A stretch of 64,000 nucleotides of DNA from NCBI RefSeq assembly GCF_000328705.1, contig NC_019673.1:4030001-4094000 (forward strand), read 5' to 3'. This document shows, piece after piece, positions 1 through 64,000 of the stretch (its first letter is position 1; each line of letters starts with the position of its first letter). Origin of the DNA: Saccharothrix espanaensis DSM 44229 (GTDB taxonomy: Bacteria; Actinomycetota; Actinomycetes; Mycobacteriales; Pseudonocardiaceae). The notes under the pieces were generated by a model that saw only the letters and a list, made by a program, of their open reading frames with translations, was not told where the DNA came from and ran no database searches. A program made the translations under genes and the position numbers.

Positions 1-783
1 GAAGTCCCACCCCAGGTCCGGGTCGCAGAACGGGGCGACCATCGCGCCGGACGCGCCGTCGACGTGCACCGGGACGTCCAACCCGGTGACGGCCTGGAAG
101 GTGTCGAGCTTGGCGCAGATCTCCGCGACCGGCTCGTAGCTGCCGTCGAAGGTCGAGCCGAGCACCGCCACCACGCCGATGGTGTTCTCGTCGCAGCGCG
201 CGGCGGCCTCGTCGGCGGTGAGGTGGAACCGGTCACCGGACATCGGGACCAGCCGCGCCTCGACGTCCCAGTAGTTCGCGAACTTCTCCCAGCACACCTG
301 GACGTTCGCGCCCATCACGATGTTGGGCCGGTCGGTCGGCAGGCCCGCGGCCCGGCGGCGGTGCTGCCAGCGGCGCTTGAGCGCCAGGCCCGCCAGCATG
401 CACGCCTCGCTGGAGCCGGTGGTCGAGCAGCCGGTGGCGTGGTCCGGGTCGACCGCGTGCCACAGGTCGGCGAGCATCCGCACGCACCGCTGCTCCAGGT
501 CGGCGGTGCGCGGGTACTCGTCCTTGTCGATCATGTTCTTGTCGAAGCACTCCACCATCAGCGCCCGCGCCCGGGGCTCCATCCAGGTGGTGACGAAGGT
601 GGCCAGGTTGAGCCGCGCGTTGCCGTCCAGCATCAGCTCGTCGTGCACCACCTGGTAGGCGGTGTCGGCGTCCAGCTCGGCGTCGGGCAGCCGGTTGCGC
701 GGGATCCGGGCGGGCTCGCCGGTGAACACGGGGTTGACCGACACGTGGTCGCGGCCGGAGTCCGGCGGGTGGTCGAGCGGCAC
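1..783 (-). CDS. Glutamate decarboxylase-type PLP enzyme, C-terminal part outside the window
   Basis: This would decarboxylate L-glutamate to GABA in the cytoplasm, using pyridoxal phosphate. The visible 261 codons carry the family's N-terminal layout: a conserved start region (NPVFTGEPARIPRNRLPD), the block NARLNLATFVTTW and the substrate and cofactor region CSTTGSSEACMLAGLALKRR. The strand beta segment HVDGASGAMVAPF ends just before the window edge. The Schiff-base lysine (usually in SGHKYG) lies past the edge, so activity cannot be confirmed. I chose GTG at 783 because a GAAAGGCGAGGA ribosome site precedes it. Only 13 bases separate it from the stop of the glutamine amidotransferase upstream, so the two are probably co-translated. 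Family membership is clear. A related acidic amino acid decarboxylase is possible. Confidence 0.9.
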   Translation of the reverse strand, partial: MPLDHPPDSGRDHVSVNPVFTGEPARIPRNRLPDAELDADTAYQVVHDELMLDGNARLNLATFVTTWMEPRARALMVECFDKNMIDKDEYPRTADLEQRCVRMLADLWHAVDPDHATGCSTTGSSEACMLAGLALKRRWQHRRRAAGLPTDRPNIVMGANVQVCWEKFANYWDVEARLVPMSGDRFHLTADEAAARCDENTIGVVAVLGSTFDGSYEPVAEICAKLDTFQAVTGLDVPVHVDGASGAMVAPFCDPDLGWDF

Positions 784-796
784 GGGTCCTCGCCTT

Positions 797-1645
797 TCAC
801 CGTTGGGACGCGGCGGCGTGCGCGCCGAGCGCGCTCAGGGACAGCGGGTGGCGCGGCGGGTGGTCGACGACCGTGCGCCGGGACGTGCCCAGCCCGCCGT
901 CGACGTGCAGCAGCTCGCCGGGCAGCAGCGGCTGCCAGCCCGGGTTGTCGTCCATCCGCTCGGTGGCGACCACGACGGCCGGGTGCTCGGCCGGCGCGCC
1001 GGACCGGACCCGGATCCGGCCGGCGGCGCTCGCGTGCTCCAGGTGCCGGCCGTGGGGATCGCGGTGCAGCACGTACAGGTCGTGCGTGTCCGGGTAGCGC
1101 AGCGCCCACAGCTCGGTCGGCGTCGTCAGCACCAGGTTGATCGCGTAGACCGGCAGGGTGTCGGCGACCCACCGCGCGGCGGCGGCGATGCCCTCGCCGA
1201 CGTCGCCCAGCGCCTCGGCGTGCTTGGTGATCAGCGCGAACAACCGCTCGGAGTCGGTGCCGCCGGCGACCAGGTCGCGGTGGTCACCGAGTTCGGCGTC
1301 GAGGCGGGGGAGGTCGCCGACGACACCGTTGTGCGCGAACAGCCGGCCGTGCTGCTCGAACGGGTGGGTGTTGCGCGGGTCGAGGCCGCCGGTCGAGGCG
1401 TAGCGGACGTGCGCGAGGAAGGTGGTGGACTCGCGTTCGCGGGCGTCGCCGGCGAACCGCTCGTCTGCGTAGGCGGCGATCGGCTGCTTGTCGACCCGCG
1501 GGGTCCCGTCGGCGTCGAACCAGCCGAGCCCGGTGCCGTCCGGCTCGCGCCGGCTCTGCCGGGCCAGGCTGTCCGGCGCTTCGAGCAGCCAGAACGTCGC
1601 GCGCACGCGCAGCGGAGCGGCGGAGAGCCCGAACAACCGGCACAT
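797..1645 (-). CDS. Class II glutamine amidotransferase (YafJ/EgtC-like)
   Basis: This 282-residue protein has an N-terminal nucleophile glutaminase fold. The catalytic Cys2 directly follows the initiator Met (MCRLFGLSA). Further class II signatures are the TFLAHVRYAS segment, the NTHPF block and FAHNGVVGD, which position glutamine. Such enzymes hydrolyse glutamine to glutamate plus ammonia, or use gamma-glutamyl substrates as EgtC does in ergothioneine synthesis. No other ergothioneine genes are nearby. The gene lies directly upstream of a glutamate decarboxylase-type gene with 13 bases between them. A glutaminase feeding glutamate to a decarboxylase is therefore a plausible joint role (inference). 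The ATG at 1645 is required to place the Cys at position 2. Confidence 0.88.
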   Translation of the reverse strand: MCRLFGLSAAPLRVRATFWLLEAPDSLARQSRREPDGTGLGWFDADGTPRVDKQPIAAYADERFAGDARERESTTFLAHVRYASTGGLDPRNTHPFEQHGRLFAHNGVVGDLPRLDAELGDHRDLVAGGTDSERLFALITKHAEALGDVGEGIAAAARWVADTLPVYAINLVLTTPTELWALRYPDTHDLYVLHRDPHGRHLEHASAAGRIRVRSGAPAEHPAVVVATERMDDNPGWQPLLPGELLHVDGGLGTSRRTVVDHPPRHPLSLSALGAHAAASQR

Positions 1646-1766
1646 CACGCACCTGCCTGGGACGGTCGGATCACCCCACCAGCCAAGCACCGACCACGCC
1701 GCACCGCAGCCCGTGCCCGACCCCCGTTCGGGTGGCCGGCCCGGCGGTGCGCGCGTCCGGCTCCGG

Positions 1767-2942
1767 TCAGCGCCAGCGGGCGGCGTGGTCGCCGGCGCAG
1801 CCGACCACCGTGCCCCGGCTGTTGAGGTCGGTCGGGCGGCTGCGCGCGGTGCCGGGCGGGGCGGGCAGTTCGACGGCCCGGTCGTCGTGGCTCCAGCGGA
1901 TCGCGCGGACGTGCAGCCCGGTGCTGTCCTCGGCCACGCCGACGACCTGGCCGGCGTTGTTGATCCGCACCGCCTCGCTGTGCACGTACCCGGGCGGCAC
2001 ACCCAGGTCGGTGACCACGCCCGTGCGGTCCCAGCGCACCGCGCGCTTGGGGCCGGCGTCCTGGTGCGAGTAGCCGGCGGCCACGTCGAAGTCGTTCACG
2101 GTCACGGCGCGGCTGTCCGTGTGGCCGGGCAGCTCGCCCAGCGCGGCCGGCGTGCCCTCGGCGTCCCAGCGGACCGCGTGCGACCAGCGCGACGCGGTGA
2201 CCGAACCGCCGACCGGCGTGCCGCGCCGGCCGACCGCCGACACGCCGGCGGCCCGGTCGCCGGGCAGCGCCCGCAGCAGGGTGACCGTGCCGTCCGGGTC
2301 CCAGCGCACCGGCTCGCCGTTGCCGTCCGCGCCGATCGCGCTGCCGTGCACCACGCCCCGGTCGGTGATCCCGCCCGCCAGCGACTGGGTCCGGCCGGGC
2401 GGGAGCGGCAGCAGGGTCGCGGTGCCGTCCGGGGCCCACCGGACGGCACGCGTGCCGGCTCCGCCGACGTGACCGACGGCGGAGCCGGAGTTGTTGATGT
2501 CCCAAGCGATGCCGTAGGTGAAACCGTCCGGAGTGGACAGTGCGGTGCCGGTTCCCCGGGCGTCCCAGCGGACCGCGGCGCGGGGCGAGCTGAACACCGC
2601 CGACAGGCCCACGGCCACGCCCGCGTCGTTGACCGCGTTGGCGACCGACCGGTCGTGCCCCGGCAACGGGTCCAGCGCCGCGATCACGCCGTCCGCGTCC
2701 CACCGGACGGCGATCTCCTGGTAGGCCCCGCCCGCGCCGGACGACCCGACGACCACGTCCTGCTCGTTGACGGCGACCGCGCTGCTCCAGGCGTCGCCGG
2801 GCAACGTGCCCAGGTCGGTGAAGGCCGGGACGCGGACCCCCGTCGCGCCCGTCGCGCCCGTCGAGCCGGGCGCGACGGCCAGTGCGACACCGACCACCGC
2901 GAGCCCGCCCACGGTCCGGCGCAGACCTCCGTTGCCCACCAC
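1767..2942 (-). CDS. Secreted HAF-repeat protein
   Basis: About 391 residues. The N-terminus has Arg residues and a hydrophobic stretch (GGLAVVGVALAVAPGS), consistent with a signal peptide, so the protein is probably exported. The rest is built from repeats of roughly 45-50 residues. Each contains an LG.LPG or LPPG turn, an Asn-rich motif such as VNDAGVAVG or INNAGQVVG, and an AVRWD strand. This is the pattern of the HAF extracellular repeat family, predicted to form a beta-propeller-like structure. No catalytic residues are evident and the family's function is not established. GTG at 2942 was chosen because GGAGGAGG lies just upstream. An earlier in-frame start at 2990 would place that site inside the gene. 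A second GTG at 2939 is equally possible. Confidence 0.8.
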   Translation of the reverse strand: MVGNGGLRRTVGGLAVVGVALAVAPGSTGATGATGVRVPAFTDLGTLPGDAWSSAVAVNEQDVVVGSSGAGGAYQEIAVRWDADGVIAALDPLPGHDRSVANAVNDAGVAVGLSAVFSSPRAAVRWDARGTGTALSTPDGFTYGIAWDINNSGSAVGHVGGAGTRAVRWAPDGTATLLPLPPGRTQSLAGGITDRGVVHGSAIGADGNGEPVRWDPDGTVTLLRALPGDRAAGVSAVGRRGTPVGGSVTASRWSHAVRWDAEGTPAALGELPGHTDSRAVTVNDFDVAAGYSHQDAGPKRAVRWDRTGVVTDLGVPPGYVHSEAVRINNAGQVVGVAEDSTGLHVRAIRWSHDDRAVELPAPPGTARSRPTDLNSRGTVVGCAGDHAARWR

Positions 2943-3439
2943 GAGCGCCTCCTCCCCGCACGGCCGTTCCCGTACCGGCCCGAGACCCACGCTAACAGCG
3001 CGAACGCGCCGTTCCAGCGGGCTTCACCAGCCCTTCACCGCCGGTCGACGGGTGTTCGGCCGCGGTTCGCGCAACCGCCGCCCGCCTGGTCCGCGCTGTT
3101 CGCGCAGTCCGCACGGACGCGGTTCCGCGATGGGGTTGGTTGACCCGGATGGTTGACGCGCCTCGCCCCGGCGCAATCCCACCCGTTCACCTGACGTGGG
3201 CCGGGATGCCCTGGCGACGACTCGGCGCGTGACCGGGTTCGTGCCCCCACGTGCGACCGCGTGCCACTCACAGCAGTGGGTGGCACCGCTCCGGATGACA
3301 GGTGCGTCACCGGCCGCACAGGCGAGCGGACGAGTCGGGACCGGGACCGCCGGGCACCGGCGGGCCACTGCGGGTAGGCCGGCGGTGGGCGGGGGACCTC
3401 GCCCGGAATCCGTTTCGCAGCAAGGGAAAGGATCTTCCG
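2943..3439. other. Intergenic region between HAF-repeat and I36-like genes
   Basis: The two genes are divergent, so both promoters should lie here. Apart from the hairpin at 3261-3286 I see no gene. Short open frames in it lack ribosome sites and recognisable content. Confidence 0.6.
3261..3286. promoter_or_regulatory. Inverted repeat upstream of the I36-like gene
   Basis: Arms GTGCCACTCAC and GTGGGTGGCAC pair over 11 bases with one mismatch around a 4-base AGCA loop. It lies about 150 bases before the I36-like start. It could be an operator or the base of a leader hairpin. No regulator is known for it. Confidence 0.35.
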
Positions 3440-3832
3440 ATGTTCCGCAACGCTGTCCGCATGGCCCTCGTCCTACCCGTGGCGGCCCTGGCCGCGGTGC
3501 TCGCGCCGGCCGCCCACGCGCAGTCCGATCCCGGCCCGGTCGCCGAGATCTCCCAGGAGCGCGGGTACGAGAACTGTCCGAACAAGCACGTCTGCGCCTA
3601 CTCCCAGCCCAAGGGCCAGGGGAACCAGTGGGTGAAACACCAGAGCGCGTCGGGCAAGTACGACCTGCCGTGGGCCGGGCGGTCGGTGTACAACCGGACC
3701 GACAAGTTCATCACCTTCTACCGCCAGAAGGGCTGCAAGGGCAGCTGGTTCAAGCTGGCACCCGGCCAGCACAGCGACTACGCGGGCGGAGCGCCGATGG
3801 GCTCCCAGGTGTGGTGCATCTCCATCCCCTGA
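3440..3832 (+). CDS. Small secreted protein, peptidase inhibitor I36-like
   Basis: 130 residues. The N-terminus MFRNAVRMALVLPV followed by an Ala-rich hydrophobic core and AHA-Q is a clear Sec signal peptide, cleaved near residue 24, so the mature protein is about 106 residues and extracellular. The mature part has four cysteines in a crystallin-like pattern: one in ENCPNKHVC, its partner six residues on, one in KGCKGSW and one in QVWC near the end. This matches the I36 family of secreted metalloproteinase inhibitors (Streptomyces SMPI type) and related beta/gamma-crystallin folds. The inhibitor role is by family only. The start at 3440 has AAGGATC upstream. A strong terminator follows at 3847, so the gene is monocistronic. 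Confidence 0.75.
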   Translation: MFRNAVRMALVLPVAALAAVLAPAAHAQSDPGPVAEISQERGYENCPNKHVCAYSQPKGQGNQWVKHQSASGKYDLPWAGRSVYNRTDKFITFYRQKGCKGSWFKLAPGQHSDYAGGAPMGSQVWCISIP

Positions 3833-3846
3833 CCCCGAGCGCCGCA

Positions 3847-3886
3847 ACGCCGTCGCCGACACCGCTCCCGGTGCCGGCGACGGCGT
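3847..3886. terminator. Rho-independent-type terminator hairpin
   Basis: Two 18-base arms (3847-3864 and 3869-3886) pair with one mismatch around a CTCC loop. It sits between the stop of the I36-like gene (+) and the stop of the heme-oxygenase-fold gene (-), so it probably ends both transcripts. There is no U-tract, as is common in actinomycetes. Confidence 0.75.
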
Positions 3887-3914
3887 CACGCGAGCGCCGG
3901 TGGCCGCGTCGCGA

Positions 3915-4571
3915 TCAGCCGGTGACGTAGCGCCAGTAGTCGGTCAGCAGTTCCGGGACGTTCTCGGCACTGCGGGTGAGCCACTTCTCCGGCTCGCCGC
4001 CGGCCAGGCCGTGCTCGACGACCTCGACCAGCCGTTCCCGCAGCACCGCGGGTTCTTCGGCGTAGTTCTCCAGGTAGGTCACCACCGAGCCGGGCACGTC
4101 GGAGAGCTTGCCCAGCGCGTCGACCAGCTCGGTGGCGACCGGGGCGAACAGCTGGAAGTCGGTGTGCACGGCGAGCGCGGCCTCGGCCGGGCCCGCGTGG
4201 ACGCCCACCCACGTCTCGTTCAGGCTGAACGCCTGCACCGCCGGCGGCTGGTCGGCGGCGCGCAGCTGCTCGGGGTCCAGCCCCACGTCGGCGGCGGCCA
4301 TGTCGGCCAGCAGCCGGCGTTGCGCGGTGAACAGGACCGCCAAGTGGGCGAAGACCGCGGCCGGGACCTCGTGCCGGTGGCGGAGGATGAGGTTGCCGTA
4401 CTTGGACATCTCGGCGTCCTGGGTCAGGAACTCGCCCGCCACGAAGCGGCGCAGCTGCTCCGGGCGGACCTCGCCGGCCCGTGCGGCGGCGAGGAACCCG
4501 TTGGTGTCGACCTGGTCGCGGATCGGCAGTCGGGACTGGTGCTGTTCGATGAGCTCGGTGGCGTTCGCCAC
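3915..4571 (-). CDS. Heme-oxygenase-fold protein (TenA/PqqC/HDO-like)
   Basis: 218 residues, mostly helical. The N-terminal RRFVAGEFLTQDAEM and central LNETWVGVHAG and LAVHTDF segments resemble the heme-oxygenase-like superfamily, which includes TenA, PqqC and the heme-oxygenase-like diiron oxidases. Candidate metal ligands are the Glu and His of ETWVGVH, the His-Asp of VHTDF and the His of VVEHG, but I cannot prove a diiron site by eye. The GTG start has AGGAGG upstream. The gene lies 45 bases downstream of the oxidase-amidohydrolase fusion on the same strand, so it probably acts on that enzyme's product or substrate. Thiaminase or plain structural roles are alternatives. Fold assignment is moderate, function unknown. 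Confidence 0.6.
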   Translation of the reverse strand: MANATELIEQHQSRLPIRDQVDTNGFLAAARAGEVRPEQLRRFVAGEFLTQDAEMSKYGNLILRHRHEVPAAVFAHLAVLFTAQRRLLADMAAADVGLDPEQLRAADQPPAVQAFSLNETWVGVHAGPAEAALAVHTDFQLFAPVATELVDALGKLSDVPGSVVTYLENYAEEPAVLRERLVEVVEHGLAGGEPEKWLTRSAENVPELLTDYWRYVTG

Positions 4572-4616
4572 GGTGTTTCGCCTCCTGTGGTCCGGTGGGA
4601 TCTGGGTTGTGGGGTG

Positions 4617-7601
4617 TCAGGGCCGCGCTGTGCGGACCGCGCCCGCCCGCATCACGAAGTCGACCTCGCCCATGACCGCGATGTCGGCCAGCGGGTCGCC
4701 GGGCACGGCGACCAGGTCCGCGACGGCTCCCGGCCGCACCCGGCCGAGGTCCGGTCGGCGCAGCAGGTCGGCGGCGGCACCGGTGGCCGCGGCGAGCGCG
4801 CGCCCGGGGCTGATGCCGACCCGGGTCATGGCGGTGAACTCGCGCCACGTCTCGCGGTAGGGCACCGGGCAGGCGTCGGTGCCGAAGACGAGCGTGACCT
4901 CGCTGTCCGCCAGGTGGCTCGCGGCGGCCCGCATCGGCTCGGCCAGGGCGCGGAACTTGGCCCGGCGGTAGTCGGGCTGCCCGGCCCAGAACTCGTCGTC
5001 GTCGAGCCGGTCGACGTAGCGGAACACGGCGTGCAGGGTGGGCACCAGGAACACCCCTTGTCGGGCGAGCAGGGCGAAGGTCTCGGGAGTCGCCAGGTTG
5101 GCGTGCTCGACCGAGCGCACACCCGCCCGCACGGACCGGCGGACCGCCTCGTCGTTTAGCGCGTGCACGGCGCACGGCAGACCCAGGTCGGTCGCCGCGG
5201 CGACCAGCGCGTCGATCTCCGACTGGCTGTAGGTCACGGCGGTGGGGTTGTCGACGGGGGAGAGGAAGCCGCCGCCGGCGGCGAACTTGATCCAGTCCGC
5301 GCCGGCCCTGGCCTGGGCGCGCACCCGGTCGACCACCTGCTGCACACCGTCGGCCAGCGTCCCGACGCGCAGGCCGTACCGGCTGGTGAGGACGGGCTCC
5401 CGGTCGCCGTGGCCGCCGCTCGCGGACAGGATGTTGGGCGCGACGACCAGCCGCGGTCCCTCCACGAGCCCGGCGGCCACGGCGTCGCGCAGGTCCACGC
5501 CGGCGGGGTAGTCGCTGGTGCCGAGGTCGCGGACGGTGGTGAACCCGGCCGCGAGCAGGTCGCGCAGGTTGGGCAGCGCCCGCAGCAGTTGCGTGCCGAC
5601 CGGGGCGGTGTTCAGGTCGTCGTCCAGCACGTGCACGTGGCAGTCGATCAGGCCCGGCAGCAGGGTGTGCCCCGCCAGGTCGACGGCGACCGCGTCGGCC
5701 GGCGGTGCCACGTCGGCACCCACCGCCTCCACCCGGCCGTCCCGGACCAGCACCCGGGCCTCCCGGCCCGCGCGCATCCGCTCGCCGTCCCACAGCCGGG
5801 CGGCGGTGACGACCCGGTCGCGGCGGTCGTCCGCGCGGTCGCCGACCTCGACCGCCGGTCGCGGGCGGTCGGGCGCGGTCACCGGCCGGTACCGGTGGTC
5901 GCCCCACACGTCGCCGGGACCCGGGTTGTCGGGCAGGGTCTGGCCACCGAGGCAGCGCAGCACCCCCCAGGCCGCGTTGAGACCGGAGGACAGCGCGTGG
6001 TCGAGCCAGCCGGCCGACCACGAGGTGTCGTCGCCGGCGAGGAACAGCGGGTTCGGCGCCTCGCCCGGTATCGCGGGCTCGCCCGCGAAGTCCTTCATGA
6101 AGTGCGCGAACAGGTCCCACTGGTAGCGGTGCTCGCCGGGCCGGGAGAACCGGCACAGGCCCCGGAAGTTGCGCTCCAGCTCCCAGGAGATCGTGCAGGT
6201 GCTCCCGTCGGCCACCTGCCGGCCCAGCTCCTCGGCCAGGTCGGGGTGCACCCGGCCGAGCTCACGGGTGAGCACCGCGACCCGTTCGTCCAACGTGGAC
6301 GGTGCGATCTTCATGGCGTCCTTGGCCCAGGTGAAGCTCAGCACCAGCACGGCGCGCCGGCCGCCGGGCCCGGCCGGTTCGCCGTAGTCCATCGTGTACG
6401 CCGCCCGCGGCAGCCGGTCGGTGAGGGTGACGCCGTCCATGCTGGTCCCGGCCCAGAACGGGGTGTCGGTCACCAGCGCGGTCTTGGCGGACTGCCAGTA
6501 GCTGAGCCGGCGGATGGCTCGGCGCATCCGGACGCCGAACGGCGCGGCACCGCCGGGACGCAGCGGGCGGACCCCGACCGAGGTCTCCAGCACGTGCAGC
6601 TGCGGGGTGAACACGACCGCCGGGAAGCGCTCCGCCCGGCCGTCCTCGCTGTGCACGACGACACCATCTTCGACCGTCTCGCCGACCTCCAGCAGCGTGA
6701 CCCCCGGCCTGGGCGCACCGTTGTTGACCTCGGCGAGGCTGGTCGGGGTGCCGTCCGGCCCGGTGGTGCGGTGCGCCCAGAACGCCTCGGCCACCGCGCT
6801 GAGCCCCTCGCGCAGGTAGTCCGTGCCGCCGCCCTCGGTGGCCAGCAGCAGGCGGAAGACCTCCAGCACGCCCAGGTCGTGGAAGCTGTCCCAGGCGGCG
6901 GTGCCGACGCCCGCCGTGCCCAGCAGTCGGGCCTCGTCCCAGGTCAACGACGCGCCGTCGGGGTCGCGCAGGAAGCGGTAGTACGTCCAGGGCTCGAAGC
7001 GCGCCACCAACCCGCCCCAGAGCCGGCGGGTCCGGTCGAGGTCACGCGCGGCCACCGCCTCCTGGAGGGCGAAGAGGCCCACCCGGGTCAACGCGGCCCG
7101 CCACCGGGTGTGCGCTCGCCGGAACAGGTCGTCGTCGGTGTAGAGGTCGGTGATCTCGCGGACCGCACGGGTGACGCCGTCGACGTCGAGGACCGTCCAC
7201 GGCGTGGTGCCGGCGGCGTAGTCGTCCCGGAACGGCAGCCAGTGCAGCCCGAACCGGTCGGTGTACTGGCGCAGCAGCTTGGCGGAGTCGGGCACCCGCA
7301 TGCAGCCCAGTTCCACCACGGCGCTGTCGTCGGGTGCCAGCCGCAGCGAGAACATCCGGCCGCCGAGCCGTCGCCCGCCCGGCCCGGCCGCCGAGGTCTC
7401 CGCCTCGTAGACGATCGGCCGGCAGCCGATCCGCAGCAGTTCGTAGGCCGCGGTCAGTCCGCTGCCGCCCGCTCCGATCACCGCGACCGGCGTGCCCAGC
7501 GCCCGTGCGGGCAGCCGGCCGATGCGCCGCTCACCGCTCACGTGGGCCACGTAGTCGAACGGGAAGTCCACCTGGAGGTCGGTGGGCGGCGGTTCGGTCA
7601 C
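4617..7601 (-). CDS. Fusion: flavin amine oxidase + metal-dependent amidohydrolase
   Basis: 994 residues in two enzyme domains. Residues about 37-580 form an L-amino acid oxidase or tryptophan 2-monooxygenase-like flavoprotein, with the dinucleotide motif VIGAGGSGLTAAYEL (41-55), an acidic residue ending strand 2 (YEAE), the GGRMF loop and the ELGCMRVP substrate motif of the RebO/VioA/IaaM group. FLAGDDTSWSAGW marks the C-terminal FAD contact. Residues 597-994 form an amidohydrolase of the imidazolonepropionase/prolidase type with all expected ligands: HVH (655, 657), candidate carboxylated Lys772, His813, His833 and Asp909. Such a pair could oxidise an amino acid to an imine or amide and then hydrolyse it (inference). 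GTG at 7601 follows a perfect AGGAGG. It heads an operon with the heme-oxygenase-fold gene. Confidence 0.85.
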   Translation of the reverse strand: MTEPPPTDLQVDFPFDYVAHVSGERRIGRLPARALGTPVAVIGAGGSGLTAAYELLRIGCRPIVYEAETSAAGPGGRRLGGRMFSLRLAPDDSAVVELGCMRVPDSAKLLRQYTDRFGLHWLPFRDDYAAGTTPWTVLDVDGVTRAVREITDLYTDDDLFRRAHTRWRAALTRVGLFALQEAVAARDLDRTRRLWGGLVARFEPWTYYRFLRDPDGASLTWDEARLLGTAGVGTAAWDSFHDLGVLEVFRLLLATEGGGTDYLREGLSAVAEAFWAHRTTGPDGTPTSLAEVNNGAPRPGVTLLEVGETVEDGVVVHSEDGRAERFPAVVFTPQLHVLETSVGVRPLRPGGAAPFGVRMRRAIRRLSYWQSAKTALVTDTPFWAGTSMDGVTLTDRLPRAAYTMDYGEPAGPGGRRAVLVLSFTWAKDAMKIAPSTLDERVAVLTRELGRVHPDLAEELGRQVADGSTCTISWELERNFRGLCRFSRPGEHRYQWDLFAHFMKDFAGEPAIPGEAPNPLFLAGDDTSWSAGWLDHALSSGLNAAWGVLRCLGGQTLPDNPGPGDVWGDHRYRPVTAPDRPRPAVEVGDRADDRRDRVVTAARLWDGERMRAGREARVLVRDGRVEAVGADVAPPADAVAVDLAGHTLLPGLIDCHVHVLDDDLNTAPVGTQLLRALPNLRDLLAAGFTTVRDLGTSDYPAGVDLRDAVAAGLVEGPRLVVAPNILSASGGHGDREPVLTSRYGLRVGTLADGVQQVVDRVRAQARAGADWIKFAAGGGFLSPVDNPTAVTYSQSEIDALVAAATDLGLPCAVHALNDEAVRRSVRAGVRSVEHANLATPETFALLARQGVFLVPTLHAVFRYVDRLDDDEFWAGQPDYRRAKFRALAEPMRAAASHLADSEVTLVFGTDACPVPYRETWREFTAMTRVGISPGRALAAATGAAADLLRRPDLGRVRPGAVADLVAVPGDPLADIAVMGEVDFVMRAGAVRTARP

Positions 7602-8012
7602 GACTACCTCCTGGGCACGGGCGGGAGGTGAGCGGAATCGCATTCCTGCGGGACGTGAATTCCCGGCAAAAGGCCGCCGGTGTTTCCGGCGGAATGGGGC
7701 GGTGTGGGGGAAGGAATGGCAGAGGTTGTGCTGCGGGTGACCTTACCACCGCTCCGGACGCCGGTCATGAGGCGAAAGTGCGCTATTGCGAAATGAGTCC
7801 GTTTGACCGCCGGGGTCGACCGTTCGGGCTCTGCTCATCACGCACCGTGAATGCCAGGTGATGGCTCATAAATGAATTTCGAAGGCGAGTTCACGGTCGG
7901 CGAGTTCATTGGCGCGCGAAGTCGCCGGAATGACCTCGCCCGACCGCGCCCGGGTGTGGTGGGCGAGCGGGTGGTGTGGTGGGCGTCCCGGTGAGGCGGG
8001 CGGGTGATGAGG
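7602..8012. other. Intergenic region with promoter of the oxidase fusion operon
   Basis: It has a lower GC stretch (about 7700-7900) than its surroundings, which fits a promoter for the leftward fusion operon. The part near 7930-8000 holds imperfect GGTGTGGTGGGCG repeats just after the SWIM gene's stop. No coding sequence or clear terminator is seen. Confidence 0.5.
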
Positions 8013-9896
8013 TCAGCGGAGTTCGGCGGTGGTGAGCAGGTGGAATTGGGCGGTCAGCCAGGTTTCCTGGTCGGGGGTGGTGGCCAGGGCGTCGAGCGTG
8101 GCCGCCGCGGTGGTCAGGCCGACGCGGCGCAGGCCCGCGACCGCGTCGAACAGCCGGGTGCGGATGCTGTCCGGCAGGTGGTCCAGGCCCCGGTGCGCGG
8201 CCTCGGCGGTGGCGGACAGGGCGTCGTCGACGGCCGCCGTGATCGGGTCCGGCCGGTCCCAGCCGGGGCCGTCGAGGGTCGCCGCGCCGCCCGCCGCCAG
8301 GTCCGGCACGACGACGCCCTGGGCCGTCAGCACCGCGATCGGGTCGATCACCAGCCCGCCGCGCACCCGGCGCAGCGCGCCGCTGAGGTGGGTCGGCTCG
8401 TCGGCGAGGGCGGTGGCCAGCACGTCCAGCGCCGCCGGGCTGACGCCCCGGTGCACGGCCGACACCGTCGCCGGGTGGCCGTGCGGGTCGGCGATCTCGA
8501 CGTCCAGCCGCTGCGCGCCCGGGTCGTAGCCGATCCGGCGCACCTCGCCGATCCGCACCACCCGCACGGTCTCGGCCTCGATCCGCGGCCGGACCAGCCT
8601 CGGTGGCAGGTCGCGCAGCGCCTCGGCGACCGCGGCCAGGTCCTGCTCCAGCACGGTCGCGGGCAGCCGCGCCCAGGACCGGCCGACCGGGGTGATCGAC
8701 GTTTGGGACACCCGGTTCGACGTCAACCGCACCACCCGGCTCGCGCTCCGAGCCGCCGACTCCGAGACCACCGTCGACGCCGCCAGCGCGCCCAGCGTGG
8801 AGCCGGCCAGCCGGCGGCCCGCCAGGTCGTGACCGGTCGGGTGCTCGTCCTCGCCGACCGGCCAGCGGTGCCGCAGCACCAGCACCGACGCCTCGTCGGC
8901 GAAGAACACCTCGGCGGTGCGCTCGTCCTCGCCGCCGCGCACCCGGCAGCCCAGCGCGGTCAGCCGGACCCGGCGCAGCGGCGTCTCGGCCGCCTCGTCG
9001 GTGCCCAGCACCTGCGAGCGCCGCCCGGTCGCGCGGTGCCGGGCGTAGAGCTCGGTGATCAGCTCGGCCGCCCGCTGCGGGTGGTGACGCGCGCTGCGCT
9101 GCCGGTAGGCGTCGATCTGCTCGGCGAGGTCGTCCACGGCCGCCGCGGGCCAGTGCAGGCCCGCCGCGACGAGGTCGGCCCGCACCCGGCGCAGCGCCGC
9201 GTCCAGCACGGGCGTGGTGTGCACCGCGCCGTCGCGCAACAGCCGGCCGGCCAGGTCGAGCGCGGGCGCGAGGTCCGCCGCCGGTCCGGGCGCGCCGCCC
9301 ACGTCGAACTGGGGCCGGGGCCCGGTCAGGCCGCGCTCGTCGGCCTCGCGGAACGCCCACACCGCGAGCACCAGCACCTCGTCGCGCTTCGCCGCGACCG
9401 CGTCGGTGTGCACGTAGCCCAGGTCGTCGGGCACCAGGAACTTGACCGTGCAGGAGGGCAGTTCGGCCGTCGCCACCGGGTCCTCGGCGGACGGTCGGGT
9501 CAGCTTCACCGGGTACCCGGCGCGTTGCGCGCGGCGCGCGGCGGCCAGCACCCGGTCGCCGACCAGCGCGGTCAGCGCCTCGTCGGTGACCGCGCCCGGC
9601 GACCACGCGGTGAACGCGGCGGACTCGCCGGTGCGCTGGTAGGCCAGCACGACCGCGATGCGGTGCCGGCACACGCCGGGCGCGCCGCACGTGCAGCGGG
9701 CCGCGTCCAGCGCCACGTCCGGCGGCAGCGTCGACTCCACGCCGTCGGGGAACCGGCCGGTCACCGTGCCGTCGCCGGCCACCTCGACCTCGGGCCCGGT
9801 GCCCGCGTCGAGCTCTTTGGTCGCCCGTTTCACCAGGCCCCGGTTGGCCAGCGCGCCCAGCGCGTCCGGGGTGAGGGCGAGCAGGTCCGCGCGCAT
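8013..9896 (-). CDS. SWIM zinc-finger protein, YehQ-like
   Basis: 627 residues, last gene of a five-gene operon. The SWIM motif is near the N-terminus: Cys68, Cys70, Cys76 and His78 in RCTCGAPGVCRH, a zinc-binding module thought to contact DNA or proteins. The rest is a large region without familiar catalytic motifs. The start ATG overlaps the stop of the vWA gene (TGATG), so translation is coupled. Gene order and domain content match my recollection of E. coli YehQ, whose function is unknown. Role in the complex (target recognition or adaptor) is inference. Confidence 0.82.
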   Translation of the reverse strand: MRADLLALTPDALGALANRGLVKRATKELDAGTGPEVEVAGDGTVTGRFPDGVESTLPPDVALDAARCTCGAPGVCRHRIAVVLAYQRTGESAAFTAWSPGAVTDEALTALVGDRVLAAARRAQRAGYPVKLTRPSAEDPVATAELPSCTVKFLVPDDLGYVHTDAVAAKRDEVLVLAVWAFREADERGLTGPRPQFDVGGAPGPAADLAPALDLAGRLLRDGAVHTTPVLDAALRRVRADLVAAGLHWPAAAVDDLAEQIDAYRQRSARHHPQRAAELITELYARHRATGRRSQVLGTDEAAETPLRRVRLTALGCRVRGGEDERTAEVFFADEASVLVLRHRWPVGEDEHPTGHDLAGRRLAGSTLGALAASTVVSESAARSASRVVRLTSNRVSQTSITPVGRSWARLPATVLEQDLAAVAEALRDLPPRLVRPRIEAETVRVVRIGEVRRIGYDPGAQRLDVEIADPHGHPATVSAVHRGVSPAALDVLATALADEPTHLSGALRRVRGGLVIDPIAVLTAQGVVVPDLAAGGAATLDGPGWDRPDPITAAVDDALSATAEAAHRGLDHLPDSIRTRLFDAVAGLRRVGLTTAAATLDALATTPDQETWLTAQFHLLTTAELR

Positions 9897-10999
9897 CAGC
9901 CGAGCCTCTCCGCGACGAACTCCGCCAACTGCCCCGGGGTCATCGCGCCGACCTGCGCACCGACGTTCGCCAGCCGCTGCGCCAGGTCCCGGTCGTAGAC
10001 GGGGTTCGCGTCCTCGTCCAGCGCCGCCAGGCCGAGCACGTGCGTGCCCTGCTCCACCAGGCCGCGCACCACCCGGACCAGCCAACTCTCGTCGCCGCCC
10101 TCGTAGAAGTCGGTGACCACCGCGACGATCGCCCGGCGCGGGTTCTCCACCAGCCCCGCCGCGTACGCCATCGCCCGCGCGATGTTGGTGCCGCCGCCGA
10201 GCTGCACCTTCATCAGCAGCTCGACCGGGTCGGTGACGTCCGAGGTCAGGTCGACCACGTTGGTGTCGAACGCGATCAGGTGGGTCTTGAGGCCCGGCAG
10301 GCCCCACAGGCACGCCGCCGTCACCGCCGAGTGGATCACCGAGCCCGCCATCGAGCCGGACTGGTCCACCACGAGCACCAGCTGCCACTGGTCGAGGTGG
10401 CGCCGGGTGCGGGAGTGGAACAGCGGGGTCTCGATCGCCACCCGCCTGGTGTCGGGCTGGTAGTGCGCGAGGTTCGCGCGCAGCGTGCCGCGGAAGTCGA
10501 AGTTGCGGGCCTGCTTGAAGTTGCCGCGCCGGCGGACCTTCGTGCCGGTGAACGACCGCCGGACCTCCCCGGCCAGCTTGCGCATCAGCTCGGCCACCAC
10601 CGCCGCGACGATCCGCCGCGCGAGCACCAGCACGTCCGGGTTCATCAGGTGCTTGGTGCGCAGGACCGCCCGCAGCAGCGCGGCGTTCGGCTCGATCCGC
10701 TCCAGCACCGCCGGGTCGGTCACCACCTCGGTGATGCCGTACCGCTCCATGGCGTCGCGCTCCAGCCGCTCCACGGTCTCCTTCGGGAACAGCCGGTGGA
10801 TGCCGTCGAGCCAGTCGACCGTGGTCAGCACCGAGTCCTCGGTGCCGCCGGGCCGGACGTCGCGCTGGGGCAGGTCCGGATCGCGCGCGTAGAGCCAGTC
10901 CAGCGCGGAGTCCCGGGCCCGCGCCCCGTCCCGCAGCGGACCGGTGTGCCGGCCGGCCGGTTCGCCCAGGATCAACCGCCAGCGCTCCAGATCGCTCAC
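9896..10999 (-). CDS. vWA-domain protein, YehP-like
   Basis: 367 residues. The C-terminal half is a von Willebrand A domain with the metal-ion adhesion site DQSGS at 212-216, the Thr-bearing loop GGGTNIARAM and the later Asp of VVTDFYEGG, so the divalent metal site looks intact. The N-terminal half is helical and basic, with VRRRGNFKQARNF just before the vWA domain. vWA proteins paired with MoxR ATPases commonly act as the substrate-contacting partner in metal insertion or complex assembly. GTG at 10999 overlaps the stop of the DUF5682 gene by four bases (GTGA), and its own stop overlaps the SWIM start. Confidence 0.88.
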   Translation of the reverse strand: MSDLERWRLILGEPAGRHTGPLRDGARARDSALDWLYARDPDLPQRDVRPGGTEDSVLTTVDWLDGIHRLFPKETVERLERDAMERYGITEVVTDPAVLERIEPNAALLRAVLRTKHLMNPDVLVLARRIVAAVVAELMRKLAGEVRRSFTGTKVRRRGNFKQARNFDFRGTLRANLAHYQPDTRRVAIETPLFHSRTRRHLDQWQLVLVVDQSGSMAGSVIHSAVTAACLWGLPGLKTHLIAFDTNVVDLTSDVTDPVELLMKVQLGGGTNIARAMAYAAGLVENPRRAIVAVVTDFYEGGDESWLVRVVRGLVEQGTHVLGLAALDEDANPVYDRDLAQRLANVGAQVGAMTPGQLAEFVAERLG

Positions 11000-13371
11000 G
11001 CCAACCCCTCCCGCACCAGCACCCGCCGCACCGCCGCCTCCAGCAGCCCCGCCTCCGCGAGCACCGCCGGGTCGACCGGCGTGCGCAGCAGGGCCCGCGC
11101 CGACCCCTCGACCCCGCGCCGCGCCATCAGCATCCGGGCGATCGCCTCCCGCTCGGCCGGCGGGAAGAACGCGAACGCCTGCCGCAACGCGGGCAGCGCC
11201 ACCAGGAACTCCTCCTCGGCCAGCGCCCCGACGACCTCGTCCAGCACCGCCACCACGCCCTCGGCGGTCAGCACCTCGTCGCGCGCCAGCGCGAACAGCC
11301 CCGCCAGCCAGTCGCCCATCGTCGCGGGCGCGGCCATCCCGCGCACCGCGTCGACCGCGTCGACCGGGAACCCCAGCGACCAGCCGAAGCCGAACGCCGC
11401 GCCCCGCAGGTCCGGTGGCACCCGGTGGTCCGCGCTGATCCGGCGGGTGACCGCCACCGCGCTCTCGGCGGTGACCCCGACGACGGCGGACGCGTGCCGC
11501 ACCGCGTCGCGCAGCGCGACCAGCGCGGTCAGCCGCCCGCGCTCGGCCGGAGCCGGACCGCCCTGCACGCCCTCGGCCAGCCACAGCGCCCTGGTCACCG
11601 CCGCGTCGACCACCTCGCCCAGCGCCGGAGCGCCCGCCGCGCCCAGCAGCCGGTCGTGCCGCCACAGGCTCAGCACGTCGGCCAGCACCCGGCCCAGCGA
11701 CTCCAGGTCGCCCGCCCGGCCGACCTCGTCGGCGAGGATCCCCAGCACCCGGTCGGAGACCGCCGCCACCCCGCACAGCACCGCGTCGAACAGCAGCGCG
11801 GACAACGTCGGCAGCTCGGCCCCCGGCACCAGCTCGGCCAGCTTCGCCCCGGCAGCCTCCTGCGTCGTCGCACCGTGCGCGGCGGCCTCGATCAGGGCCG
11901 GGTCGCGGTGGACGTGGAACGTGATCCGCCAGCACTCGACCGGATCCGGGTCGCCGCCGCCGCGCGGCCCGGACTCCCGGCTGAAACCGGGCACGTCGAG
12001 CACCCGCAGCCGGTGCAGCACGCGGCTGCGGTGCAGGTCGTCGGGGCGCGCGAGGTCGAGCCGGTGCACCCCGTCCCGGTCCAGCCCCGCCGCTGCCAGC
12101 TCGGCCTGGACAGCGGACACCAGCGGCGGGGCGGGCGTGTCGGCGTGCAGCCGGCCGACCCGGTCACCGCTGAGCGCCGCGACCATCTCCACGACGGCCG
12201 GGTGCGCGCCCGGCAGCAGCGGCCCGCGCCGGGTCCACGGCGGCGGCTGGTCGAGGTACTCGGAGACCAGCGCGCCGGTCAGCCCGTCGAGCACGTCGAC
12301 CCGCGCGGGGTGGTCGTGGCCGCGCAGCCGGGCCAGGCCGTCGGCGAGGGCGCGGGCGGCGATCAGGTCGCTGGTGGACACCGCGACCTTGCGCGCGCGC
12401 AGCCGGCGGACCACCGATTCGAGCAACCGGGCCGCCGCGCCTTCGACACCGTCGGTCCACAGCCAGTGGTAGTACTCCGGCGACGGCATCCCGGACTGGT
12501 AGCCGGTGAACGAGTCCAGCCGCCGGTGCGAGTAGGGCACCAGGTAACTCGCCCCGGCGCGGTCCGCGATCTTCGGCACCACCGGCCACCCGTCGCCGTC
12601 GACACCGTCCTCCGGAAAGCCGACACCGTCTGTCGGAAGGCCGATATCTGCCGCCGGAAGGCCGACACCGTCTGTCGGGGAGTCGACATCGCCGTCCGGG
12701 AGGTCGACGCCGCCCTTGGTGAGCGGCGGTGTCGAGGCTGTCAGGGCGCGCAGGGCCGGGGTGTGGAAGCCGCCGGTCACCACCAGGACCGGGTGGTCGC
12801 CGGCCTCGGCCACGGCGGCGCGGACCCAGCGGGCCATGTACGCCTCGCGGGCCCGGTCGTCCTCGGCCGCCGCGCTGTCGCCGCGGACCAGGTCGAAGTA
12901 GGCGTCCAGGCGCTCGGCCAGGCCGTCCGCCGGGGCCGCCTCGACCAGGTGGTCCCACAGGGTGTCGACGTTGTTCACCGCGAACTCCCGGCACAGCCGG
13001 TCGACGGCCTCGGCGTAGCGCACCTCCGCGTCGGCGTAGCGGTTGTCGCGGTCGGCGAACGCCGGGTGCCACGCCGGCAGGTCGATGAATCGCACCCGCG
13101 CCCCCGCCGCCCGGCCCTCGGTGAGCGCCACCCACTCCGGCGAGTAGTCGCAGAACGGCGTCCACGAGGCGTGCGACCGCTCGCCGTCGCGGTGGTAGGT
13201 GTACAGCGCGATCGGCAGTTCGTGGCCCAGCAGCAGCTCGTCCAGCCGCTCGTTGACGTCGGACGGGCCCTCGATCAGGACGTGCGCCGGCCGCAGCTCC
13301 GCGATGGTGTCGCGGACCAGGCGGGCGCACGCCGGGCTGTGGTGCCGGACGCCGAGGAAGGTCGCCGCCAT
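10996..13371 (-). CDS. DUF5682 family protein, YehM-like
   Basis: 791 residues. It opens with LGVRHHSPACARLVRDTI and then HVLIEGPSDVNERLDELL. These His-rich and Glu-Gly-Pro segments recall the ChaN/TraB-like hydrolase-type fold, and with DHPVLVVTGGFHTPAL they characterise the DUF5682 group. Enzymatic function is unproven. The C-terminal half is helical. Residues encoded at 12598-12702 are five copies of a seven-residue repeat (such as LPTDGVG) inserted in the middle, probably a flexible linker. The start overlaps the MoxR stop (TGATG), and the stop overlaps the vWA start. I equate it with E. coli YehM by operon position and size. Confidence 0.8.
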   Translation of the reverse strand: MAATFLGVRHHSPACARLVRDTIAELRPAHVLIEGPSDVNERLDELLLGHELPIALYTYHRDGERSHASWTPFCDYSPEWVALTEGRAAGARVRFIDLPAWHPAFADRDNRYADAEVRYAEAVDRLCREFAVNNVDTLWDHLVEAAPADGLAERLDAYFDLVRGDSAAAEDDRAREAYMARWVRAAVAEAGDHPVLVVTGGFHTPALRALTASTPPLTKGGVDLPDGDVDSPTDGVGLPAADIGLPTDGVGFPEDGVDGDGWPVVPKIADRAGASYLVPYSHRRLDSFTGYQSGMPSPEYYHWLWTDGVEGAAARLLESVVRRLRARKVAVSTSDLIAARALADGLARLRGHDHPARVDVLDGLTGALVSEYLDQPPPWTRRGPLLPGAHPAVVEMVAALSGDRVGRLHADTPAPPLVSAVQAELAAAGLDRDGVHRLDLARPDDLHRSRVLHRLRVLDVPGFSRESGPRGGGDPDPVECWRITFHVHRDPALIEAAAHGATTQEAAGAKLAELVPGAELPTLSALLFDAVLCGVAAVSDRVLGILADEVGRAGDLESLGRVLADVLSLWRHDRLLGAAGAPALGEVVDAAVTRALWLAEGVQGGPAPAERGRLTALVALRDAVRHASAVVGVTAESAVAVTRRISADHRVPPDLRGAAFGFGWSLGFPVDAVDAVRGMAAPATMGDWLAGLFALARDEVLTAEGVVAVLDEVVGALAEEEFLVALPALRQAFAFFPPAEREAIARMLMARRGVEGSARALLRTPVDPAVLAEAGLLEAAVRRVLVREGLA
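12598..12702. repeat. Five tandem 21-bp repeats inside the DUF5682 gene
   Basis: Five units start at 12598, 12619, 12640, 12661 and 12682. Units 2 and 4 (GCCGACACCGTCTGTCGG core) are nearly identical. Being a multiple of three, they keep frame and encode heptapeptides. Copy number could vary between strains. Confidence 0.85.
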
Positions 13372-14453
13372 CAGCCCGGCAACCGGTGACGGGCGCGGTG
13401 CAGCTCCTGCCACTGCGTGCCCTTGCGGCGCGGCACCTGCTGCTCCAGGTACCGGCGCAGCCGGGCCAGGTCCTCGGGGCTGTCCTTGGCGGCGGTGCCG
13501 GCGAGGCACTCGACCACGTCGGCCGCGCTGCCCGGCTCGCCCCGCAGGTACCAGCCGCGCAACCCGACCGCGTGCGCCACCGACACGGCCTCGGCCGTGC
13601 TCATCACGGTGGACAGCCGGTCGGCCGGCGACGGCCCGCTGCCGCGCAGGTCGCGGAACGTGCGGACGAGCACCTCCAGCACGTCGCGGCGCGGCGGCGC
13701 GCCCACCCCGGAGCGCTCCAGCAGCCGCCCCGCCTCCCGCTCCACCAGCTCCAGCTCGGTGCCGAAGTCCGCGATCGGGAACACGGTCTCGAAGTTGAAC
13801 CGGCGCTTGAGCGCGGCGCTCATCTCGTTCACGCCCCGGTCGCGGGTGTTCGCGGTGGCGATGACGTTGAAGCCGTCGCGGGCGAACACCATGCCGTCCG
13901 CGCCCGGCAGCTCCGGGACCGCCACCACCCGTTCGGACAGCAGCGACAGCATGCAGTCCTGCACCTCCAGCGGGCAGCGGGTGATCTCCTCGAACCGGAC
14001 CACCTTGCCCTCGGCCATGCCGCGCAGCATCGGCGCGGGCACCAGTGACCGGGGTGTCGGGCCCTCGGCGACCAGCAGGGCGTAGTTCCACGAGTACTTG
14101 ACCTGGTCCTCGGTGGTCGCCGCGCCGCCCTGGATGGTCAGCGTCGACTCGCCGCACACGGCCGCCGCGATCAGCTCGGACAGCAGCGACTTGGCCGTGC
14201 CGGGCTCGCCGACCAGCATCAGCCCCCGGCTGGTCGCCAGGGTCACCAGCGACCGGTCGATCAGCGACGGGTCGCCGACGAACTTGCGGCTGATGCCGGC
14301 GGCCTCGTCGCCGACGATGAACCGGCGCGCGGCCTCCAGGCTCAGCGCCCAGCCCGGCGGGCGGTGCGCGCGGTCGGTGTCGCGCAGCCGGGCCAGCTCG
14401 TCGGCGAACCGCACCTCGGCGGGCGGTCGTTGCAGGTGTGCGTTGTCGGCCAT
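13371..14453 (-). CDS. MoxR-type AAA+ ATPase, YehL-like
   Basis: 360 residues. Walker A is GEPGTAKS (82-89), Walker B VVRFEEI, sensor 1 NVIATANTRDRG, and the arginine-finger region KRRFNFETV follows. This is the MoxR branch of AAA+ ATPases, hexameric remodelling motors that usually work with a vWA partner. That partner is encoded two genes downstream. The gene lies 14 bases after the WGR-DUF4132 gene and its stop overlaps the DUF5682 start, so it sits in the middle of a coupled operon. Its position right after a WGR-DUF4132 gene corresponds to E. coli yehL, as I recall. Family assignment is secure. Confidence 0.93.
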   Translation of the reverse strand: MADNAHLQRPPAEVRFADELARLRDTDRAHRPPGWALSLEAARRFIVGDEAAGISRKFVGDPSLIDRSLVTLATSRGLMLVGEPGTAKSLLSELIAAAVCGESTLTIQGGAATTEDQVKYSWNYALLVAEGPTPRSLVPAPMLRGMAEGKVVRFEEITRCPLEVQDCMLSLLSERVVAVPELPGADGMVFARDGFNVIATANTRDRGVNEMSAALKRRFNFETVFPIADFGTELELVEREAGRLLERSGVGAPPRRDVLEVLVRTFRDLRGSGPSPADRLSTVMSTAEAVSVAHAVGLRGWYLRGEPGSAADVVECLAGTAAKDSPEDLARLRRYLEQQVPRRKGTQWQELHRARHRLPG

Positions 14454-14467
14454 GGGGTTCTCCGGGC

Positions 14468-17400
14468 TCAGCTGGTCAGCGAGGTCAGTTCGGCGAGCAG
14501 TTCGGACGCGGTCACCGGGTCGAGCTCGCCGAACCTGCGGCTGCCGCGCGGGCTCCAGTCGCCGCCGTCGCCGTCGTCGACCCAGATCCCGGACAGCTTC
14601 TGCTCCGGGAACATGTCGACCACGCCGACCGCGATGCCCGGGTCGAGGTTGGCCACCACGGTCCCGCCGCCGGGCAGCGGCCGCAGCATCCAGCACTCCA
14701 CGCCGCCGTCCATCGGCGTCCCGCGCCGCCACCCGTGCTTGGTGAGCCCGAGCAGCCGGCCGACCGGGATCGGCACGTTCTCGAACCGCTCCAGCCGGGA
14801 CGAGGTGCGCTCCTGGTCGGTGAACCGGTGCACCGGCCGGCCGAGCTGCGGGAACGGCTGGAGGATCTCGTAGTCGGCGAACACCTCCGACCACGCGGCC
14901 AGCTCCGCGCCCAGGCGCAGCGGGTGCGCGATGGCCACCTCGGCGTCGTCGGGCAGGGTGAACGCGTCGTCCTCGACGGTGGCCGGGGTGCGGTCCTCGG
15001 CCAGCCGGAAGCTCTGCCCGGTCGAGGTGGTCCACACCAGCCGGCGCACGACGTGCCACAGCAGCGGGTGCCCGGCGAACAGCTCCCGGAACTCCGCCGC
15101 CGACCAGCGCCGGTCCATCACCATCGCGGTCTCCAGCCGGCCGATCTGGTCGCTCGCGACCGACCGCACGTCCTTCTTGAGCGCCGCGAACCGCTTGTGC
15201 TCGGCCGGGGCCAGCTCCGGGTCGTCCTTCGCGCCGGGCTTCGGCAGGTCCTTGCGGCGCTTGCCGTCCGCGTCCGCCACGTACGGCTTGAGCTGCTCGT
15301 CGAACCCCACCAGGAACCGGCGCGGCCCGTAGTCGACGGTCAGCGTCGCGGCGTCGTCCAGCCCGAAGTCCGGCACCAGCCGGTCGGCCAGCTGCTCGGC
15401 GCCGAGCCCGCGCCCGGCGGCGACCGCGGCGATCTTCTCCTGCGCGCGCTGCTTGAGGCCCTTGAACTTCGACTTCAGCGCGATGCCGTTGAGCTGGATC
15501 AGCGCCGCGTCGGTGCCGATCGCGGCCAGCACGTCCAGCCCGGCCACGGCGCGGGCGTGCCCCGCCTCGCCGGGCCACGCCTTGATCAGCGGGGCCAGCC
15601 CCCGGGCGGCGTCGTCGTCGCCGAGCAGGGCCAGCGCGGTCAGCGCCCAGCCGTCCTTGGCGGGCATCCCGACCGAGCGCCAGCGCTCGAACGCCGCCCA
15701 CGCGAAATCGGCCAGCGACTGGCGGTCGCACAGCTCGCGCACCACGTCGAGCCCCGCGTACGGGGCGTCCGGCTGGGACAGCGCCAGCATCATCACCACG
15801 TGCGCGGACGCCGTGCGCGGCAGCGCCCGCTGCCGGCCGGCCACCAGGACCTGCGGCAGCAGGTTCGCGTCGGCCCACTTGCCGGGCACCGGGAGCTTCG
15901 CCGGCAGCACGTGCAGCGGGTCGAGCGAGACCAGCGCGTCGATCGCGGCCGCCGCCTCCGGGCCGTACGCGGCGGCCGCCGCGAGCGCCTGCTCCGGGAT
16001 CACCCGCAGCCCCGCCTCGGCCGCCCGGCGGGCCGGACCGGTCGCGCCCACGGCGGTCGGGGCCAGGTAGCGGGCGGCGTCGTCGGCGTGCCGGCGCAAC
16101 CACGCCGACGCCACCGGGCGCACGGTTTTGAGGCGCAGCCAGTCCGCCATCAGGTGGGCGACCCGCTGCTCGGCGAACGGCATCAACAACTCCGCGTGGC
16201 CGGGGGTCGGGTTGCCCTTCACCGCGTGCAGGACGGCCGGCAGGGCGTCGAGGCCGTAGCGGGAGACCAGGATCCGGCCGCAGTTCTCGAACTCCCAGAC
16301 GTAGTCGGCCCGCCACTCGGGCAGCAGCGGGCGCACCAGGTCTTCCGGGCCGTGCACGACCAGCGCCAGTTCCTGGTGCCAGCTCAGCTTGTTCTGGCGC
16401 AGCGCGTCGGCGAGCTTGTGCCACGCCCCGCCGTTGTGGGTGAACCTGGTCTCCTTGGTGGCCAGCCACTCCTCGTGCTCGCCCGGCAGCCACTCCACCG
16501 CGCCGTCGGCCGGCACCTCCAGCCCCGGCACCACGACCGGCTGCGCGGCGGTGCGGGCCAGCGTCCACGGCGGGGTCACCAGCAGCTCCGGCAGGCCCTC
16601 CGGGCCGATCTCGGCGACCTCCCGGTACTCGGACTCGACCTCGGCGACGGCGGCGCGCAGCTCCTCGGGCAGCTCCGCCACCAGCCCGGGGTGGGCGATG
16701 ACGTGGCCGTACAGCAGGTGCTTGAGCGCCGGTCGGCCGGCACGCGCGGCGAGCCCGCGCAGGGCCCGGCGCGGGAACCGCTTGGCGGTCCCGATCAACG
16801 CGGACTCGACGTCGGGCCGGTCGACGCGGTCGACGAGCAGGTCGAACGCCGCGTCGGAGGGCAGCACGGCCAGCGTCTCCAGCAGCAGCTTGCGGTAGTC
16901 GCGATCGTAGGACTCGGTCTGGTCGAGCAGCTCGGCCAGGGTCGGGGCGACCGCGGGGCCGAGGGCGTCCACCAGCGTGCGCAGCACGGCCGGCTTGCGC
17001 AGTTCCTTCGCCAGCTGGTCGTGCTCGGTGATGACGGCCAGGTGCTCCTCGGTGCTCGCCGAGCAGACCAGCATCCGGTAGGACGCCCAGTCCCGATTGC
17101 CCGTGACCTCGGCCAGCACCTCGTCCACCCAGTCGACCCGGGACGGCACCAGGAACGAGGCGATCATCCTGGTCACCGTGGTGGTGCGCAGGGCGGCGAC
17201 GGCCGCGCCGACCGCCGCCTCCTCGTCGCCCGCCGCGATCAGCCGGCGCAGCCGGTCGACCACGGGCGTGTCGTCGTGGTCGAGCACGTGCCGGCGGGAG
17301 GTGAACAGCAGCGAGCGGAAGTCGTCACCCAGCCTGGTGCGCCACTCGGCGCGCACCAGGCCGAGCGAGACGGCCACCTCGGCGGCGAACGGCAGGCCGT

Positions 17401-18226
17401 GCGAGAGCACCAGGTCGTCGGCGACCAGCCGGCCCTCGTCGGCGGGGCTCCCGCCGTGCACGTGCGCCTGGGCCGCGACGGCGATCGCCGCGCCCAGCGG
17501 GCTGACCCGGCCGTCGAGGTACTCGGTCAGCAGTTCGGCCAGCGCCGGCTCGGTCTTGCGGTCCGCCAGCATCGCGCGGACCATCTCCGGCTTGGCGGCC
17601 AGGGAGGCGCGCAGGTGCCCGGCGGCCTTGGGCGCGGGCTTCACCGTCGACGGCAGGCGGCCGCCGCGCCGGGGGAACACGCTCGCGCGCCAGCGATCGG
17701 GGAAGACCAGTGCGTCCTCGTCGATCTCGACGGCCGGTGACGGCTCGATCACCTCCGGTGCAGCGGAGTCGGCTGTCGCGACACCGGAACTCCGGCCCTC
17801 CGACACGACCGAGGACACGACCGAGGACACGACGACCGAGGACGCATCGGCGGCGGACGCATCGGCGGCGGGCACGACGGCGGCGGACGTCGCCGGGTCG
17901 GGCGAGCCGGCCGAAGGCGCTGCGGATCCGGGCACGACGGCCGCAACGGGCGTGGCGTCGGTTGCCCCTGCCGGAACCGCGGGTGAACCGGCGGCAACGG
18001 CGGCTGTTGTGGACGGTGCCGCGGCGGGTTCGGCGTAGCCCTTGCGCTCCTTCTCCGCGACCAGCTTGGTGACGTGCGCGGTCGCGGCGGCCTCCGACGC
18101 CAGGTCCTTGACCTTGGTCTGACCCGCCGTGCCGATCCGTCCGAACCGGACGGTGACGGTCGCACCGGCCTGTCCGATCTCCCAGAACTTCGCGGACCCG
18201 TCACCGACGAGTTCCCACCTGCGCAC
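14468..18226 (-). CDS. WGR-DUF4132 protein, YehI/MolR-like
   Basis: 1252 residues. Residues 1-70 are a WGR domain (RRWELVGDGSAKFWEI, then VRFGRIGTAGQT), a nucleic-acid-binding module also found in PARPs. Residues about 75-170 are a low-complexity linker rich in Ala, Ser, Val and Thr, encoded by short imperfect DNA repeats near 17805-17880. The remainder contains HEAT-like helical repeats and ends in a DUF4132 domain (ADYEILQPFPQLGRP). It is the first gene of the five-gene operon. E. coli YehI, earlier called MolR, has the same architecture. Function unknown. The WGR domain suggests a nucleic-acid trigger (inference). GTG at 18226 has GGGGAGCTGAGGA upstream. Confidence 0.88.
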   Translation of the reverse strand: MRRWELVGDGSAKFWEIGQAGATVTVRFGRIGTAGQTKVKDLASEAAATAHVTKLVAEKERKGYAEPAAAPSTTAAVAAGSPAVPAGATDATPVAAVVPGSAAPSAGSPDPATSAAVVPAADASAADASSVVVSSVVSSVVSEGRSSGVATADSAAPEVIEPSPAVEIDEDALVFPDRWRASVFPRRGGRLPSTVKPAPKAAGHLRASLAAKPEMVRAMLADRKTEPALAELLTEYLDGRVSPLGAAIAVAAQAHVHGGSPADEGRLVADDLVLSHGLPFAAEVAVSLGLVRAEWRTRLGDDFRSLLFTSRRHVLDHDDTPVVDRLRRLIAAGDEEAAVGAAVAALRTTTVTRMIASFLVPSRVDWVDEVLAEVTGNRDWASYRMLVCSASTEEHLAVITEHDQLAKELRKPAVLRTLVDALGPAVAPTLAELLDQTESYDRDYRKLLLETLAVLPSDAAFDLLVDRVDRPDVESALIGTAKRFPRRALRGLAARAGRPALKHLLYGHVIAHPGLVAELPEELRAAVAEVESEYREVAEIGPEGLPELLVTPPWTLARTAAQPVVVPGLEVPADGAVEWLPGEHEEWLATKETRFTHNGGAWHKLADALRQNKLSWHQELALVVHGPEDLVRPLLPEWRADYVWEFENCGRILVSRYGLDALPAVLHAVKGNPTPGHAELLMPFAEQRVAHLMADWLRLKTVRPVASAWLRRHADDAARYLAPTAVGATGPARRAAEAGLRVIPEQALAAAAAYGPEAAAAIDALVSLDPLHVLPAKLPVPGKWADANLLPQVLVAGRQRALPRTASAHVVMMLALSQPDAPYAGLDVVRELCDRQSLADFAWAAFERWRSVGMPAKDGWALTALALLGDDDAARGLAPLIKAWPGEAGHARAVAGLDVLAAIGTDAALIQLNGIALKSKFKGLKQRAQEKIAAVAAGRGLGAEQLADRLVPDFGLDDAATLTVDYGPRRFLVGFDEQLKPYVADADGKRRKDLPKPGAKDDPELAPAEHKRFAALKKDVRSVASDQIGRLETAMVMDRRWSAAEFRELFAGHPLLWHVVRRLVWTTSTGQSFRLAEDRTPATVEDDAFTLPDDAEVAIAHPLRLGAELAAWSEVFADYEILQPFPQLGRPVHRFTDQERTSSRLERFENVPIPVGRLLGLTKHGWRRGTPMDGGVECWMLRPLPGGGTVVANLDPGIAVGVVDMFPEQKLSGIWVDDGDGGDWSPRGSRRFGELDPVTASELLAELTSLTS

Positions 18227-18241
18227 GTCCTCAGCTCCCCT

Positions 18242-18256
18242 CGTGATCCGATCACG
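18242..18256. promoter_or_regulatory. Palindromic operator candidate in divergent promoter
   Basis: CGTGATCCGATCACG is an inverted repeat with 6-base arms and a 3-base centre. It lies in the 91-base gap between the divergent WGR-DUF4132 operon and the AfsR-like regulator gene, so one factor could control both. Confidence 0.45.
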
Positions 18257-18317
18257 GCGGACATTACGGCAGGGGTACGACAGAGCCGGGTGCGAGCCGG
18301 GGAGGACAATCGCCGGC

Positions 18318-21287
18318 GTGCGATTCGGCGTGCTCGGCCCGGTGCAGGTCCGGTCGGCGGACGGGGCGGTGGTCCCGGTCGGCGGGCCACGGCCCCGTGC
18401 CGTCCTGGTGCTGCTCCTGCTGACGCCGGGCCGGGTGGTCAGCCTGGACCGGCTGGTCGAGGGCCAGTACGGCGACGATCCGCCCGCCCAGGCCGGGAAC
18501 GCGGTGCAGGCGCAGGTGTCGCGGCTGCGCCGGGCGCTGCCGGGCGGGCTGGTCGAGTTCTCCGGCAACGGCTACCGGATCGCGGTCGACCCGGACGACG
18601 TCGACGCGCACGTCTTCGAGCGCCTTGCCCGCGACGGCCGGGCGTTGCTGGCCGCCGGACGGCTCACCGACGCGGCCGAGGTCCTGCGCGAGGCGCTCGG
18701 CCTGTGGCGCGGGGCGGCGTTGGTGGACCTGCCGCACGGCGACGCCCAAGCCGCGCGGTTCGAGGAACTTCGCCTCGTGGCGACGGAGGACCTGGTGGAC
18801 GCCGAACTGGCGTCACCGGACGGAACCCAGGTCGCCAGGCTGCGCGCGTTGGTCGCCGCGCACCCGTTGCGCGAGAGGTTCCGTGAGCAGTTGGTGCGCG
18901 CTCTGCACGAGGAGGGGCGCACGGCGGAAGCCCTTGCGGAGTTCGAGGACGCACGGCGACTGTTGGCCGACGAACTGGGCGCGGACCCCGCACCGGGCCT
19001 GGCCGCCGCCCACCTCGCCGTGTTGCGCGCGGAGGAACCCCGCACCCGTCGTGGCCTGCCCGCGCGACTGACCAGCTTCGTCGGGCGGGATGCCGAACTG
19101 GACCGGCTCGCGGGCACCGAAGCCCGGCTGGTCACCGTGTTCGGCCCCGGCGGCACCGGCAAGACCCGGCTGGCGGTCGAGTTCGCCACCCGCGCGGGCG
19201 GCGCGGCGTGCTTCGCGGACCTGTCGAACGTGGACTCGCCCGACGCCGTGCCCTTGGCCGTGCTGGCGGCGTCCGGCCTGCGCGAGCCGGGATCGCGACC
19301 CGGCCGGACGGACCCGGTGGACCGCCTGGTCGCCGCGTTCGACCAGGACCTGTTGCTGGTGCTGGACAACTGCGAGCACGTGGTGGGCGCGGTCGCCGCG
19401 CTGGCCCACACCCTGCTCGCCCGCTGCGCGCGGCTGCGCGTGCTGGCGACCAGCCGTGAGCCGCTGGGACTGACCGGCGAGACGCTGCTCTCGTTGGAAC
19501 CGCTGGCCGCGTCGACCGCCGACGACCCGGCGGTGCGGCTGTTCGCGGACAGGGCGGCGGCCGTGCGGCCGGGGTTCGTGGTGGACGCCGACAACGCCGA
19601 CGCGGTGGTGGCGATCTGTGCCGCGGTGGACGGCCTCCCGCTGGCGATCGAGCTGGCCGCCGCGCGGCTGCGCCAGTTCGGCGTCGCCGAGATCGCCGGG
19701 CGGTTGGCCGGCCACGGCCGGTTCCGGCTGCTGTCCCGGGGTGATCGCACGGCCGCCGAACGGCATCGCACGCTGCACGCCGTCGTCGCTTGGAGCTGGG
19801 ACCTGCTCGGTGACCGCGAGCGCGTGCTGGCGCGCCGGTTCTCGGTGTTCGCGGGCGCGTCACTGGCTGCCGTCGAGGAGGTGTGCGGGGTCGAGGACGC
19901 GGACGAGGTGCTGGCCGACCTCGTGGACCGGTCGCTGGTGACCGTGGTGGACGGTCGCTACCGGATGTCCGAGACGATCCGGCTGTTCTGCGCGCAACAC
20001 CTCGATGAGACCGAGGAACGGGACGTAAGGCGCGCCCACGCGGCCTACTACCTCGCGTTGGCCCAACGCGCCGATCCCCACTTGCGTGGCGCGGAGCAGT
20101 TGACGTGGCTGGCGCGCCTGTCGGCCGAGCACGACAACTTGATGACGGCGCTGCGGCACGCGGACCGTGAGACGGGCATGCGGTTGGTCGCGGCGCTGGC
20201 GGCGTACTGGTGGCTGGGCGGGCGGCGGGCGCAGGCGGGCGAGGTCGCCGCGGCGCTGCTGGTCGGCGAGATACCCGACGGCCTGGCCGAGGAGTACGTG
20301 AGCTGCGTGGTCCACGCCTGGCCGCGTCCGGCGGCCGACCACTGGGAGCGGGCCCGCCGGATCGTGGAGTCGGGTGGCCTGGGCCGGCTGCGGTACCCGT
20401 TCGGCGTGGCGTTGTGGGGCATGGTCGCCGGGCCGCCCGAGAACCCGCACGCCGATCCCGGTGGGCTGCTCGGGGACGACCCGTGGAACCTCGCGCTGGG
20501 CTTGTTCAGCGAGGCGTTGATCGCGGTGCTGGACCGTGGTGCGGCCGAGGGCGAGCGCGGGATGCTCAAGGCGTTGGCGGCGTTCCGGGCGCTCGGCGAG
20601 CGGTGGGGCGCCGCGCAGTCGTTGGACTGGTTGGCGCAGGACGCGAGCTGGCGCGGCGAGTGGTCGTTGGCCCACGACCGGTGGGCCGAGGCGTTGGCCA
20701 TGTACGAGCTGCTGGGCACCACCGAGGAGTGCGCCGAGCTGCTCTGCCACCGGGGCCGCTGCCTGCTGCGGCAGGGCGACCCGGACGGCGCGCGCGCCGA
20801 GTTCGGCCGGGCGGCGGCGCTGTTCGGCCGGCCCGCCGCCGAGTCGCTGCTCGGGCTGGGCGAGGTGGCCCGGCTGACCGGTGACCGGGACGCCGCCGCC
20901 GGCCTGCTGGCCGCTGCCCTGGCCGCCGACGAGGGCGGGGCGTGGCGGACCGCCCGGACCTGGACCGCCCTGGCCCGGCTCGCCGACGACCCGGACGAGA
21001 AGGCAGAACTGCATTCACGGGCGCTGCGCGCCGCACGGTCGCCGATGCTGGGGGCCGAGTTCGCCGCCGCCGTCGAAGGCCGGGCCGAGGTCGAACCGGC
21101 CGGACGCGCGGCGCTGCTGCTCGGCGTCGCGGTCGCGTTGCGCGGCACGGCCCGCGTGGGGGATCCGGACGTGGCACGGGTCGCGGACGCCGCACGCGCG
21201 GAGATCGGCGCGGAGGCGTTCGCCGCTGCCTACGCGCGCGGTGCGGCGATGAGCCGCAACCAGGCGTTGACGACGGTCGGTGCGTGA
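18318..21287 (+). CDS. AfsR/SARP-type transcriptional regulator with NTPase domain
   Basis: 989 residues. Residues 1-92 are an OmpR-type winged helix (RFGVLGPVQVRSADG to GNGYRIAV), and 95-240 the bacterial transcriptional activator domain. Next comes an NB-ARC/STAND ATPase with P-loop GPGGTGKT (276-283) and Walker B LLLVLDNCEHV. The C-terminus is a helical repeat region. This is the AfsR class, which activates secondary metabolite or stress genes by binding direct repeats upstream of targets. GTG at 18318 is preceded at some distance by GGAGG, so initiation may be weak or leaderless. Possible targets are the adjacent FAD monooxygenase or the divergent yeh-like operon, neither proven. Confidence 0.9.
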   Translation: MRFGVLGPVQVRSADGAVVPVGGPRPRAVLVLLLLTPGRVVSLDRLVEGQYGDDPPAQAGNAVQAQVSRLRRALPGGLVEFSGNGYRIAVDPDDVDAHVFERLARDGRALLAAGRLTDAAEVLREALGLWRGAALVDLPHGDAQAARFEELRLVATEDLVDAELASPDGTQVARLRALVAAHPLRERFREQLVRALHEEGRTAEALAEFEDARRLLADELGADPAPGLAAAHLAVLRAEEPRTRRGLPARLTSFVGRDAELDRLAGTEARLVTVFGPGGTGKTRLAVEFATRAGGAACFADLSNVDSPDAVPLAVLAASGLREPGSRPGRTDPVDRLVAAFDQDLLLVLDNCEHVVGAVAALAHTLLARCARLRVLATSREPLGLTGETLLSLEPLAASTADDPAVRLFADRAAAVRPGFVVDADNADAVVAICAAVDGLPLAIELAAARLRQFGVAEIAGRLAGHGRFRLLSRGDRTAAERHRTLHAVVAWSWDLLGDRERVLARRFSVFAGASLAAVEEVCGVEDADEVLADLVDRSLVTVVDGRYRMSETIRLFCAQHLDETEERDVRRAHAAYYLALAQRADPHLRGAEQLTWLARLSAEHDNLMTALRHADRETGMRLVAALAAYWWLGGRRAQAGEVAAALLVGEIPDGLAEEYVSCVVHAWPRPAADHWERARRIVESGGLGRLRYPFGVALWGMVAGPPENPHADPGGLLGDDPWNLALGLFSEALIAVLDRGAAEGERGMLKALAAFRALGERWGAAQSLDWLAQDASWRGEWSLAHDRWAEALAMYELLGTTEECAELLCHRGRCLLRQGDPDGARAEFGRAAALFGRPAAESLLGLGEVARLTGDRDAAAGLLAAALAADEGGAWRTARTWTALARLADDPDEKAELHSRALRAARSPMLGAEFAAAVEGRAEVEPAGRAALLLGVAVALRGTARVGDPDVARVADAARAEIGAEAFAAAYARGAAMSRNQALTTVGA

Positions 21288-21339
21288 CTGTCAGCGCAGT
21301 GTCGACGGACTGTCAACGGCCCCGCCGAAGCTCCGAGGC

Positions 21340-22497
21340 ATGAAGAACACCACGGTCCTCATCTCCGGCGCGGGCATCGGTGGCCCCGCCCTGGCCCACT
21401 GGCTGCACCGGCTCGGCTGCACGGTCACGGTCGTGGAGAAGGCGTCCGCGCCGCGCCCCGGCGGGCAGGCCGTCGACTTCAAGGGCCCCACCCACGAGCG
21501 GGTGCTGACGCTGATGGGCCTGCTCGACGACATCAAGGCCCGGCAGACCGGGGGCATCGACCAGACCATCGTGGACGGTGCCGGCCGCCGGCTCGCGGTG
21601 CTGCCCGGCGAGTTCACCGGCGGCGCGATCGAGATCCGGCGCGGTGACCTGGCGGCCCTGCTGCACGAGCGGACCACCGACGCCTGCGAGTACGTGTTCG
21701 GCGACGCGGTCACCTCGCTCACCGAGACCCCCGACGGCGTGCACGTCACCTTCGAACAGGCCGCGCCTCGGACGTTCGACCTGGTCGTGGGCGCGGACGG
21801 GATCCATTCGGCGGTGCGGCGGCTGGCGTTCGGCCCGGAACGCGACCACGTGCGGCACCTGGGCCACTACTACGCGTTGGTGGACCTGGGTGATCTCGGT
21901 GACGAGGCGCTGATGTACAACGAGCCCGGCCGGATGGTCGCGGTCGGCGGTTCGAAGGCGCCGGCGTTCTTCGTGTTCGCCGCCGACGAGCTGACCTACG
22001 ACAGGTACGACGTGGCCGCGCAGCGGGAGATCCTGCGCGAGCACTACCGGGGTGGCGGGTGGCGGCTGCCCGAGCTGATGGCCTCTATCGGTGACGCCAC
22101 GTCCGTGTACGTCGACGCGATCTGCCGGGTGGAGACCACGACCTACGCCAAGGGCCGGGTGGCGTTGCTCGGCGACGCCGGGTACGGCAACACGCTCGGT
22201 GGGTTCGGCAGCGGCCTGGCGATCGTCGGCGCGTACGTGCTCGCGGGCGAACTCGCGGCGGCGGACGGCGACCACCGGGTGGCGTTCGCCCGGTACGAGG
22301 AGCGGCTGCGCGGCCTGACCAAGGTCACCCGCAAGGCCAACGCCGGGCCGTTCCTGGCGCCCGGCACCGCGTTCCGGATCCGGATGCGCAACGGGATGTT
22401 CAACTCGCGGCTGATGATGCGGGTGATGCTGAGGATGAGCGACCGGATGGCCACCGACCCCGGCCTCCCGCCCTACCCGCTGCCGGTCCGGGCCTGA
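21340..22497 (+). CDS. FAD-dependent monooxygenase (PHBH/TetX-like)
   Basis: 385 residues. The FAD motif GAGIGGPALAHWLHRLG is at 10-26, the conserved VVGADGIHSAVR mid-motif follows, and GDAGYGNTLGGFGSG is the second FAD contact. This is the class A flavoprotein hydroxylase group that includes TetX and polyketide hydroxylases. The substrate is probably an aromatic compound, not identifiable here. ATG at 21340 was chosen because the dinucleotide motif should start within the first ten residues and GAGG precedes it. The gene lies 52 bases after the AfsR-like regulator and may be co-transcribed or controlled by it. Confidence 0.88.
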   Translation: MKNTTVLISGAGIGGPALAHWLHRLGCTVTVVEKASAPRPGGQAVDFKGPTHERVLTLMGLLDDIKARQTGGIDQTIVDGAGRRLAVLPGEFTGGAIEIRRGDLAALLHERTTDACEYVFGDAVTSLTETPDGVHVTFEQAAPRTFDLVVGADGIHSAVRRLAFGPERDHVRHLGHYYALVDLGDLGDEALMYNEPGRMVAVGGSKAPAFFVFAADELTYDRYDVAAQREILREHYRGGGWRLPELMASIGDATSVYVDAICRVETTTYAKGRVALLGDAGYGNTLGGFGSGLAIVGAYVLAGELAAADGDHRVAFARYEERLRGLTKVTRKANAGPFLAPGTAFRIRMRNGMFNSRLMMRVMLRMSDRMATDPGLPPYPLPVRA

Positions 22498-22551
22498 ACC
22501 GCCCGGCGGTTACGCTTCGGCCGGCGGGTCGAGCCGGGATTCGAGGAGGAC

Positions 22552-23166
22552 GTGGTGGCGCTGGTCGAGGTGGAACTGCCCGACCCCCGGCGGATGCGGG
22601 GGCGGTGGGCGGCGTTCGCCGCGGTGTGCGCGGCGCGCGGGTGGGGCGACAACTGCCACGCCGACGGGCCGGTCTGGCACTACGACGACGGCGGCGGCAA
22701 CTGGGCGGACCTGCACCTGATCGGGGACCGGGCGGTGCTGCTCGGCCACGACCACGAGTACTCCGAGACCTACTACGCGACCTCCGCCCAGTACTTCGAG
22801 GAGCCCGAGACCGACCTGCTGGCGGGCGCGCCGCAGTGGTGGGCGGGCCCGGTCCGCACGACCCTGGCCACCGGCGCGTGGGTCGGTTTCGTGTACGGCT
22901 TCGAGGACGGCGGCTGGCTGCGTGCCCCGTACGACCTGGACGACGGGTTCGACTCGGTCAACCTGCCCGCCGCCGACGACCTGCGCTGCCGCGAGCTGAT
23001 CGTGGAGTTCACCCGGGACGCGCCGGACGGCGTGGCCGACCCGGCGGCGGTGGCCGCGCTGGTCGCGGCCGACGCGGACGTCACCGAGGAGCAGGTGGCG
23101 GCCGTGGTGGGGCGCAGCTGGGACGTGGCAGCGGGCACGGCCGCCGCGCGCCGGTTCCGCGCCTAG
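22552..23166 (+). CDS. Conserved hypothetical protein, 204 residues
   Basis: I do not recognise a named family. The protein is acidic and aromatic-rich, with a YDDGGGNWADLHLIG segment, an LLGHDHEYSETYY segment and a C-terminal Ala-rich helix. There is no signal peptide or membrane span. GTG at 22552 follows GAGGAGGAC, an excellent ribosome site. Codon use is normal for the window, so it is a real gene. It stands alone between the FAD monooxygenase and an IS scar, on the same strand as the former. Confidence 0.75.
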   Translation: MVALVEVELPDPRRMRGRWAAFAAVCAARGWGDNCHADGPVWHYDDGGGNWADLHLIGDRAVLLGHDHEYSETYYATSAQYFEEPETDLLAGAPQWWAGPVRTTLATGAWVGFVYGFEDGGWLRAPYDLDDGFDSVNLPAADDLRCRELIVEFTRDAPDGVADPAAVAALVAADADVTEEQVAAVVGRSWDVAAGTAAARRFRA

Positions 23167-23171
23167 GCACT

Positions 23172-23372
23172 GCCTGCACGCGCGTTCGGCGTGGCTGGCG
23201 GCCAGGCCGCGGAACCTGAGCCGGTTGGAACAAGGCTCGACCACGTTGCGACGCTTGTAGGTTCGGTGTCGGAGGCCGGTGGTCGCCTCGTGCGAGTACG
23301 TCTCGTCCGCGATCACCGCCTCGGGCCGGACACGCGGGTGGTCCCGACCCGACGAGGATTCCGTCGAGCGGT
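23172..23372 (-). pseudogene. IS5-family transposase remnant
   Basis: Reading the minus strand from about 23370 gives RPEAVIADETYSHEA, then directly HRTYKRRNVVEPCSNRL and RGLAASHAE. These match two conserved blocks of IS5-group DDE transposases (the AVIADKAYSSRA and YKRRNVVERCFNRLK types), with about 30 residues missing between them and both ends lost. There is no start, no stop in place and no terminal inverted repeats that I could find. It is a scar of an old insertion between the unknown gene and the amino acid ABC operon. Confidence 0.75.
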
Positions 23373-23503
23373 GACGACCCGCTCGTGGGCCGCCGGGCGG
23401 TGCCGTCCACAGTGGACCTGTCGGTGAGCCTGGCAGGGAGAGTCAAGGTTCCGCGTTCCTCCCCACCTACCGTCCTTCGTACCCGGTGGAGGGGAGGAGG
23501 ACG

Positions 23504-24304
23504 ATGCTGGACACGCTGCACACGCTGGAAGTGGTGCGCCGCCGCGGGTTCGTGTCCCGGTGGGTGCTCGGCGCGGTGTTGGTCGCCGTGGTGGGCTGGC
23601 TGGCGTACACGGTCGCGGTGAGCCCCAATCTCGAATGGACGGTGATCGGGCAGTACTTCCTCTCGACGCCGGTGATGGAGGGCGTCGGCGTCACGTTGGT
23701 GCTGACCTTCGCCACGCTCGGCATCGGGCTGGTGCTGGGCGCGGCGCTGGCGCTGATGATGCAGTCGCGCAACCCGGTGCTCTCGGCCGCCGCGTCGGGG
23801 TACGTGTGGTTCTTCCGCGGTGTGCCGCTGGTCGTCCAGATCGTGTTCTGGTTCAACCTGTCGCTGCTGTTCCCCACGGTCGGGTTCGCGCCGACCAACC
23901 AGGTGATCACGCCGTTCCTGGCCGCGCTGCTGGGCCTGGGCCTGCACGAGGCGGCCTACCTGGCGGAGATCATCCGCGGCGGGTTCCTCGCGGTGCCGCG
24001 CGGCCAGGTGGACGCGGCGCTGACCATCGGCATGACCCGGGCGGCGGCGACCAGGACGATCGTGCTGCCGCAGTCGATCCGGGTGATCCTGCCCGCGCTG
24101 GGCAACCAGTTCATCCTGATCCTCAAGGGCACGTCGCTGGTCTCGGTGATCGGCGGCGGCGACCTGATGACCCGCGCGCAGCAGATCTACGGGCAGAACT
24201 ACCAGGTGATCGCGCTGCTGCTGGTGGCGACCGGCTGGTACCTCGTGCTGGTCACGGTCGCGAGCGTCGGCCAGCGCTTCCTCGAGCGTTGGGCGGTGTC
24301 GTAG
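23504..24304 (+). CDS. Polar amino acid ABC transporter permease
   Basis: 266 residues with about five to six membrane spans. The first follows the N-terminal Arg cluster (WVLGAVLVAVVGWLAYTV). The EAA loop that contacts the ATPase is LHEAAYLAEIIRGGFLAVPR, and LPQSIRVILPALGNQ is the companion segment of HisM/GlnP-type permeases. It would import a polar amino acid into the cytoplasm. ATG at 23504 has GGAGGGGAGGAGG upstream, one of the strongest ribosome sites in the window. The stop TAG directly abuts the ATG of the ATPase gene. Only one permease gene is present, so it probably works as a homodimer. Confidence 0.93.
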   Translation: MLDTLHTLEVVRRRGFVSRWVLGAVLVAVVGWLAYTVAVSPNLEWTVIGQYFLSTPVMEGVGVTLVLTFATLGIGLVLGAALALMMQSRNPVLSAAASGYVWFFRGVPLVVQIVFWFNLSLLFPTVGFAPTNQVITPFLAALLGLGLHEAAYLAEIIRGGFLAVPRGQVDAALTIGMTRAAATRTIVLPQSIRVILPALGNQFILILKGTSLVSVIGGGDLMTRAQQIYGQNYQVIALLLVATGWYLVLVTVASVGQRFLERWAVS

Positions 24305-25096
24305 ATGGCGGGCGGGCTGCGCATCCGGGGTATCCGGAAGTCGTTCGGGGACGTGGTGGTGCTGCGCGGCGTGGACCTCGACGTCGCTCCCGGCGAGGTG
24401 GTCTGCGTGCTCGGGCCCTCGGGCAGCGGCAAGAGCACGCTGCTGCGCTGCGTGAACCACCTGGAGCCGGTGGACGCCGGGTTCGTGCAGGTGGACGACG
24501 AGCTGGTGGGCTACGAGCACCGGGACGGCCGGCTCTACGAGAGCGCCGAGCGCGACATCGCGCGCACCCGGCGCCGGATGGGCATGGTGTTCCAGCAGTT
24601 CCACCTGTTCAGCCACCTCACGGCGGTGCGGAACGTGACGCTGGGCCCGGTCAAGGTGCTGGGCCGCGACCCGCGCGAGGCCGAGCGGGAGGCGCGTGAG
24701 CTGCTGGCCAGGGTCGGCCTGGCCGCGCACGCCGACAAGCTGCCCGCGCAGCTCTCCGGCGGCCAGCAGCAACGGGTGGCGATCGCCCGCGCGATGGCCA
24801 TGAAGCCCTCGGTGATGCTGTTCGACGAGCCGACCAGCGCGCTGGACCCGGAACTGGTCGGCGAGGTGCTGACGGTGATGCGCGACTTGGCGTCGCAGGG
24901 CATGACCATGGTCGTCGTCACGCACGAGATCGGGTTCGCGCACGAGGTCGCGGACACCGTGGTGTTCATGGACGACGGCGTGGTGGTCGAGTCGGGGCCC
25001 GCCGCGCAGGTGCTGCTGTCCCCGCGATCGGAGCGGACGGCGGCATTCCTGGCGCACGTCCGACACCACCCCAGGAAGGAACACGACCATGCCTAG
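24305..25096 (+). CDS. Polar amino acid ABC transporter ATPase (GlnQ-like)
   Basis: 263 residues. Walker [10 protein letters not shown] (37-45), Q-loop MVFQQFHLF, signature [14 protein letters not shown], Walker [13 protein letters not shown] and H-loop VVTHEIGF are all intact. It contains the longer insertion after the Walker A region ([16 protein letters not shown]) typical of amino acid importers. It follows the permease with no gap and overlaps the start of the binding-protein gene by eight bases, so the three subunits are made from one coupled message. Confidence 0.95.
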
Positions 25097-25979
25097 ACTC
25101 CTGCTGGCCGCCGTCGCGGCGCTCGGACTGCTCGCCGCGTGCGGCGACCCCGGTGCGACGACGCGGCAACCGCAGTCCGACGCGCCGCTACCGGCCGAGG
25201 ACCGGGCGTTGCACGACATGCTTCCGCAACGCCTCAAGGACTCGGGCGTGCTGAAGGTCGGCACGACGCTGCCGAACCTGCCCTACCTGCTCACCGATTC
25301 GAACAACAACATCACCGGCGGCATCACGCCCGAGGTGGGTCGGGCCGTGGCGGCGAAGCTCGGGCTGCGCTACGAGATCGAGAACATCGCGTGGGAGGCG
25401 CTGCTGCCCGGTGTCACGGCCGGCCGGTTCGACATGGCCGACGACGGCCTGTCCGACACCGAGGAACGCCAGCGCGTCGGCCTGTTCGTGGACTACATGC
25501 GGTCGGCCAGCGTGCTGGTGACCGCGAAGTCCAACGAGGGCAAGTACAAGTCGGTGGAGGACTCCTGCGGCAAGCGGGTCGCGACCATCCGGGGCACCAC
25601 CGACGTGCAGCACGCCGAGGAGATCTCGCAGGACTGCCAGAAGAAGGGCAAGGGCGCCGTCGAGGTGACCCAGTACCCGACCGCACAGGACGCCGACCTC
25701 GCGTTGCGCTCCGGGCAGGCCGATTTCCAGGTCGCGGTGACCGAGCAGGCCAAGTACGCGATCAAGGAGCAGAACGCGCCGATCGCGATCGTGTCCGCCG
25801 ACTTCGCCCCGACCTACGTGGGAATGTACCTGCGCAAGGACGACAAGCAGCTCGGTGACGCGCTGCTGGCCGCGTTGAAGGCGCTCAAGGCGGACGGGTC
25901 GCTGGACCGGATCATCGGCAACTACGGGCTCGAGCCGTTGCCCGAGCCGGGCCTGAACCTGGCCACGTCGGGCCGCTGA
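25089..25979 (+). CDS. Amino acid ABC transporter substrate-binding lipoprotein
   Basis: 296 residues. A short signal sequence ends in the lipobox LLAAC, with Cys18 as the lipid anchor, so it is tethered outside the membrane. The mature part is a type II periplasmic-binding fold of the amino acid family ([49 protein letters not shown]). The ligand is unknown. The two internal cysteines (SCGKRV and QDCQKKG) may form a disulfide. The gene overlaps the ATPase gene. Its TGA stop is followed immediately by the ATG of an AraC regulator, suggesting the regulator senses the imported compound. Confidence 0.92.
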
Positions 25980-26846
25980 ATGGCGCGGTCGGGGCAACCG
26001 CTGCCGCTGCACGAGATCGAGGTCCCGGTGCCGTCCGGCCTGTCGCCGTTCGCCATCGGGACCTTCGACGAGATCGGGGCCTACACCCGGGCCCGGTTCC
26101 CGCACCGGCACGACTTCTACGAGATCCTGTACCTGACCGGCGGCGAGGGCCTGCACGTCGTGGACTTCGAGCCGTACCCGATCGTGCCCAACGCGCTGTA
26201 CTTCCTCGCGCCCGGCCAGGTGCACTTCTGGAAGGACACCGAGCAGGTCGCCGGCCGGGTGCTGGTGTTCGCCGAGGAGTTCCTGCTGGACCTGCCGGGC
26301 GTGCCGCCGCCGTTCCTGGGCGGCAGCCCCGAGCTGCGGCTGACCGGCGACCACAGAGGACTGGTCGAGGGCATCCTGGCCGACATGGCGCACGAGTACC
26401 GCGTGCGCGGGTCCGGCTATGCCACGATGCTCCAGTCGTACCTGCACATCCTGCTGGTGCGCACGCAACGGCTGCGCCAGGTGCGCCCCGAGGCCCCGGT
26501 GTCGTCGCTGGCGTGGCAGTTCATCCGGCTGGTGGACAAGCACGTGCTCACCGAGCGCTCGGTCACCGCCTACGCCGAGCGGGTGGGCGTGACCGCGGGC
26601 CACCTGACCGACCTGGTGCGCGCCGCCACCGGCAAGACGCCCGGCGCGGTGATCCGGGCCGCGCTGGCGCTGGAGGCCAAGCGGCTGCTGGCCCGCACCG
26701 AGCTCAGCGCCGCCCAGGTGGCGCACCGGCTGGCGTTCGAGGACGCCTCGTACTTCGGTCGGTTCTTCAAGCGCGAGACCGGGACGAGCCCGGGGGACTT
26801 TCGCCGGGAAGTCCGAGAAAAGTACCAGTTCGCCCGAGAGCGTTGA
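25980..26846 (+). CDS. AraC-family regulator with N-terminal cupin
   Basis: 288 residues. The N-terminal half is an AraC cupin ligand pocket (FPHRHDFYEILYLTGGEG and LAPGQVHFW). The C-terminal 100 residues hold the double helix-turn-helix (YAERVGVTAGHLTDLVRAAT and VAHRLAFEDASYFGRFFKR). It starts with no gap after the binding-protein gene, so it is the fourth gene of the importer operon and probably autoregulates it in response to the transported amino acid or a derivative. I see no obvious operator. Confidence 0.92.
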   Translation: MARSGQPLPLHEIEVPVPSGLSPFAIGTFDEIGAYTRARFPHRHDFYEILYLTGGEGLHVVDFEPYPIVPNALYFLAPGQVHFWKDTEQVAGRVLVFAEEFLLDLPGVPPPFLGGSPELRLTGDHRGLVEGILADMAHEYRVRGSGYATMLQSYLHILLVRTQRLRQVRPEAPVSSLAWQFIRLVDKHVLTERSVTAYAERVGVTAGHLTDLVRAATGKTPGAVIRAALALEAKRLLARTELSAAQVAHRLAFEDASYFGRFFKRETGTSPGDFRREVREKYQFARER

Positions 26847-26909
26847 CTGTCCGCCCGGCGCCGCCGGTTCGTACCTTCGGAGAGCACCGACACCGAAGGA
26901 GTTCGTCAC

Positions 26910-26987
26910 ATGCCAGGCAGACCCGAGAAGCACCCGGTCCGGCGCGCCCCGGCGGGCGGCTTCCCCCGGCACTCGCGCGCGTCGTGA
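26910..26987 (+). CDS. Possible 25-residue leader peptide
   Basis: A short frame (MPGRPEKHPVRR start) begins at ATG 26910 behind a GAAGGAG ribosome site. Its TGA overlaps the GTG start of the AraC half-protein by four bases. The peptide is basic and has no known relative. It may exist only to deliver ribosomes to the next gene, which has no ribosome site of its own in normal position. Confidence 0.4.
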   Translation: MPGRPEKHPVRRAPAGGFPRHSRAS

Positions 26988-27322
26988 GCGACCCCGTGCT
27001 GCTGCGCCGGGTCAAGGCGTTCATCGACGCCCGGCTGGCCGACCCGGAGCTCACCCCGGAGCAGGTCGCGGTGGCCAACCACGTGTCGACCCGCCAGCTC
27101 TACCGGCTGTTCGAGACCGAGGGCACGACGGTGGCCCGGTGGATCCGCGACCGGCGGCTGGAGCGGTGCCGGCGCGACCTGATCGCCGACGGCGTCGGGG
27201 TCGGCGTCGGCGTGGTCGGCGCGCGCTGGGGGATGCCGGATTCCTCTTACTTCAGCCGGGTCTTCCGGCAGACCTACGGCTGCCCGCCCCGGGAGTACCG
27301 GCGCGCGGCGGGCGTCGGCTGA
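26984..27322 (+). CDS. AraC-type DNA-binding domain alone (N-terminus missing)
   Basis: 112 residues containing only the double helix-turn-helix: NHVSTRQLYRLFETEGTTV is the first and ARWGMPDSSYFSRVFRQTYG the second, ending in PREYRR. It corresponds to the C-terminal third of the roughly 320-residue NphR-like actinobacterial regulators. The ligand domain is absent. A short Val-Gly run (GVGVGVVGARW) replaces the usual sequence between the two motifs. Translation would depend on the 25-residue frame upstream. It may be a remnant, or a constitutive DNA-binding protein. Confidence 0.6.
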   Translation: MSDPVLLRRVKAFIDARLADPELTPEQVAVANHVSTRQLYRLFETEGTTVARWIRDRRLERCRRDLIADGVGVGVGVVGARWGMPDSSYFSRVFRQTYGCPPREYRRAAGVG

Positions 27323-27666
27323 GTCCGCCCGGCGCGTGAGGATCTCCCGTGGCCGCGAGAAACGCGCGCTCTGTCGCCGAAATCCCGCCGTGCCGGACGA
27401 TCGTAGGACCGGCACGAGCTCCGACGTGCCGGCGGAGTTGCTGCGCGCGGGTCGACGGACCCCTCGCGGGTGCGGGCAGTCACGGCCGGCTGCCCGACGG
27501 TCCGGTGCTGCTCTGCTCAGGGCCGCTCGCGTCACCCGGTCGAGTGGCGGCGGCGGAGGTGAAAGCACTGCTCCTGGGCCTGCCCGCTGCTTGAGTCCGT
27601 TCAGCGCGCATGCGCGGAATCGAAGGGTGGTACGACAAAAGGACAGCGCCGCCCGAAAGGTCCGCC
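27323..27666. other. Intergenic region before the broken two-component pair
   Basis: One short frame (27349-27594) is open but has no ribosome site and no recognisable family. I see no promoter or terminator I can defend. Confidence 0.5.
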
Positions 27667-28413
27667 GTGATCCGGAGTCTGCTCGCCGAGGACATGCACA
27701 TGGTCCGGGGCGCACTCGTCGCCCTGCTCACCCTCGAACCCGATATCGAGGTGGTGGCCGAAGTCGCCTCCGGTGACGCCATCCTGCCCGCCGCGGGGGA
27801 GATCCACGAGCACCTGCCCGACTGCCGCACCCTCATCCTGACCAGCCTCAACCGGCCCGGCACGCTGCGCCGCGCGCTGGCTGCGAAGGTCGGCGGGTTC
27901 ATCCTTGAGGACGCCCCGGCCGACCGGCTGGCCAACGCCGTGCGCGGGGTCGCGGCGGGCCGCCGGGTGGTCGACGCGGAACTCGCGCTGTCCGCCTGGG
28001 ATCCCGCGGACTGCCCGCTGACCAGTCGGGAGATCGAGGTGCCGCGGCTGGCCGCGGCGGGCGCGAACCCGACCGAGATCGCGGCCCGGCTCTACCTGTC
28101 GGCGGGGACCGTGCGCGATTACCTCACCACGATCGTCACGAAGTTCCAGGCGCGCAATCGGGTGGACGCGATCCGCATCGCGAAGGAATCGGGCCGGCTC
28201 CAGCGGATTCCCGAAGTCGAATCGGCGGGGAAGCCGGTGTCCGGGGCCTCGCGGGGGCCGCCGGTCACCACCGGACTTCCCGGGTGTCCGCGATCACCGC
28301 GGTCAGCCGGGTGCGCCCGGCCGGCAGCGGCCGCACCACCAGGTCCACGCCCAGCTCGGCCCGCCGGGCGCGCAGGCGGGGCCCGGCGTCCAGCCCGTCG
28401 TGCCGGTCGGTGA
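27667..28413 (+). pseudogene. NarL/LuxR response regulator with internal deletion
   Basis: The frame starts as a response regulator (IRSLLAEDMHMVRGALVALL) and ends as a LuxR helix-turn-helix (CPLTSREIEVPRLAAAG to IVTKFQARNRVDAIRIAKE). Between SGDAILPAA and GEIHEHLPDC about 20 residues are missing compared with the family. The lost stretch holds the phospho-acceptor Asp and the VLDIDLPG strand. The conserved receiver Lys is Glu (ILEDAP, usually LKDAP), and Leu is Pro in EIEVPRL. The normal stop is also lost, so the frame runs on over the 3' end of the kinase remnant. I judge it inactivated. Confidence 0.75.
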
Positions 28414-29203
28414 CCGAGACGACCGCGCCCGCGTCCCGCCGCTGCACGCTGACCTGGCACCGGTAGTCCACGTCCTCGGGCAGCCGCGCCGCCCGGTGGT
28501 GCACGATCGCCGCCAGCACGCCGCGCACCGGCAGCGGCAGCTCGCCCAGGTCCCGCTCGACCCCGGCCACCACCTCGGTGGATCAGCCGCCGGATCAGCT
28601 CGCTGTTCATGGTGATCGCGGACAGGCTCAGCCCGAGCAGGTCGTGCAGGTCGCGGGCGAACCGCAGCCGCTCCTCGGTGAGCACCAGCCCGACCAGCTC
28701 GTCCCGGGTCTGGCGCACCTCCGCCGCCAGCCGCGACAACGTGCCCAGCGCGAACACCACCAGCCCGTTGACGAAGGTGGCCACCACGTTGAACACCACG
28801 TCGAGGTGGTCGCGGGCGAGCACCTCCTGCGCCACGCCGACGCTGACCACCACCCCGGTGAACGTCGTCCACGCCGCCCACGGCCGCAGCACCGGCAGCG
28901 CCGACCCGGCCAGGAACCCGGGCAGGCTCACCCACGCCGCGCCGAGCACCGGCAGCGGCAGGTACACCAGCGCCGCCTGCACCAGCAGCGCGGTCCGGCT
29001 CAGCGGGGCCGGGCGCGCGGGTCGGCCCGGTTGAAGTACCCGAGCTGTACGGCCGGCAGCCCGGCCGCGCCGCCGATGCCGATGGCCAGCAGCACCGGGT
29101 CGCTGGTCAGGTAGAGCAGGTGCACAGCCGCCGCGGCGAAGAACCCGACCAGCACGGCTCCGGCCGTCCGCCTGTTCGGCGTGCCGAACCATGTTTTCCT
29201 CAC
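28265..29203 (-). pseudogene. DesK-type sensor histidine kinase, frameshifted
   Basis: The gene is intact at its start (GTG 29203, RKTWFGTPNRRTAG, then a membrane span), but the frame ends at a TGA near 29000. Protein homology continues in another frame from about 29010 (LSRTALLVQAALVYLPLP) through three to four membrane spans to the phospho-His helix RFARDLHDLLGLSLSAIT. A second break near 28570 shifts to a third frame holding only a degraded ATPase domain (VRGVLAAIVHH, then ARRAELGVDLVV) without the usual Asn box. It faces the damaged response regulator, so the whole two-component system is dead. Confidence 0.8.
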
Positions 29204-29392
29204 ATCCCGGGCAGATGTTCTTCAGACCGCGACACGTGGCTCCCGCACTGTCGGCGGGCCACCGGCTCTGGGAACGTGGACGGGTGGACTCGGCGCGCCG
29301 CCGTGCGCGCGGTCGGCGTCGAGGCCCCGGTCCCCACCGGGCACAACCGCACGAGGCGGCCCCGCGGCCGCCGCTGAGAGAGGCTCGTGAGC

Positions 29393-29902
29393 ATGAGCGA
29401 AAGCACCACCACCCTGCTCGGCACGGCGTCGCGCGCGCGGCGCGCGGCGACCGTCGAGCGGGTGCTGCCCGGATCCCCGGAGGCCGCCTGGGCGGCGTTG
29501 ACCGAACCGGTGCTGATCGCGTCCTGGTTCGGCCCGGTGCTCTCCGGCGAGCCCGCCCCGGGCGGTGCGTACGTGCTGGCCTGCCTGGGGGACGCGGGCG
29601 ACAGCAGCACGTGCCGGGTCCGCGAGTGGCGGGAGCCGGGGGTGCTGGAGGTGGCCTGGCGCTACCAGGACGAGACCGCCGACTCGGTGCTGCGCTGGGA
29701 GCTCGCGGCGGCCGAGGGCGGCACCCGGCCGCGGGTGCGGCACAGCGACCTGCCCGCCGAGGTCGACCCGGCGGACTACGCGGCGGGCCGGCACATGTAC
29801 ACCGACTGGCTGGACGTGCTGCTGGCCGGCGGGCTGCCGCGGCGCGATTCGGGCCGCCGCCGGCAGCAGTTGCGCCCGCACTACGCCGCCGCCGCCGAAT
29901 GA
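29393..29902 (+). CDS. SRPBCC (AHSA1/START-like) protein
   Basis: 169 residues. The START/Bet v1 fold is indicated by RVLPGSPEAAWAALTEPVLIASWFG at the N-terminus (first 20 shown as VLPGSPEAAWAAL and ASWFGP), a VREWREPGVLEVAW strand and a C-terminal helix with MYTDWLDVLLAGG. Such proteins bind hydrophobic ligands or act as Aha1-like cofactors. The substrate is not predictable. ATG at 29393 has GAGAGAGG nine bases upstream. An in-frame GTG at 29387 is less well spaced. The gene lies 20 bases before a second SRPBCC gene. Confidence 0.8.
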   Translation: MSESTTTLLGTASRARRAATVERVLPGSPEAAWAALTEPVLIASWFGPVLSGEPAPGGAYVLACLGDAGDSSTCRVREWREPGVLEVAWRYQDETADSVLRWELAAAEGGTRPRVRHSDLPAEVDPADYAAGRHMYTDWLDVLLAGGLPRRDSGRRRQQLRPHYAAAAE

Positions 29903-29921
29903 CCGACCGGGAGGACGGACG

Positions 29922-30395
29922 ATGAACAGCACCGAAACAGCGGTCCGCGCGGGCGACGCCGCCGTGCGGGTCCCGGAGATCCTGCACTCCACCCTGGTCC
30001 GCGCCGCGCCCTCGGTCGTGTTCGAGCTGCTCAGCAGCGGCGCGGCCTGGGACCGGTGGTTCACCGACGGCTCGACCTTCGACCCGGCCGTCGGCAGCCA
30101 CGTGCACCTGGTCTGGAAGGGCTGGACCGACGACGGCTCGGACGTGACCGACGAGGGCGAGGTGGTGGCCTGCGAGCCGGGTGAGAAGTTCGCCTTCACC
30201 TGGGGATCGCCGCCGTCGCTGGTCACCTTCACCACCGCGCCGCACGTGCACGGCACGTGGTTGCAGGTGGTGGAGACGGGCCTGCCGCAGAGCGAGACCG
30301 GCCTGCGCCGGTTCGCCGAGTGCTCCACCGGCTGGGGCGAGGCGCTCACCCTGGTGCGCTGCTACGCCGAGTACGGCATCCGGCTGTCCACTTAG
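29922..30395 (+). CDS. SRPBCC-family protein
   Basis: 157 residues of the same fold: LHSTLVRAAPSVVFELLSS opens the first helix region, AWDRWFTDGSTFDP and EKFAFTWGSPPSLVTF are the central strands, and TGWGEALTLVRCYAEYG the C-terminal helix lining the cavity. ATG at 29922 follows GGGAGGACGG. It forms a pair with the gene 20 bases upstream and ends at a perfect terminator (30413-30449). No regulator of the ArsR type, often found with such genes, is present. Confidence 0.8.
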   Translation: MNSTETAVRAGDAAVRVPEILHSTLVRAAPSVVFELLSSGAAWDRWFTDGSTFDPAVGSHVHLVWKGWTDDGSDVTDEGEVVACEPGEKFAFTWGSPPSLVTFTTAPHVHGTWLQVVETGLPQSETGLRRFAECSTGWGEALTLVRCYAEYGIRLST

Positions 30396-30412
30396 GACTC
30401 CCGGCGTCGACC

Positions 30413-30449
30413 GCACTGCCCCCGCCCGGCCGCCGGGCGGGGGCAGTGC
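30413..30449 (+). terminator. Strong terminator after the SRPBCC pair
   Basis: A perfect 17-base stem (30413-30429 with 30433-30449) closes over a 3-base loop, and its core is CCCCCGCCCGG. This is the most stable hairpin I found, placed 18 bases after the stop codon. Confidence 0.88.
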
Positions 30450-30572
30450 GCTATGGCGGTGGCTGGAACACCGCCGGCGACCGTGCTGCCGCTCAACTCT
30501 CGGTCAACTCGCCCACCACCGGGTTTCCTTGGTGCGGCGGTCTTCCCGGTCTGCGGGCACGAAGCTCTCTCG

Positions 30573-30600
30573 TTGACCCTGACTATCGAACTGATAGCTA
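30573..30600 (+). promoter_or_regulatory. Promoter with operator before the ScyD-like pseudogene
   Basis: TTGACC (30573) and TAGCTA (30595) are spaced 16 bases, a good sigma-70-type match for this GC-rich window. Between them lies CTATC-GAACT-GATAG (30583-30597), an inverted repeat overlapping the -10 element that could be an operator. Confidence 0.5.
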
Positions 30601-30640
30601 CTTGAGGAGTAGCGGCAGGGTCCGAGCTCAGGAGGCTGCC

Positions 30641-31630
30641 ATGTTCCGACGGGTAACCGCGCTCGCCGCGGCCGCTGCGCTGGTCGTCACGGTGCCGGCC
30701 GGGCCGGCGGCGACCGGCGCCAGGGGAGCGGGTGGTGGCCGAGGGGCTGGACACCCCGCACGGCCTGACCTGGGACCCCTACCGGGGCCGGGTGCTGGTC
30801 ACCGAGGCCGGTCGGGGCGGGCCCGCGCCGTGCGCGCCGGGCGTCGGCGACTACCCGGCGTGCTTCGGCCGGACCGGCGCGATCACCGCCTACTCGCCGC
30901 GCACCGGCCGGTCGACCCGGATCGCCGACCGGCTCCCGTCGGTGATCAACGAGTTCTCCGTGCTGGGCCTGCACGACGTGGCCGTGGACCGCGACCGGGT
31001 CCTGGTCGTGTTCGGGCTCGGTGGCCGACTGTCCACCCGGGACGGTCTGGGCCCCGCCGCCCGCGGCCTGGCGCAGACCGGCGTGATCACGGACTCGGGC
31101 CGGTGCCCGGCGGGGTGCTGGTCGCCGAGGCCGGCGGCAACGACGTCCTGCACGTCGGCGACGACGGCGAGGTCCGGATGGTCGCCCCGCTGCCCGACCA
31201 GGTGGTCGACGGCGCGACCGTCGAGTCGGTGCCCAGCGCGATCACCCGCGGCCCGGACGGCGCGTTCTACGTCAGCGAGTACAGCGGCGAGCCGACCCGG
31301 ATCGGCGCGGCGCGGGTCTGGCGGCTGGTCCCCGGCCGCGCGCCGATCGTGGTGGCGACCGGTTTCACCGGCATCATCGACCTGGCCTTCGACCACCGGG
31401 GCCGGATGCTGGTGCTGGAGATCGCCGAGAAGGGCTTCGACAGCCCGGACCGCACCGGCCGGCTGATCCGGGTCGGGCGCGACGGCACCCGGACCACCCT
31501 GGCCCGGGAGGGCCTGGAACACCCCGGCGGCGTGGCGGTGACGCCCGCGGGCGACATCTGCGTCACCAACCGCACCTCGGGCATGGGCGACAACTCCGGC
31601 CGGCTGCTGGAGATCACCACCAGGGACTGA
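30641..31630 (+). pseudogene. ScyD/ScyE-family secreted beta-propeller, two frameshifts
   Basis: The intact gene would encode a secreted protein related to ScyD/ScyE and virginiamycin-B-lyase-like propellers. ATG 30641 has AGGAGG upstream and starts a good signal peptide (MFRRVTALAAAAALVV). Near 30720 the homologous frame changes: VVAEGLDTPHGLTWDP, VLVTEAGRGG and LHDVAVDRDRVLVVFG are in the frame beginning at 30732. Near 31095 it changes back: VLVAEAGGNDVLHVGDD to SGRLLEITTRD ends at 31630. Some residues also seem missing at the second break. Two independent shifts make sequencing error less likely, but not excluded. Confidence 0.75.
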
Positions 31631-31645
31631 CCCCTCGCCGCCGCG

Positions 31646-31681
31646 GCTCCCCCAGCACGACACCGAGCGTGCTGGGGGAGC
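31646..31681. terminator. Bidirectional terminator between convergent genes
   Basis: Perfect 14-base arms (GCTCCCCCAGCACG at 31646 and its complement ending at 31681) flank an 8-base loop. It lies 15 bases after the ScyD-like stop and 27 bases before the LysR stop on the other strand. Confidence 0.85.
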
Positions 31682-31708
31682 GGCGGCCAGGCGGCGGGGT
31701 CGGGCACG

Positions 31709-32614
31709 TCACGGCGGGTCGGCGGCCAGCACCCCGGTCATGAAGTCGACCAGCCAGGACTGCGCCGGGCTGCGGGCGTGCGCGTGCCGGGCGTAGATCG
31801 AGACCTGGGCCGGTTCGATGTCGAACGGCAGGTCCAGCAGCCGGACCCGGTGGGTGCCGGCGAACGCCCGCGCCACCAGCCGGGGGACCATCGCCACCAG
31901 GTCGTCGTCCTGCACCAGGTACGGCAGGGACGTGAACCGGGTCGTCTCCACGACCACCCGGTGGCGCAGGCCGTGCGCCTCCAGCGCCCGGCGCGGCCCC
32001 TCGTGCCCGGTCGGGCCGTAGACGGTGACGTGCCGCTCGGCGGCCAGTTCCGGCAGCGTCGCCCGCTCGCCCCGCAGGCGCGGGTGCGCCGCCGCGACCA
32101 TCGCCACGTACCCCTCCGCGAACAGCGGGATCCGGGCCACCCGGGGCGTGCTGAACAGGGGGGAGGCGATGAACGCGTCCACCTCGCCCCGGCCCACCAG
32201 GTCCGGCGCGTTGACCACGTCCAGCGGCCGGACGGTGAGCACCACGCCCGGCGCCCGCGCCGGCAGCGCGGCCAGCAGGCGGGGGAGCAGGGCGACCTCG
32301 CCCAGGTCGGACAGCGCCAGGGTGAACGCGGCGTGCGCGGTGCCCGGGTCGAACGGCCACGCGCCGCTGACCGCCTCCTCGATGCCCGCCAGCGCCGCGT
32401 GCAGCGGTTCGTACAGGGAGCGGGCCGTCGCGGTCGGGACCAGCCCGCCCTTGGCCCGCCGGAACAGCTCGTCGCTGAACCGGCGGCGCAGCTTCTGGAG
32501 GCTGTAGCTGATCGTCGGCTGCGTGACGTGCAGCGCCTCGGCGGTCGCGGTGACGCTGCGCGTCTCGTAGAGCAGCACGAACGTGCGCACCAGGTTCAGG
32601 TCGAAGTCACGCAA
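31709..32614 (-). CDS. LysR-family regulator, likely of the mdlC operon
   Basis: 301 residues. The N-terminal winged helix is typical (LNLVRTFVLLYETRSVTATA, TQPTISYSLQKLRRRF), followed by a periplasmic-binding-type ligand domain. It is transcribed divergently from the benzoylformate decarboxylase gene. A T-N11-A element (32617-32631) lies just upstream of its start, the classical arrangement for autorepression and inducer-dependent activation of the neighbour. The best start I see is TTG at 32614, giving LRDFDLNLVRTF. The likely inducer is an aromatic 2-oxo acid (inference). Confidence 0.9.
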   Translation of the reverse strand: MRDFDLNLVRTFVLLYETRSVTATAEALHVTQPTISYSLQKLRRRFSDELFRRAKGGLVPTATARSLYEPLHAALAGIEEAVSGAWPFDPGTAHAAFTLALSDLGEVALLPRLLAALPARAPGVVLTVRPLDVVNAPDLVGRGEVDAFIASPLFSTPRVARIPLFAEGYVAMVAAAHPRLRGERATLPELAAERHVTVYGPTGHEGPRRALEAHGLRHRVVVETTRFTSLPYLVQDDDLVAMVPRLVARAFAGTHRVRLLDLPFDIEPAQVSIYARHAHARSPAQSWLVDFMTGVLAADPP

Positions 32615-32616
32615 CT

Positions 32617-32631
32617 ATCGATCCCATCGAT
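32617..32631. promoter_or_regulatory. LysR T-N11-A box
   Basis: ATCGAT-CCC-ATCGAT contains T-N11-A and sits 3 bases upstream of the lysR start, in the 115-base divergent region shared with mdlC. It is a likely binding site for that LysR protein. Confidence 0.55.
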
Positions 32632-32729
32632 GTCATCGTCGCAGAACATCTATTGGAACACGGTCCGATCGGTTCTTAAGGTCTGGGTCACCCCGGGGCG
32701 CGCCGAGCCCCGTGACCGAGGAGGACCCC

Positions 32730-34298
32730 TTGCCGACCGTCCGCCGGATCGTCCACGACTTCCTCGAACGCCGCGGCCTGACCACCATCTTCGGCAACCC
32801 GGGCTCCAACGAGCTGCCGTTCCTGGCCGACCTGCCGCCGTCCTTCCGCTACGTGCTGGGCCTGCACGAGGGCGTCGTGGTCGGCATGGCGGACGGCTAC
32901 GCGCAGGCCACCGGCCGTCCGGTGCTGGTCAACCTGCACGCCGCCGCGGGCTCCGGCAACGCGATGGGCGCGCTCACCAACGCCGTCTACTCCCGCTCGC
33001 CGCTGGTGCTCACCGCCGGCCAGCAGGTCCGGTCGGCGATCGGGTTGGAGGCGATGCTGGCCAACGTCGACGCGCCCCAGCTGATGCGCCCGCTGGTGGC
33101 CTGGTCCGGCGAGCCCGCCGCCGCCTCGGACGTCCCGCGCTCGGTCGCGCAGGCGGTCTTCGAGGCGGAGCTGCACCGCCGCCCCACCTACCTGTCGGTG
33201 CCCTACGACGACTGGGACCAGGAGCTGGACGACAACGCGGCGGTCACCCTGGACCGGACCGTGCGGCGCGGCTCGCTGCCCTCGGAGTACCAGGTGGCCG
33301 AGCTGGTGGCGCGGGTCGAGGCGGCCCGCAACCCGGCGCTCGTGCTGGGCGGCGAGATCGACGCGGCGGGCCTGTTCGACCGGGTCGTGGCGCTGGCCGA
33401 GCACCGGTCGCTGCCCACGTGGGTCGCGCCGTCGCCGTACCGGCTGCCGTTCCCCAACCGGCACGAGCTGTTCCGGGGCGTGCTGCCCGCCGGCATCGCC
33501 GCCGTGTCCGACGCCCTCGCCGGGCACGACCTGATCCTGGTGCTCGGGGCCCCGGTGTTCCGCTACCACCAGCACGTGCCGGGCCCGTACCTGCCGGCCG
33601 GCAGCCGGTTGGTGCAGGTCACCGACGACCCCGGCGCGGCGGCCCGCGCGCCGATGGGGGAGGCGCTGGTCGCCGACCCGGGCGCGGTGGTCGAGGCGCT
33701 GCTGGCCCGCACCGCCCCGCGGCCGACCGCGCGGGCGTTCGTGCCCAACCCCGAACCGGCGACCGCGCCGAGCGCCCTGCACCCGGAGCAGGTGTTCGCG
33801 GCGCTGCGCGAGACCCAGCCCGAGGACACCGTCTACGTCGTGGAGTCCACCTCGACGAACTCGGCGTGGTGGCGGCAGATGGACCTGCGGGAAGGCGGCT
33901 CGTACTTCTTCCCGGCCTCCGGCGGGCTCGGGTTCGGCCTGCCCGCCGCGGTGGGCATGGCGATGGGCCGCCCGGACCGGCCGGTGGTGGCGGTGGTCGG
34001 CGACGGCTCCGCGAACTACGGCATCACCGCGCTGTGGACCGCCGCCCAGTACGGCCTGCCGATCACGTTCGTCATCCTGCGCAACGGCACGTACGGCGCG
34101 TTGCGCTGGTTCGGCGAGCTGCTCGGCGTGCCGGACGTGCCCGGCACCGAGATCCCCGGCCTCGACTTCGCCCGCATCGCCGAGGGCTACGGCGTGCCCG
34201 CCACCACGGTCACCGACGTCGACGAGCTGCGCGCGCAGCTCAAGTCGTCCGGTCTGCGGCTGATCCAGGTGGACACGTTCCCGACCTCCCCGGAATGA
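32730..34298 (+). CDS. mdlC: Benzoylformate decarboxylase-like ThDP enzyme
   Basis: 522 residues. It would decarboxylate benzoylformate (or a similar aromatic 2-oxo acid) to the aldehyde, using thiamine diphosphate and Mg2+. With TTG at 32730 as start, Ser26 (FGNPGSNELPF), Glu47 (GLHEGVV) and His70 (NLHAAAGSGN) fall at the same numbers as the catalytic residues I recall for Pseudomonas MdlC, and His280 (FRYHQH) matches its His281. GDGSANYGITALWTAAQYG is the ThDP-binding motif. The TTG has GAGGAGG upstream. An upstream in-frame GTG at 32712 lacks one. The gene is followed by an aromatic acid transporter. Other aryl-pyruvate substrates are possible. Confidence 0.9.
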   Translation: MPTVRRIVHDFLERRGLTTIFGNPGSNELPFLADLPPSFRYVLGLHEGVVVGMADGYAQATGRPVLVNLHAAAGSGNAMGALTNAVYSRSPLVLTAGQQVRSAIGLEAMLANVDAPQLMRPLVAWSGEPAAASDVPRSVAQAVFEAELHRRPTYLSVPYDDWDQELDDNAAVTLDRTVRRGSLPSEYQVAELVARVEAARNPALVLGGEIDAAGLFDRVVALAEHRSLPTWVAPSPYRLPFPNRHELFRGVLPAGIAAVSDALAGHDLILVLGAPVFRYHQHVPGPYLPAGSRLVQVTDDPGAAARAPMGEALVADPGAVVEALLARTAPRPTARAFVPNPEPATAPSALHPEQVFAALRETQPEDTVYVVESTSTNSAWWRQMDLREGGSYFFPASGGLGFGLPAAVGMAMGRPDRPVVAVVGDGSANYGITALWTAAQYGLPITFVILRNGTYGALRWFGELLGVPDVPGTEIPGLDFARIAEGYGVPATTVTDVDELRAQLKSSGLRLIQVDTFPTSPE

Positions 34299-34334
34299 CC
34301 GGCTGACCTGCCAGCCGGTGGAAGGAGCACGGCA

Positions 34335-35564
34335 ATGACGACGTCTCCGACCCGTTCGGAGCCTCCAGTGCGCTCGACGTGGACAGCGGTGTTCTGCTGG
34401 CTGACCGTCCTGCTGGAGGGCTACGACCTGGTGGCCTTCGCGGCCACCATCCCGACCCTGCTCAAGTCCGGGCACCTCGGGTTCACCCCGGCCGGCGCGA
34501 CGCTGGTGGCGACCGTGTCGCTGGTCGGCGTCGCGATCGGCGCGGCCGGGCTGAGCCCGCTGACCGACCGGTTCGGCCGCCGCCGGCTGCTGATCGGCTC
34601 GGTCCTGCTGTTCTCGCTGTTCACGCTCGTGATCCCCCTGTCCACGAGCGTGGCGATGTTCGCGGTGCTGCGGTTCCTGGCGGGACTGGGTCTGGGCGCG
34701 TGCATGCCGATCGCGCTGACCGTGATGGCGGAGAACCTCCCGGCCCGCCGCCGGGCGAGCGCCAGCACCGTGACGATGACCGGCTACCACGTCGGCGCGG
34801 TGCTGATGTCGGTGCTGGCCCTGGCCGCCGGCGACGACTGGCACCTGCTGTTCTACGGCGGCGGGGTCGCGGGCCTGCTGGTGGTGCCGCTGATGTGGTG
34901 GCGGCTGCCGGAGTCCGCCGCGTTCCTGGCCGCCCGCGACAAGCCCGACCGGCTCTCGCCGCGCGACCTGCTCGGCCCGAGGTACCGGCGGACCAGCATC
35001 GCGGTCTGGGTGGGCTCGTTCATGGGCCTGCTGCTGGTCTACGGCCTCAACACCTGGCTGCCGCAGCTCATGCGCACGGCCGGCTACCCGATCTCGACCG
35101 CGATCACCCTGCTGCTGGTGCTCAACGTCGGCGCGGTGCTCGGCCTGCTGGCCGCGGGGCTGATCGCCGACCGGTACGGGATCAAGCCGATCGCGGTGAT
35201 CTGGTTCGGCGCGGCGGCGGTGCTGCTCGCGGCGCTCACCCTGCGCGTGGACAGCGCCCTGCTGCTCAACCTGGTGGTGCTGCTGACCGGCGTGTTCGTG
35301 TTCTCCGCGCAGGTGCTGATCTACGGGTACGTGTCGCAGGCGTTCCCGGCGGAGGCCCGGGGCACCGCGTTGGGCTTCACCTCGGCGGTGGGCCGGATCG
35401 GGTCGATCCTGGGCCCGTTCGTGACCGGGGCGCTGGTCACGGCCGGCGTCGCCGACCCGTGGGGGTTCTGGTTCTTCGCGGTGGTGGCGGTGCTCGGGCT
35501 GACCTCGGTGCTCGCGCTGGCCCGCGACCCGTCCCCGGCCACCCCGGCCGTGCCTCGTCGGTGA
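34335..35564 (+). CDS. MFS aromatic acid:H+ symporter (AAHS family)
   Basis: 409 residues with 12 predicted membrane spans. The N-terminal LLEGYDLVAFAATIP is the conserved Asp-bearing helix 1 of the AAHS family (PcaK/BenK/MhpT). DRFGRRRLLIGSVL is the loop 2-3 MFS signature, and DRYGIKPIAV the loop 8-9 repeat. It would import an aromatic acid with protons. ATG at 34335 follows GGAAGGAG and lies 36 bases after mdlC, so both are one transcript. The substrate is probably benzoylformate or mandelate-like. Confidence 0.92.
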   Translation: MTTSPTRSEPPVRSTWTAVFCWLTVLLEGYDLVAFAATIPTLLKSGHLGFTPAGATLVATVSLVGVAIGAAGLSPLTDRFGRRRLLIGSVLLFSLFTLVIPLSTSVAMFAVLRFLAGLGLGACMPIALTVMAENLPARRRASASTVTMTGYHVGAVLMSVLALAAGDDWHLLFYGGGVAGLLVVPLMWWRLPESAAFLAARDKPDRLSPRDLLGPRYRRTSIAVWVGSFMGLLLVYGLNTWLPQLMRTAGYPISTAITLLLVLNVGAVLGLLAAGLIADRYGIKPIAVIWFGAAAVLLAALTLRVDSALLLNLVVLLTGVFVFSAQVLIYGYVSQAFPAEARGTALGFTSAVGRIGSILGPFVTGALVTAGVADPWGFWFFAVVAVLGLTSVLALARDPSPATPAVPRR

Positions 35565-35990
35565 ACCGGCCGGCGTACTCGTCGGTCGGCGGGATCCCGG
35601 TGATCACGCCGACCGGCGCCCGGACGGCCGGTACCTGTTCCGGCACGTGCTCGCGGGCGTCCAGGCGCGGGCCGGGGAGCGGGTCGCGCACGCCGCCGAC
35701 GCCGAGGCCGACGCCGAGCTGCGGCAGATCGTGCTGGTAAGACCGTGCCGGCCGTGCTCGGCCGGCACGACTGGCGCGCGCTCGACGAGGGTCCTCCGCC
35801 CGGCACCGCTGCCACCCTGGCCGCGCTCACGCCCACGATCGAATCGCCGCGCGGCTGACCGTCCGACGAACGGACGGGCCTGTCCGGATGTCCGTATTGC
35901 GCCGCAGGCACGTTTCGGGCCGTCCGGGGAGCCGGTAGCGTGCGGAGACGCCGCCGCATAGCGCGACCTCCTCCCTGTTTAGGAGCGCAC
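35565..35990. other. Intergenic region with possible unrecognised gene remnant
   Basis: After the transporter stop, plus-strand frames with normal codon bias continue (SVGGIPVITPTGAR, then in another frame LFRHVLAGVQARAG and AELRQIVLV). They are broken by frameshifts and have no start. This looks like debris of a gene I cannot name. The last 50 bases hold the TTTAGGAG ribosome site of the M28 peptidase. Confidence 0.4.
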
Positions 35991-36878
35991 ATGCGAATCG
36001 CCAAGATCTTCGGCACGGCCGCGGCCGTCGCCGCCCTGGTCGGAGCGGGGCTCGCCGCACCGTCCTCGGCCGCGCCCGCCACCCTGGCCGCACCGCCCCA
36101 GATCCCGGCCGACGCCGTCCAGGTCCACCTCCAGCAGTTCCAGTCCATCGGGACCGCCAACGGCGGCAACCGGGCGCACGGCCGGCCCGGCTACCGGGCG
36201 TCGGCGGACTACGTGAAGGGCAAGCTGGACGCGGCCGGGTTCACCACCACCCTGCAGTCCTTCACGCACAACGGGGCCACCGGCTGGAACGTGATCGCCG
36301 ACTGGCCGCAGGGCGACGCCAACCAGGTCGTCTTCCTCGGCGCCCACCTCGACTCGGTCGCCGCCGGGCCGGGCCTCAACGACAACGCCTCCGGCTCGGC
36401 CGCCGTGCTGGAGACCGCCCTCACCCTGGCCCGCACCAAGCCCACCGTGCAGAAGCGGTTGCGCTTCGGCTGGTGGGGCGCGGAGGAGCTCGGGCTCATC
36501 GGCTCGAAGTACTACGCCTCCCGGCTGCCCGCCGCCGAGCGCACCCGGATCAAGACCTACCTGAACTTCGACATGGTCGGTGCGAAGAACACCACCACGT
36601 GGGGCGTCTACACCGACAACGCCGCCCTGCGCCAGCAGTTCGACGCGCACTTCCGGGCCAAGGGCATCCCGACCCGCGGGGTGAACATCGCCGGGCGCAG
36701 CGACCACGCGTCGTTCGCCGGGATCGGCGTCCCCGTCTCGGGCATCACCAGCGGCAACGACCCGTGCTACCACCAGCGCTGCGACACCATCACCAACGTG
36801 ACCGCGGGCGTCGTGGCGACCGGCGCCACCGCCGCCGCGGACCTGGCCTGGAACCTGGCCGGAGCCGCCCGGCGGTGA
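35991..36878 (+). CDS. Secreted M28 aminopeptidase (aminopeptidase S-like)
   Basis: 295 residues. The signal peptide (MRIAKIFGTAAAVAALVG) is probably cleaved after an Ala-rich AXA site near residue 28. The two-zinc site is complete: His119 (GAHLDS), Asp131 (LNDNASG), Glu165/Glu166 (GAEELG), Asp194 (NFDMVG) and His261 (CYHQRCDT). Flanking cysteines 259 and 264 form the family's disulfide. It should release N-terminal, mostly hydrophobic, residues from peptides outside the cell. TTTAGGAGCGCAC precedes ATG. A terminator follows at 36885. Confidence 0.93.
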   Translation: MRIAKIFGTAAAVAALVGAGLAAPSSAAPATLAAPPQIPADAVQVHLQQFQSIGTANGGNRAHGRPGYRASADYVKGKLDAAGFTTTLQSFTHNGATGWNVIADWPQGDANQVVFLGAHLDSVAAGPGLNDNASGSAAVLETALTLARTKPTVQKRLRFGWWGAEELGLIGSKYYASRLPAAERTRIKTYLNFDMVGAKNTTTWGVYTDNAALRQQFDAHFRAKGIPTRGVNIAGRSDHASFAGIGVPVSGITSGNDPCYHQRCDTITNVTAGVVATGATAAADLAWNLAGAARR

Positions 36879-36884
36879 CCGACC

Positions 36885-36917
36885 CGTCGTGGCCGGGGCC
36901 CCGCTCCGGCCACGACG
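36885..36917 (+). terminator. Terminator after the M28 peptidase
   Basis: Perfect 12-base arms (CGTCGTGGCCGG at 36885 and its complement at 36906-36917) with a 9-base loop, starting 7 bases after the stop codon. Confidence 0.75.
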
Positions 36918-36972
36918 CCGCGCCCGGACCCGGAGGTGGCGCGGTCGCCGACCGCGCGGTTACCGTGCGAAG

Positions 36973-37512
36973 GTGATCATCTGGCTCAACGGCGGGTTCG
37001 CGGCGGGCAAGACGACGCTGGCCCGGGAACTGCACCGGCGGCTGCCGGGCTCGCTCGTGTACGACCCCGAGGACGTCGGCATCATGCTGTGGAAGTGGAT
37101 GCCGCCCAACGACGACTTCCAGGACCTGCCGAGCTGGCGGGAACTGGTCGTCGCCACGGCGCTGTCGCTGCGCAGGCACCACGCGGACCCGCTCATCGTG
37201 CCGATGTCGCTGGTCCGCGACGCCTACCGGGCGGAGATCCTCGGCGGCCTGGCCGACGCGGGCGAGGACGTCCTGCACGTCTTCCTGGAGGCGGACGCCG
37301 ACGTGCTGCGCGAGCGGCTCGCCACCCGCCCGCCGCTCCCCGCCGACCCGGCGTCCGGCCAGTCGGCGCTCGACTGGGCCCTGAGCCGGCTGGACCCGGC
37401 CGCCGCCGACCGTCAACCGGACGGGACGGTCGTGCTGCGCTCGGACCGGCTCACCCCGGCCGAACTGGCCGACGAGGTGCTGGCCGCCTTCGAGTCGGCG
37501 GGTTCGCGGTAG
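36973..37512 (+). CDS. P-loop NTPase, TmrB-like
   Basis: 179 residues. The N-terminus IIWLNGGFAAGKTTLARELH contains a Walker A motif (residues 7-14), followed by the VYDPEDVGIML segment and a VFLEADADVLRERLATR lid region. This is the layout of TmrB, the tunicamycin resistance ATP-binding protein, and of related nucleoside-type kinases. Small-molecule phosphorylation or binding is likely. Tunicamycin is not implied by sequence alone. GTG at 36973 has only a weak GCGAAG ribosome site, and the gene starts 56 bases after the M28 terminator. Confidence 0.78.
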   Translation: MIIWLNGGFAAGKTTLARELHRRLPGSLVYDPEDVGIMLWKWMPPNDDFQDLPSWRELVVATALSLRRHHADPLIVPMSLVRDAYRAEILGGLADAGEDVLHVFLEADADVLRERLATRPPLPADPASGQSALDWALSRLDPAAADRQPDGTVVLRSDRLTPAELADEVLAAFESAGSR

Positions 37513-37580
37513 GGGTCGCCGGCCAAGGCGGCTGGCGAGCGGTCCGGACGGCCACGCGCGGACCGCGCGAGCAGGGTCGG

Positions 37581-38828
37581 CTACGGCAGGCGCGGCTCGT
37601 GCAGCCACGCGTGGAAGAACGGCTCCAGCGGCGCGACGCTGTGCCACTGCGCCAGCGCCACGAAGTCGGCCGTCGTCGCGGTGGCGTGCCGGTGGTTGCG
37701 GCTCCAGTCGCGCAGCACGGTGAAGAACGCCTGGTCGCCCAGCCGGGTGCGCAGCGCGTGCAACGTGAGCGCGCCGCGCTTGTACACCCGGTCGTCGAAC
37801 AGGTTCGCCACGCCCGGGTCGCCGATCCGCAGGTCTTGCGGCAGCCGGGCGAGCCGGGCGTGCGCGCGTTCGGCGTGCACGGCCGCCGAGGGACCGCCGG
37901 AGTTCTCCGACCACAGCCACTCCGCGTAGCAGGCGAACCCCTCGTTGAGCCAGATGTCCTTCCAGTCCGCCAGGCCGACGCTGTTGCCGAACCACTGGTG
38001 CGCCAGCTCGTGCGCGACGAGCCGCTCGAACCCGCGCCGCCCGTCGACGTGGTTCGCGCCGAACACCGACAGGCCCTGCGCCTCGATCGGCACCTCCAGC
38101 TCGTCGTCGGTCACCACCACGTGGTACTCGCGGAACGGGTACGGCCCGAACAGCTCCTCGAACAACGCCACCATCTGCGGCTGGCGGCCGAAGTCGTGCG
38201 CCGCCGCCCGCCGCAGCCGCGCGGGCACCAGGACGTGCTGGCCCAGCGCCAGCGGCAGCCGCTCGTACTGGCCGATCTGCACCGACGCCAGGTAGGCCGC
38301 CATCGGCTCGGCCTGCTCGTACACCCACGTCGTGGTGCTGCTGCCGGTGCGGCCGTCGACCAGCACGCCGTTGGCCACCGCCGTGTACGGCGACGCGGTG
38401 GTCACCGAGATCCGGTAGGTCGCCTTGTCCCGCACCAGGTCGTTGCACGGGAACCAGGACGGCGCGCCGATCGGCTGGCCGGCCACCAGCGCGCCGTCGG
38501 CCAGCTGCTCCCAGCCCAGGTCGCCCCAGTGCCGGGTGCGGACCGGCTGCGGCAGGCCCGAGTAGCGCACCTCGACCACGCTGCGCCCACGGCCCCGGTG
38601 CCGCAGCCGCAGCTTGCCGTCGCCGTGGGTGTAGCGCGCGGGCTTGCCGTCCACCAGGACCTTGCCGATGGCGAACCGGCCGAGGTCCAGCGTGATCGGG
38701 CCCTCAGTGTGCACCCACAGCCGGGCGCGCCCGGCCAGCCGCCCGGTCAGCGGCTTGTAGTCCAGCTCCAGGTCGTAGTGCTCGACCCGGCAGGCCGGGT
38801 CCCCGTGCTGCGCGAGCGGACCGGTCAT
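37581..38828 (-). CDS. M1-family metallopeptidase, probable poly-amino-acid degrading enzyme (Pld-like)
   Basis: 415 residues, a short M1 enzyme without the C-terminal helical domain. The zinc site is HELAHQWFG (His273, Glu274, His277) with Glu296 in WLNEGFACYAEW. The GxMEN substrate loop is replaced by EAQGLSVFG. The ATG overlaps the Pls stop by four bases (ATGA), so it is translationally coupled to the poly-amino-acid synthetase. From recollection, Streptomyces albulus encodes a membrane-linked M1-type epsilon-poly-lysine hydrolase (PldII) serving for self-protection. That is the most likely role here. There is no signal peptide in the chosen reading, so location is uncertain. Confidence 0.85.
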   Translation of the reverse strand: MTGPLAQHGDPACRVEHYDLELDYKPLTGRLAGRARLWVHTEGPITLDLGRFAIGKVLVDGKPARYTHGDGKLRLRHRGRGRSVVEVRYSGLPQPVRTRHWGDLGWEQLADGALVAGQPIGAPSWFPCNDLVRDKATYRISVTTASPYTAVANGVLVDGRTGSSTTTWVYEQAEPMAAYLASVQIGQYERLPLALGQHVLVPARLRRAAAHDFGRQPQMVALFEELFGPYPFREYHVVVTDDELEVPIEAQGLSVFGANHVDGRRGFERLVAHELAHQWFGNSVGLADWKDIWLNEGFACYAEWLWSENSGGPSAAVHAERAHARLARLPQDLRIGDPGVANLFDDRVYKRGALTLHALRTRLGDQAFFTVLRDWSRNHRHATATTADFVALAQWHSVAPLEPFFHAWLHEPRLP

Positions 38829-41800
38829 CGCCACGCGGAGATCGGGTTGCCCAGCCACCGGCTGCCCGCCGGCACCTCCTCGCCGCGCATCACCAGCGAG
38901 GCGGGCCCCACCGTCGTGTGCGCGCCGACCGTCGCGCCGGGCAGCACGATCCCGTGCGGTCCGAGCGTCGAGCCCGCCGCCAACGTCACCTGGTCCATGC
39001 GCAGGATCCGATCATGGAACAGGTGGGTCTGCACCACGCACCCCCGGTTCACCGTCGCGCCGTCGCCCAACCGGACCAGGTCGGCCTCCGGGAACCAGTA
39101 CGACTCGACCCACGCGCCGCGCCCGATCCGGGCGCCCAGCGCCCGCAGCCACAGCGGCATCAGCGGCGACCCGCCGGCCGAGCCGACCAGCCACGGCACG
39201 GCCAGGACCTCGACGAAGGTGTCCGCGAGCTCGTTGCGCCAGACGAACGCGCTCCACAGCGGGTACTCCCGCCGCCGGAACCGCCCGATCAGCAGCCACT
39301 TGGCCACCAGCGCCACCGCGCCCGCGGTCAGCCCGGCGGCCAGCAGCACCACGCCGGCCAGCAGCGGCGCGAACGCGCCCAGCTCGCGCAGCGCGAACAG
39401 CACCAGCACGACCAGTGCCACGTGGCACATCACCGGCACGACCCGGCACAGCTCGACCAGCGCCCGCGCCACGACCAGCCGCTTGGGCGGGTCGAACGTG
39501 CGGCTCTGGTCGCCGTCGGCGACCGCGCGCGGCAGCTTCATCGGCGGCATCCCGAGGTAGGAGCTGCCCGCCTTGGCCCGCTTCGGGGTGGCCGAGAGCA
39601 CGCCGACCAGGCCCCGGTTGGGCACCGAGCGGCCGGGCGCGGTCATCCCGGAGTTGCCCAGGAACGCCCGCTTGCCGACCCGCGCCTCGGCGATCCGCAG
39701 CCAGCCGCCGCCCAGCTCGTAGGAGCCGACCATGGTGTCGTCGGCGAGGAACGCGCCGTCGCCGATTCGGGTCATCTTCGGCAGCGCCAGCACGGTCGAG
39801 GCCTCCACGCCCCGGCCGACCCGCATGCCGAGCAGCCGCAGCCACACCGGCGTGAACAGGCTGGCGTACAACGGGAACAGCGCCACCCGGGCCATGTTCA
39901 TCAGCCGCTCGGTGGTCCACGCCTGCCACGCGACCCGGCTGTGCACCGGGTACACGCCCGCCCGCAGCCCGATCCCGAGCAGCCGCACGGACACCAGCAC
40001 GAGCAGCGCGTACGCGCCCAGCCACGCCACCGTCGCCAGTGGCACGGCGATCAGCGCGGAGCCCAACGTCAGCGGGCCCTGCGCGAACGGGCCGCGCACC
40101 ACCAGCAGCAGCGCGGGCAGCGCGGCCACGGCGGGCAGCAGGCCCAGCGCGAAGGTCGTCGCGCCGTAGACGTTCTTCCACCACAGCGAGCGCGGCGGGC
40201 GGGTGCGCAGCCGGGACGCCTTGCCGGAGCGCTGCGCGGGCACCCCGGACCAGCGCTGGCCGGTCGGCACCGAGCCGGCCACGCCGGAACCGGGCGCGAC
40301 CTCGGCCCGCTTGCCGATCCGGGCGCCGGGGAACAGCGTGCTGCGCGCGCCGACCGTGGCCCCCGCGCCGACCCGGATGCGGCCGATCCGCACCAGGTCG
40401 CCGTCCACCCACGTGCCGGACAGGTCGACCTCGGGTTCGATCGCGCTGCCCCGGCCGAGCTTGAGCAGCCCGGTGACCGGCGGCATCGAGTGCAGGTCGA
40501 CGTCCGGACCGATCTTGGCGCCCAGCGCGCGGGCGTAGTGCGTGATCCAGGAGCCGGCCAGGTTCGTCGCGCCGGTGTGCTCGGCGAGCTTCTCGGCGGT
40601 CCACAGCCGCAGGTGCACGCCCCCGCCGCGCGGGTACGCGCCCGGCTTGACGCCGCGCAGCAGCAGGCGCGCGCCGCCGGCCGCGAGGGCGACCTTGCCG
40701 GGCGGGCTGATGAACAGCAGCCACCCGGCCGCGACCAGCCACCAGGAGACCGACAGCAGGCCGAGCACGTTGCCGATCGCGGCGAGCGCGACCGTCCACC
40801 GCAGACCGGCGACGGTCATCAGCGGCACGGTCAGCAGCGCCTGCACGAGCGTCGCGCGGCGCGGTGTCGGCGTGACCTCGCGGACCGGAGCTTCGTGCGC
40901 GGCCAGCTCGTCGAGCCGCACGGCGAACGCGCGCAGCGTCGGGTGCTGGTAGACGTCGCTGACCGAGACCTCGGCGTACTTGGTGCGCACCAACGACATC
41001 AGCTGCGCGGCGGCCAGGCTGCCGCCGCCGCTGGCGAAGAAGTCCGCGTCGGAGCGGGAGACCCGCGAGCCGATCACCTCGGCCCACTGCTCGGCCAGCC
41101 ACGCCTCGGTGCCCTGCAGGTGGCTCTCCGCCTCGGTGTCGAGCGCGGGCAGCGGCCACGGCAGGGCGTTGCGGTCGACCTTGCCGGAGGTCCGGGTCGG
41201 CAGCGTGTCGACCACGGCGATCAGCGGCACCAGGGCGGCGGGCAGCGCGGCCCGCAGCCGGGACACCGCGTCGGCGTGGTCGAAGTCGTCGCCGGCGACC
41301 AGGTAGCCGACCAGGATCTGGTTGCCGCCCTTGGTGGTCCGCACGGCCGCCGCCGCGCCGGCCACGCCGGGCAGGGCCTGTAGCGCCGCGTCGACCTCGC
41401 CCAGCTCGATCCGCCGGCCGCCGAGCTTGATCTGCTCGTCGGCGCGGCCCAGGAACAGCAGGCCCTCGGGCTCGGCCTTGACCAGGTCGCCGCTGCGGTA
41501 GGCGCGGGTCCAGCCCAGCGCCTCCAGCGGGGCGAACTTCTCGGCGTCCTTGGCCGGGTCGAGGTAGCGGGCCAGGCCGACGCCGCCGATCACCAGCTCG
41601 CCGGTGCCGCCCATCGGCACCACCCGGCCCTCGCCGTCGACCACGGCCAGTTCCCAGCCGTCCAGCGGGAGCCCGATGCGCACCGGGCCGACGCCGGTCA
41701 GCGGCGCGGCGCAGGCGACCACCGTGGCCTCGGTGGGGCCGTAGGTGTTCCACACCTCGCGGCCGTCGACGGCGAGCCGCTCGGCCAGTTCCGGCGGGCA

Positions 41801-42622
41801 CGCCTCGCCGCCGAAGATCAGCAGCCGCACGTCGTCGAGCGCCTCGACCGGCCACAGCGCGGCCAGCGTAGGCACCGTGGACACGACGGTGATCTCCTGC
41901 TCCACCAGCCACGGCCCGAGGTCCATGCCGGTGCGCACCAGCGAGCGCGGGGCGGGCACCAGGCACGCGCCGTTGCGCCACGCCAGCCACATCTCCTCGC
42001 AGGACGCGTCGAACGCGACGGACAGGCCCGCGAGCACGCGGTCGTCCGGGCTGATCGGGTCGTCGGCGAGGAACAGGCGCGCCTCGGCGTCGACGAACGC
42101 GGCGGCCGAGCGGTGCGAGACCGCGACGCCCTTGGGCCTGCCGGTCGAGCCGGAGGTGAAGATGATCCAGGCGTCGTCGTCCGGGCCGGGGGTGCCGACC
42201 ATGCCCAGCGGGGTGGAACGCGGCACGATCGTGCGGCCCTCGGTCAGCACCGCGCAGGCGTCGGCCTCGCCGAACACGAGGTCGGCGCGCTCGTCCGGGT
42301 CTTCGGCGTCGACCGGCACGTAGGCCGCGCCGGCGGCGAGCACCGCGAGGATCGAGACGTAGAGGTCGACCGTGCCGGACGGGACGCGGATGCCGACCCG
42401 GTCGCCGACGCCGATGCCGCGGCCCGCGAGTTCGCGGCGCGTGCCGTCGACCTCGGCCAGGAGTTCGCGGTAGGTCAGGCAAACCGTGCCGTCGTCGATC
42501 GCGGGCGCGTCCGGGTGGCGGCGCGCGGTGTCGGCGACGACGTCGAGCAGGGTGCGCTCCGGCGTGGCGGCGCGGGCGCGGAACAGCGCGGGTGCGAGGG
42601 TGGAGTCGGGGGCAATGGTCAC
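38825..42622 (-). CDS. pls: Pls/PosA-family poly-amino-acid synthetase (epsilon-poly-lysine synthetase-like)
   Basis: 1265 residues. Residues 1-490 are an NRPS adenylation domain (FTSGSTGRPKG at 155-165, K481 in TSGKVDR). Residues 500-570 are a carrier domain with Ser535 in SGGGSL for the phosphopantetheine arm. The rest has about six membrane spans interleaved with three LbH-like soluble repeats that stand in for condensation domains, the hallmark of Pls. My reading of the ten specificity residues (205, 206, 209, 248, 269, 271, 293, 301, 302, 481) is DAESIGTVVK, close to the lysine code DAESIGSVCK that I recall. The product is probably epsilon-poly-L-lysine or a similar basic polymer, made at the membrane. 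GTG at 42622 has no ribosome site but overlaps a leader's stop. Confidence 0.9.
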   Translation of the reverse strand: MTIAPDSTLAPALFRARAATPERTLLDVVADTARRHPDAPAIDDGTVCLTYRELLAEVDGTRRELAGRGIGVGDRVGIRVPSGTVDLYVSILAVLAAGAAYVPVDAEDPDERADLVFGEADACAVLTEGRTIVPRSTPLGMVGTPGPDDDAWIIFTSGSTGRPKGVAVSHRSAAAFVDAEARLFLADDPISPDDRVLAGLSVAFDASCEEMWLAWRNGACLVPAPRSLVRTGMDLGPWLVEQEITVVSTVPTLAALWPVEALDDVRLLIFGGEACPPELAERLAVDGREVWNTYGPTEATVVACAAPLTGVGPVRIGLPLDGWELAVVDGEGRVVPMGGTGELVIGGVGLARYLDPAKDAEKFAPLEALGWTRAYRSGDLVKAEPEGLLFLGRADEQIKLGGRRIELGEVDAALQALPGVAGAAAAVRTTKGGNQILVGYLVAGDDFDHADAVSRLRAALPAALVPLIAVVDTLPTRTSGKVDRNALPWPLPALDTEAESHLQGTEAWLAEQWAEVIGSRVSRSDADFFASGGGSLAAAQLMSLVRTKYAEVSVSDVYQHPTLRAFAVRLDELAAHEAPVREVTPTPRRATLVQALLTVPLMTVAGLRWTVALAAIGNVLGLLSVSWWLVAAGWLLFISPPGKVALAAGGARLLLRGVKPGAYPRGGGVHLRLWTAEKLAEHTGATNLAGSWITHYARALGAKIGPDVDLHSMPPVTGLLKLGRGSAIEPEVDLSGTWVDGDLVRIGRIRVGAGATVGARSTLFPGARIGKRAEVAPGSGVAGSVPTGQRWSGVPAQRSGKASRLRTRPPRSLWWKNVYGATTFALGLLPAVAALPALLLVVRGPFAQGPLTLGSALIAVPLATVAWLGAYALLVLVSVRLLGIGLRAGVYPVHSRVAWQAWTTERLMNMARVALFPLYASLFTPVWLRLLGMRVGRGVEASTVLALPKMTRIGDGAFLADDTMVGSYELGGGWLRIAEARVGKRAFLGNSGMTAPGRSVPNRGLVGVLSATPKRAKAGSSYLGMPPMKLPRAVADGDQSRTFDPPKRLVVARALVELCRVVPVMCHVALVVLVLFALRELGAFAPLLAGVVLLAAGLTAGAVALVAKWLLIGRFRRREYPLWSAFVWRNELADTFVEVLAVPWLVGSAGGSPLMPLWLRALGARIGRGAWVESYWFPEADLVRLGDGATVNRGCVVQTHLFHDRILRMDQVTLAAGSTLGPHGIVLPGATVGAHTTVGPASLVMRGEEVPAGSRWLGNPISAWR

Positions 42623-42651
42623 CGGCGGGCACCGGGTGAAGGCTGGCGCAC
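42619..42651 (-). CDS. Ten-residue leader frame coupled to pls
   Basis: GTG at 42651 lies four bases after GGAGGAC and opens a frame encoding VRQPSPGARR. Its TGA (42619-42621) overlaps the GTG start of pls. Because pls has no ribosome site of its own, translation of this short frame probably delivers ribosomes to pls. The two Arg codons before the stop could make it sensitive to arginine charging (speculative). Confidence 0.5.
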   Translation of the reverse strand: MRQPSPGARR

Positions 42652-42820
42652 TTTCGTCCTCCGAAAGGTGGGGGAGCTGCTCCGCTTTCGGTGCTACACC
42701 GGCCAAGCAGCCTCGGCGATCGCGTGCCGCGAAATCGCCGAAGTGCCACTTTACCTGGGGTTCCGTGCTGTGCCGTGTGATCGACACGCGAAGTGGGAGG
42801 ACTCACAGGGGGTAACGCGG

Positions 42821-42855
42821 TTGACTTCCGAACAGGTGCCATGTTCGATCGAACA
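42821..42855 (+). promoter_or_regulatory. Promoter and repeated CGAACA operator between pls and the LLM oxidoreductase
   Basis: TTGACT (42821) is a good -35 element, with TTCGAT 17 bases on as a possible -10. Three half-sites lie across them: CGAACA (42829), TGTTCG (42842) and CGAACA (42850). The last two form the perfect palindrome TGTTCGATCGAACA. A repressor bound there would block the promoter of the rightward gene and could also affect divergent pls. Confidence 0.55.
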
Positions 42856-42879
42856 AGACGACTGATTGGAGCGCGTCGG

Positions 42880-43755
42880 ATGAAGGTCGGGATCACCATC
42901 CTCCCCGAGTATCGCTGGGCCGAGGCGAAACCGCGCTGGGAGGCGTTGGAGCGCTACGGTTTCCACCACGCGTGGACGTTCGACCACGTCGGCTGGCGGA
43001 CCCTCGTGGACGGCCCGTGGTTCTCCGCCGTGCCGACGTTGGCGCTGGCAGCGGCCGCGACGACGCGGATCGGGCTGGGCATCCTGGTGGCCTCGCCCAA
43101 TTTCCGGCACCCGGTGTCGTTCGCCCGCGAGCTGACCGCGCTGGACGACGTGTCGGACGGGCGGTTCACGCTCGGCATCGGCGCGGGCGGGATGCGGGGC
43201 TACGACACGGAAGTGTTCGGCGGGACGAACACCGCGGCCAGTCCGGCGCGCCGGTACGCGGAGTTCGTGGAGCTGCTGGATGCCTTGCTGACACACGACA
43301 ACGTCACCTGGACGGGTGAGTACTACCGGGCTTCCGGCGCGCGGAACCTGCCTGGTTGCGTGCAGCGGCCCCGGATCCCGTTCGTCCTGGCGGCCAACGG
43401 GCCCAAGGCGCTGCGGCTGGTCGCGCGGTTCGGCCAGGGCTGGGTCACCACCGGCACCTCGCAGGACACGCTGGACTCGTGGTGGGCCTCGGTGGCCGAG
43501 CTGTCGGCGCGACTGGACGACGCGCTGGACGAGGCCGGGCGGGACCGCTCGCAGGTGCGGCGGTTCCTCCAGACCGACGCCGCACCGGTGTTCTCGCTGT
43601 CGAGCGTCGAGTGCTTCCGTGATTTCCTGGGCCGGGCGGGGGAATCGGGCTTCACCGACCTGGCCGCGCCGTGGCCGCGCGAGTCGGGCGTGTTCGCCGG
43701 CGACGAGGGCCTGCTGGAGACGATCGCGGCCGAAGTCCTGCCCGAACTCGACTAG
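42880..43755 (+). CDS. LLM-class (F420-dependent type) oxidoreductase
   Basis: 291 residues, a TIM-barrel luciferase-like protein. Conserved segments are AWTFDHVGWRTL, TRIGLGILVASPNFRHPV, DDVSDGRFTLGIGAGG and FVLAANGPKALRLVARFG, the pattern of actinobacterial F420-dependent enzymes rather than FMN luciferases. Substrate unknown. ATG at 42880 follows GGAGCG. It is divergent from pls across a 228-base region with a shared operator array, so a link to polymer metabolism is possible but unproven. Confidence 0.88.
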   Translation: MKVGITILPEYRWAEAKPRWEALERYGFHHAWTFDHVGWRTLVDGPWFSAVPTLALAAAATTRIGLGILVASPNFRHPVSFARELTALDDVSDGRFTLGIGAGGMRGYDTEVFGGTNTAASPARRYAEFVELLDALLTHDNVTWTGEYYRASGARNLPGCVQRPRIPFVLAANGPKALRLVARFGQGWVTTGTSQDTLDSWWASVAELSARLDDALDEAGRDRSQVRRFLQTDAAPVFSLSSVECFRDFLGRAGESGFTDLAAPWPRESGVFAGDEGLLETIAAEVLPELD

Positions 43756-43885
43756 GCTCCCGTGACGGACCCGCCGCCTGTCGGTGCGTGGGTCTTCCCG
43801 GCACCTCCCGAATACTGTCCACTGTAGACAGCAGCGAGTCTTGCACCGCGGAACGCCGGAATCGGCAGCGGCGGGCGGATCGCGC

Positions 43886-46800
43886 TCACGCAGGGCAGGG
43901 CGGTGCGTACGCCGAGCCGGGGAAGTACCGCTCCCACTCCGATTCGGTGATCCGGGGCCGGGCCGCCGCGCACACCCAGCCCGCCACCGACTCGGGGTCG
44001 ACGTCCCACAGCCGCGCCGACCCGTCCTCGCCGGCGGTGACCAGGGTCCGGCCGTGGAACGCGACCGAGTACACCCGGTCGGTGTGCACGGCGAGCACGG
44101 CGACCGCGCCCGGCTCGGCCCCGGTGAGGTCCCACAGCCGCGCGGTGCGGTCGAACCCGGCCGTGGCCAGGCTCCGGCCGTCCGGGGCGAACGCGACCGA
44201 CTGGACCACCCCGCTGTGCCCGGCGAGCACCGCCCGCTGCCGGGGTGCGCGCGGGTCGGTCACGTCCCACAGCCGCGCGGTCCGGTCCAGCGACCCGGTG
44301 GCCACGGTCCGGCCGTCCGGGCTGAACGCGACCGACGTCGCCCGGTCGGTGTGCCCGTCCAGGTCGGCCAGCCGGGCCGGTCCGCGCGGGTCGGTGACGT
44401 CCCACAGCCGGATCCGGTGGTTCATCACCCCCGCGACGACCCGGCCGTCCGGGCTGACGGCGGTGGCGTGGATGCCCTCGTCGCCCTCGCTGCGCAGCAC
44501 GCCCAGCGGGCGCAGGTCGGCGAGGTCCCACAGCCGCACGGTGAAGTCGTCGCCGGCGGTCGCCAGCAGCCCGCCCTGCGGGGCGAACGCCACCGAGCGC
44601 ACGCTCGCGTCGTGCGCGACCGTGGTGACCCGCCGGGGGTGCGCCGGGTCGGAGGTGTCGTAGTACGCGATCGTCCCGTCGATGCCGCCGGCCGCGACGA
44701 ACCGCCCGTCCGGGCCGAACACGGTCGACTTCACCGGGGCGGTCGCGTCGGCCAGCACCGGTCCCGGCACCGGCCGGCGCGGGTTGCGCACGTCCCACAG
44801 CCGGGCGGTGTGGTCCTCGCCGCCCACGACGACGTGCCGGCCGTCCGGCGCGAACGTCGCCGACCACGACGGCGGCCCGCCCAGCACCGGGCCGGGCACC
44901 TCGGTGAACAGCGCGGTCCCGTCGTCGGCGGCGGAGGCGAGCACGTGCCCGTCCGGCGAGAACGTCACCGAGTAGACCGTGTCGGTGTGCCCGGTGATCG
45001 TGTTGAGCAGCACCGGCCGGTCCGGCGCGGAGGTGTCCCAGACCTTGGTCGCGTAGTCCCACCCGGCGGTGGCCACGGTCCGGTTGTCCGGGCTGAACGC
45101 CACCGTCTGCACCTCGCCGCTGTGCCCGGCGAGCACGCCCAACGCCCGGGGCGGCCCGGTCACGTCCCACAGCCGCGCGGTGTGGTCCGCGCCCGCCGTC
45201 ACCAGCCGGACCCCGTCCGGGCTGAACGCGAGTGACCGCACGGGCCCGGCGTGCGCGTCGATCCGGGCGAGTTCGACGCGGTCGGCCACCCGCCACAGCC
45301 GGGCCGTGCCGTCCTCGGCGGCGGTGGCCAGCCGAGCCCCGTCAGGGCTGAACGCCACCCGCCACACGATGCCCTCGTGCCCGGTGAACTCGCCGAGCGC
45401 GGCCGGCCGGCGCGGTGCCCGGACGTCCCACAGCCGCACCCGGCCGGCCGCGCCCGAGGTGGCCAGCAGCGTGCCGTCCGGGCTGAGTTCCGCCTGGTAG
45501 ATCGGGTCTTCGTGGGCGGCGAACCCGGTCAGCAACACGGGTTCGCGGGGGTTCTCCAGGTTCCAGATCCGCACCTGGCCGTCGTAGTGCGAGGCGACCA
45601 GCAGGCCCCCGCCGGGGCTGAACGCCAGCGACTCGACGTCGTCGGGCTGGTCGGCCAGCTCCGCCGTCCCGACCGGCCGCAGCGGCTCGGTGACGTCCCA
45701 CAGCCGCACCGTCCGGTCGTCGCCACCGGTCGCCATCCGGGTGCCGTCGCGGGTGTAGGCCACCGCGTTGACCTTGAGCCGCAACGCCGTCGCGAACGGC
45801 GCGGCGTACGCGCCCAGCAACGCGCTGCGCGCCTCCACGGTCGGCGCGAGCCGGTAGGCGGCGAGGCCCACCTGCGCGGCCAGCGCCGGGTTCGCCGGGT
45901 GCAGCGCGACCGCGTCCGCCGCCGCCTTCTGCGACCGCGCCACGTCGCGCTGCTCGGCCGCCCGCTGCTCGGCGGTCACCGCGAACCCGGTCGCACCGGC
46001 CGCGACCAGCAGCAGGACGCTGAGCACCGCGACCAGCCGGCGCAGCCGCCGGGACCGCCGCGACTCGACGACCCGCTCCCGGTCGGCCTGTTCGGCGCTG
46101 ACCCGCAGGAACTCCCGCTCACGGGCGCTGAGCAGATCACCGCCCCCGGCCGCCCAGTCCCGGGCGGCGGCCAGCCGCGAGCCGCGCAGCAGCGAACCGG
46201 GGTCGCGGTCGTGCGCCAGCCACGTCCCGGTCGCCTCGGTCAGGCCGCGGTGCAGCCGCACGCCGTCGCGGTCCTCGACCAGCCAGCCGCGCAGCCGGGG
46301 CCACGAGCGCAGCAGCGCCTCGTGGCTGATCTCCACGGTGTCCCGGCCGGCGGTGAGCAGCCGGGCCCGGGTCAGGTGCTCGACCACGGCGGCCACCTCC
46401 GGGTCGGCCAGCTCCGCGCGGGCCACCCGCCGCTTGGTGTCCTCGGTGCCCTCGCCCAGGGCGGTCAGCCGCAGGAACACCTGCCGGACCAGCTCCCGGC
46501 GGCCGGGTTCGAGCGCGGTGTAGGCCGCCTCGGCGGTGTTGGCCACGGCCCGGTCCAACCCGCCCACCGCCTCGTAGCCGGTCAGCGCGAGGGTGTTCCC
46601 GCGCCGCCGCCGCCACGTCTCGCGCAGCGCGTGCGACACCAGCGGCAGCGCGCCGGCCTGGCCGCCGGCATCGCCCACCAGCCGGGACACCAGCGCGCCC
46701 TCCACCGCGCACCCGGCCTGCGCGGCGGGCCGGGTGATCGCCTCGCGCAGCTCGTCGGTGGTCATCGGGCCGACCACCAGCGTGCCGTCCCGCAGCACGT

Positions 46801-47593
46801 CGGCCAGCTCGGGGCTGGCCGTGCAGTGGGAGTAGAAGTCGGCCCGCACCCCCAGCACGACCCGGGCGTGCTCGGCGGCGGTGACCAGGCCGGTGATGAA
46901 CCCGGAGCGCTCCCGCCGGTTCGCGCACAGCGTGAACACCTCCTCGAACTGGTCGACCACGACCAGCGGCCGGTCCAGCCGGCGCACCAGCCGCAGCAGG
47001 CCGCGCGGGTCGGCCAGCTCGGCCAGCAGGGACCCGGGGGAGCCCAGACCGAGCCGGGCCAGCCGCACCGCGCACTCCTCCCACGGCCGCGCGCCGGGCG
47101 TGAACAGCACCACCGGGCCGTCCTCGCCCGCGACCAGGCCGGCCCGCAGCAGCGACGACTTGCCCGCGCCGGACGCGCCGAACACGGCCACCGCCGACCG
47201 CCGCTCCAGCCGGTCGCGCAGTTCGCCGAGCAGCCGGTCGCGGCCGAAGAACCGGTCGGCGTCCTCGGGCTGGAACGTCCCCAGGCCCACGTACGGCCCG
47301 TCGTCCGGGTCGTCCTCGGGCGGGGGAGCCAGCGCCGCGGCCACCCGGTGCCACCGCTCGGTCCACGCGTCCACGTCGCCGCCGCACGCCCGGACGTAGC
47401 CCTGCGTGACGGCGAGCGTGGGCAGCTTGCGCCCGCCCGCCGCGTCCGACAGCGTCGCCGCCGAGTAGTGCGCCCGCGTGCCGAGCTCCCGGTAGGTCGG
47501 TCCGCCCGCCTCCTCCCGGAGCCGGCGCAGGTCCGCCGCGAACGACAGCAGTGGTCCGTCCCCGTCCGCCAACGGGCGTTCACGCCGAGCCAC
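43886..47593 (-). CDS. HTH-nSTAND NTPase-WD40 protein
   Basis: 1235 residues. Residues about 15-90 are an XRE-like helix-turn-helix (FAADLRRLREEAGGPTYREL, then LPTLAVTQGYVRACGG). Residues 100-480 are an nSTAND1-type NTPase with PYVGLGTFQPEDADRFFGR and P-loop GASGAGKS (139-146). A single membrane-like helix (VAVLSVLLLVAAGATGFAV) lies near residue 515. From about 600 on I count 14 WD40 repeats, enough for two seven-blade propellers. Such proteins are thought to sense a ligand through the propeller and switch by ATP-driven assembly. Some are linked to signalling or defence. GTG at 47593 has GAGGGGGAA upstream. It is monocistronic. Confidence 0.9.
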   Translation of the reverse strand: MARRERPLADGDGPLLSFAADLRRLREEAGGPTYRELGTRAHYSAATLSDAAGGRKLPTLAVTQGYVRACGGDVDAWTERWHRVAAALAPPPEDDPDDGPYVGLGTFQPEDADRFFGRDRLLGELRDRLERRSAVAVFGASGAGKSSLLRAGLVAGEDGPVVLFTPGARPWEECAVRLARLGLGSPGSLLAELADPRGLLRLVRRLDRPLVVVDQFEEVFTLCANRRERSGFITGLVTAAEHARVVLGVRADFYSHCTASPELADVLRDGTLVVGPMTTDELREAITRPAAQAGCAVEGALVSRLVGDAGGQAGALPLVSHALRETWRRRRGNTLALTGYEAVGGLDRAVANTAEAAYTALEPGRRELVRQVFLRLTALGEGTEDTKRRVARAELADPEVAAVVEHLTRARLLTAGRDTVEISHEALLRSWPRLRGWLVEDRDGVRLHRGLTEATGTWLAHDRDPGSLLRGSRLAAARDWAAGGGDLLSAREREFLRVSAEQADRERVVESRRSRRLRRLVAVLSVLLLVAAGATGFAVTAEQRAAEQRDVARSQKAAADAVALHPANPALAAQVGLAAYRLAPTVEARSALLGAYAAPFATALRLKVNAVAYTRDGTRMATGGDDRTVRLWDVTEPLRPVGTAELADQPDDVESLAFSPGGGLLVASHYDGQVRIWNLENPREPVLLTGFAAHEDPIYQAELSPDGTLLATSGAAGRVRLWDVRAPRRPAALGEFTGHEGIVWRVAFSPDGARLATAAEDGTARLWRVADRVELARIDAHAGPVRSLAFSPDGVRLVTAGADHTARLWDVTGPPRALGVLAGHSGEVQTVAFSPDNRTVATAGWDYATKVWDTSAPDRPVLLNTITGHTDTVYSVTFSPDGHVLASAADDGTALFTEVPGPVLGGPPSWSATFAPDGRHVVVGGEDHTARLWDVRNPRRPVPGPVLADATAPVKSTVFGPDGRFVAAGGIDGTIAYYDTSDPAHPRRVTTVAHDASVRSVAFAPQGGLLATAGDDFTVRLWDLADLRPLGVLRSEGDEGIHATAVSPDGRVVAGVMNHRIRLWDVTDPRGPARLADLDGHTDRATSVAFSPDGRTVATGSLDRTARLWDVTDPRAPRQRAVLAGHSGVVQSVAFAPDGRSLATAGFDRTARLWDLTGAEPGAVAVLAVHTDRVYSVAFHGRTLVTAGEDGSARLWDVDPESVAGWVCAAARPRITESEWERYFPGSAYAPPCPA

Positions 47594-47735
47594 CGGTCGA
47601 TTCCCCCTCGTGGTCGAGATCATTGTCCAGAGCTTGTTGTTCACCGTCCAGCCGTCGACACCGAACAACCGGGACCGTCTGGGATGGCCTCGACAGCCCG
47701 GCCGGACCGCGGCGGGCGTGATCAGGGAGGTCCGC

Positions 47736-47897
47736 GTGACCCGACCGGTGAAACCCCGCTGCCCCAGTACCCCGCCCCGCCCCGGGAACTCCGACCGGCG
47801 CAAGAACTCCGACCGGCGGGCGACCTCGGACCGGCGCAGCGGGTGCGCGTCCTGCTGGCGGCGCCGGCTGGGGCCGGCCCACCGCGACGCCGCTTAG
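47736..47897 (+). CDS. Possible small basic protein with SDRR repeats
   Basis: 53 codons from GTG 47736, preceded by CAGGGAGG. The peptide contains NSDRR, NSDRR and TSDRR in tandem and two Trp/Cys-rich residues near the end (CASCWRRR). It lies between the divergent WD40 gene and the LAL regulator. The same repeats read as DNA are three 18-base direct copies (47784-47837), so the region may be regulatory instead of coding. Confidence 0.35.
   Translation: MTRPVKPRCPSTPPRPGNSDRRKNSDRRATSDRRSGCASCWRRRLGPAHRDAA
47784..47837. repeat. Three 18-bp direct repeats upstream of the LAL regulator
   Basis: Units start at 47784, 47802 and 47820 and share the core ACTCCGACCGGCG (the third diverges at three positions). 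They lie about 125-180 bases before the LAL regulator start. The 18-base phasing (under two helical turns) could suit an oligomeric activator, or encode a peptide repeat. Confidence 0.7.
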
Positions 47898-47961
47898 CGA
47901 TCGATCAGCCGCCCCCGGTATCCGTCGCCCGGCCGCGCCCCTCCTTGCCGGTGGAGGAGCG

Positions 47962-50508
47962 ATGACCACTGGGGAACAGGTCGGAGTGCGCGCTGTGGCG
48001 GACCAGGTGGCGGGCCGGGGCGCGGACCGGGTCGCGGACCGGGTGGCGGACCTGCCCGAGCCGGGCGGCGGGCCGCGACGGGTGCGCGTGGTCGGGGGGA
48101 CCGGCGCGGGCAAGTCGCGGCTGCTCGGCGAGTTCGCCCGGCGGGCCCGCCTGGGCGGCGTGCCGGTGCTCGCCGCCCGGGGCACCGACACCGGCCGGAT
48201 GGTCCCGTTCGGGGCGCTGCGCGACTCGCTGCGCCCGCCCGCCGACGGGCCCACCCCGGCCGCGCGCACCGCGCTCCTGCTGCTGCGCGCGGTGTTCCAC
48301 TCGTTCCTGGGACCGGGCCGGGGCCGGTCCGCGCTGCCCTCCGCCGAACGCCACCGGCTCTACCGCACGGTCGGCGACCTGGTCGCTTCGGTGGGCCGCC
48401 CGGCAGGGCTGCTGGTGCTGCTGGACGACGCGCACCTGGCCGACGCGGGCTCACTGGAACTGCTCGGCCACCTGCTGCGCCACCCGCCGGGGGTGCGCCT
48501 GTCGGTGGTCGCCGCGCACGTCCCGGACGCCTGCCCGGCCGCGTTCGGCGACGCCGAGGAGATCGGCCTGGCCCCGGTCGCACCGGACACCACCACGATC
48601 GCGCCGGGTGACCTGCGGGTCGCCCAGGCGGTGGCGGTGCTCGGCGACGCCGAACCGCGACTGGTCGCGGCCGTGGCCGGGACGACCCTGCACGAGACCC
48701 GGGCCGCCCTGGTCCGGTTGGCGAGCCGGGGCGTGCTCGGCGTCGACGGCGGCGACCTGGGCTACCGGCGGGAACGCGTGCGGCAGAGCGTCTACGACGG
48801 CGCGGACGCCGAGTGGCGGCGGGCCGCCCACGCCCGCGCCGCGCAGGCGTTGCGCGACGAGGACGCGCCGATCGCGGTCCGCGCTTACCAGGTGGCCCGC
48901 GCCGCCCGCGTCGGTGACCGCGCCGCGGTGGCCGAACTGGTCCGCGCCGCCGACGCGGCCGCCGGCGTCGCGCCCGCGATCGCCGCGCACTGGCTGGTCG
49001 AGGCGTTGCGCCTGACACCCCGCACCGACGACCCGGACCGGCTGCGGCTGCTGCGGCGGTTGGCCGCGGCGGCCCGTGCCGCCGGCCGCCCCGACGAGCA
49101 CCTGGCCGCCGTGCGGGCGGTGCTGGCGGCCCGGCCGGCGGACCGGGCGGAGATCGCGCTGCGCGGCGCGCTGGCGCAACGGGCCTGCGGCCGGCACTCG
49201 GCAGCCGGCGACCTGCTGCGCCGGCTGCTGCACGACCCGGGCGGGCGGCGCGGCCGGCTGCTGGGCGAACTCGGCCTGGCCGCCGACCGGTCGGTGCCCG
49301 CGCGGCGCGCCGACGAGGTGCTCGCCGCCGCCCGCGAGGTCGGCGACGACGCCGTGCTGTCGCTGGCGCTGGGCGTCCGGCTGGGCAAACCGCCCTACCA
49401 CCCGGCGCTGCTCGACGAGGCCGCGGCGCTCGCCGACCGGCTGGCCGACTGCCCGCTGGAGTCCCTGCTGTGGCTGGGCCGCGCCGAGACCACCCTGGAA
49501 CGCCTGCCCGCCGCCGTCGGGCACCTGGACCGGGCGATCCGGGCGGCCCGCACCACCGACCGCGACGACCTGCTGCCGCACCTGTGGCTCGCCCGGGGCG
49601 AGGCGCTGGAGCGGCTGGGCCGGCTGGTCGAGGCGCAGGAGTGCTTCACCGACGCCGCCGAGGCCGCCGCACTGGCCGGAACGTCCGCGTGCCTGCCGCT
49701 GGCGGGCCTGGCCCGGATCGCGGTGTGGCGCGGCGAGGCCGACGAGGGGCTGCGGCTCGCCGAGCGGGCCGTCACCGAGGGCGTCGAGAGCCGCGCGCAC
49801 GTGGCGCTCGCGCTGGCCCACCTGCACGCCGACGACCCCGACCGGTGCGCCGCGCACCTGCTCGCGGTCGACGTGCCGCCCGCCGACCCGCTCGCCGCCG
49901 TCGAGTGGTGCAGCCTGGTCGCGCTGGCCGAGGGCGCGCGGCACCGGGTGCCCGACGCCGCGAGGTGGGCCGAGCGGGCCGGCGACCTGGCCCGCCGGCT
50001 GCCCGCCGACCTGCGCCGGGGCTACGCGCACCTGGCCCAGGTGGGCGCGCTGCGCCGGACCGACCCGGAAGCCGCGGCCGGTGAGGCCACCCTGGCCGCC
50101 GAGTCGTTCGAGCGGATCGGCAACCGCGTGCACGCCGGCCGGGCGCGGCTGATGGCGTCGGCGCTGCACCACGTCGCGGGCTCGCCGCGCCAGGCGCGCG
50201 CCGAGCGCGACCGGGCCCGGGACCTCCTCGACGGGTGCGAGGCCGGCCTGTTCGAACGCGTCGCCGGCAGTTGGGCCCCCATCGCCGAGCACGGCCTGAC
50301 CGACCGCGAGCGCTCCGTCCTGGCGGTGCTGGCGCAGGGCCTCACGGCCGAGGCGATCGCCCGCCGGATGGACATCTCGCCGCGCACCGTGCACCGGCAC
50401 CTGCAACACCTCTACCGCAAGCTGGGCACCGCCGACCGGCTGGCCACCGTGTTGCGCGCCCAGTCCCTCGGCCTGCTCGACGACGCACCCAGCCCGGTCG
50501 GCTGCTGA
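47962..50508 (+). CDS. LAL-type LuxR transcriptional regulator
   Basis: 848 residues. The N-terminal AAA-like ATPase has P-loop GGTGAGKS (45-52), here without the usual preceding 40 residues, and Walker B LLVLLDDAHLAD. The long middle is TPR-like. The C-terminal LuxR helix-turn-helix is LTDRERSVLAVLAQGLTAEA to TVHRHLQHLYRKLGTADR. These regulators activate biosynthetic or catabolic genes. The TGGAGGAG site before ATG 47962 is excellent. The downstream neighbour on the opposite strand is a truncated mbtH, hinting that a peptide cluster it once controlled is gone (inference). Confidence 0.9.
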   Translation: MTTGEQVGVRAVADQVAGRGADRVADRVADLPEPGGGPRRVRVVGGTGAGKSRLLGEFARRARLGGVPVLAARGTDTGRMVPFGALRDSLRPPADGPTPAARTALLLLRAVFHSFLGPGRGRSALPSAERHRLYRTVGDLVASVGRPAGLLVLLDDAHLADAGSLELLGHLLRHPPGVRLSVVAAHVPDACPAAFGDAEEIGLAPVAPDTTTIAPGDLRVAQAVAVLGDAEPRLVAAVAGTTLHETRAALVRLASRGVLGVDGGDLGYRRERVRQSVYDGADAEWRRAAHARAAQALRDEDAPIAVRAYQVARAARVGDRAAVAELVRAADAAAGVAPAIAAHWLVEALRLTPRTDDPDRLRLLRRLAAAARAAGRPDEHLAAVRAVLAARPADRAEIALRGALAQRACGRHSAAGDLLRRLLHDPGGRRGRLLGELGLAADRSVPARRADEVLAAAREVGDDAVLSLALGVRLGKPPYHPALLDEAAALADRLADCPLESLLWLGRAETTLERLPAAVGHLDRAIRAARTTDRDDLLPHLWLARGEALERLGRLVEAQECFTDAAEAAALAGTSACLPLAGLARIAVWRGEADEGLRLAERAVTEGVESRAHVALALAHLHADDPDRCAAHLLAVDVPPADPLAAVEWCSLVALAEGARHRVPDAARWAERAGDLARRLPADLRRGYAHLAQVGALRRTDPEAAAGEATLAAESFERIGNRVHAGRARLMASALHHVAGSPRQARAERDRARDLLDGCEAGLFERVAGSWAPIAEHGLTDRERSVLAVLAQGLTAEAIARRMDISPRTVHRHLQHLYRKLGTADRLATVLRAQSLGLLDDAPSPVGC

Positions 50509-50512
50509 CCCG

Positions 50513-50623
50513 TCACCCGACCCGCAGGCTCTTGGGCCGCGGGTCGGTCCACACCGAGATCGAGTACTGCTCCTCGCGGTCGCGCACCACCGCGTGCAGC
50601 CGGTCGTCGTGATCTTCGAACAT
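50513..50623 (-). pseudogene. MbtH-like gene with internal deletion
   Basis: 36 codons from ATG 50623, behind an intact GGAGGACGG site. The peptide MFEDHDDRLHAVVRDREEQY matches the N-terminus of MbtH-like NRPS chaperones, and VWTDPRPKSLRVG their C-terminus. The central 25-30 residues (the WPA, PAGW and CL-Y-E region) are missing in frame. Normal members have 60-75 residues. Without the Trp-bearing core it cannot bind an adenylation domain in the known way, so I call it a pseudogene, although it could still be translated. Confidence 0.75.
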
Positions 50624-50935
50624 GGCCGTCCTCCACGGTTTGCCGGGTCCGGGGAAGAGGTCCGGCGCGGCGGTCGCCGCGACCGCCGGCACCCGTTCGA
50701 GGCAGGCGGGTGGCGGCGGCGGGCACGCCGCGCCGGACTCGCGGGTCGCCGACATCGCGGCGACCAGGTCCCTCCCGGCGACCAGCGTGCGGCGCGGTGG
50801 CGGTGCGGATAACCCGGGCCGCCCCGGGGTCCCGGTCGGCGGTGGGTAGTTGTGCCCATTCCGGTATCCGCCCGGCGGCGCGACGGTGGACGGGACCGCC
50901 GGTGGCCGGCCACCGGCTCGATGGGGGACAGCGCG

Positions 50936-51616
50936 GTGACTGGTGTGACGGTGCAGGGCCCGGTGGAACGAGGCCGCAGCCCGCGACGGGTCGAGGTTCC
51001 GGCCGGCGGCACGAGGACGTTCGGCACCTGCGGGTGCGGCCGGTGCCGGTGGGACCTCCCGATCCGGGTCGTGCCGGGCGCGCGGGTCGAGGAGTTCCGG
51101 GGCGCGGTGGACGCCGACGGCGCGGTGTGGTGGCTGGCGAACCTGTCCGACCGGGAACCGCTGTTCGTCGCCGACGTCGACGGCCCCGCCGAGGCGGTCG
51201 CGGTGCGGCCCGGCGAGCGGCGGCCGTTCGGGTTGGACATGGCGCTGGTGACCCCGACCCGGCAGCCGGGCGGGCGGTCGGTGACGGTGTTCGCCGCCGC
51301 CACGCGGCCGGTGCCGAGGTCGCCGGGCTGCCCGGCGATCCGGCCGGAGGTGCCGCGCCTGGACCCGGACGCCCGCTACTACGCCGTGCTCGCCGCGCTG
51401 TGCGGCAGCGCCGGGACGTTCACGCCGACGTCGGCGGACATCGCGGCCCGGCTGCGGATGAGCCCGCGCGCGGTCGACGCCCACATCGACTACCTGGTGC
51501 GCAAGCTCGACCTCCCGGAGCCCGCGATCCGCCGCAACGGCTGGAAGCGCACGGCGCTGATCGACCACGTCCGCGCGCACGGCACGCTGCGCCGCGAACT
51601 GGCGGGCATCGCGTGA
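50936..51616 (+). CDS. FHA-like/HTH regulatory protein
   Basis: 226 residues. The N-terminal 115 resemble an FHA domain in strand pattern, and the C-terminal 90 are a winged helix (RYYAVLAALCGSAG, TSADIAARLRMSPRAVDAHI, DYLVRKLDL, GWKRTALIDHV). This architecture is common in actinomycetes next to or under Ser/Thr kinases, with FHA reading a phospho-Thr. No kinase is nearby. GTG at 50936 has GGGGGAC upstream. Its TGA overlaps the start of the next frame (GTGA). Confidence 0.72.
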   Translation: MTGVTVQGPVERGRSPRRVEVPAGGTRTFGTCGCGRCRWDLPIRVVPGARVEEFRGAVDADGAVWWLANLSDREPLFVADVDGPAEAVAVRPGERRPFGLDMALVTPTRQPGGRSVTVFAAATRPVPRSPGCPAIRPEVPRLDPDARYYAVLAALCGSAGTFTPTSADIAARLRMSPRAVDAHIDYLVRKLDLPEPAIRRNGWKRTALIDHVRAHGTLRRELAGIA

Positions 51617-51933
51617 TCCACGACGTGTCCGGCGCCCTGGGACACCCCGACGCGGTGGCTTCGGCGCACCGCGCGGGCGTCACCGCCCACGGCGACCAGG
51701 ACCGGACGTCCGACACCGTCGCGCGCGCCCTCGCCGCGTCCGGAGTGGTCCGGGGGAACGCCCTTCCCGTCGTCCCCCGACGGGAAGATCGCACTGCGGC
51801 GTTGCTCGCCGCACTCCCCGTACGCCGCCCCGCCGCACCAGCGGCAGGGGAGGGCTTCTCCGCTCCGGACCAGGTGGACGTCGACCTGGCGTCCACCGCG
51901 CCGGCGGGCGCGCTGGGGGTGTCCGCCGGGTGA
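51613..51933 (+). CDS. Hypothetical protein coupled to the FHA-HTH gene
   Basis: 106 residues, no recognised family. The start GTG overlaps the preceding stop by four bases. The stop lies directly against a strong terminator (51934), and third codon positions are mostly G or C. All three argue for a real gene. It has several His and Asp residues in the first 35 (IHDVSGALGHPD, HRAGVTAHGDQD) and an Ala-rich C-terminus. Frame conservation in relatives would decide. Confidence 0.5.
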   Translation: MIHDVSGALGHPDAVASAHRAGVTAHGDQDRTSDTVARALAASGVVRGNALPVVPRREDRTAALLAALPVRRPAAPAAGEGFSAPDQVDVDLASTAPAGALGVSAG

Positions 51934-51980
51934 CCCCGCCCGTGCGCGCCCACGACAGCCTCGGGCGCGCACGGGCGGGG
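51934..51980 (+). terminator. Strong terminator after the FHA-HTH operon
   Basis: Perfect 18-base arms (CCCCGCCCGTGCGCGCCC at 51934 and its complement at 51963-51980) with an 11-base loop, adjacent to the TGA of the hypothetical gene. Confidence 0.88.
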
Positions 51981-52047
51981 GAATCGGCCGATAGGAACCT
52001 GCCCGCGCCGGGCCGACGGCACGCCGGGGCGTGCTACGAATGGGGCC

Positions 52048-52668
52048 GTGGCGGGGATTCGGGTCGTGTGGACCGACTTCGGCGGCGTGCTCACGCCCCC
52101 GGTCGAAGAGGATCTGGCGAGGGTCGCGGCGGCGGCCGGCGTGCCGGTCGAGGCGCTGCTGGGGGCGATCGAACGGGTCGCGGGTTCGCGCGGGCCATTG
52201 GAGGCGCTGGAACTCGGGCTGATCACCCAGCACGAGTGGGGCCGGCTGGTCGACGCCGAGCTGCGGCCGCACGTGTCGCGGGTGGACCTGGGCGAGCTGG
52301 GCGCGCACTGGCACGCCGGGCGGGTGTTCAACCGGGAGCTCTACGACGGCCTGGTCCGGGCCGCCGGTGGCCGGCCGCTGGGCCTGCTGACCAACACCAT
52401 CGCCGAGTGGGCACCGCACCGGGCCGCGATGATCCCGGCCGGCGTCGGGTTCGACCGGGTGGTCAACTCGCACCAGGTCGGGGTGCGCAAACCACAGCCC
52501 GAGGTCTACGCGCTGGCGGAACGGGCGTTCGCCGCCACGCCGGCCGAGTGCCTGCTGGTCGACGACCTGGAGGTGAACTGCGCCGCGGCGCGCGAGCGCG
52601 GTTGGACGGCGATCCGGCACACCGACAACGCCGACACGCTGGGCAGGGTGCGCGGAGCGCTGGGCTGA
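52048..52668 (+). CDS. HAD-superfamily hydrolase
   Basis: 206 residues. Motif I is WTDFGGVLT with nucleophile Asp10 (the second Asp is Gly, as in many HAD-IA members), motif II GLLTNT, motif III RKPQPEVY and motif IV LVDDLEVN. The small helical cap between motifs I and II fits phosphatase-type HAD enzymes acting on small molecules. Substrate unknown. The start used is GTG 52048 with GGGGCC upstream, a weak site. The gene lies just after the terminator, alone. Confidence 0.85.
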   Translation: MAGIRVVWTDFGGVLTPPVEEDLARVAAAAGVPVEALLGAIERVAGSRGPLEALELGLITQHEWGRLVDAELRPHVSRVDLGELGAHWHAGRVFNRELYDGLVRAAGGRPLGLLTNTIAEWAPHRAAMIPAGVGFDRVVNSHQVGVRKPQPEVYALAERAFAATPAECLLVDDLEVNCAAARERGWTAIRHTDNADTLGRVRGALG

Positions 52669-52763
52669 CGTCCGCCCGCCGAGCCGGCTCCAGTCGCGGT
52701 TCACCTGGAATTCGCCCGGCGCGAGCAGGATCGGCCACCACCTCTCGCGTGTGGAGTCTCGTG

Positions 52764-53705
52764 ATGGAGTTCCGGCACCTGCAATCGTTCCTCGCCATCG
52801 CCGACGAGCTGCACTTCGGCCGCGCGGCGGCGAAGCTGCACCTCACCCAACCCTCGCTCAGCCAGCAGTTGCAGCGCCTGGAACGGAGCCTGGGCGTCGA
52901 GCTGGTGGCGCGCACCTCGCACGAGGTGCGGCTGACCCCGGCGGGCCGGGCGTTCGAGACCCAGGCCCGCACCATCGTCACCCAGGTCCGGAAAGCCGCG
53001 CACACCGCGCGGGAGGCCGCCGCCGGGCGCACCGGCACGGTGAACGTCGGGTACAACTTCCCGGCGGGCCAGCACATCCTGCCCACCACGCTGGCCAAGA
53101 TGACCAGCGACCACCCGGACGTCACGGTCGGCCTGTGGGAGAAGCGCACCGGCCCGCAGCTCGCCGAGCTCGCGGCCGGCACCCTCGACGTCGCCCTGGT
53201 CTACGGCAGACCGGCGACCTCGGAGTTCCAGTACCGCCGGCTGCTCCAGGTGCCGATGGTCGCGGTGGTCGGCCAGGGCCACAGGTGGGCCGGTCGGCCG
53301 GGCGTGCCGTTCGCCGAGCTGGCCCACCAGTCGTGCATCCTGTTCGACCGGGAGCAGTGCCCGGCGATGTACGACGCGATCCTGGCCGCGGCGCAGCGGT
53401 CCGGCATCGCGCTCAACGTGGCCTACACCGTGGACGACCCGAGCGCCACGGCCATCGTGGTCTCGGTCAAGCCGCTGGTCGGCTTCGCGTCGATGTCACG
53501 CGGGCTGTCCGCCGGGTCGTCCGCGCTGGGGGTGCGGCCGGTGGTCGTCCAGCTCTACGACCCGGTCCCGATGATCGAGCTGTACGCGGTGTGGCGCACC
53601 GACGACCACACCCCGCTGGTGGAGGCGTTCCTGGACTGCCTGGACGCCGCCCGCCCGTTCCACGCGCCCGGAGAACGGCGCCGACCGGTGGAGGCGGCAC
53701 GATAG
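52764..53705 (+). CDS. LysR-family transcriptional regulator
   Basis: 313 residues. Winged helix MEFRHLQSFLAIADELHFGR, LTQPSLSQQLQRLERSLGV, then a ligand domain beginning TGTVNVGYNFPAG. ATG at 52764 has GGAG seven bases upstream. Downstream is a decay zone (53.7-56 kb), so its former target may be lost. No divergent partner gene is present. Confidence 0.88.
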   Translation: MEFRHLQSFLAIADELHFGRAAAKLHLTQPSLSQQLQRLERSLGVELVARTSHEVRLTPAGRAFETQARTIVTQVRKAAHTAREAAAGRTGTVNVGYNFPAGQHILPTTLAKMTSDHPDVTVGLWEKRTGPQLAELAAGTLDVALVYGRPATSEFQYRRLLQVPMVAVVGQGHRWAGRPGVPFAELAHQSCILFDREQCPAMYDAILAAAQRSGIALNVAYTVDDPSATAIVVSVKPLVGFASMSRGLSAGSSALGVRPVVVQLYDPVPMIELYAVWRTDDHTPLVEAFLDCLDAARPFHAPGERRRPVEAAR

Positions 53706-54035
53706 GCGCTGCGGGACCCCGATGCTGACGGAGTGCGACCTGCCGGGTGCTGTCCGAAACCCGGATCGGCGGTTCCGGAGTGGCCACCACCGCCCTATTC
53801 CCGGATCGGGTGCTCGACCCCCGATTTCCGGCCGGTGCAGCAGCACACCCGATTCCTGGAAACCCCGGGAGCGCTCCGGTGAACACGATCTCCGGCGTCG
53901 GGGTGCCAACTGGATGGCCGGGACGGCCGCGACGTCGTGCGGCACGGCTTACGGTGTCGAGCATACCGGGGCGGGCCGGAGGCTGCCAGGCGTTCGTCCG
54001 GGGCGTGGTCGGACTGCTCGGTCGGCCAACCGGCC
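53706..54035. other. Non-coding stretch, start of decay zone
   Basis: Lower coding bias than the neighbours and several short CCGGATCGG and GATTTCCGG-like palindromic pieces. No gene recognised. Confidence 0.5.
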
Positions 54036-54261
54036 GGTGTGGGCGACCGGCCGGGCGAACCCGCTGATCAGACCGGACTCGGAGTGGTCGGCTGGACCGG
54101 GAAGCGTGGGTTCCTTCCCCGGCCGTGACCGCGCGCGAATCCGGGATGGCATGATGGAGGCAGTCGAGAAAGTGGTCTGCGAAGGGGCCGATCCGAACTC
54201 GACCCTCAAACTGAGGCAAGAGGAGTTGGGACTGCCGATGCCCGCGGGAACCGGGCGTTGA
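54036..54261 (+). pseudogene. C-terminal remnant of a sugar ABC binding protein
   Basis: About 75 codons ending at a natural TGA. The reading WATGRANPLIRPD, SFPG, ARIRDGMMEAVEKVVCEGAD and PNSTLK aligns with WAGKNPLIKPN, SFPG, QIRDGMMEAVEKVVFQGAD and PASTLK at the C-terminus of the binding protein encoded at 58595-59974. The rest of that gene is missing. The middle is diverged. It is on the opposite strand from the intact gene, so it is a decayed paralogue or an inverted partial copy. Confidence 0.8.
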
Positions 54262-54366
54262 CAGTCGTGGTCCCAATCGGGCACCGCCGGAAACCCGCCG
54301 ACACGAGATATTTGTTACTTCGTGTCGACGCGGCATCGGGCGCGTCGATCGGACAGGATGTGCGGC

Positions 54367-54993
54367 ATGATCAGTGGCCGGAGAATCGTCACCACTTGGT
54401 CCGCGCTTTCAGCGGACGAGTTGGGCGAACAGGTGCGAGCGCACGTGCGCGTCACGGACGGCACAACGCGTGCCGTGTGGGCGGCGGTGCGTGACGACCA
54501 GGTGCTCAGGGCCAGGGTGCGGGGCGCGTTGTCGGGGTTGAAGGCGGAGTTCCGGGGCCACCGCGACGAGGCCATGTGGCTGCTCTGGATCACCCGGGTG
54601 CAGCAGCAGCTCGTCGTGGAACCCCCGCCCGCGACGGCGGCCGAGGTGGTCTCCGACCGGGCCGACGACGCCTGGGCGACCGCGCTGGACGCGCCCGCCG
54701 CGGCCGACGACCGGGCCGACGCGGTGTGGGACGCGGCCGTGCAGACCTCGGACGGTCGCCGCTCGGCTACCGAGAGCGCGGAGGACTCCAAGGCGTGGGC
54801 CGCCTCGTTCGAGGCCCCGACGTCGGACCGGTCGGCCGCCCCGTCCGGAACCCCGTCCTCCGGTGTCCCCGCTTCCGGTTTCCCCTCTTCTGGCGTGCAG
54901 TCGTCCGACCAGCAGGTGGTCGAGCAGCCCACCGGGCCGCCCAAGCCGCGCCCGCAGGTGCCCATGGTGGTCTTCCAGACGCCCTCGAACTGA
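54367..54993 (+). CDS. Hypothetical protein with Ser/Pro-rich tail
   Basis: 208 residues. The first 90 form a helical region (GRRIVTTWSALSADELGEQ, TRAVWAAVRDDQVLRARV, FRGHRDEAMWLLWITRVQQQ). The rest is Ala/Asp-rich, then a Ser-Gly-Pro-Val repeat (TPSSGVPASGFPSSG). No family recognised. ATG at 54367 has AGGA nine bases upstream. Codon bias is good across it. It lies between two gene remnants, and may itself be accessory. Confidence 0.6.
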   Translation: MISGRRIVTTWSALSADELGEQVRAHVRVTDGTTRAVWAAVRDDQVLRARVRGALSGLKAEFRGHRDEAMWLLWITRVQQQLVVEPPPATAAEVVSDRADDAWATALDAPAAADDRADAVWDAAVQTSDGRRSATESAEDSKAWAASFEAPTSDRSAAPSGTPSSGVPASGFPSSGVQSSDQQVVEQPTGPPKPRPQVPMVVFQTPSN

Positions 54994-55540
54994 ACCGGAG
55001 CGGGCACCGCCCCGCTCCGGCACGCTCACTTTCGCCGTGCACGGTGGTCGTGGGCGGACGTTCAGGGATCGGCGCGATGCGCGAACAGCTCCACCATGGT
55101 CTGGGCCTGTCGTCCACTGTGGACCCGCTGTGTTGTGCCACCGCCTTCCCGGGTGCGCTCAGGCGGGCGAGCGCCGGCACGGCCGTTCGCCGGCACGGCC
55201 GTTCGCCGTGACCCTGCCGGCGACCACCGTGTACGAGATCGTGCGGAATGCCGAACTCGTCGGTGATAGGAGAGGTACGGGTTCCGGGTTTCGCCGGCCG
55301 CCGCCATCCTTCAAGCGACGACGATCGGGCGACCGGCTCTGGTGGTGCGTGACCTCTTGGTCGCACAATGGTTCACGCCGAAACCGCTCTGCTGGAAGTC
55401 GACCGGCGCGGTGGGCGGGGCGTGGCGCGGGCCCGGCAGAGTCGACGCGCGTTGCCCTGGTATCGAAATGGCGCATCCGTTGCGTGCCAAGTGGATCAGC
55501 GCCTACGCGAGGCGACGCCAGGGCACCTCGCGAACCCATC
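54994..55540. other. Non-coding stretch with short tandem duplication
   Basis: No gene recognised on either strand. It contains a GTCCACTGTGGAC palindrome (55112-55124) and a 16-bp tandem duplication (55172-55203). Confidence 0.5.
55172..55203. repeat. 16-bp tandem duplication
   Basis: CGCCGGCACGGCCGTT occurs twice without gap. It is probably a recent slippage event in non-coding DNA. Confidence 0.85.
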
Positions 55541-55950
55541 AGATCGTCGCGTTCCCCGGCAAGAGGATCGGATCACCTACCGCGAACTGCGCGGCACCTC
55601 GACGCGAATGGCGGGCGCCCTGGTCGCCGCCGGCGCGCCGGACGTCGTCGGCGTACTGTGCCAGAACAACACCGCGTTCCCGCAAGGCGTACTGGCGGCG
55701 AGTCGGATCGGTGCGGCGGCCTGCCCGTTGCCACTGCCGATGGGGCTGCGCGACCAGGAAAGCTACGTCCGGCGCACCCGGCGGATCATCAGCACCGCCG
55801 GGCTGCGCCACCTGGTGACCGTACCGAAGGTGCAACCGGGTGGACCGGTCGGCCGCAACCGGACACTGCCACGGCCACGGCGGCCGGCCCGGTGTCGATC
55901 CCCCGGGTGGACGCCGCCCGGCTGGCGGTACTTCAGCCGCCGCTGCCCGA
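55541..55950 (+). pseudogene. Acyl-AMP ligase (FadD-like) N-terminal remnant
   Basis: The reading EDRITYRELRGTSTRMAGAL, VVGVLCQNNTAFPQGVLAA, RIGAAACPLPLPMGLRDQES and RRTRRIISTAGLRHLVTVPK is the N-terminal half of an acyl-CoA/acyl-AMP synthetase. Near 55840 homology continues in another frame (SIPRVDAARLAVLQ) and stops just before the expected ATP-binding motif. There is no start codon, and the whole C-terminal half is missing. It abuts the ABC permease gene on the other strand. Confidence 0.72.
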
Positions 55951-55977
55951 AGGCGCGGCCGTCGCGTCCGGTCGTCG

Positions 55978-56817
55978 CTACTTGATGCCCGAGCGGACGA
56001 AGGCGTTGACGATGTGCCGTTGCAAGAACAGGTACAGCGCGAACACCGGGAGGCAGGCCAGCCCGGCGACGGCCATCAGCGGCCCCCAGTCGTTGCCCTC
56101 GGTGCCCATGAAGCTGCGCAAGCCCAGTTGTAGCACCGAGTTGGCCCGTTGGAGCACCATGGCCGGCCAGAAGTACTCGTTCCACGCGTTGACGAACAGC
56201 AGGATCGTCAACGCGGCCAGCGCGGGCCGCAGGTTCGGCACCACCACGGTCCACAGCGTGGCCCACGACGACCGGCCGTCCATCGCCGACGCCTCCAGCA
56301 GCTCCTTGGGGAAGCTGTCGAGGTGCTGGCGCAGCATGAGCACGGCCAAACCGGAGCACAGCGTCGGCACGATCACGCCGGCCAGCGTGTTCAGCAGGCC
56401 CATCTGGAACAGCAGCACGTAGTTGGGCAGCATGGTGACTTGGAACGGCACCAGCCACGTGCCGATGAACGCCAGGTACAGCACCCGTTGGAACGGGAAC
56501 TTCCACGCCGCGAACGCGTACGCCGCCAGCAGGCCCGTCAGCAACTGCCCGATCGCGGTCACGATCGCGACCACGGTCGTGTTCACCAGCAGGCGGCCTA
56601 CATCGACCTTCGCCGCCGCGTCCGCGTAGTTGTCCAACGACAAGGGCCACGGGAACAGCGACAGCGACAGCACGTCGTCGGGCGCACGCAGCGAAGTGGC
56701 GTACAGCCAGTAGATCGGGAACACGCACAGCACGCCCAGCGCGCCGAGCAGCGCGTGCCCGCGCGCGGCGCGCCACCGCGACGTGCCGCCCACCGGTTCG
56801 TCCAGTGCAGCATCCAC
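55978..56817 (-). CDS. Carbohydrate ABC transporter permease (MalG/UgpE-type)
   Basis: 279 residues with six membrane spans. The EAA loop is LEASAMDGRSSWATLWTVVV followed by PNLRPAL, typical of MalG/UgpE. The GTG start at 56817 follows GAGGAG. The sequence around it forms a TCCACTGTGGA palindrome. It is the last gene of a five-gene operon and starts 11 bases after the partner permease. It would form the translocation pore with that protein. Confidence 0.92.
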   Translation of the reverse strand: MDAALDEPVGGTSRWRAARGHALLGALGVLCVFPIYWLYATSLRAPDDVLSLSLFPWPLSLDNYADAAAKVDVGRLLVNTTVVAIVTAIGQLLTGLLAAYAFAAWKFPFQRVLYLAFIGTWLVPFQVTMLPNYVLLFQMGLLNTLAGVIVPTLCSGLAVLMLRQHLDSFPKELLEASAMDGRSSWATLWTVVVPNLRPALAALTILLFVNAWNEYFWPAMVLQRANSVLQLGLRSFMGTEGNDWGPLMAVAGLACLPVFALYLFLQRHIVNAFVRSGIK

Positions 56818-56827
56818 TGTGGACTCC

Positions 56828-57766
56828 TCAGTTGTCGTGGAAAGTGAGTCGGTCGGACAGCCGCACCAGGCCGGCGGCGATAAGCGCGAACGCCACGAAC
56901 AGCAGCATCCCGGCCGACGCGCTCAGCCCGGCGTCGTAGCTGCGGAACCCGAAGTCCCACAACAGGTAGTAGAGGTTGGTGGTGGCGTCGGCCGGACCGC
57001 CCTGGGTGAGCGTCTCGATCAGCGGGAACGTCCACTGCGCGGACAGCAGGACGGTCATCAGGGTCAGGAACACCAGGGTCGGCGACAGCAGCGGCAGGGT
57101 GATCCACCGGGTGGTCTGCCACCGGGTCGCGCCGTCGAGCGCCGCGGCCTCGCCGTAGTCACCGCTGATCCCGGCCAGGCCGGCCGCGACGATCAGCACC
57201 GCGAACCCCAGCACGTGCCACCCGGTGATGAGGATGATCACGACCTGCGCGGGTCCGCTCTCCTGCAACCAGTTCGTGGTCGAGCCGAGCACCCGGTTGA
57301 CCGCGCCCGCGCGCGGCGCGAGCAGCCACTGCCACACCGCCGCACTGGCCACCGGGGCGACCAGCATCGGCGCGAAGACCACTGCCTGGTAGACCGTCCT
57401 CGCCCGGCCTCGCACGTGCCGGGTGAGCAGCCCGACCAGCACCGGGATCCCCACGGAGAACGGCAGCAGCCCGACGATCACCAGCACCGTGCGCCACACC
57501 GAGTCGCCCAGTTCCGGCAGGTCGAGCAGGCGCTCGTAGTTCCCGAGCCCGACCGGTGCCATCGGAGTGGTGGGCAACAGGTTCCACGAGTGGAACGAGA
57601 GCTGCGCGGTCTGCACGAGTGGCCGGTAGGTCCAGATGACCAGCAGCACCAACGCCGGCGCGAGGTAGAGGTACGGCGGCGCGGTCCGCACGATCCGCCG
57701 CGCCCATGGCGGTTTCGCCGCCGGCAGGCCGGGCCCGGACGGGGGCGCGGGCACTTCGACGAACAT
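56828..57766 (-). CDS. Carbohydrate ABC transporter permease (MalF/UgpA-type)
   Basis: 312 residues. The first membrane span is YLYLAPALVLLVIWTY, five more follow, and the EAA loop is YGEAAALDGATRWQTTRWIT with LPLLSPTLVF. ATG 57766 overlaps the stop of the phosphoesterase gene (TGATG). It pairs with the MalG-type permease downstream. Substrate group is sugars, sugar alcohols or glycerophosphate. Confidence 0.92.
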   Translation of the reverse strand: MFVEVPAPPSGPGLPAAKPPWARRIVRTAPPYLYLAPALVLLVIWTYRPLVQTAQLSFHSWNLLPTTPMAPVGLGNYERLLDLPELGDSVWRTVLVIVGLLPFSVGIPVLVGLLTRHVRGRARTVYQAVVFAPMLVAPVASAAVWQWLLAPRAGAVNRVLGSTTNWLQESGPAQVVIILITGWHVLGFAVLIVAAGLAGISGDYGEAAALDGATRWQTTRWITLPLLSPTLVFLTLMTVLLSAQWTFPLIETLTQGGPADATTNLYYLLWDFGFRSYDAGLSASAGMLLFVAFALIAAGLVRLSDRLTFHDN

Positions 57767-58593
57767 CACGCCTCCGGCGTCAGGTCGGCGATGAACCGGG
57801 TCATCTCGGCGGCGTCCCGGTCGTACACCACGGGTGAGGACAGCAGCGGCACCGCCGTGACCACGAACCGCCCGTCCACCAGGTCGATCCGGGAGAACCC
57901 GGTGTCGGCGAGCCCGCGCAGCCGGCCGCGCGGCGACAGTGCCTCGACCCGGTAGGCGAGCGCGGGCGAGACCCACACCGGCACCCCCGCCAGCGACCCG
58001 GCTGCGGCGTGGTGCGCGTGCCCGGTGGTGATCAGCCGCACGTCGGTGCCCTCGATCACCGCGCCCAGCGCGTCGGAGTTCTTGAGCCGCAACAGGTGCA
58101 CGGTCGGGTGCGGCGAGGGCAGCGGCGGGTGGTGCAGCGCCAGGACGGTCCCGCCCGGCGCGGGCGTGGCGAGTTCGGCGCGCAGCCACGCCAACTGCTC
58201 CGGGTCCAGCCGGCCGTCGTGGCGGCCGGGGACGCTGCTGTCCAGCACGACGACCCGGACGCCGCCGAACCGGTGCACCGAGTACGGCGACACTCCCAGC
58301 TCGGCTTCGAACACCGGCCGCGAGTCGTGGTTTCCCATGGCGTAGAGGACTTTCGCGCCCAGCCGCGCGGCCAGGGGCTCGATCACGGCCCGCAACCGGC
58401 GGTACGCCCCGGGCGCGCCGTCGTCGGCCAGGTCGCCGGTCAGCAGCAGGCCGGACACGACCGCGCCGGAGGTGGCCACCGCGTCGGCGGCCGCCTCCAG
58501 GTTCGCGAGCGTGTCGACCGCGCCGTGCGTCAGCTCCCCCTCTCGAACCAGGTGGGTGTCGCTGAACTGCACCAGGGTCAGCTCGGGGGTCAC
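57766..58593 (-). CDS. Metallophosphoesterase (calcineurin-like, CpdA type)
   Basis: 275 residues. All motifs of the two-metal phosphodiesterase fold are present: Asp12 and His14 (FSDTHL), Asp54 (LTGDLAD), Asn88-His89-Asp90 (MGNHDS), His in LALHHPPL and GHAHHAAAG. There is no signal peptide, so it acts in the cytoplasm. It lies inside a sugar ABC operon, one base after the binding-protein stop and overlapping the permease start. That suggests it hydrolyses the imported compound, for example a glycerophosphodiester (inference). cAMP is an alternative substrate. Confidence 0.9.
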   Translation of the reverse strand: MTPELTLVQFSDTHLVREGELTHGAVDTLANLEAAADAVATSGAVVSGLLLTGDLADDGAPGAYRRLRAVIEPLAARLGAKVLYAMGNHDSRPVFEAELGVSPYSVHRFGGVRVVVLDSSVPGRHDGRLDPEQLAWLRAELATPAPGGTVLALHHPPLPSPHPTVHLLRLKNSDALGAVIEGTDVRLITTGHAHHAAAGSLAGVPVWVSPALAYRVEALSPRGRLRGLADTGFSRIDLVDGRFVVTAVPLLSSPVVYDRDAAEMTRFIADLTPEA

Positions 58594-58594
58594 C

Positions 58595-59974
58595 TCACTT
58601 GCCGCCGTTCGGCAGCAGCTTCGAGCCTTGCTCCTGCTGCGCCTTGAGGGTCGAGGCCGGGTCCGCGCCCTGGAACACGACCTTCTCCACCGCCTCCATC
58701 ATGCCGTCGCGGATCTGCAGGTAGTTGTTGCCGGGGAACGAGGTCCACGGCTCCATCGCGGCCAGCTGGTCGAGGTTCGGCTTGATCAGCGGGTTCTTGC
58801 CGGCCCACTCCCGCAACCCGGCGGGGTCCTCGACCAGGCCGGTGCGCAGCGGCAGGTAGCCGATCTTGGACGAGATCAGGGTGTAGGCGTCCTCGCTGGT
58901 CAGGAACTTGATCAGCTCCCAGCCCGCGCGCTGCTTGGCGGGGTCGGCGGACAGCAGGAACAGCGACGCGCCGGAGTTGGTCGGGATCACCTGCCGGCTG
59001 CCGAAGCCCGGCGAGGTGGTCGCGCGCAGGTCCCACCTGTCCTTGGCGCCCTTGAGGAACGTGCCCTGGATGGCGCTGGTCTCCAGGATCATGCCGATCT
59101 CGCCGCGGGCGAACGCCTCGTAGCCCTGCTGCTGGCTGAGCTTCGGGTGCGCGCCGGAGCCCACCAGGTCCTGGGCCATGGCGACGGCCTTGACCGCCGG
59201 CTCGTCGGCGAAGGTCAGCGACTTGCGGTCCTCGGACAGGACCCGGCCGCCGTTGGAGCGGACCAGGCTCTGCAGGCACCAGTCCTTGGCGAGCTTGGTC
59301 AGGCAGTCGACGTAGACGCCGTCCTTGCCGGTCTTGTCCTTGATCGCCAGCGCCGCTTCCCTGACCTGCTCCCAGGTCTTGGGCGGCGCGGCGGCGTCGA
59401 GCCCGGCCTGCCCGAACAGGGTGGCGTTGTAGTACAGGACCGGGGTGGAGAACACGAACGGCACGCCGTAGGTCTTGCCCTCCCAGTCGCCCAGGGTGCG
59501 CGCGGTCGGCGCGTACGGGTGCTTCGCGCCGTCGAAGTTCTTCTGCACCGCATCCTTGCCGACCAGGTCGTCCAGCGGCTTGGCGGCCAGGCCGTGCACG
59601 GTGAAGTCCAGGTCGCTGAAGCCCAGCTGCGCCACGTCCGGCGGGGTGCCGGTGGCCAGTTGGCTCTGCACGCTGGAAATGGTGTCCGCCGCCGGGTTCG
59701 GGCTGTTGCCCTGCGGCTTCTGCGCGGTCACCTCGATGTGGGGGAACTTCTGCCGGAACTTGCCGATCAGCTCGGTGAACGTGTCGGTCCACGCCCCGGC
59801 CTGGCCGAAGTTGTAGCTCTCGAACACGATCTGCACCTGCTGGTCCGCTGCCAGCTCGGGAATCCGGGACGCGGTGGTGCCGCTCGGGGCGGTGGCGGTG
59901 CTGCCGAGTCCTCCGCACCCGGACAGGGCGAGCGCGGCGACCACGAGGGGCGCCAGGAGGCGTGTCTTGTTCAC
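58595..59974 (-). CDS. Carbohydrate ABC transporter binding lipoprotein (UgpB-like)
   Basis: 459 residues. Signal sequence with lipobox LSGC (Cys20). The mature domain is an extracellular solute-binding fold of cluster 1, with VQIVFESYNFGQ, ATGTPPDVAQLGFSDLDF, GVPFVFSTPVLYYNATLF and NSGASLFLLSADPAKQRAGW. Three cysteines in DCLTKLAKDWC and elsewhere may form a disulfide. Ligand unknown, though proteins of the UgpB type bind glycerophosphate and diesters. A remnant of a paralogue lies at 54036-54261. It lies nine bases after the ATPase gene. Confidence 0.92.
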   Translation of the reverse strand: MNKTRLLAPLVVAALALSGCGGLGSTATAPSGTTASRIPELAADQQVQIVFESYNFGQAGAWTDTFTELIGKFRQKFPHIEVTAQKPQGNSPNPAADTISSVQSQLATGTPPDVAQLGFSDLDFTVHGLAAKPLDDLVGKDAVQKNFDGAKHPYAPTARTLGDWEGKTYGVPFVFSTPVLYYNATLFGQAGLDAAAPPKTWEQVREAALAIKDKTGKDGVYVDCLTKLAKDWCLQSLVRSNGGRVLSEDRKSLTFADEPAVKAVAMAQDLVGSGAHPKLSQQQGYEAFARGEIGMILETSAIQGTFLKGAKDRWDLRATTSPGFGSRQVIPTNSGASLFLLSADPAKQRAGWELIKFLTSEDAYTLISSKIGYLPLRTGLVEDPAGLREWAGKNPLIKPNLDQLAAMEPWTSFPGNNYLQIRDGMMEAVEKVVFQGADPASTLKAQQEQGSKLLPNGGK

Positions 59975-59983
59975 GGGGTGCTC

Positions 59984-61078
59984 CTAAACGACGGCGGGGG
60001 AGACGGGGGAGGGCTGCCGGACCAGGCGGCGTCCGCTGGTCCGGTCGAACAGGTGGACGTGCTCGGGGGCGCACGTCAGGCCCACGGCGTCGCCGGCCGC
60101 CAGGCCCAGCGGGCGGGGGCCGCGCAGGCACACCCGCGCGTCGCCGACCAGGAGGTGGGCGACTTCCTCGCTGCCCAGGTTCTCCACCACGCGCACCACG
60201 CCGCGCACCAGGGACCCGCCGGGCTTGAGGTGCTCGGGGCGGATGCCGAGCACCACGTCCCGCGCCGGCAGGTCGCCGGCGATCCCGAGCGGCACGGCCA
60301 CGTCCGGGGCCTGCACGTGCAGCTCGCCGTCCCGGGCGACCAGGGTCGCGTCGACCAGGTTCATCGGCGGCGAGCCCAGGAACCCGGCGACGAACACCGA
60401 CGCGGGCTCGTCGTAGACCTGCTCGGGGGTGCCGACCTGCTCCAGCCGGCCCCGGTTCACCAGCGCGATCCGGGTGGCCATCGTCATGGCCTCCACCTGG
60501 TCGTGCGTGACGTAGACGAACGTGGAGCCCAGCGCGCGGTGCAGGTCGGTCAGCTCGGCGCGGGTGGCGGTGCGGAGCTTGGCGTCGAGGTTGGACAGCG
60601 GCTCGTCCATCAGGAACGCGCCGGGGTCGCGCACCAGCGCCCGGCCCAGCGCCACCCGTTGCCGCTGCCCGCCGGACAGCTCGCGGGGCCGGCGGTCGAG
60701 CAGCTCGTCGAGGCCCAGCACGGCGGCCACCTCGGCGACCTTGCCGGCGATGGCGCTCTTGGCCCGGCCGCGCGCCCGCAGCGGGAACCCGATGTTGCGC
60801 GCCACGGTCAGGTGCGGGTAGAGCGCGTAGCTCTGGAACACCATGGCCAGGTCGCGGTCGCGCGGCGGGGTGTGGGTGATGTCCCGGCCGTCCAGGGAGA
60901 TTCGGCCCGAGGTCGGCGGGGCCAGGCCCGCGATCATCCGCAGCAGCGTGGACTTGCCGCAGCCGCTCGGGCCGAGCAGGACGAGGAAGTCGCCGTGGCT
61001 GACGTCGAGGGTGACTTCGTCTACGGCGGTGACCGCGCCGAACCGCTTGGTCGCGCCGTCGATCTGGATTCGGCTCAC
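59984..61078 (-). CDS. Carbohydrate ABC transporter ATPase (UgpC/MalK-type)
   Basis: 364 residues. Walker A GPSGCGKST, Q-loop MVFQSYALYPHLTVA, signature LSGGQRQRVALGRA, Walker B FLMDEPLSNLDAK and H-loop YVTHDQVEAM are intact. A C-terminal TOBE region (VVLGIRPEHLKPGG) marks the MalK/UgpC type. It is the first gene of the operon. GTG at 61078 was chosen because it precedes the conserved SRIQIDGATKRFG. There is no strong ribosome site, so the true start is slightly uncertain. Confidence 0.92.
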   Translation of the reverse strand: MSRIQIDGATKRFGAVTAVDEVTLDVSHGDFLVLLGPSGCGKSTLLRMIAGLAPPTSGRISLDGRDITHTPPRDRDLAMVFQSYALYPHLTVARNIGFPLRARGRAKSAIAGKVAEVAAVLGLDELLDRRPRELSGGQRQRVALGRALVRDPGAFLMDEPLSNLDAKLRTATRAELTDLHRALGSTFVYVTHDQVEAMTMATRIALVNRGRLEQVGTPEQVYDEPASVFVAGFLGSPPMNLVDATLVARDGELHVQAPDVAVPLGIAGDLPARDVVLGIRPEHLKPGGSLVRGVVRVVENLGSEEVAHLLVGDARVCLRGPRPLGLAAGDAVGLTCAPEHVHLFDRTSGRRLVRQPSPVSPAVV

Positions 61079-61473
61079 GGGAGGTGAGTCCAGCAGTCGA
61101 CACGGGTGCCCCTGGCGGTCGATAGGCAGTGCCGATCGGCCGAGTCGAGTGCGCGCGTACGCCTGGGACGTGGGCGTGGCCTGCGCCAAGCTGGCGGCCG
61201 ACTCCGCGAAGGCAGACACCACGAAGAAGGCCGCCCGTGACGACACCGACCGCCTGGATCCCGCTCGTCGTGCAGGACGTCCCCAGCCGGGCCCCGGATG
61301 GCCGTCCTACAGCGGCCGCACCGTCGCCGTCCACAGGTCCATTGCGGACGCGGCGCGCGCGCCTCGTCTGGGACTACTGACCCCAACCGACAAGTGCGAC
61401 TTGCCGACGTGGGCAGCCCGGCTCGACTCCCTGGCCGTGTGCACGTCCCGGCGCGTCGCGGAGGAGAACCCCC
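61079..61473. other. Divergent promoter region of the sugar ABC operon and the MBL gene
   Basis: Neither a gene nor a strong inverted repeat is evident. Both neighbours are transcribed away from it, so two promoters should lie here. GGAGGAG near 61460 is the ribosome site of the MBL-fold gene. Confidence 0.5.
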
Positions 61474-62298
61474 ATGCTGCTCACCGTTCTCGGTTGCCGG
61501 GCCGGAATGCCCGCCGACGGTCAGCCCAGCTCCGGCTACCTGGTCCGCACGCCCGGCGCACGGGTGCTGCTGGACTGCGGGCCCGGCACCGCGACCGCAC
61601 TCGGCGCGCACCTGCCGCCGTGGGGGCTGGACGCGGTGGTGATCAGCCACTTCCACTCCGACCACTGCTACGACCTGCTGCCGATCGGCAAGTCGCTGCT
61701 CACCCGGCTGGTCGAGGTGCCCGGTGGGCCGGCGGCCGACGCCGAGACGTTCCGCCCGGTGCCGCTCTACGTCCCGGGCGGCGCGCGGGAGCTGTTCCGG
61801 CGCTGGTCGGCGCTGTTCCCGGTGACCACGATGCCGTTGCTGGACAAGGCTTTCGAGGTGGCCTTCGACGTCCGGGAGTACCGGCCAGGCGACCGGTTCA
61901 CGGTCGGCGACTGCACGGCGGAGCTGCGCGAGCTGCGGCACGTGCAGCCCAACTGCGGCATCCGCTTGACCTCCGCGGGCGGTTCGCTGGCCTACACCGG
62001 CGACACCGGGCCCACGCCCGTGCTGGCGGAGCTGGCGGCGGGCGCGGACGTGCTGCTCGCCGAGGCGACGCTGACGCGCAGCGACGTCACCGCGCACGGT
62101 CACCTGTCCGGTGCGGACGCGGGCCGCGCGGCGGCGCGGGCGGGCGTCGGGCGGCTCGTGCTGACCCACTTCGCGTCCGTCGAGCCGGACTGGCTCAGCG
62201 GTCTGGCCGGGGCGGCGTCCCGGGAGTTCGCCGGTCCGGTCACGCTCGCCGAGCCGGGGATGACCCTCGCCGTCCGCGACCCAGGTCGCAGCGAGTGA
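61474..62298 (+). CDS. MBL-fold metallohydrolase
   Basis: 274 residues. The zinc motif HFHSDH gives His59, His61, Asp63 and His64. Later ligands are in LRHVQPNCG, AYTGDTG, GHLSGADAG and LVLTHF. Overall it resembles RNase Z/ElaC-type or small-molecule hydrolases, but lacks a long exosite. Function unspecified. ATG at 61474 follows GGAGGAGAACC. It stands alone and is divergent from the sugar ABC operon. Confidence 0.88.
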   Translation: MLLTVLGCRAGMPADGQPSSGYLVRTPGARVLLDCGPGTATALGAHLPPWGLDAVVISHFHSDHCYDLLPIGKSLLTRLVEVPGGPAADAETFRPVPLYVPGGARELFRRWSALFPVTTMPLLDKAFEVAFDVREYRPGDRFTVGDCTAELRELRHVQPNCGIRLTSAGGSLAYTGDTGPTPVLAELAAGADVLLAEATLTRSDVTAHGHLSGADAGRAAARAGVGRLVLTHFASVEPDWLSGLAGAASREFAGPVTLAEPGMTLAVRDPGRSE

Positions 62299-62586
62299 CC
62301 GCAGTTGTGCGGCTTCGCCGGTTGTAGTCACGCCGTGCGTTCGCCGTGTCCGCAGGATCGCGGAAGTCTGCGGGCCGGGATCCCTCGACCTTGTGAATTC
62401 GTGCACGTGCAACCACGAAGGACCACCGTCGGAAGGTCGTCCGCTGCCATCCGGATGAACCTCGTGAGGGGGCGGCAACCTGCGCGAGTGGTGTTCCGAG
62501 CTGTCCCTCCTTTTAGCGCAGGGTGACTGTTAGCTTGCGGAGAGCGATGTGCTTCTCCGGCTCGCTGCCCCCTGTGGAGGTTTGGG
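62299..62586. other. Intergenic region, probable promoter for downstream genes
   Basis: GC falls slightly near 62390-62540 (TGTGAATTCG, CCTTTTAGCG, CTGTTAGCTTG), consistent with a promoter. No gene or hairpin recognised. Confidence 0.45.
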
Positions 62587-62772
62587 ATGAAACGCTTCAC
62601 CACGGTCCCGCCCGGTGCGCGCGCCGCCACCGCGCCGACCGTTCCGCTGGACCCGGTGGCCGGCGAGGTCGCCGGGGCCGGGGAGGTCTCGGTCCCCGGA
62701 AACCCCGGAGGGCGACGTGATACTGCGGCAGGTATGCGCGTACCGCCTGCGAAAGCCCCGTTCCGCGCCTGA
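62587..62772 (+). CDS. Possible small protein, 61 residues
   Basis: Frame MKRFTTVPPGARAATAP begins at ATG 62587, preceded by GGAGGTTTGGG, a very good ribosome site. It is Ala/Gly/Val-rich with a run like VAGEVAGAGEVSVPG, with no family or cysteine motif. It ends 48 bases before the nucleotide-sugar dehydrogenase, so it could be its leader or an independent small protein. Confidence 0.35.
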   Translation: MKRFTTVPPGARAATAPTVPLDPVAGEVAGAGEVSVPGNPGGRRDTAAGMRVPPAKAPFRA

Positions 62773-62819
62773 AGAAGTCATGGGACACAACACATACCGA
62801 TGCGGTGGAAAGGGCGCAC

Positions 62820-64000
62820 GTGTCCGTCGATCTCGTCGTCGTGGGAGTCGGCTACGTTGGACTTCCCCTGGCGGCCGCGGCCAGTGCCGCGGGCCTGTCG
62901 GTCATCGGATACGACATCTCGCCGACGGTCCGGGACCGTCTCGAAGCGGGCCTCTCGCACGTCCCGGACGTCACCCCGGCGCAGCTCAAGGCGATGCTGG
63001 CCACCGGTTTCCGCGCCACCACCGACCCGGCCGCGATCGCCTCGGCCGACACCGTCGTCATCTGCGTGCCCACCGGGCTCGGCCCGGACGGCCGGCCCGA
63101 CCTGTCCGCCGTGCGCGCCGCGACCGCGACCGTCTCCGACCACCTGCGCCCCGGCACGCTGGTGGTCCTGGAGTCCACCAGCTTCCCCGGCACCACGGAC
63201 GAGGTGGTGCGGCCCATCCTGGAGCGGCACGGCCTGGTCGCCGGCGAGGACTTCCCGCTGGCCTACTCGCCCGAGCGGATCGACCCGGGCAACCGGCGGC
63301 ACGGCATCCGCAACACACCGAAGGTGGTCAGCGGGCACACCCCGTTGTGCGCCAAGCACTGCGCCGCGTTCTACGGCCGGTTCGTGGAGACCGTCGTGGT
63401 GGCCCGGGGCACCCGCGAGGCCGAGATGGCCAAGCTGCTGGAGAACACCTACCGCTACGTGAACATCGCGCTGGTCAACGAGATGGCGGTGTTCTGCGAC
63501 CAGTTGGGCCTGGACGTGTGGGACGTGCTGCACTGCGCGGCGACCAAGCCGTTCGGCTTCGCGCCGTTCACCCCCGGCGCGGGCGTCGGCGGCCACTGCA
63601 TCCCCATCGACCCCCGCTACCTGCTGGACAAGGCGCGCCGCGAGGGCGCGCGCCTGACGGTCGTGGAGGCGGCCCGCGAGGTCGACCGGAACATGCCCGG
63701 CTACCTGGTGGACCGGGTGGGGCGGCTGCTGGTCGGCGACGGCAAACCCGTGGCCGGGGCGAGCGTGCTGCTGCTGGGCGTCACCTACAAGGCCGACGTG
63801 CCCGACACCCGGGAATCGGCCGCGCTCCGGATCGCCGCCGGGCTGACCGCGCTCGGCGCCCGGATCGCCTACCACGACCCGGTCGCGGGCGACGTGCCGC
63901 AACTCGGCCCGCCCGTCCCGGACCTGGACGCCGCGCTGCGCGAGTCGGACGCCACCGTCCTGCTCGTCCCGCACCGCGAGTACGACCTGGGCCACCTGGC
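62820..64000 (+). CDS. Nucleotide-sugar (UDP-glucose/UDP-ManNAc type) dehydrogenase, cut by the window end
   Basis: About 393 codons are visible. NAD-binding motif GVGYVGLPLA is at residues 9-18. The central domain has VLESTSFPGTTDEVV, the SPERIDPGN block and NTYRYVNIALVNEM. The catalytic Cys260 is in GGHCIPIDP, and the C-terminal UDP-binding domain starts with LLLGVTYKADVPDTRES. It oxidises a UDP-sugar at C6 to the uronic acid in two NAD-dependent steps. The FTPGAGVGGH and SPERIDPGN features lean towards the WecC/VipA group over UDP-glucose dehydrogenase, but this is not certain. GTG 62820 has GGAAAGG upstream. Confidence 0.9.
   Translation, partial: MSVDLVVVGVGYVGLPLAAAASAAGLSVIGYDISPTVRDRLEAGLSHVPDVTPAQLKAMLATGFRATTDPAAIASADTVVICVPTGLGPDGRPDLSAVRAATATVSDHLRPGTLVVLESTSFPGTTDEVVRPILERHGLVAGEDFPLAYSPERIDPGNRRHGIRNTPKVVSGHTPLCAKHCAAFYGRFVETVVVARGTREAEMAKLLENTYRYVNIALVNEMAVFCDQLGLDVWDVLHCAATKPFGFAPFTPGAGVGGHCIPIDPRYLLDKARREGARLTVVEAAREVDRNMPGYLVDRVGRLLVGDGKPVAGASVLLLGVTYKADVPDTRESAALRIAAGLTALGARIAYHDPVAGDVPQLGPPVPDLDAALRESDATVLLVPHREYDLGHL

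Follow-up and report, generated by a model that had tools for sequence, protein, structure and literature searches.

Gene organization of the locus

The window, the 64,000 nucleotides of the soil actinobacterium Saccharothrix espanaensis DSM 44229 that were analysed, carries on its reverse strand a gene for a fusion of a flavin oxidase with an amidohydrolase, followed by a gene for a small protein of heme-oxygenase fold (HO). The features, in positions of the window and with their basis in brackets, are:

4617..7601, (-): 994-residue fusion of a FAD amino-acid oxidase/monooxygenase half and an amidohydrolase half (ORF, Pfam, PDB matches, genome scan)
5847..7601, (-): oxidase half, residues 1-585, with a GAGGSG motif at residue 43 (Pfam, alignment)
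R102, W237, F240, E256, F423, W425, C483, G531 and W532, (-): oxidase active-site positions (alignment; residue roles from PMC5832979)
4620..5846, (-): linker (about residues 574-597) and amidohydrolase half, within residues 586-994 (Pfam, alignment, model)
H655, H657, K772, H813, H833 and D909, (-): amidohydrolase ligand positions (alignment)
4572..4616, (-): 45-bp gap with an AGGAGG sequence resembling a ribosome binding site before the HO start (sequence)
3915..4571, (-): 218-residue HO protein, heme-oxygenase/TenA-type fold (ORF, predicted model, fold comparison, alignment)

The fusion frame opens with GTG at 7601 and runs for 994 codons without a stop. Starting from an in-frame ATG at 7643, the frame would be 1008 codons long, but AGGAGG lies directly 5' of the GTG. 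Pfam places Amino_oxidase (PF01593) on residues 47-548 (E 9.4e-34) and Amidohydro_1 (PF01979) on residues 646-988 (E 3.6e-37). The same single continuous frame occurs in five other genomes with 63-82% identity to the fusion, and as six genomes share it, a frameshift or annotation artefact is ruled out as its source. The fusion reported in the first-pass annotation is therefore genuine with both domains complete, and its domain assignments hold as well: the first half belongs by its full-length PF01593 match and GAGGSG motif to the oxidase/2-monooxygenase flavoproteins, and the second is a complete metal amidohydrolase with all six ligand positions. Plasmid records gave 325 matches to the fusion, none of them covering 80% of its length, and no match to HO.

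The full-chain model of the fusion reached a pLDDT of 71.5 and a pTM of 0.47 on an alignment of only 25 rows, with the linker (residues 573-592) below pLDDT 50, and linker length differs among the fusions. Passage of an intermediate from one site to the other, as had been proposed, is not supported at this pTM, and the claim that the two active sites face each other was dropped in view of the weak model. The HO frame lies on the same strand, 45 bp past the fusion stop. The common transcript is proposed from this spacing; simple promoter and terminator patterns found no match.

The oxidase half has an altered substrate pocket

Among solved structures, the L-amino acid oxidase/monooxygenase (L-AAO/MOG) of Pseudomonas sp. 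AIU 813 (3we0; residues 5-567, E 2.6e-83) comes nearest to the flavin half, and tryptophan 2-monooxygenase, TMO (4iv9; residues 11-560, E 3.5e-32), comes next. The comparison below covers 16 clade genes out of the 17 known, all but the oxidase of S. monomycini (L082); a row in the wrong frame or strand (L008) is not among the 16. Arg102, at the amino/carboxyl end of the substrate, and Trp235, Trp418 and Trp516 (L-AAO/MOG numbering) are common to L-AAO/MOG and all 16 clade rows. Four other pocket positions differ. The lysine-binding Asp238 is replaced by Phe in 15 rows and Leu in one (F240 in the window), Tyr416, which contacts the amino/carboxyl end of the substrate, by Phe in 15 rows with Tyr kept in one (F423), the cage residue Phe473 by Cys in 13 and Ser in three (C483), and Cys254 by Glu in 15 and Gln in one. 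Every one of the 16 rows is unlike L-AAO/MOG in at least three of these four positions. Of Tyr416 and the aromatic cage of Phe473 and Trp516 that mark the active site in L-AAO/MOG and TMO, the window keeps the Trp alone, with F423 and C483 in the other places. Judged by its sequence, the clade oxidase is kin of L-AAO/MOG and TMO with another type of active site.

Basic-amino-acid specificity like that of L-AAO/MOG was rejected, since Phe or Leu stands at the Asp238 position throughout. According to PMC5832979, the D238F exchange gave L-AAO/MOG activity on Leu, Met, Phe, Ala and cadaverine. With the same Phe in the clade, histidine is no better a guess for the substrate than an amine or a hydrophobic amino acid. 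Phe in place of Tyr416 may rule out an ordinary free amino acid as substrate of the oxidase.

These relatives raise the question of whether the fusion works in the order of IaaM/IaaH or DavB/DavA, in which the flavin half would form an amide one carbon shorter and the hydrolase half would convert it to acid and ammonia. We consider this order unlikely. It agrees with the nearest relatives, as L-AAO/MOG makes an amide from Lys (PMC5832979) and the next one is a tryptophan 2-monooxygenase. However, in the same source monooxygenation became undetectable when Cys254 was changed to Ile, and the clade has Glu (15/16) or Gln (1/16) at this position, which may count against the amide-forming order.

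The amidohydrolase half resembles carboxypeptidase-type enzymes

The ligand set of the hydrolase half (HxH, Lys, His, His, Asp), which we take to be that of the metal amidohydrolase superfamily, is kept in all 22 aligned hydrolase rows. The half aligns throughout, with the ligand positions kept, to the carboxypeptidase-type amidohydrolases Cc2672 (3mtw), 2qs8, 3mkv, Sgx9359b (3be7/3dug), LlADH (9l2t) and ochratoxinase (4c5y), and reaches 284.6 bits with NCBIfam XaaProDiPepCaul, against a cut-off of 500. Unlike these enzymes it is tethered to a flavin oxidase. Its PDB matches include 2qs8, 3mkv, 3mtw and 3be7/3dug, further an 'amide hydrolase' (LlADH) and imidazolonepropionase and, more weakly, molinate and phenylurea hydrolases; none is named a primary amidase, which speaks against the amide-forming order. 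So does the activity of the characterised relatives: 2QS8, 3MKV, 3MTW, 3DUG and the fungal ochratoxinase release a C-terminal amino acid (PMC11342369). By kinship, release of a C-terminal amino acid is predicted for the hydrolase half too.

The small protein has a predicted heme-oxygenase fold and one invariant histidine

HO had been described as having a heme-oxygenase-like fold, and the AlphaFold2 model (pLDDT 97.5, pTM 0.92) bears this out, as it matches TenA 2gm8 (Z 21.4, rmsd 2.7, 206 aligned) and CADD 8vag (Z 20.1, rmsd 2.7, 208 aligned), and also UndA, HrmI and BesC. Identity to the top fold matches is only about 10-14%. In difference to TenA- and CADD-type proteins, HO has no cysteine, no set of three His and three carboxylates (3H/3C) and no Pfam or NCBIfam family. 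Searched by sequence, HO stayed below cut-off in Pfam and NCBIfam (best match DUF4936, E 0.051) and in the PDB (E 0.38), no TENA/THI-4 family came up in either Pfam or NCBIfam with an E-value of 0.1 or lower, and profiles of HO and of the ligase described below found only chance-looking matches among PDB sequences.

Invariant in 16 HO rows are N24, E47, Q51, E54, Y58, R64, H67, E68, W121, D138, E193 and W213, and E130 is nearly so. H67 is the only invariant His in the 21 core rows; the next His columns hold His in 15 and 13 rows. Column 20, a possible counterpart of the proximal His of heme oxygenases, has Gln in the window and His in 13 of the 21 rows.

The possible diiron oxidase suggested earlier is not supported in its canonical form. 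That HO is a dimetal oxidase (HDO) of the same pathway appears improbable. Its fold matches CADD, UndA, HrmI and BesC, and the conserved E47, E54, E68, E130, D138, E193 and H67 might bind metal in another arrangement. However, in most HDOs the metal is bound by three His and three carboxylates (sets of 3H/3C or 3H/4C, with mononuclear variants also named, in PMC13108848), and the conserved acids of HO lie mainly on the helices at approximately 37-64 and 128-153. A canonical HDO was rejected as identity of HO, with H67 as sole invariant His.

In TenA thiaminase II of the Cys type, a cysteine is the catalytic nucleophile, and this identity was rejected too, as HO has none in 218 residues. TenA-type proteins without this cysteine exist (TenA_E), in which a catalytic Glu replaces it, and by its fold HO might be one of them. 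Lacking both the usual diiron ligand set and any cysteine, HO is thus no diiron oxidase of the canonical kind and no thiaminase of the Cys type. In the genome scan made with the fusion, the HO gene lies close by in 8 of the 10 loci.

Distribution and neighbouring genes

Six of the 17 clade oxidase genes are fused to the hydrolase, ten have it as a neighbouring gene and one is without it. The oxidase is N-terminal in all six fusions, and the hydrolase gene follows it in nine of the ten split pairs. Among 390 genomes of the family, six carry oxidase and HO, one oxidase only, one HO only (G023, whose HO match is a fragment) and 382 neither (Fisher p 1e-11, which disregards shared descent). This supports a conserved co-occurrence of the third gene. 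The limit for a core HO, E 1e-39, was chosen after the list was seen; at E 1e-10, 23 of the 390 genomes have some HO homologue. The scan used two short peptides, both from the oxidase half, and its limited recall missed G786, G896, G1123, G015 and G182. HO searches supplied three of the oxidase loci (G786, G896, G1123, out of 16), which are therefore not independent for HO linkage. Two counts speak against a tight linkage. The 11 core HO matches in the family have an oxidase in the locus in eight cases and none in three (two in G006, one in G023). In Streptomyces, HO at E 1e-30 occurs in 9 of 392 genomes, with an oxidase in the stretch read in five of the nine. Neighbouring genes were called by a simple composition-based script, which missed the oxidase of L082, the hydrolase of L029 and the ligases of L078, L100 and L103; these were recovered otherwise.

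Between HO and oxidase, nine of the 16 oxidase loci have a gene for a GCS2-like carboxylate-amine ligase. GCS2 was matched by only two of seven ligase members, at least one of them with a bit score below the Pfam cut-off. The window genome has no clade ligase but only general paralogues, as in all 20 genomes searched. The combination of a ligase with an amide hydrolase suggests that an amide is made and broken.

In three loci without an oxidase (L030, L031, L038), hydrolases of the subfamily (51-63% identity) adjoin a histidine-decarboxylase-like gene. The two genes overlap by 4 bp in L030, and a 102-residue ORF is predicted between them in L038. Two of these three genomes (G020, G005) lack the oxidase altogether at E 1e-80. 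The decarboxylase passes NCBIfam PRK02769 in all three members scanned (350.7, 314.6 and 312.8 bits; cut-off 305), and by this family match only, histidine is its putative substrate. Of 18 genomes with module genes, 8 have the decarboxylase, against none of seven same-genus control genomes (p 0.04), and in seven of the eight it adjoins hydrolase, fusion or HO. At E 1e-60 it is absent from the other ten carriers, the window genome among them.

Proposed function

We tentatively favour a two-gene module that processes one amino acid, with the hydrolase acting first, while putting it at somewhat less than an even chance. The amidohydrolase half would hydrolyse an amide (a dipeptide, gamma-peptide or N-acyl amino acid) to a free L-amino acid, and the tethered flavin half would oxidise it at the alpha carbon to imino or keto acid and H2O2, or else form an amide by decarboxylating oxygenation. 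In related loci the GCS2-like ligase possibly makes the amide, and the histidine-decarboxylase-like enzyme would consume the released amino acid in place of the oxidase or along with it. HO, lacking a diiron centre, would bind the substrate or product in a TenA-like pocket or rearrange it there. The step order, the amide substrate, the HO role and the identity of the amino acid as histidine or one like it are what we infer. The altered oxidase pocket, the ligase gene between HO and oxidase and the association of the decarboxylase with module genes are points in favour of the module. The hydrolase is put first because its characterised relatives cleave a peptide-like bond to release an amino acid, and because it pairs with the decarboxylase without the oxidase, which at the same time argues against the amide-forming order. 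As oxidase and decarboxylase both consume alpha-amino acids, the hydrolase is a possible common supplier.

The amide-forming order draws further support from the gene order, with the oxidase first in 6/6 fusions and 9/10 split pairs. The 3' position of the hydrolase in the split pairs fits an oxidase-first order equally well and counts against hydrolase-first action. The missing decarboxylase in 10 of 18 carriers and the missing clade ligase in the window genome also count against the favoured explanation, as do Phe in place of Tyr416 and of Asp238 in the oxidase and the few GCS2 matches of the ligase.

L-amino acid oxidases often serve in catabolic or antimicrobial scavenging. Here too, hydrolase and oxidase might break peptides down to keto acids, ammonia and H2O2 outside any dedicated pathway, as could be the case for the fusion of Actinomadura terrae (L077), which has no other module gene within the 19 kb read. 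The rare, clade-specific pocket and the tight linkage of HO, ligase and decarboxylase genes speak against scavenging, and make it improbable.

Of the undescribed amino acid conversion pathway proposed earlier, the fusion and the conserved HO gene stand, whereas for its direction from oxidase to hydrolase we favour the reverse. The open-licence PMC literature gave no relevant paper on the gene combination or reaction, which does not imply absence from print, and a search of PMC11965152 for the CADD ligand positions gave no match. As a wider reading, possible though doubtful, the module might be an undescribed one with exchangeable parts (remodelled flavin oxidase, carboxypeptidase-type amidohydrolase, GCS2-like ligase, histidine-decarboxylase-like enzyme and HO-fold proteins) that makes an actinobacterial small molecule, possibly derived from histidine. 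The HO-fold proteins would then be a new functional class, neither diiron oxidase, heme oxygenase nor thiaminase, working alone or fused to hydrolases and adenylation-reductase enzymes. The locus unites two familiar enzyme types in a single chain, which has an altered active site and a conserved partner that is an orphan in sequence. If the module makes a dedicated metabolite, a route to natural products would open up in Saccharothrix, Actinokineospora, Streptomyces and their kin, and the heme-oxygenase fold would gain a group without the usual catalytic residues.

IaaM/IaaH and DavB/DavA likewise combine a flavin monooxygenase-type enzyme with an amide-type hydrolase. IaaH is, as we take it, an amidase-signature hydrolase, whereas here the hydrolase belongs to PF01979 and Pfam lists no amidase-signature family, so that the unrelatedness to IaaH claimed in the first-pass annotation holds. 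Unlike the separate enzymes L-AAO/MOG and tryptophan 2-monooxygenase, the clade oxidase is joined to a hydrolase. In comparison with both two-enzyme systems, the partners are fused here and an extra HO is present, and relatives add ligase and decarboxylase genes. Since related genomes have these parts too, either fused or as neighbouring genes, the locus looks like an undescribed form of amino-acid processing.

Organization of the locus

The genome of S. espanaensis is a single contig of 9,360,653 bases from a high-GC actinobacterium. In the window, the genes of an oxidase-amidohydrolase fusion and, downstream of it, of a heme-oxygenase-fold protein (HO) lie on one strand, separated by 45 bp that contain an AGGAGG site. 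This looks like a two-gene operon with a putative common transcript.

Features of the fusion locus (window positions)
4617-7601, minus strand: fusion gene, ORF of 994 residues
Fusion residues 47-548: Amino_oxidase domain of the oxidase half (Pfam PF01593)
Fusion residues 646-988: Amidohydro_1 domain of the hydrolase half (Pfam PF01979)
3915-4571, minus strand: HO gene, ORF of 218 residues

Conservation of the fusion and linkage to HO

The fusion noticed in the first-pass annotation is genuine, as the same single continuous frame is found in five further genomes: G015 (71% identity), S. algeriensis (82%), Actinokineospora spheciospongiae (71%), G182 (68%) and Actinomadura terrae (63%). In the alignment of the fusions both domains are well conserved and the linker varies in length, which suggests a tether. 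Flavin oxidases of this type, fused or separate (clade oxidases), were counted once each, giving 17 genes in 16 loci and 15 genomes. Six are fused to the hydrolase, ten have it as a separate adjoining frame and one, the second S. algeriensis copy (L027/L080), has none. In the split case of Amycolatopsis coloradensis (L079) the hydrolase gene precedes the oxidase. The hydrolase frame of S. monomycini seems to be broken in that record (L082:9753-11024).

The hydrolase tree places the six fused members together with one split member, that of S. tamanrassetensis, in a group with support 99/99. The tree of the oxidases does not resolve the fused members as one group. By these trees, the fused genes may go back to one joining with later separation or to repeated joining. 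In four Streptomyces the hydrolase is joined to a C-terminal heme-oxygenase-fold domain rather than to the oxidase (L083:9779-11749, in L083/L101; L084:9560-11743; L103:6501-8444; L104:3591-5534).

When GTDB genomes were scanned with the alignment of the fusions, 10 loci were returned, and the HO gene is close to the oxidase in eight of them. The supposed co-occurrence of this third gene is thus conserved, though not strict. It is absent near the oxidase in Actinomadura terrae and Amycolatopsis coloradensis; the Actinomadura genome encodes remoter HO homologues away from the fusion locus (E 3e-35 and 2e-23), and no homologue was found at E 1e-8 in that of A. coloradensis. The window's family is represented by 390 genomes, of which 7 have a clade oxidase (1093 bits or more; next match 398), 7 have core HO (E 1e-39 or better, a limit chosen once the list had been seen) and 6 have both (Fisher p 1e-11, shared descent ignored). 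For 8 of the 11 core HO matches in the family the oxidase is in the locus, so the link is not strict; core HO without oxidase is found in L028 (HO alone), L032 (HO adjoins a histidine-decarboxylase-like gene) and G023 (HO fragment). HO at E 1e-30 was detected in 9 of 392 Streptomyces genomes, five of them with the oxidase within the stretch read.

A LuxR-type (GerE) regulator gene adjoins HO in two Saccharothrix loci (L026:7173-7808, L029:11487-11927). Near the S. tamanrassetensis module lies a rifampin-monooxygenase-like gene (L029:12215-13768; NCBIfam NF033145, 831 bits, cut-off 800).

HO protein and associated genes

The confidently predicted structure of HO, a candidate diiron oxidase in the first-pass annotation, has a fold of the TenA and CADD type; no sequence family covers the protein. 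E47, E54, H67, E68, D138 and E193 are invariant in 21 core rows, with H67 as the sole invariant histidine. When distant homologues are included (30 rows), E54, D138, P160 and W213 are invariant. By approximate numbering, the conserved acids would lie mostly on TenA-pocket helices. The window protein has no cysteine. HDOs are described in PMC13108848 as mostly using three histidines and three carboxylates.

Distant HO homologues also occur in a second gene set of varying combination (L037, L040, L041, L074, L083/L102, L084, L107, L108). Its members are an adenylation-PCP-thioester-reductase protein, which in several cases carries an HO domain at its C-terminus, an FAD amine-oxidase-like protein of roughly 410 aa, and proteins resembling HisF and a zinc dehydrogenase/quinone reductase. 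The set directly adjoins the oxidase module in S. californicus. The window's genome carries HO, amine oxidase and HisF-like genes of the set (L037 6589-9889, G000:C1:about 5965700), and the adenylation-reductase match is partial in the stretches read.

Between HO and oxidase, 9 of the 16 oxidase loci encode a protein of 494-552 residues. An intact copy adjoins HO in L106, a locus without oxidase in the stretch read; the HO gene there is split over two frames (9719-10365). Two of seven members match GCS2 weakly (best E 0.0005), and with moderate confidence the sequence points to a carboxylate-amine ligase. General ligase paralogues are present in 20/20 genomes searched, and the two scanned give weak matches to models of glutamate-cysteine ligase and EgtA. 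Those of the window's genome, remote from the window (L134 and L135, G000:C1:551483 and 7110362; 0.55 and 7.11 Mb), score far under the NCBIfam cut-offs, which suggests a widespread family of ligases that lacks a clear name.

Hydrolase half and possible order of reactions

The ligand positions of the hydrolase are retained in 22/22 aligned rows. Among its relatives in the PDB are dipeptidases, arginine carboxypeptidases, hydrolases of the prolidase-like and ochratoxin types, entries with the name imidazolonepropionase and, at greater distance, molinate and phenylurea hydrolases. For 2QS8, 3MKV, 3MTW, 3DUG and ochratoxinase, PMC11342369 describes C-terminal amino acid release. Hydrolases of this subfamily adjoin a histidine-decarboxylase-like gene in three loci without oxidase (L030, L031, L038), and in three more the decarboxylase stands tail to tail with the fusion in L025, L072 and L073. 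Of 18 genomes with module genes, 8 encode the decarboxylase, versus 0/7 same-genus control genomes; the ten carriers lacking it include the window genome, where none was found.

The common logic of the related loci would be an amide bond together with an enzyme consuming an alpha-amino acid. We think that the hydrolase would free the amino acid, which would then be used by the oxidase or, in other loci, by the decarboxylase in its place. The main rival is the order of the first-pass annotation, in which the oxidase makes an amide that the hydrolase then cleaves. The full-chain model (pLDDT 71.5, pTM 0.47, linker below 50) is uninformative on channelling.

Comparison with known oxidases

All components belong to known types. 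A search of open-licence papers yielded no description of the fusion, the altered oxidase pocket, the HO family or the association among them. The nearest solved relative of the oxidase half is the Pseudomonas L-amino acid oxidase/monooxygenase (L-AAO/MOG, 3we0), followed by tryptophan 2-monooxygenase (4iv9). For L-AAO/MOG, PMC5832979 places Asp238 at the terminal amine of the substrate, Arg102 and Tyr416 at its amino/carboxyl end and Phe473 and Trp516 in an aromatic cage, and ties the oxidase/monooxygenase balance to Cys254.

In 16 aligned clade oxidase rows (L-AAO/MOG numbering) Arg102, Trp235, Trp418 and Trp516 are retained throughout, whereas Asp238 is replaced by Phe (15/16) or Leu (1/16), Phe473 by Cys (13/16) or Ser (3/16), Cys254 by Glu (15/16) or Gln (1/16) and Ala515 by Gly (16/16); Tyr416 is Phe in 15/16 and Tyr in one. 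Two outgroup oxidases from the same bacterial family retain Asp, Tyr and Phe. Judged from these residues, lysine, tryptophan or phenylalanine should not be assumed as substrate of the clade oxidases. As the D238F mutant of L-AAO/MOG is described as gaining activity on hydrophobic amino acids and cadaverine (PMC5832979), hydrophobic amino acid or cadaverine-like substrates are as well supported as histidine.
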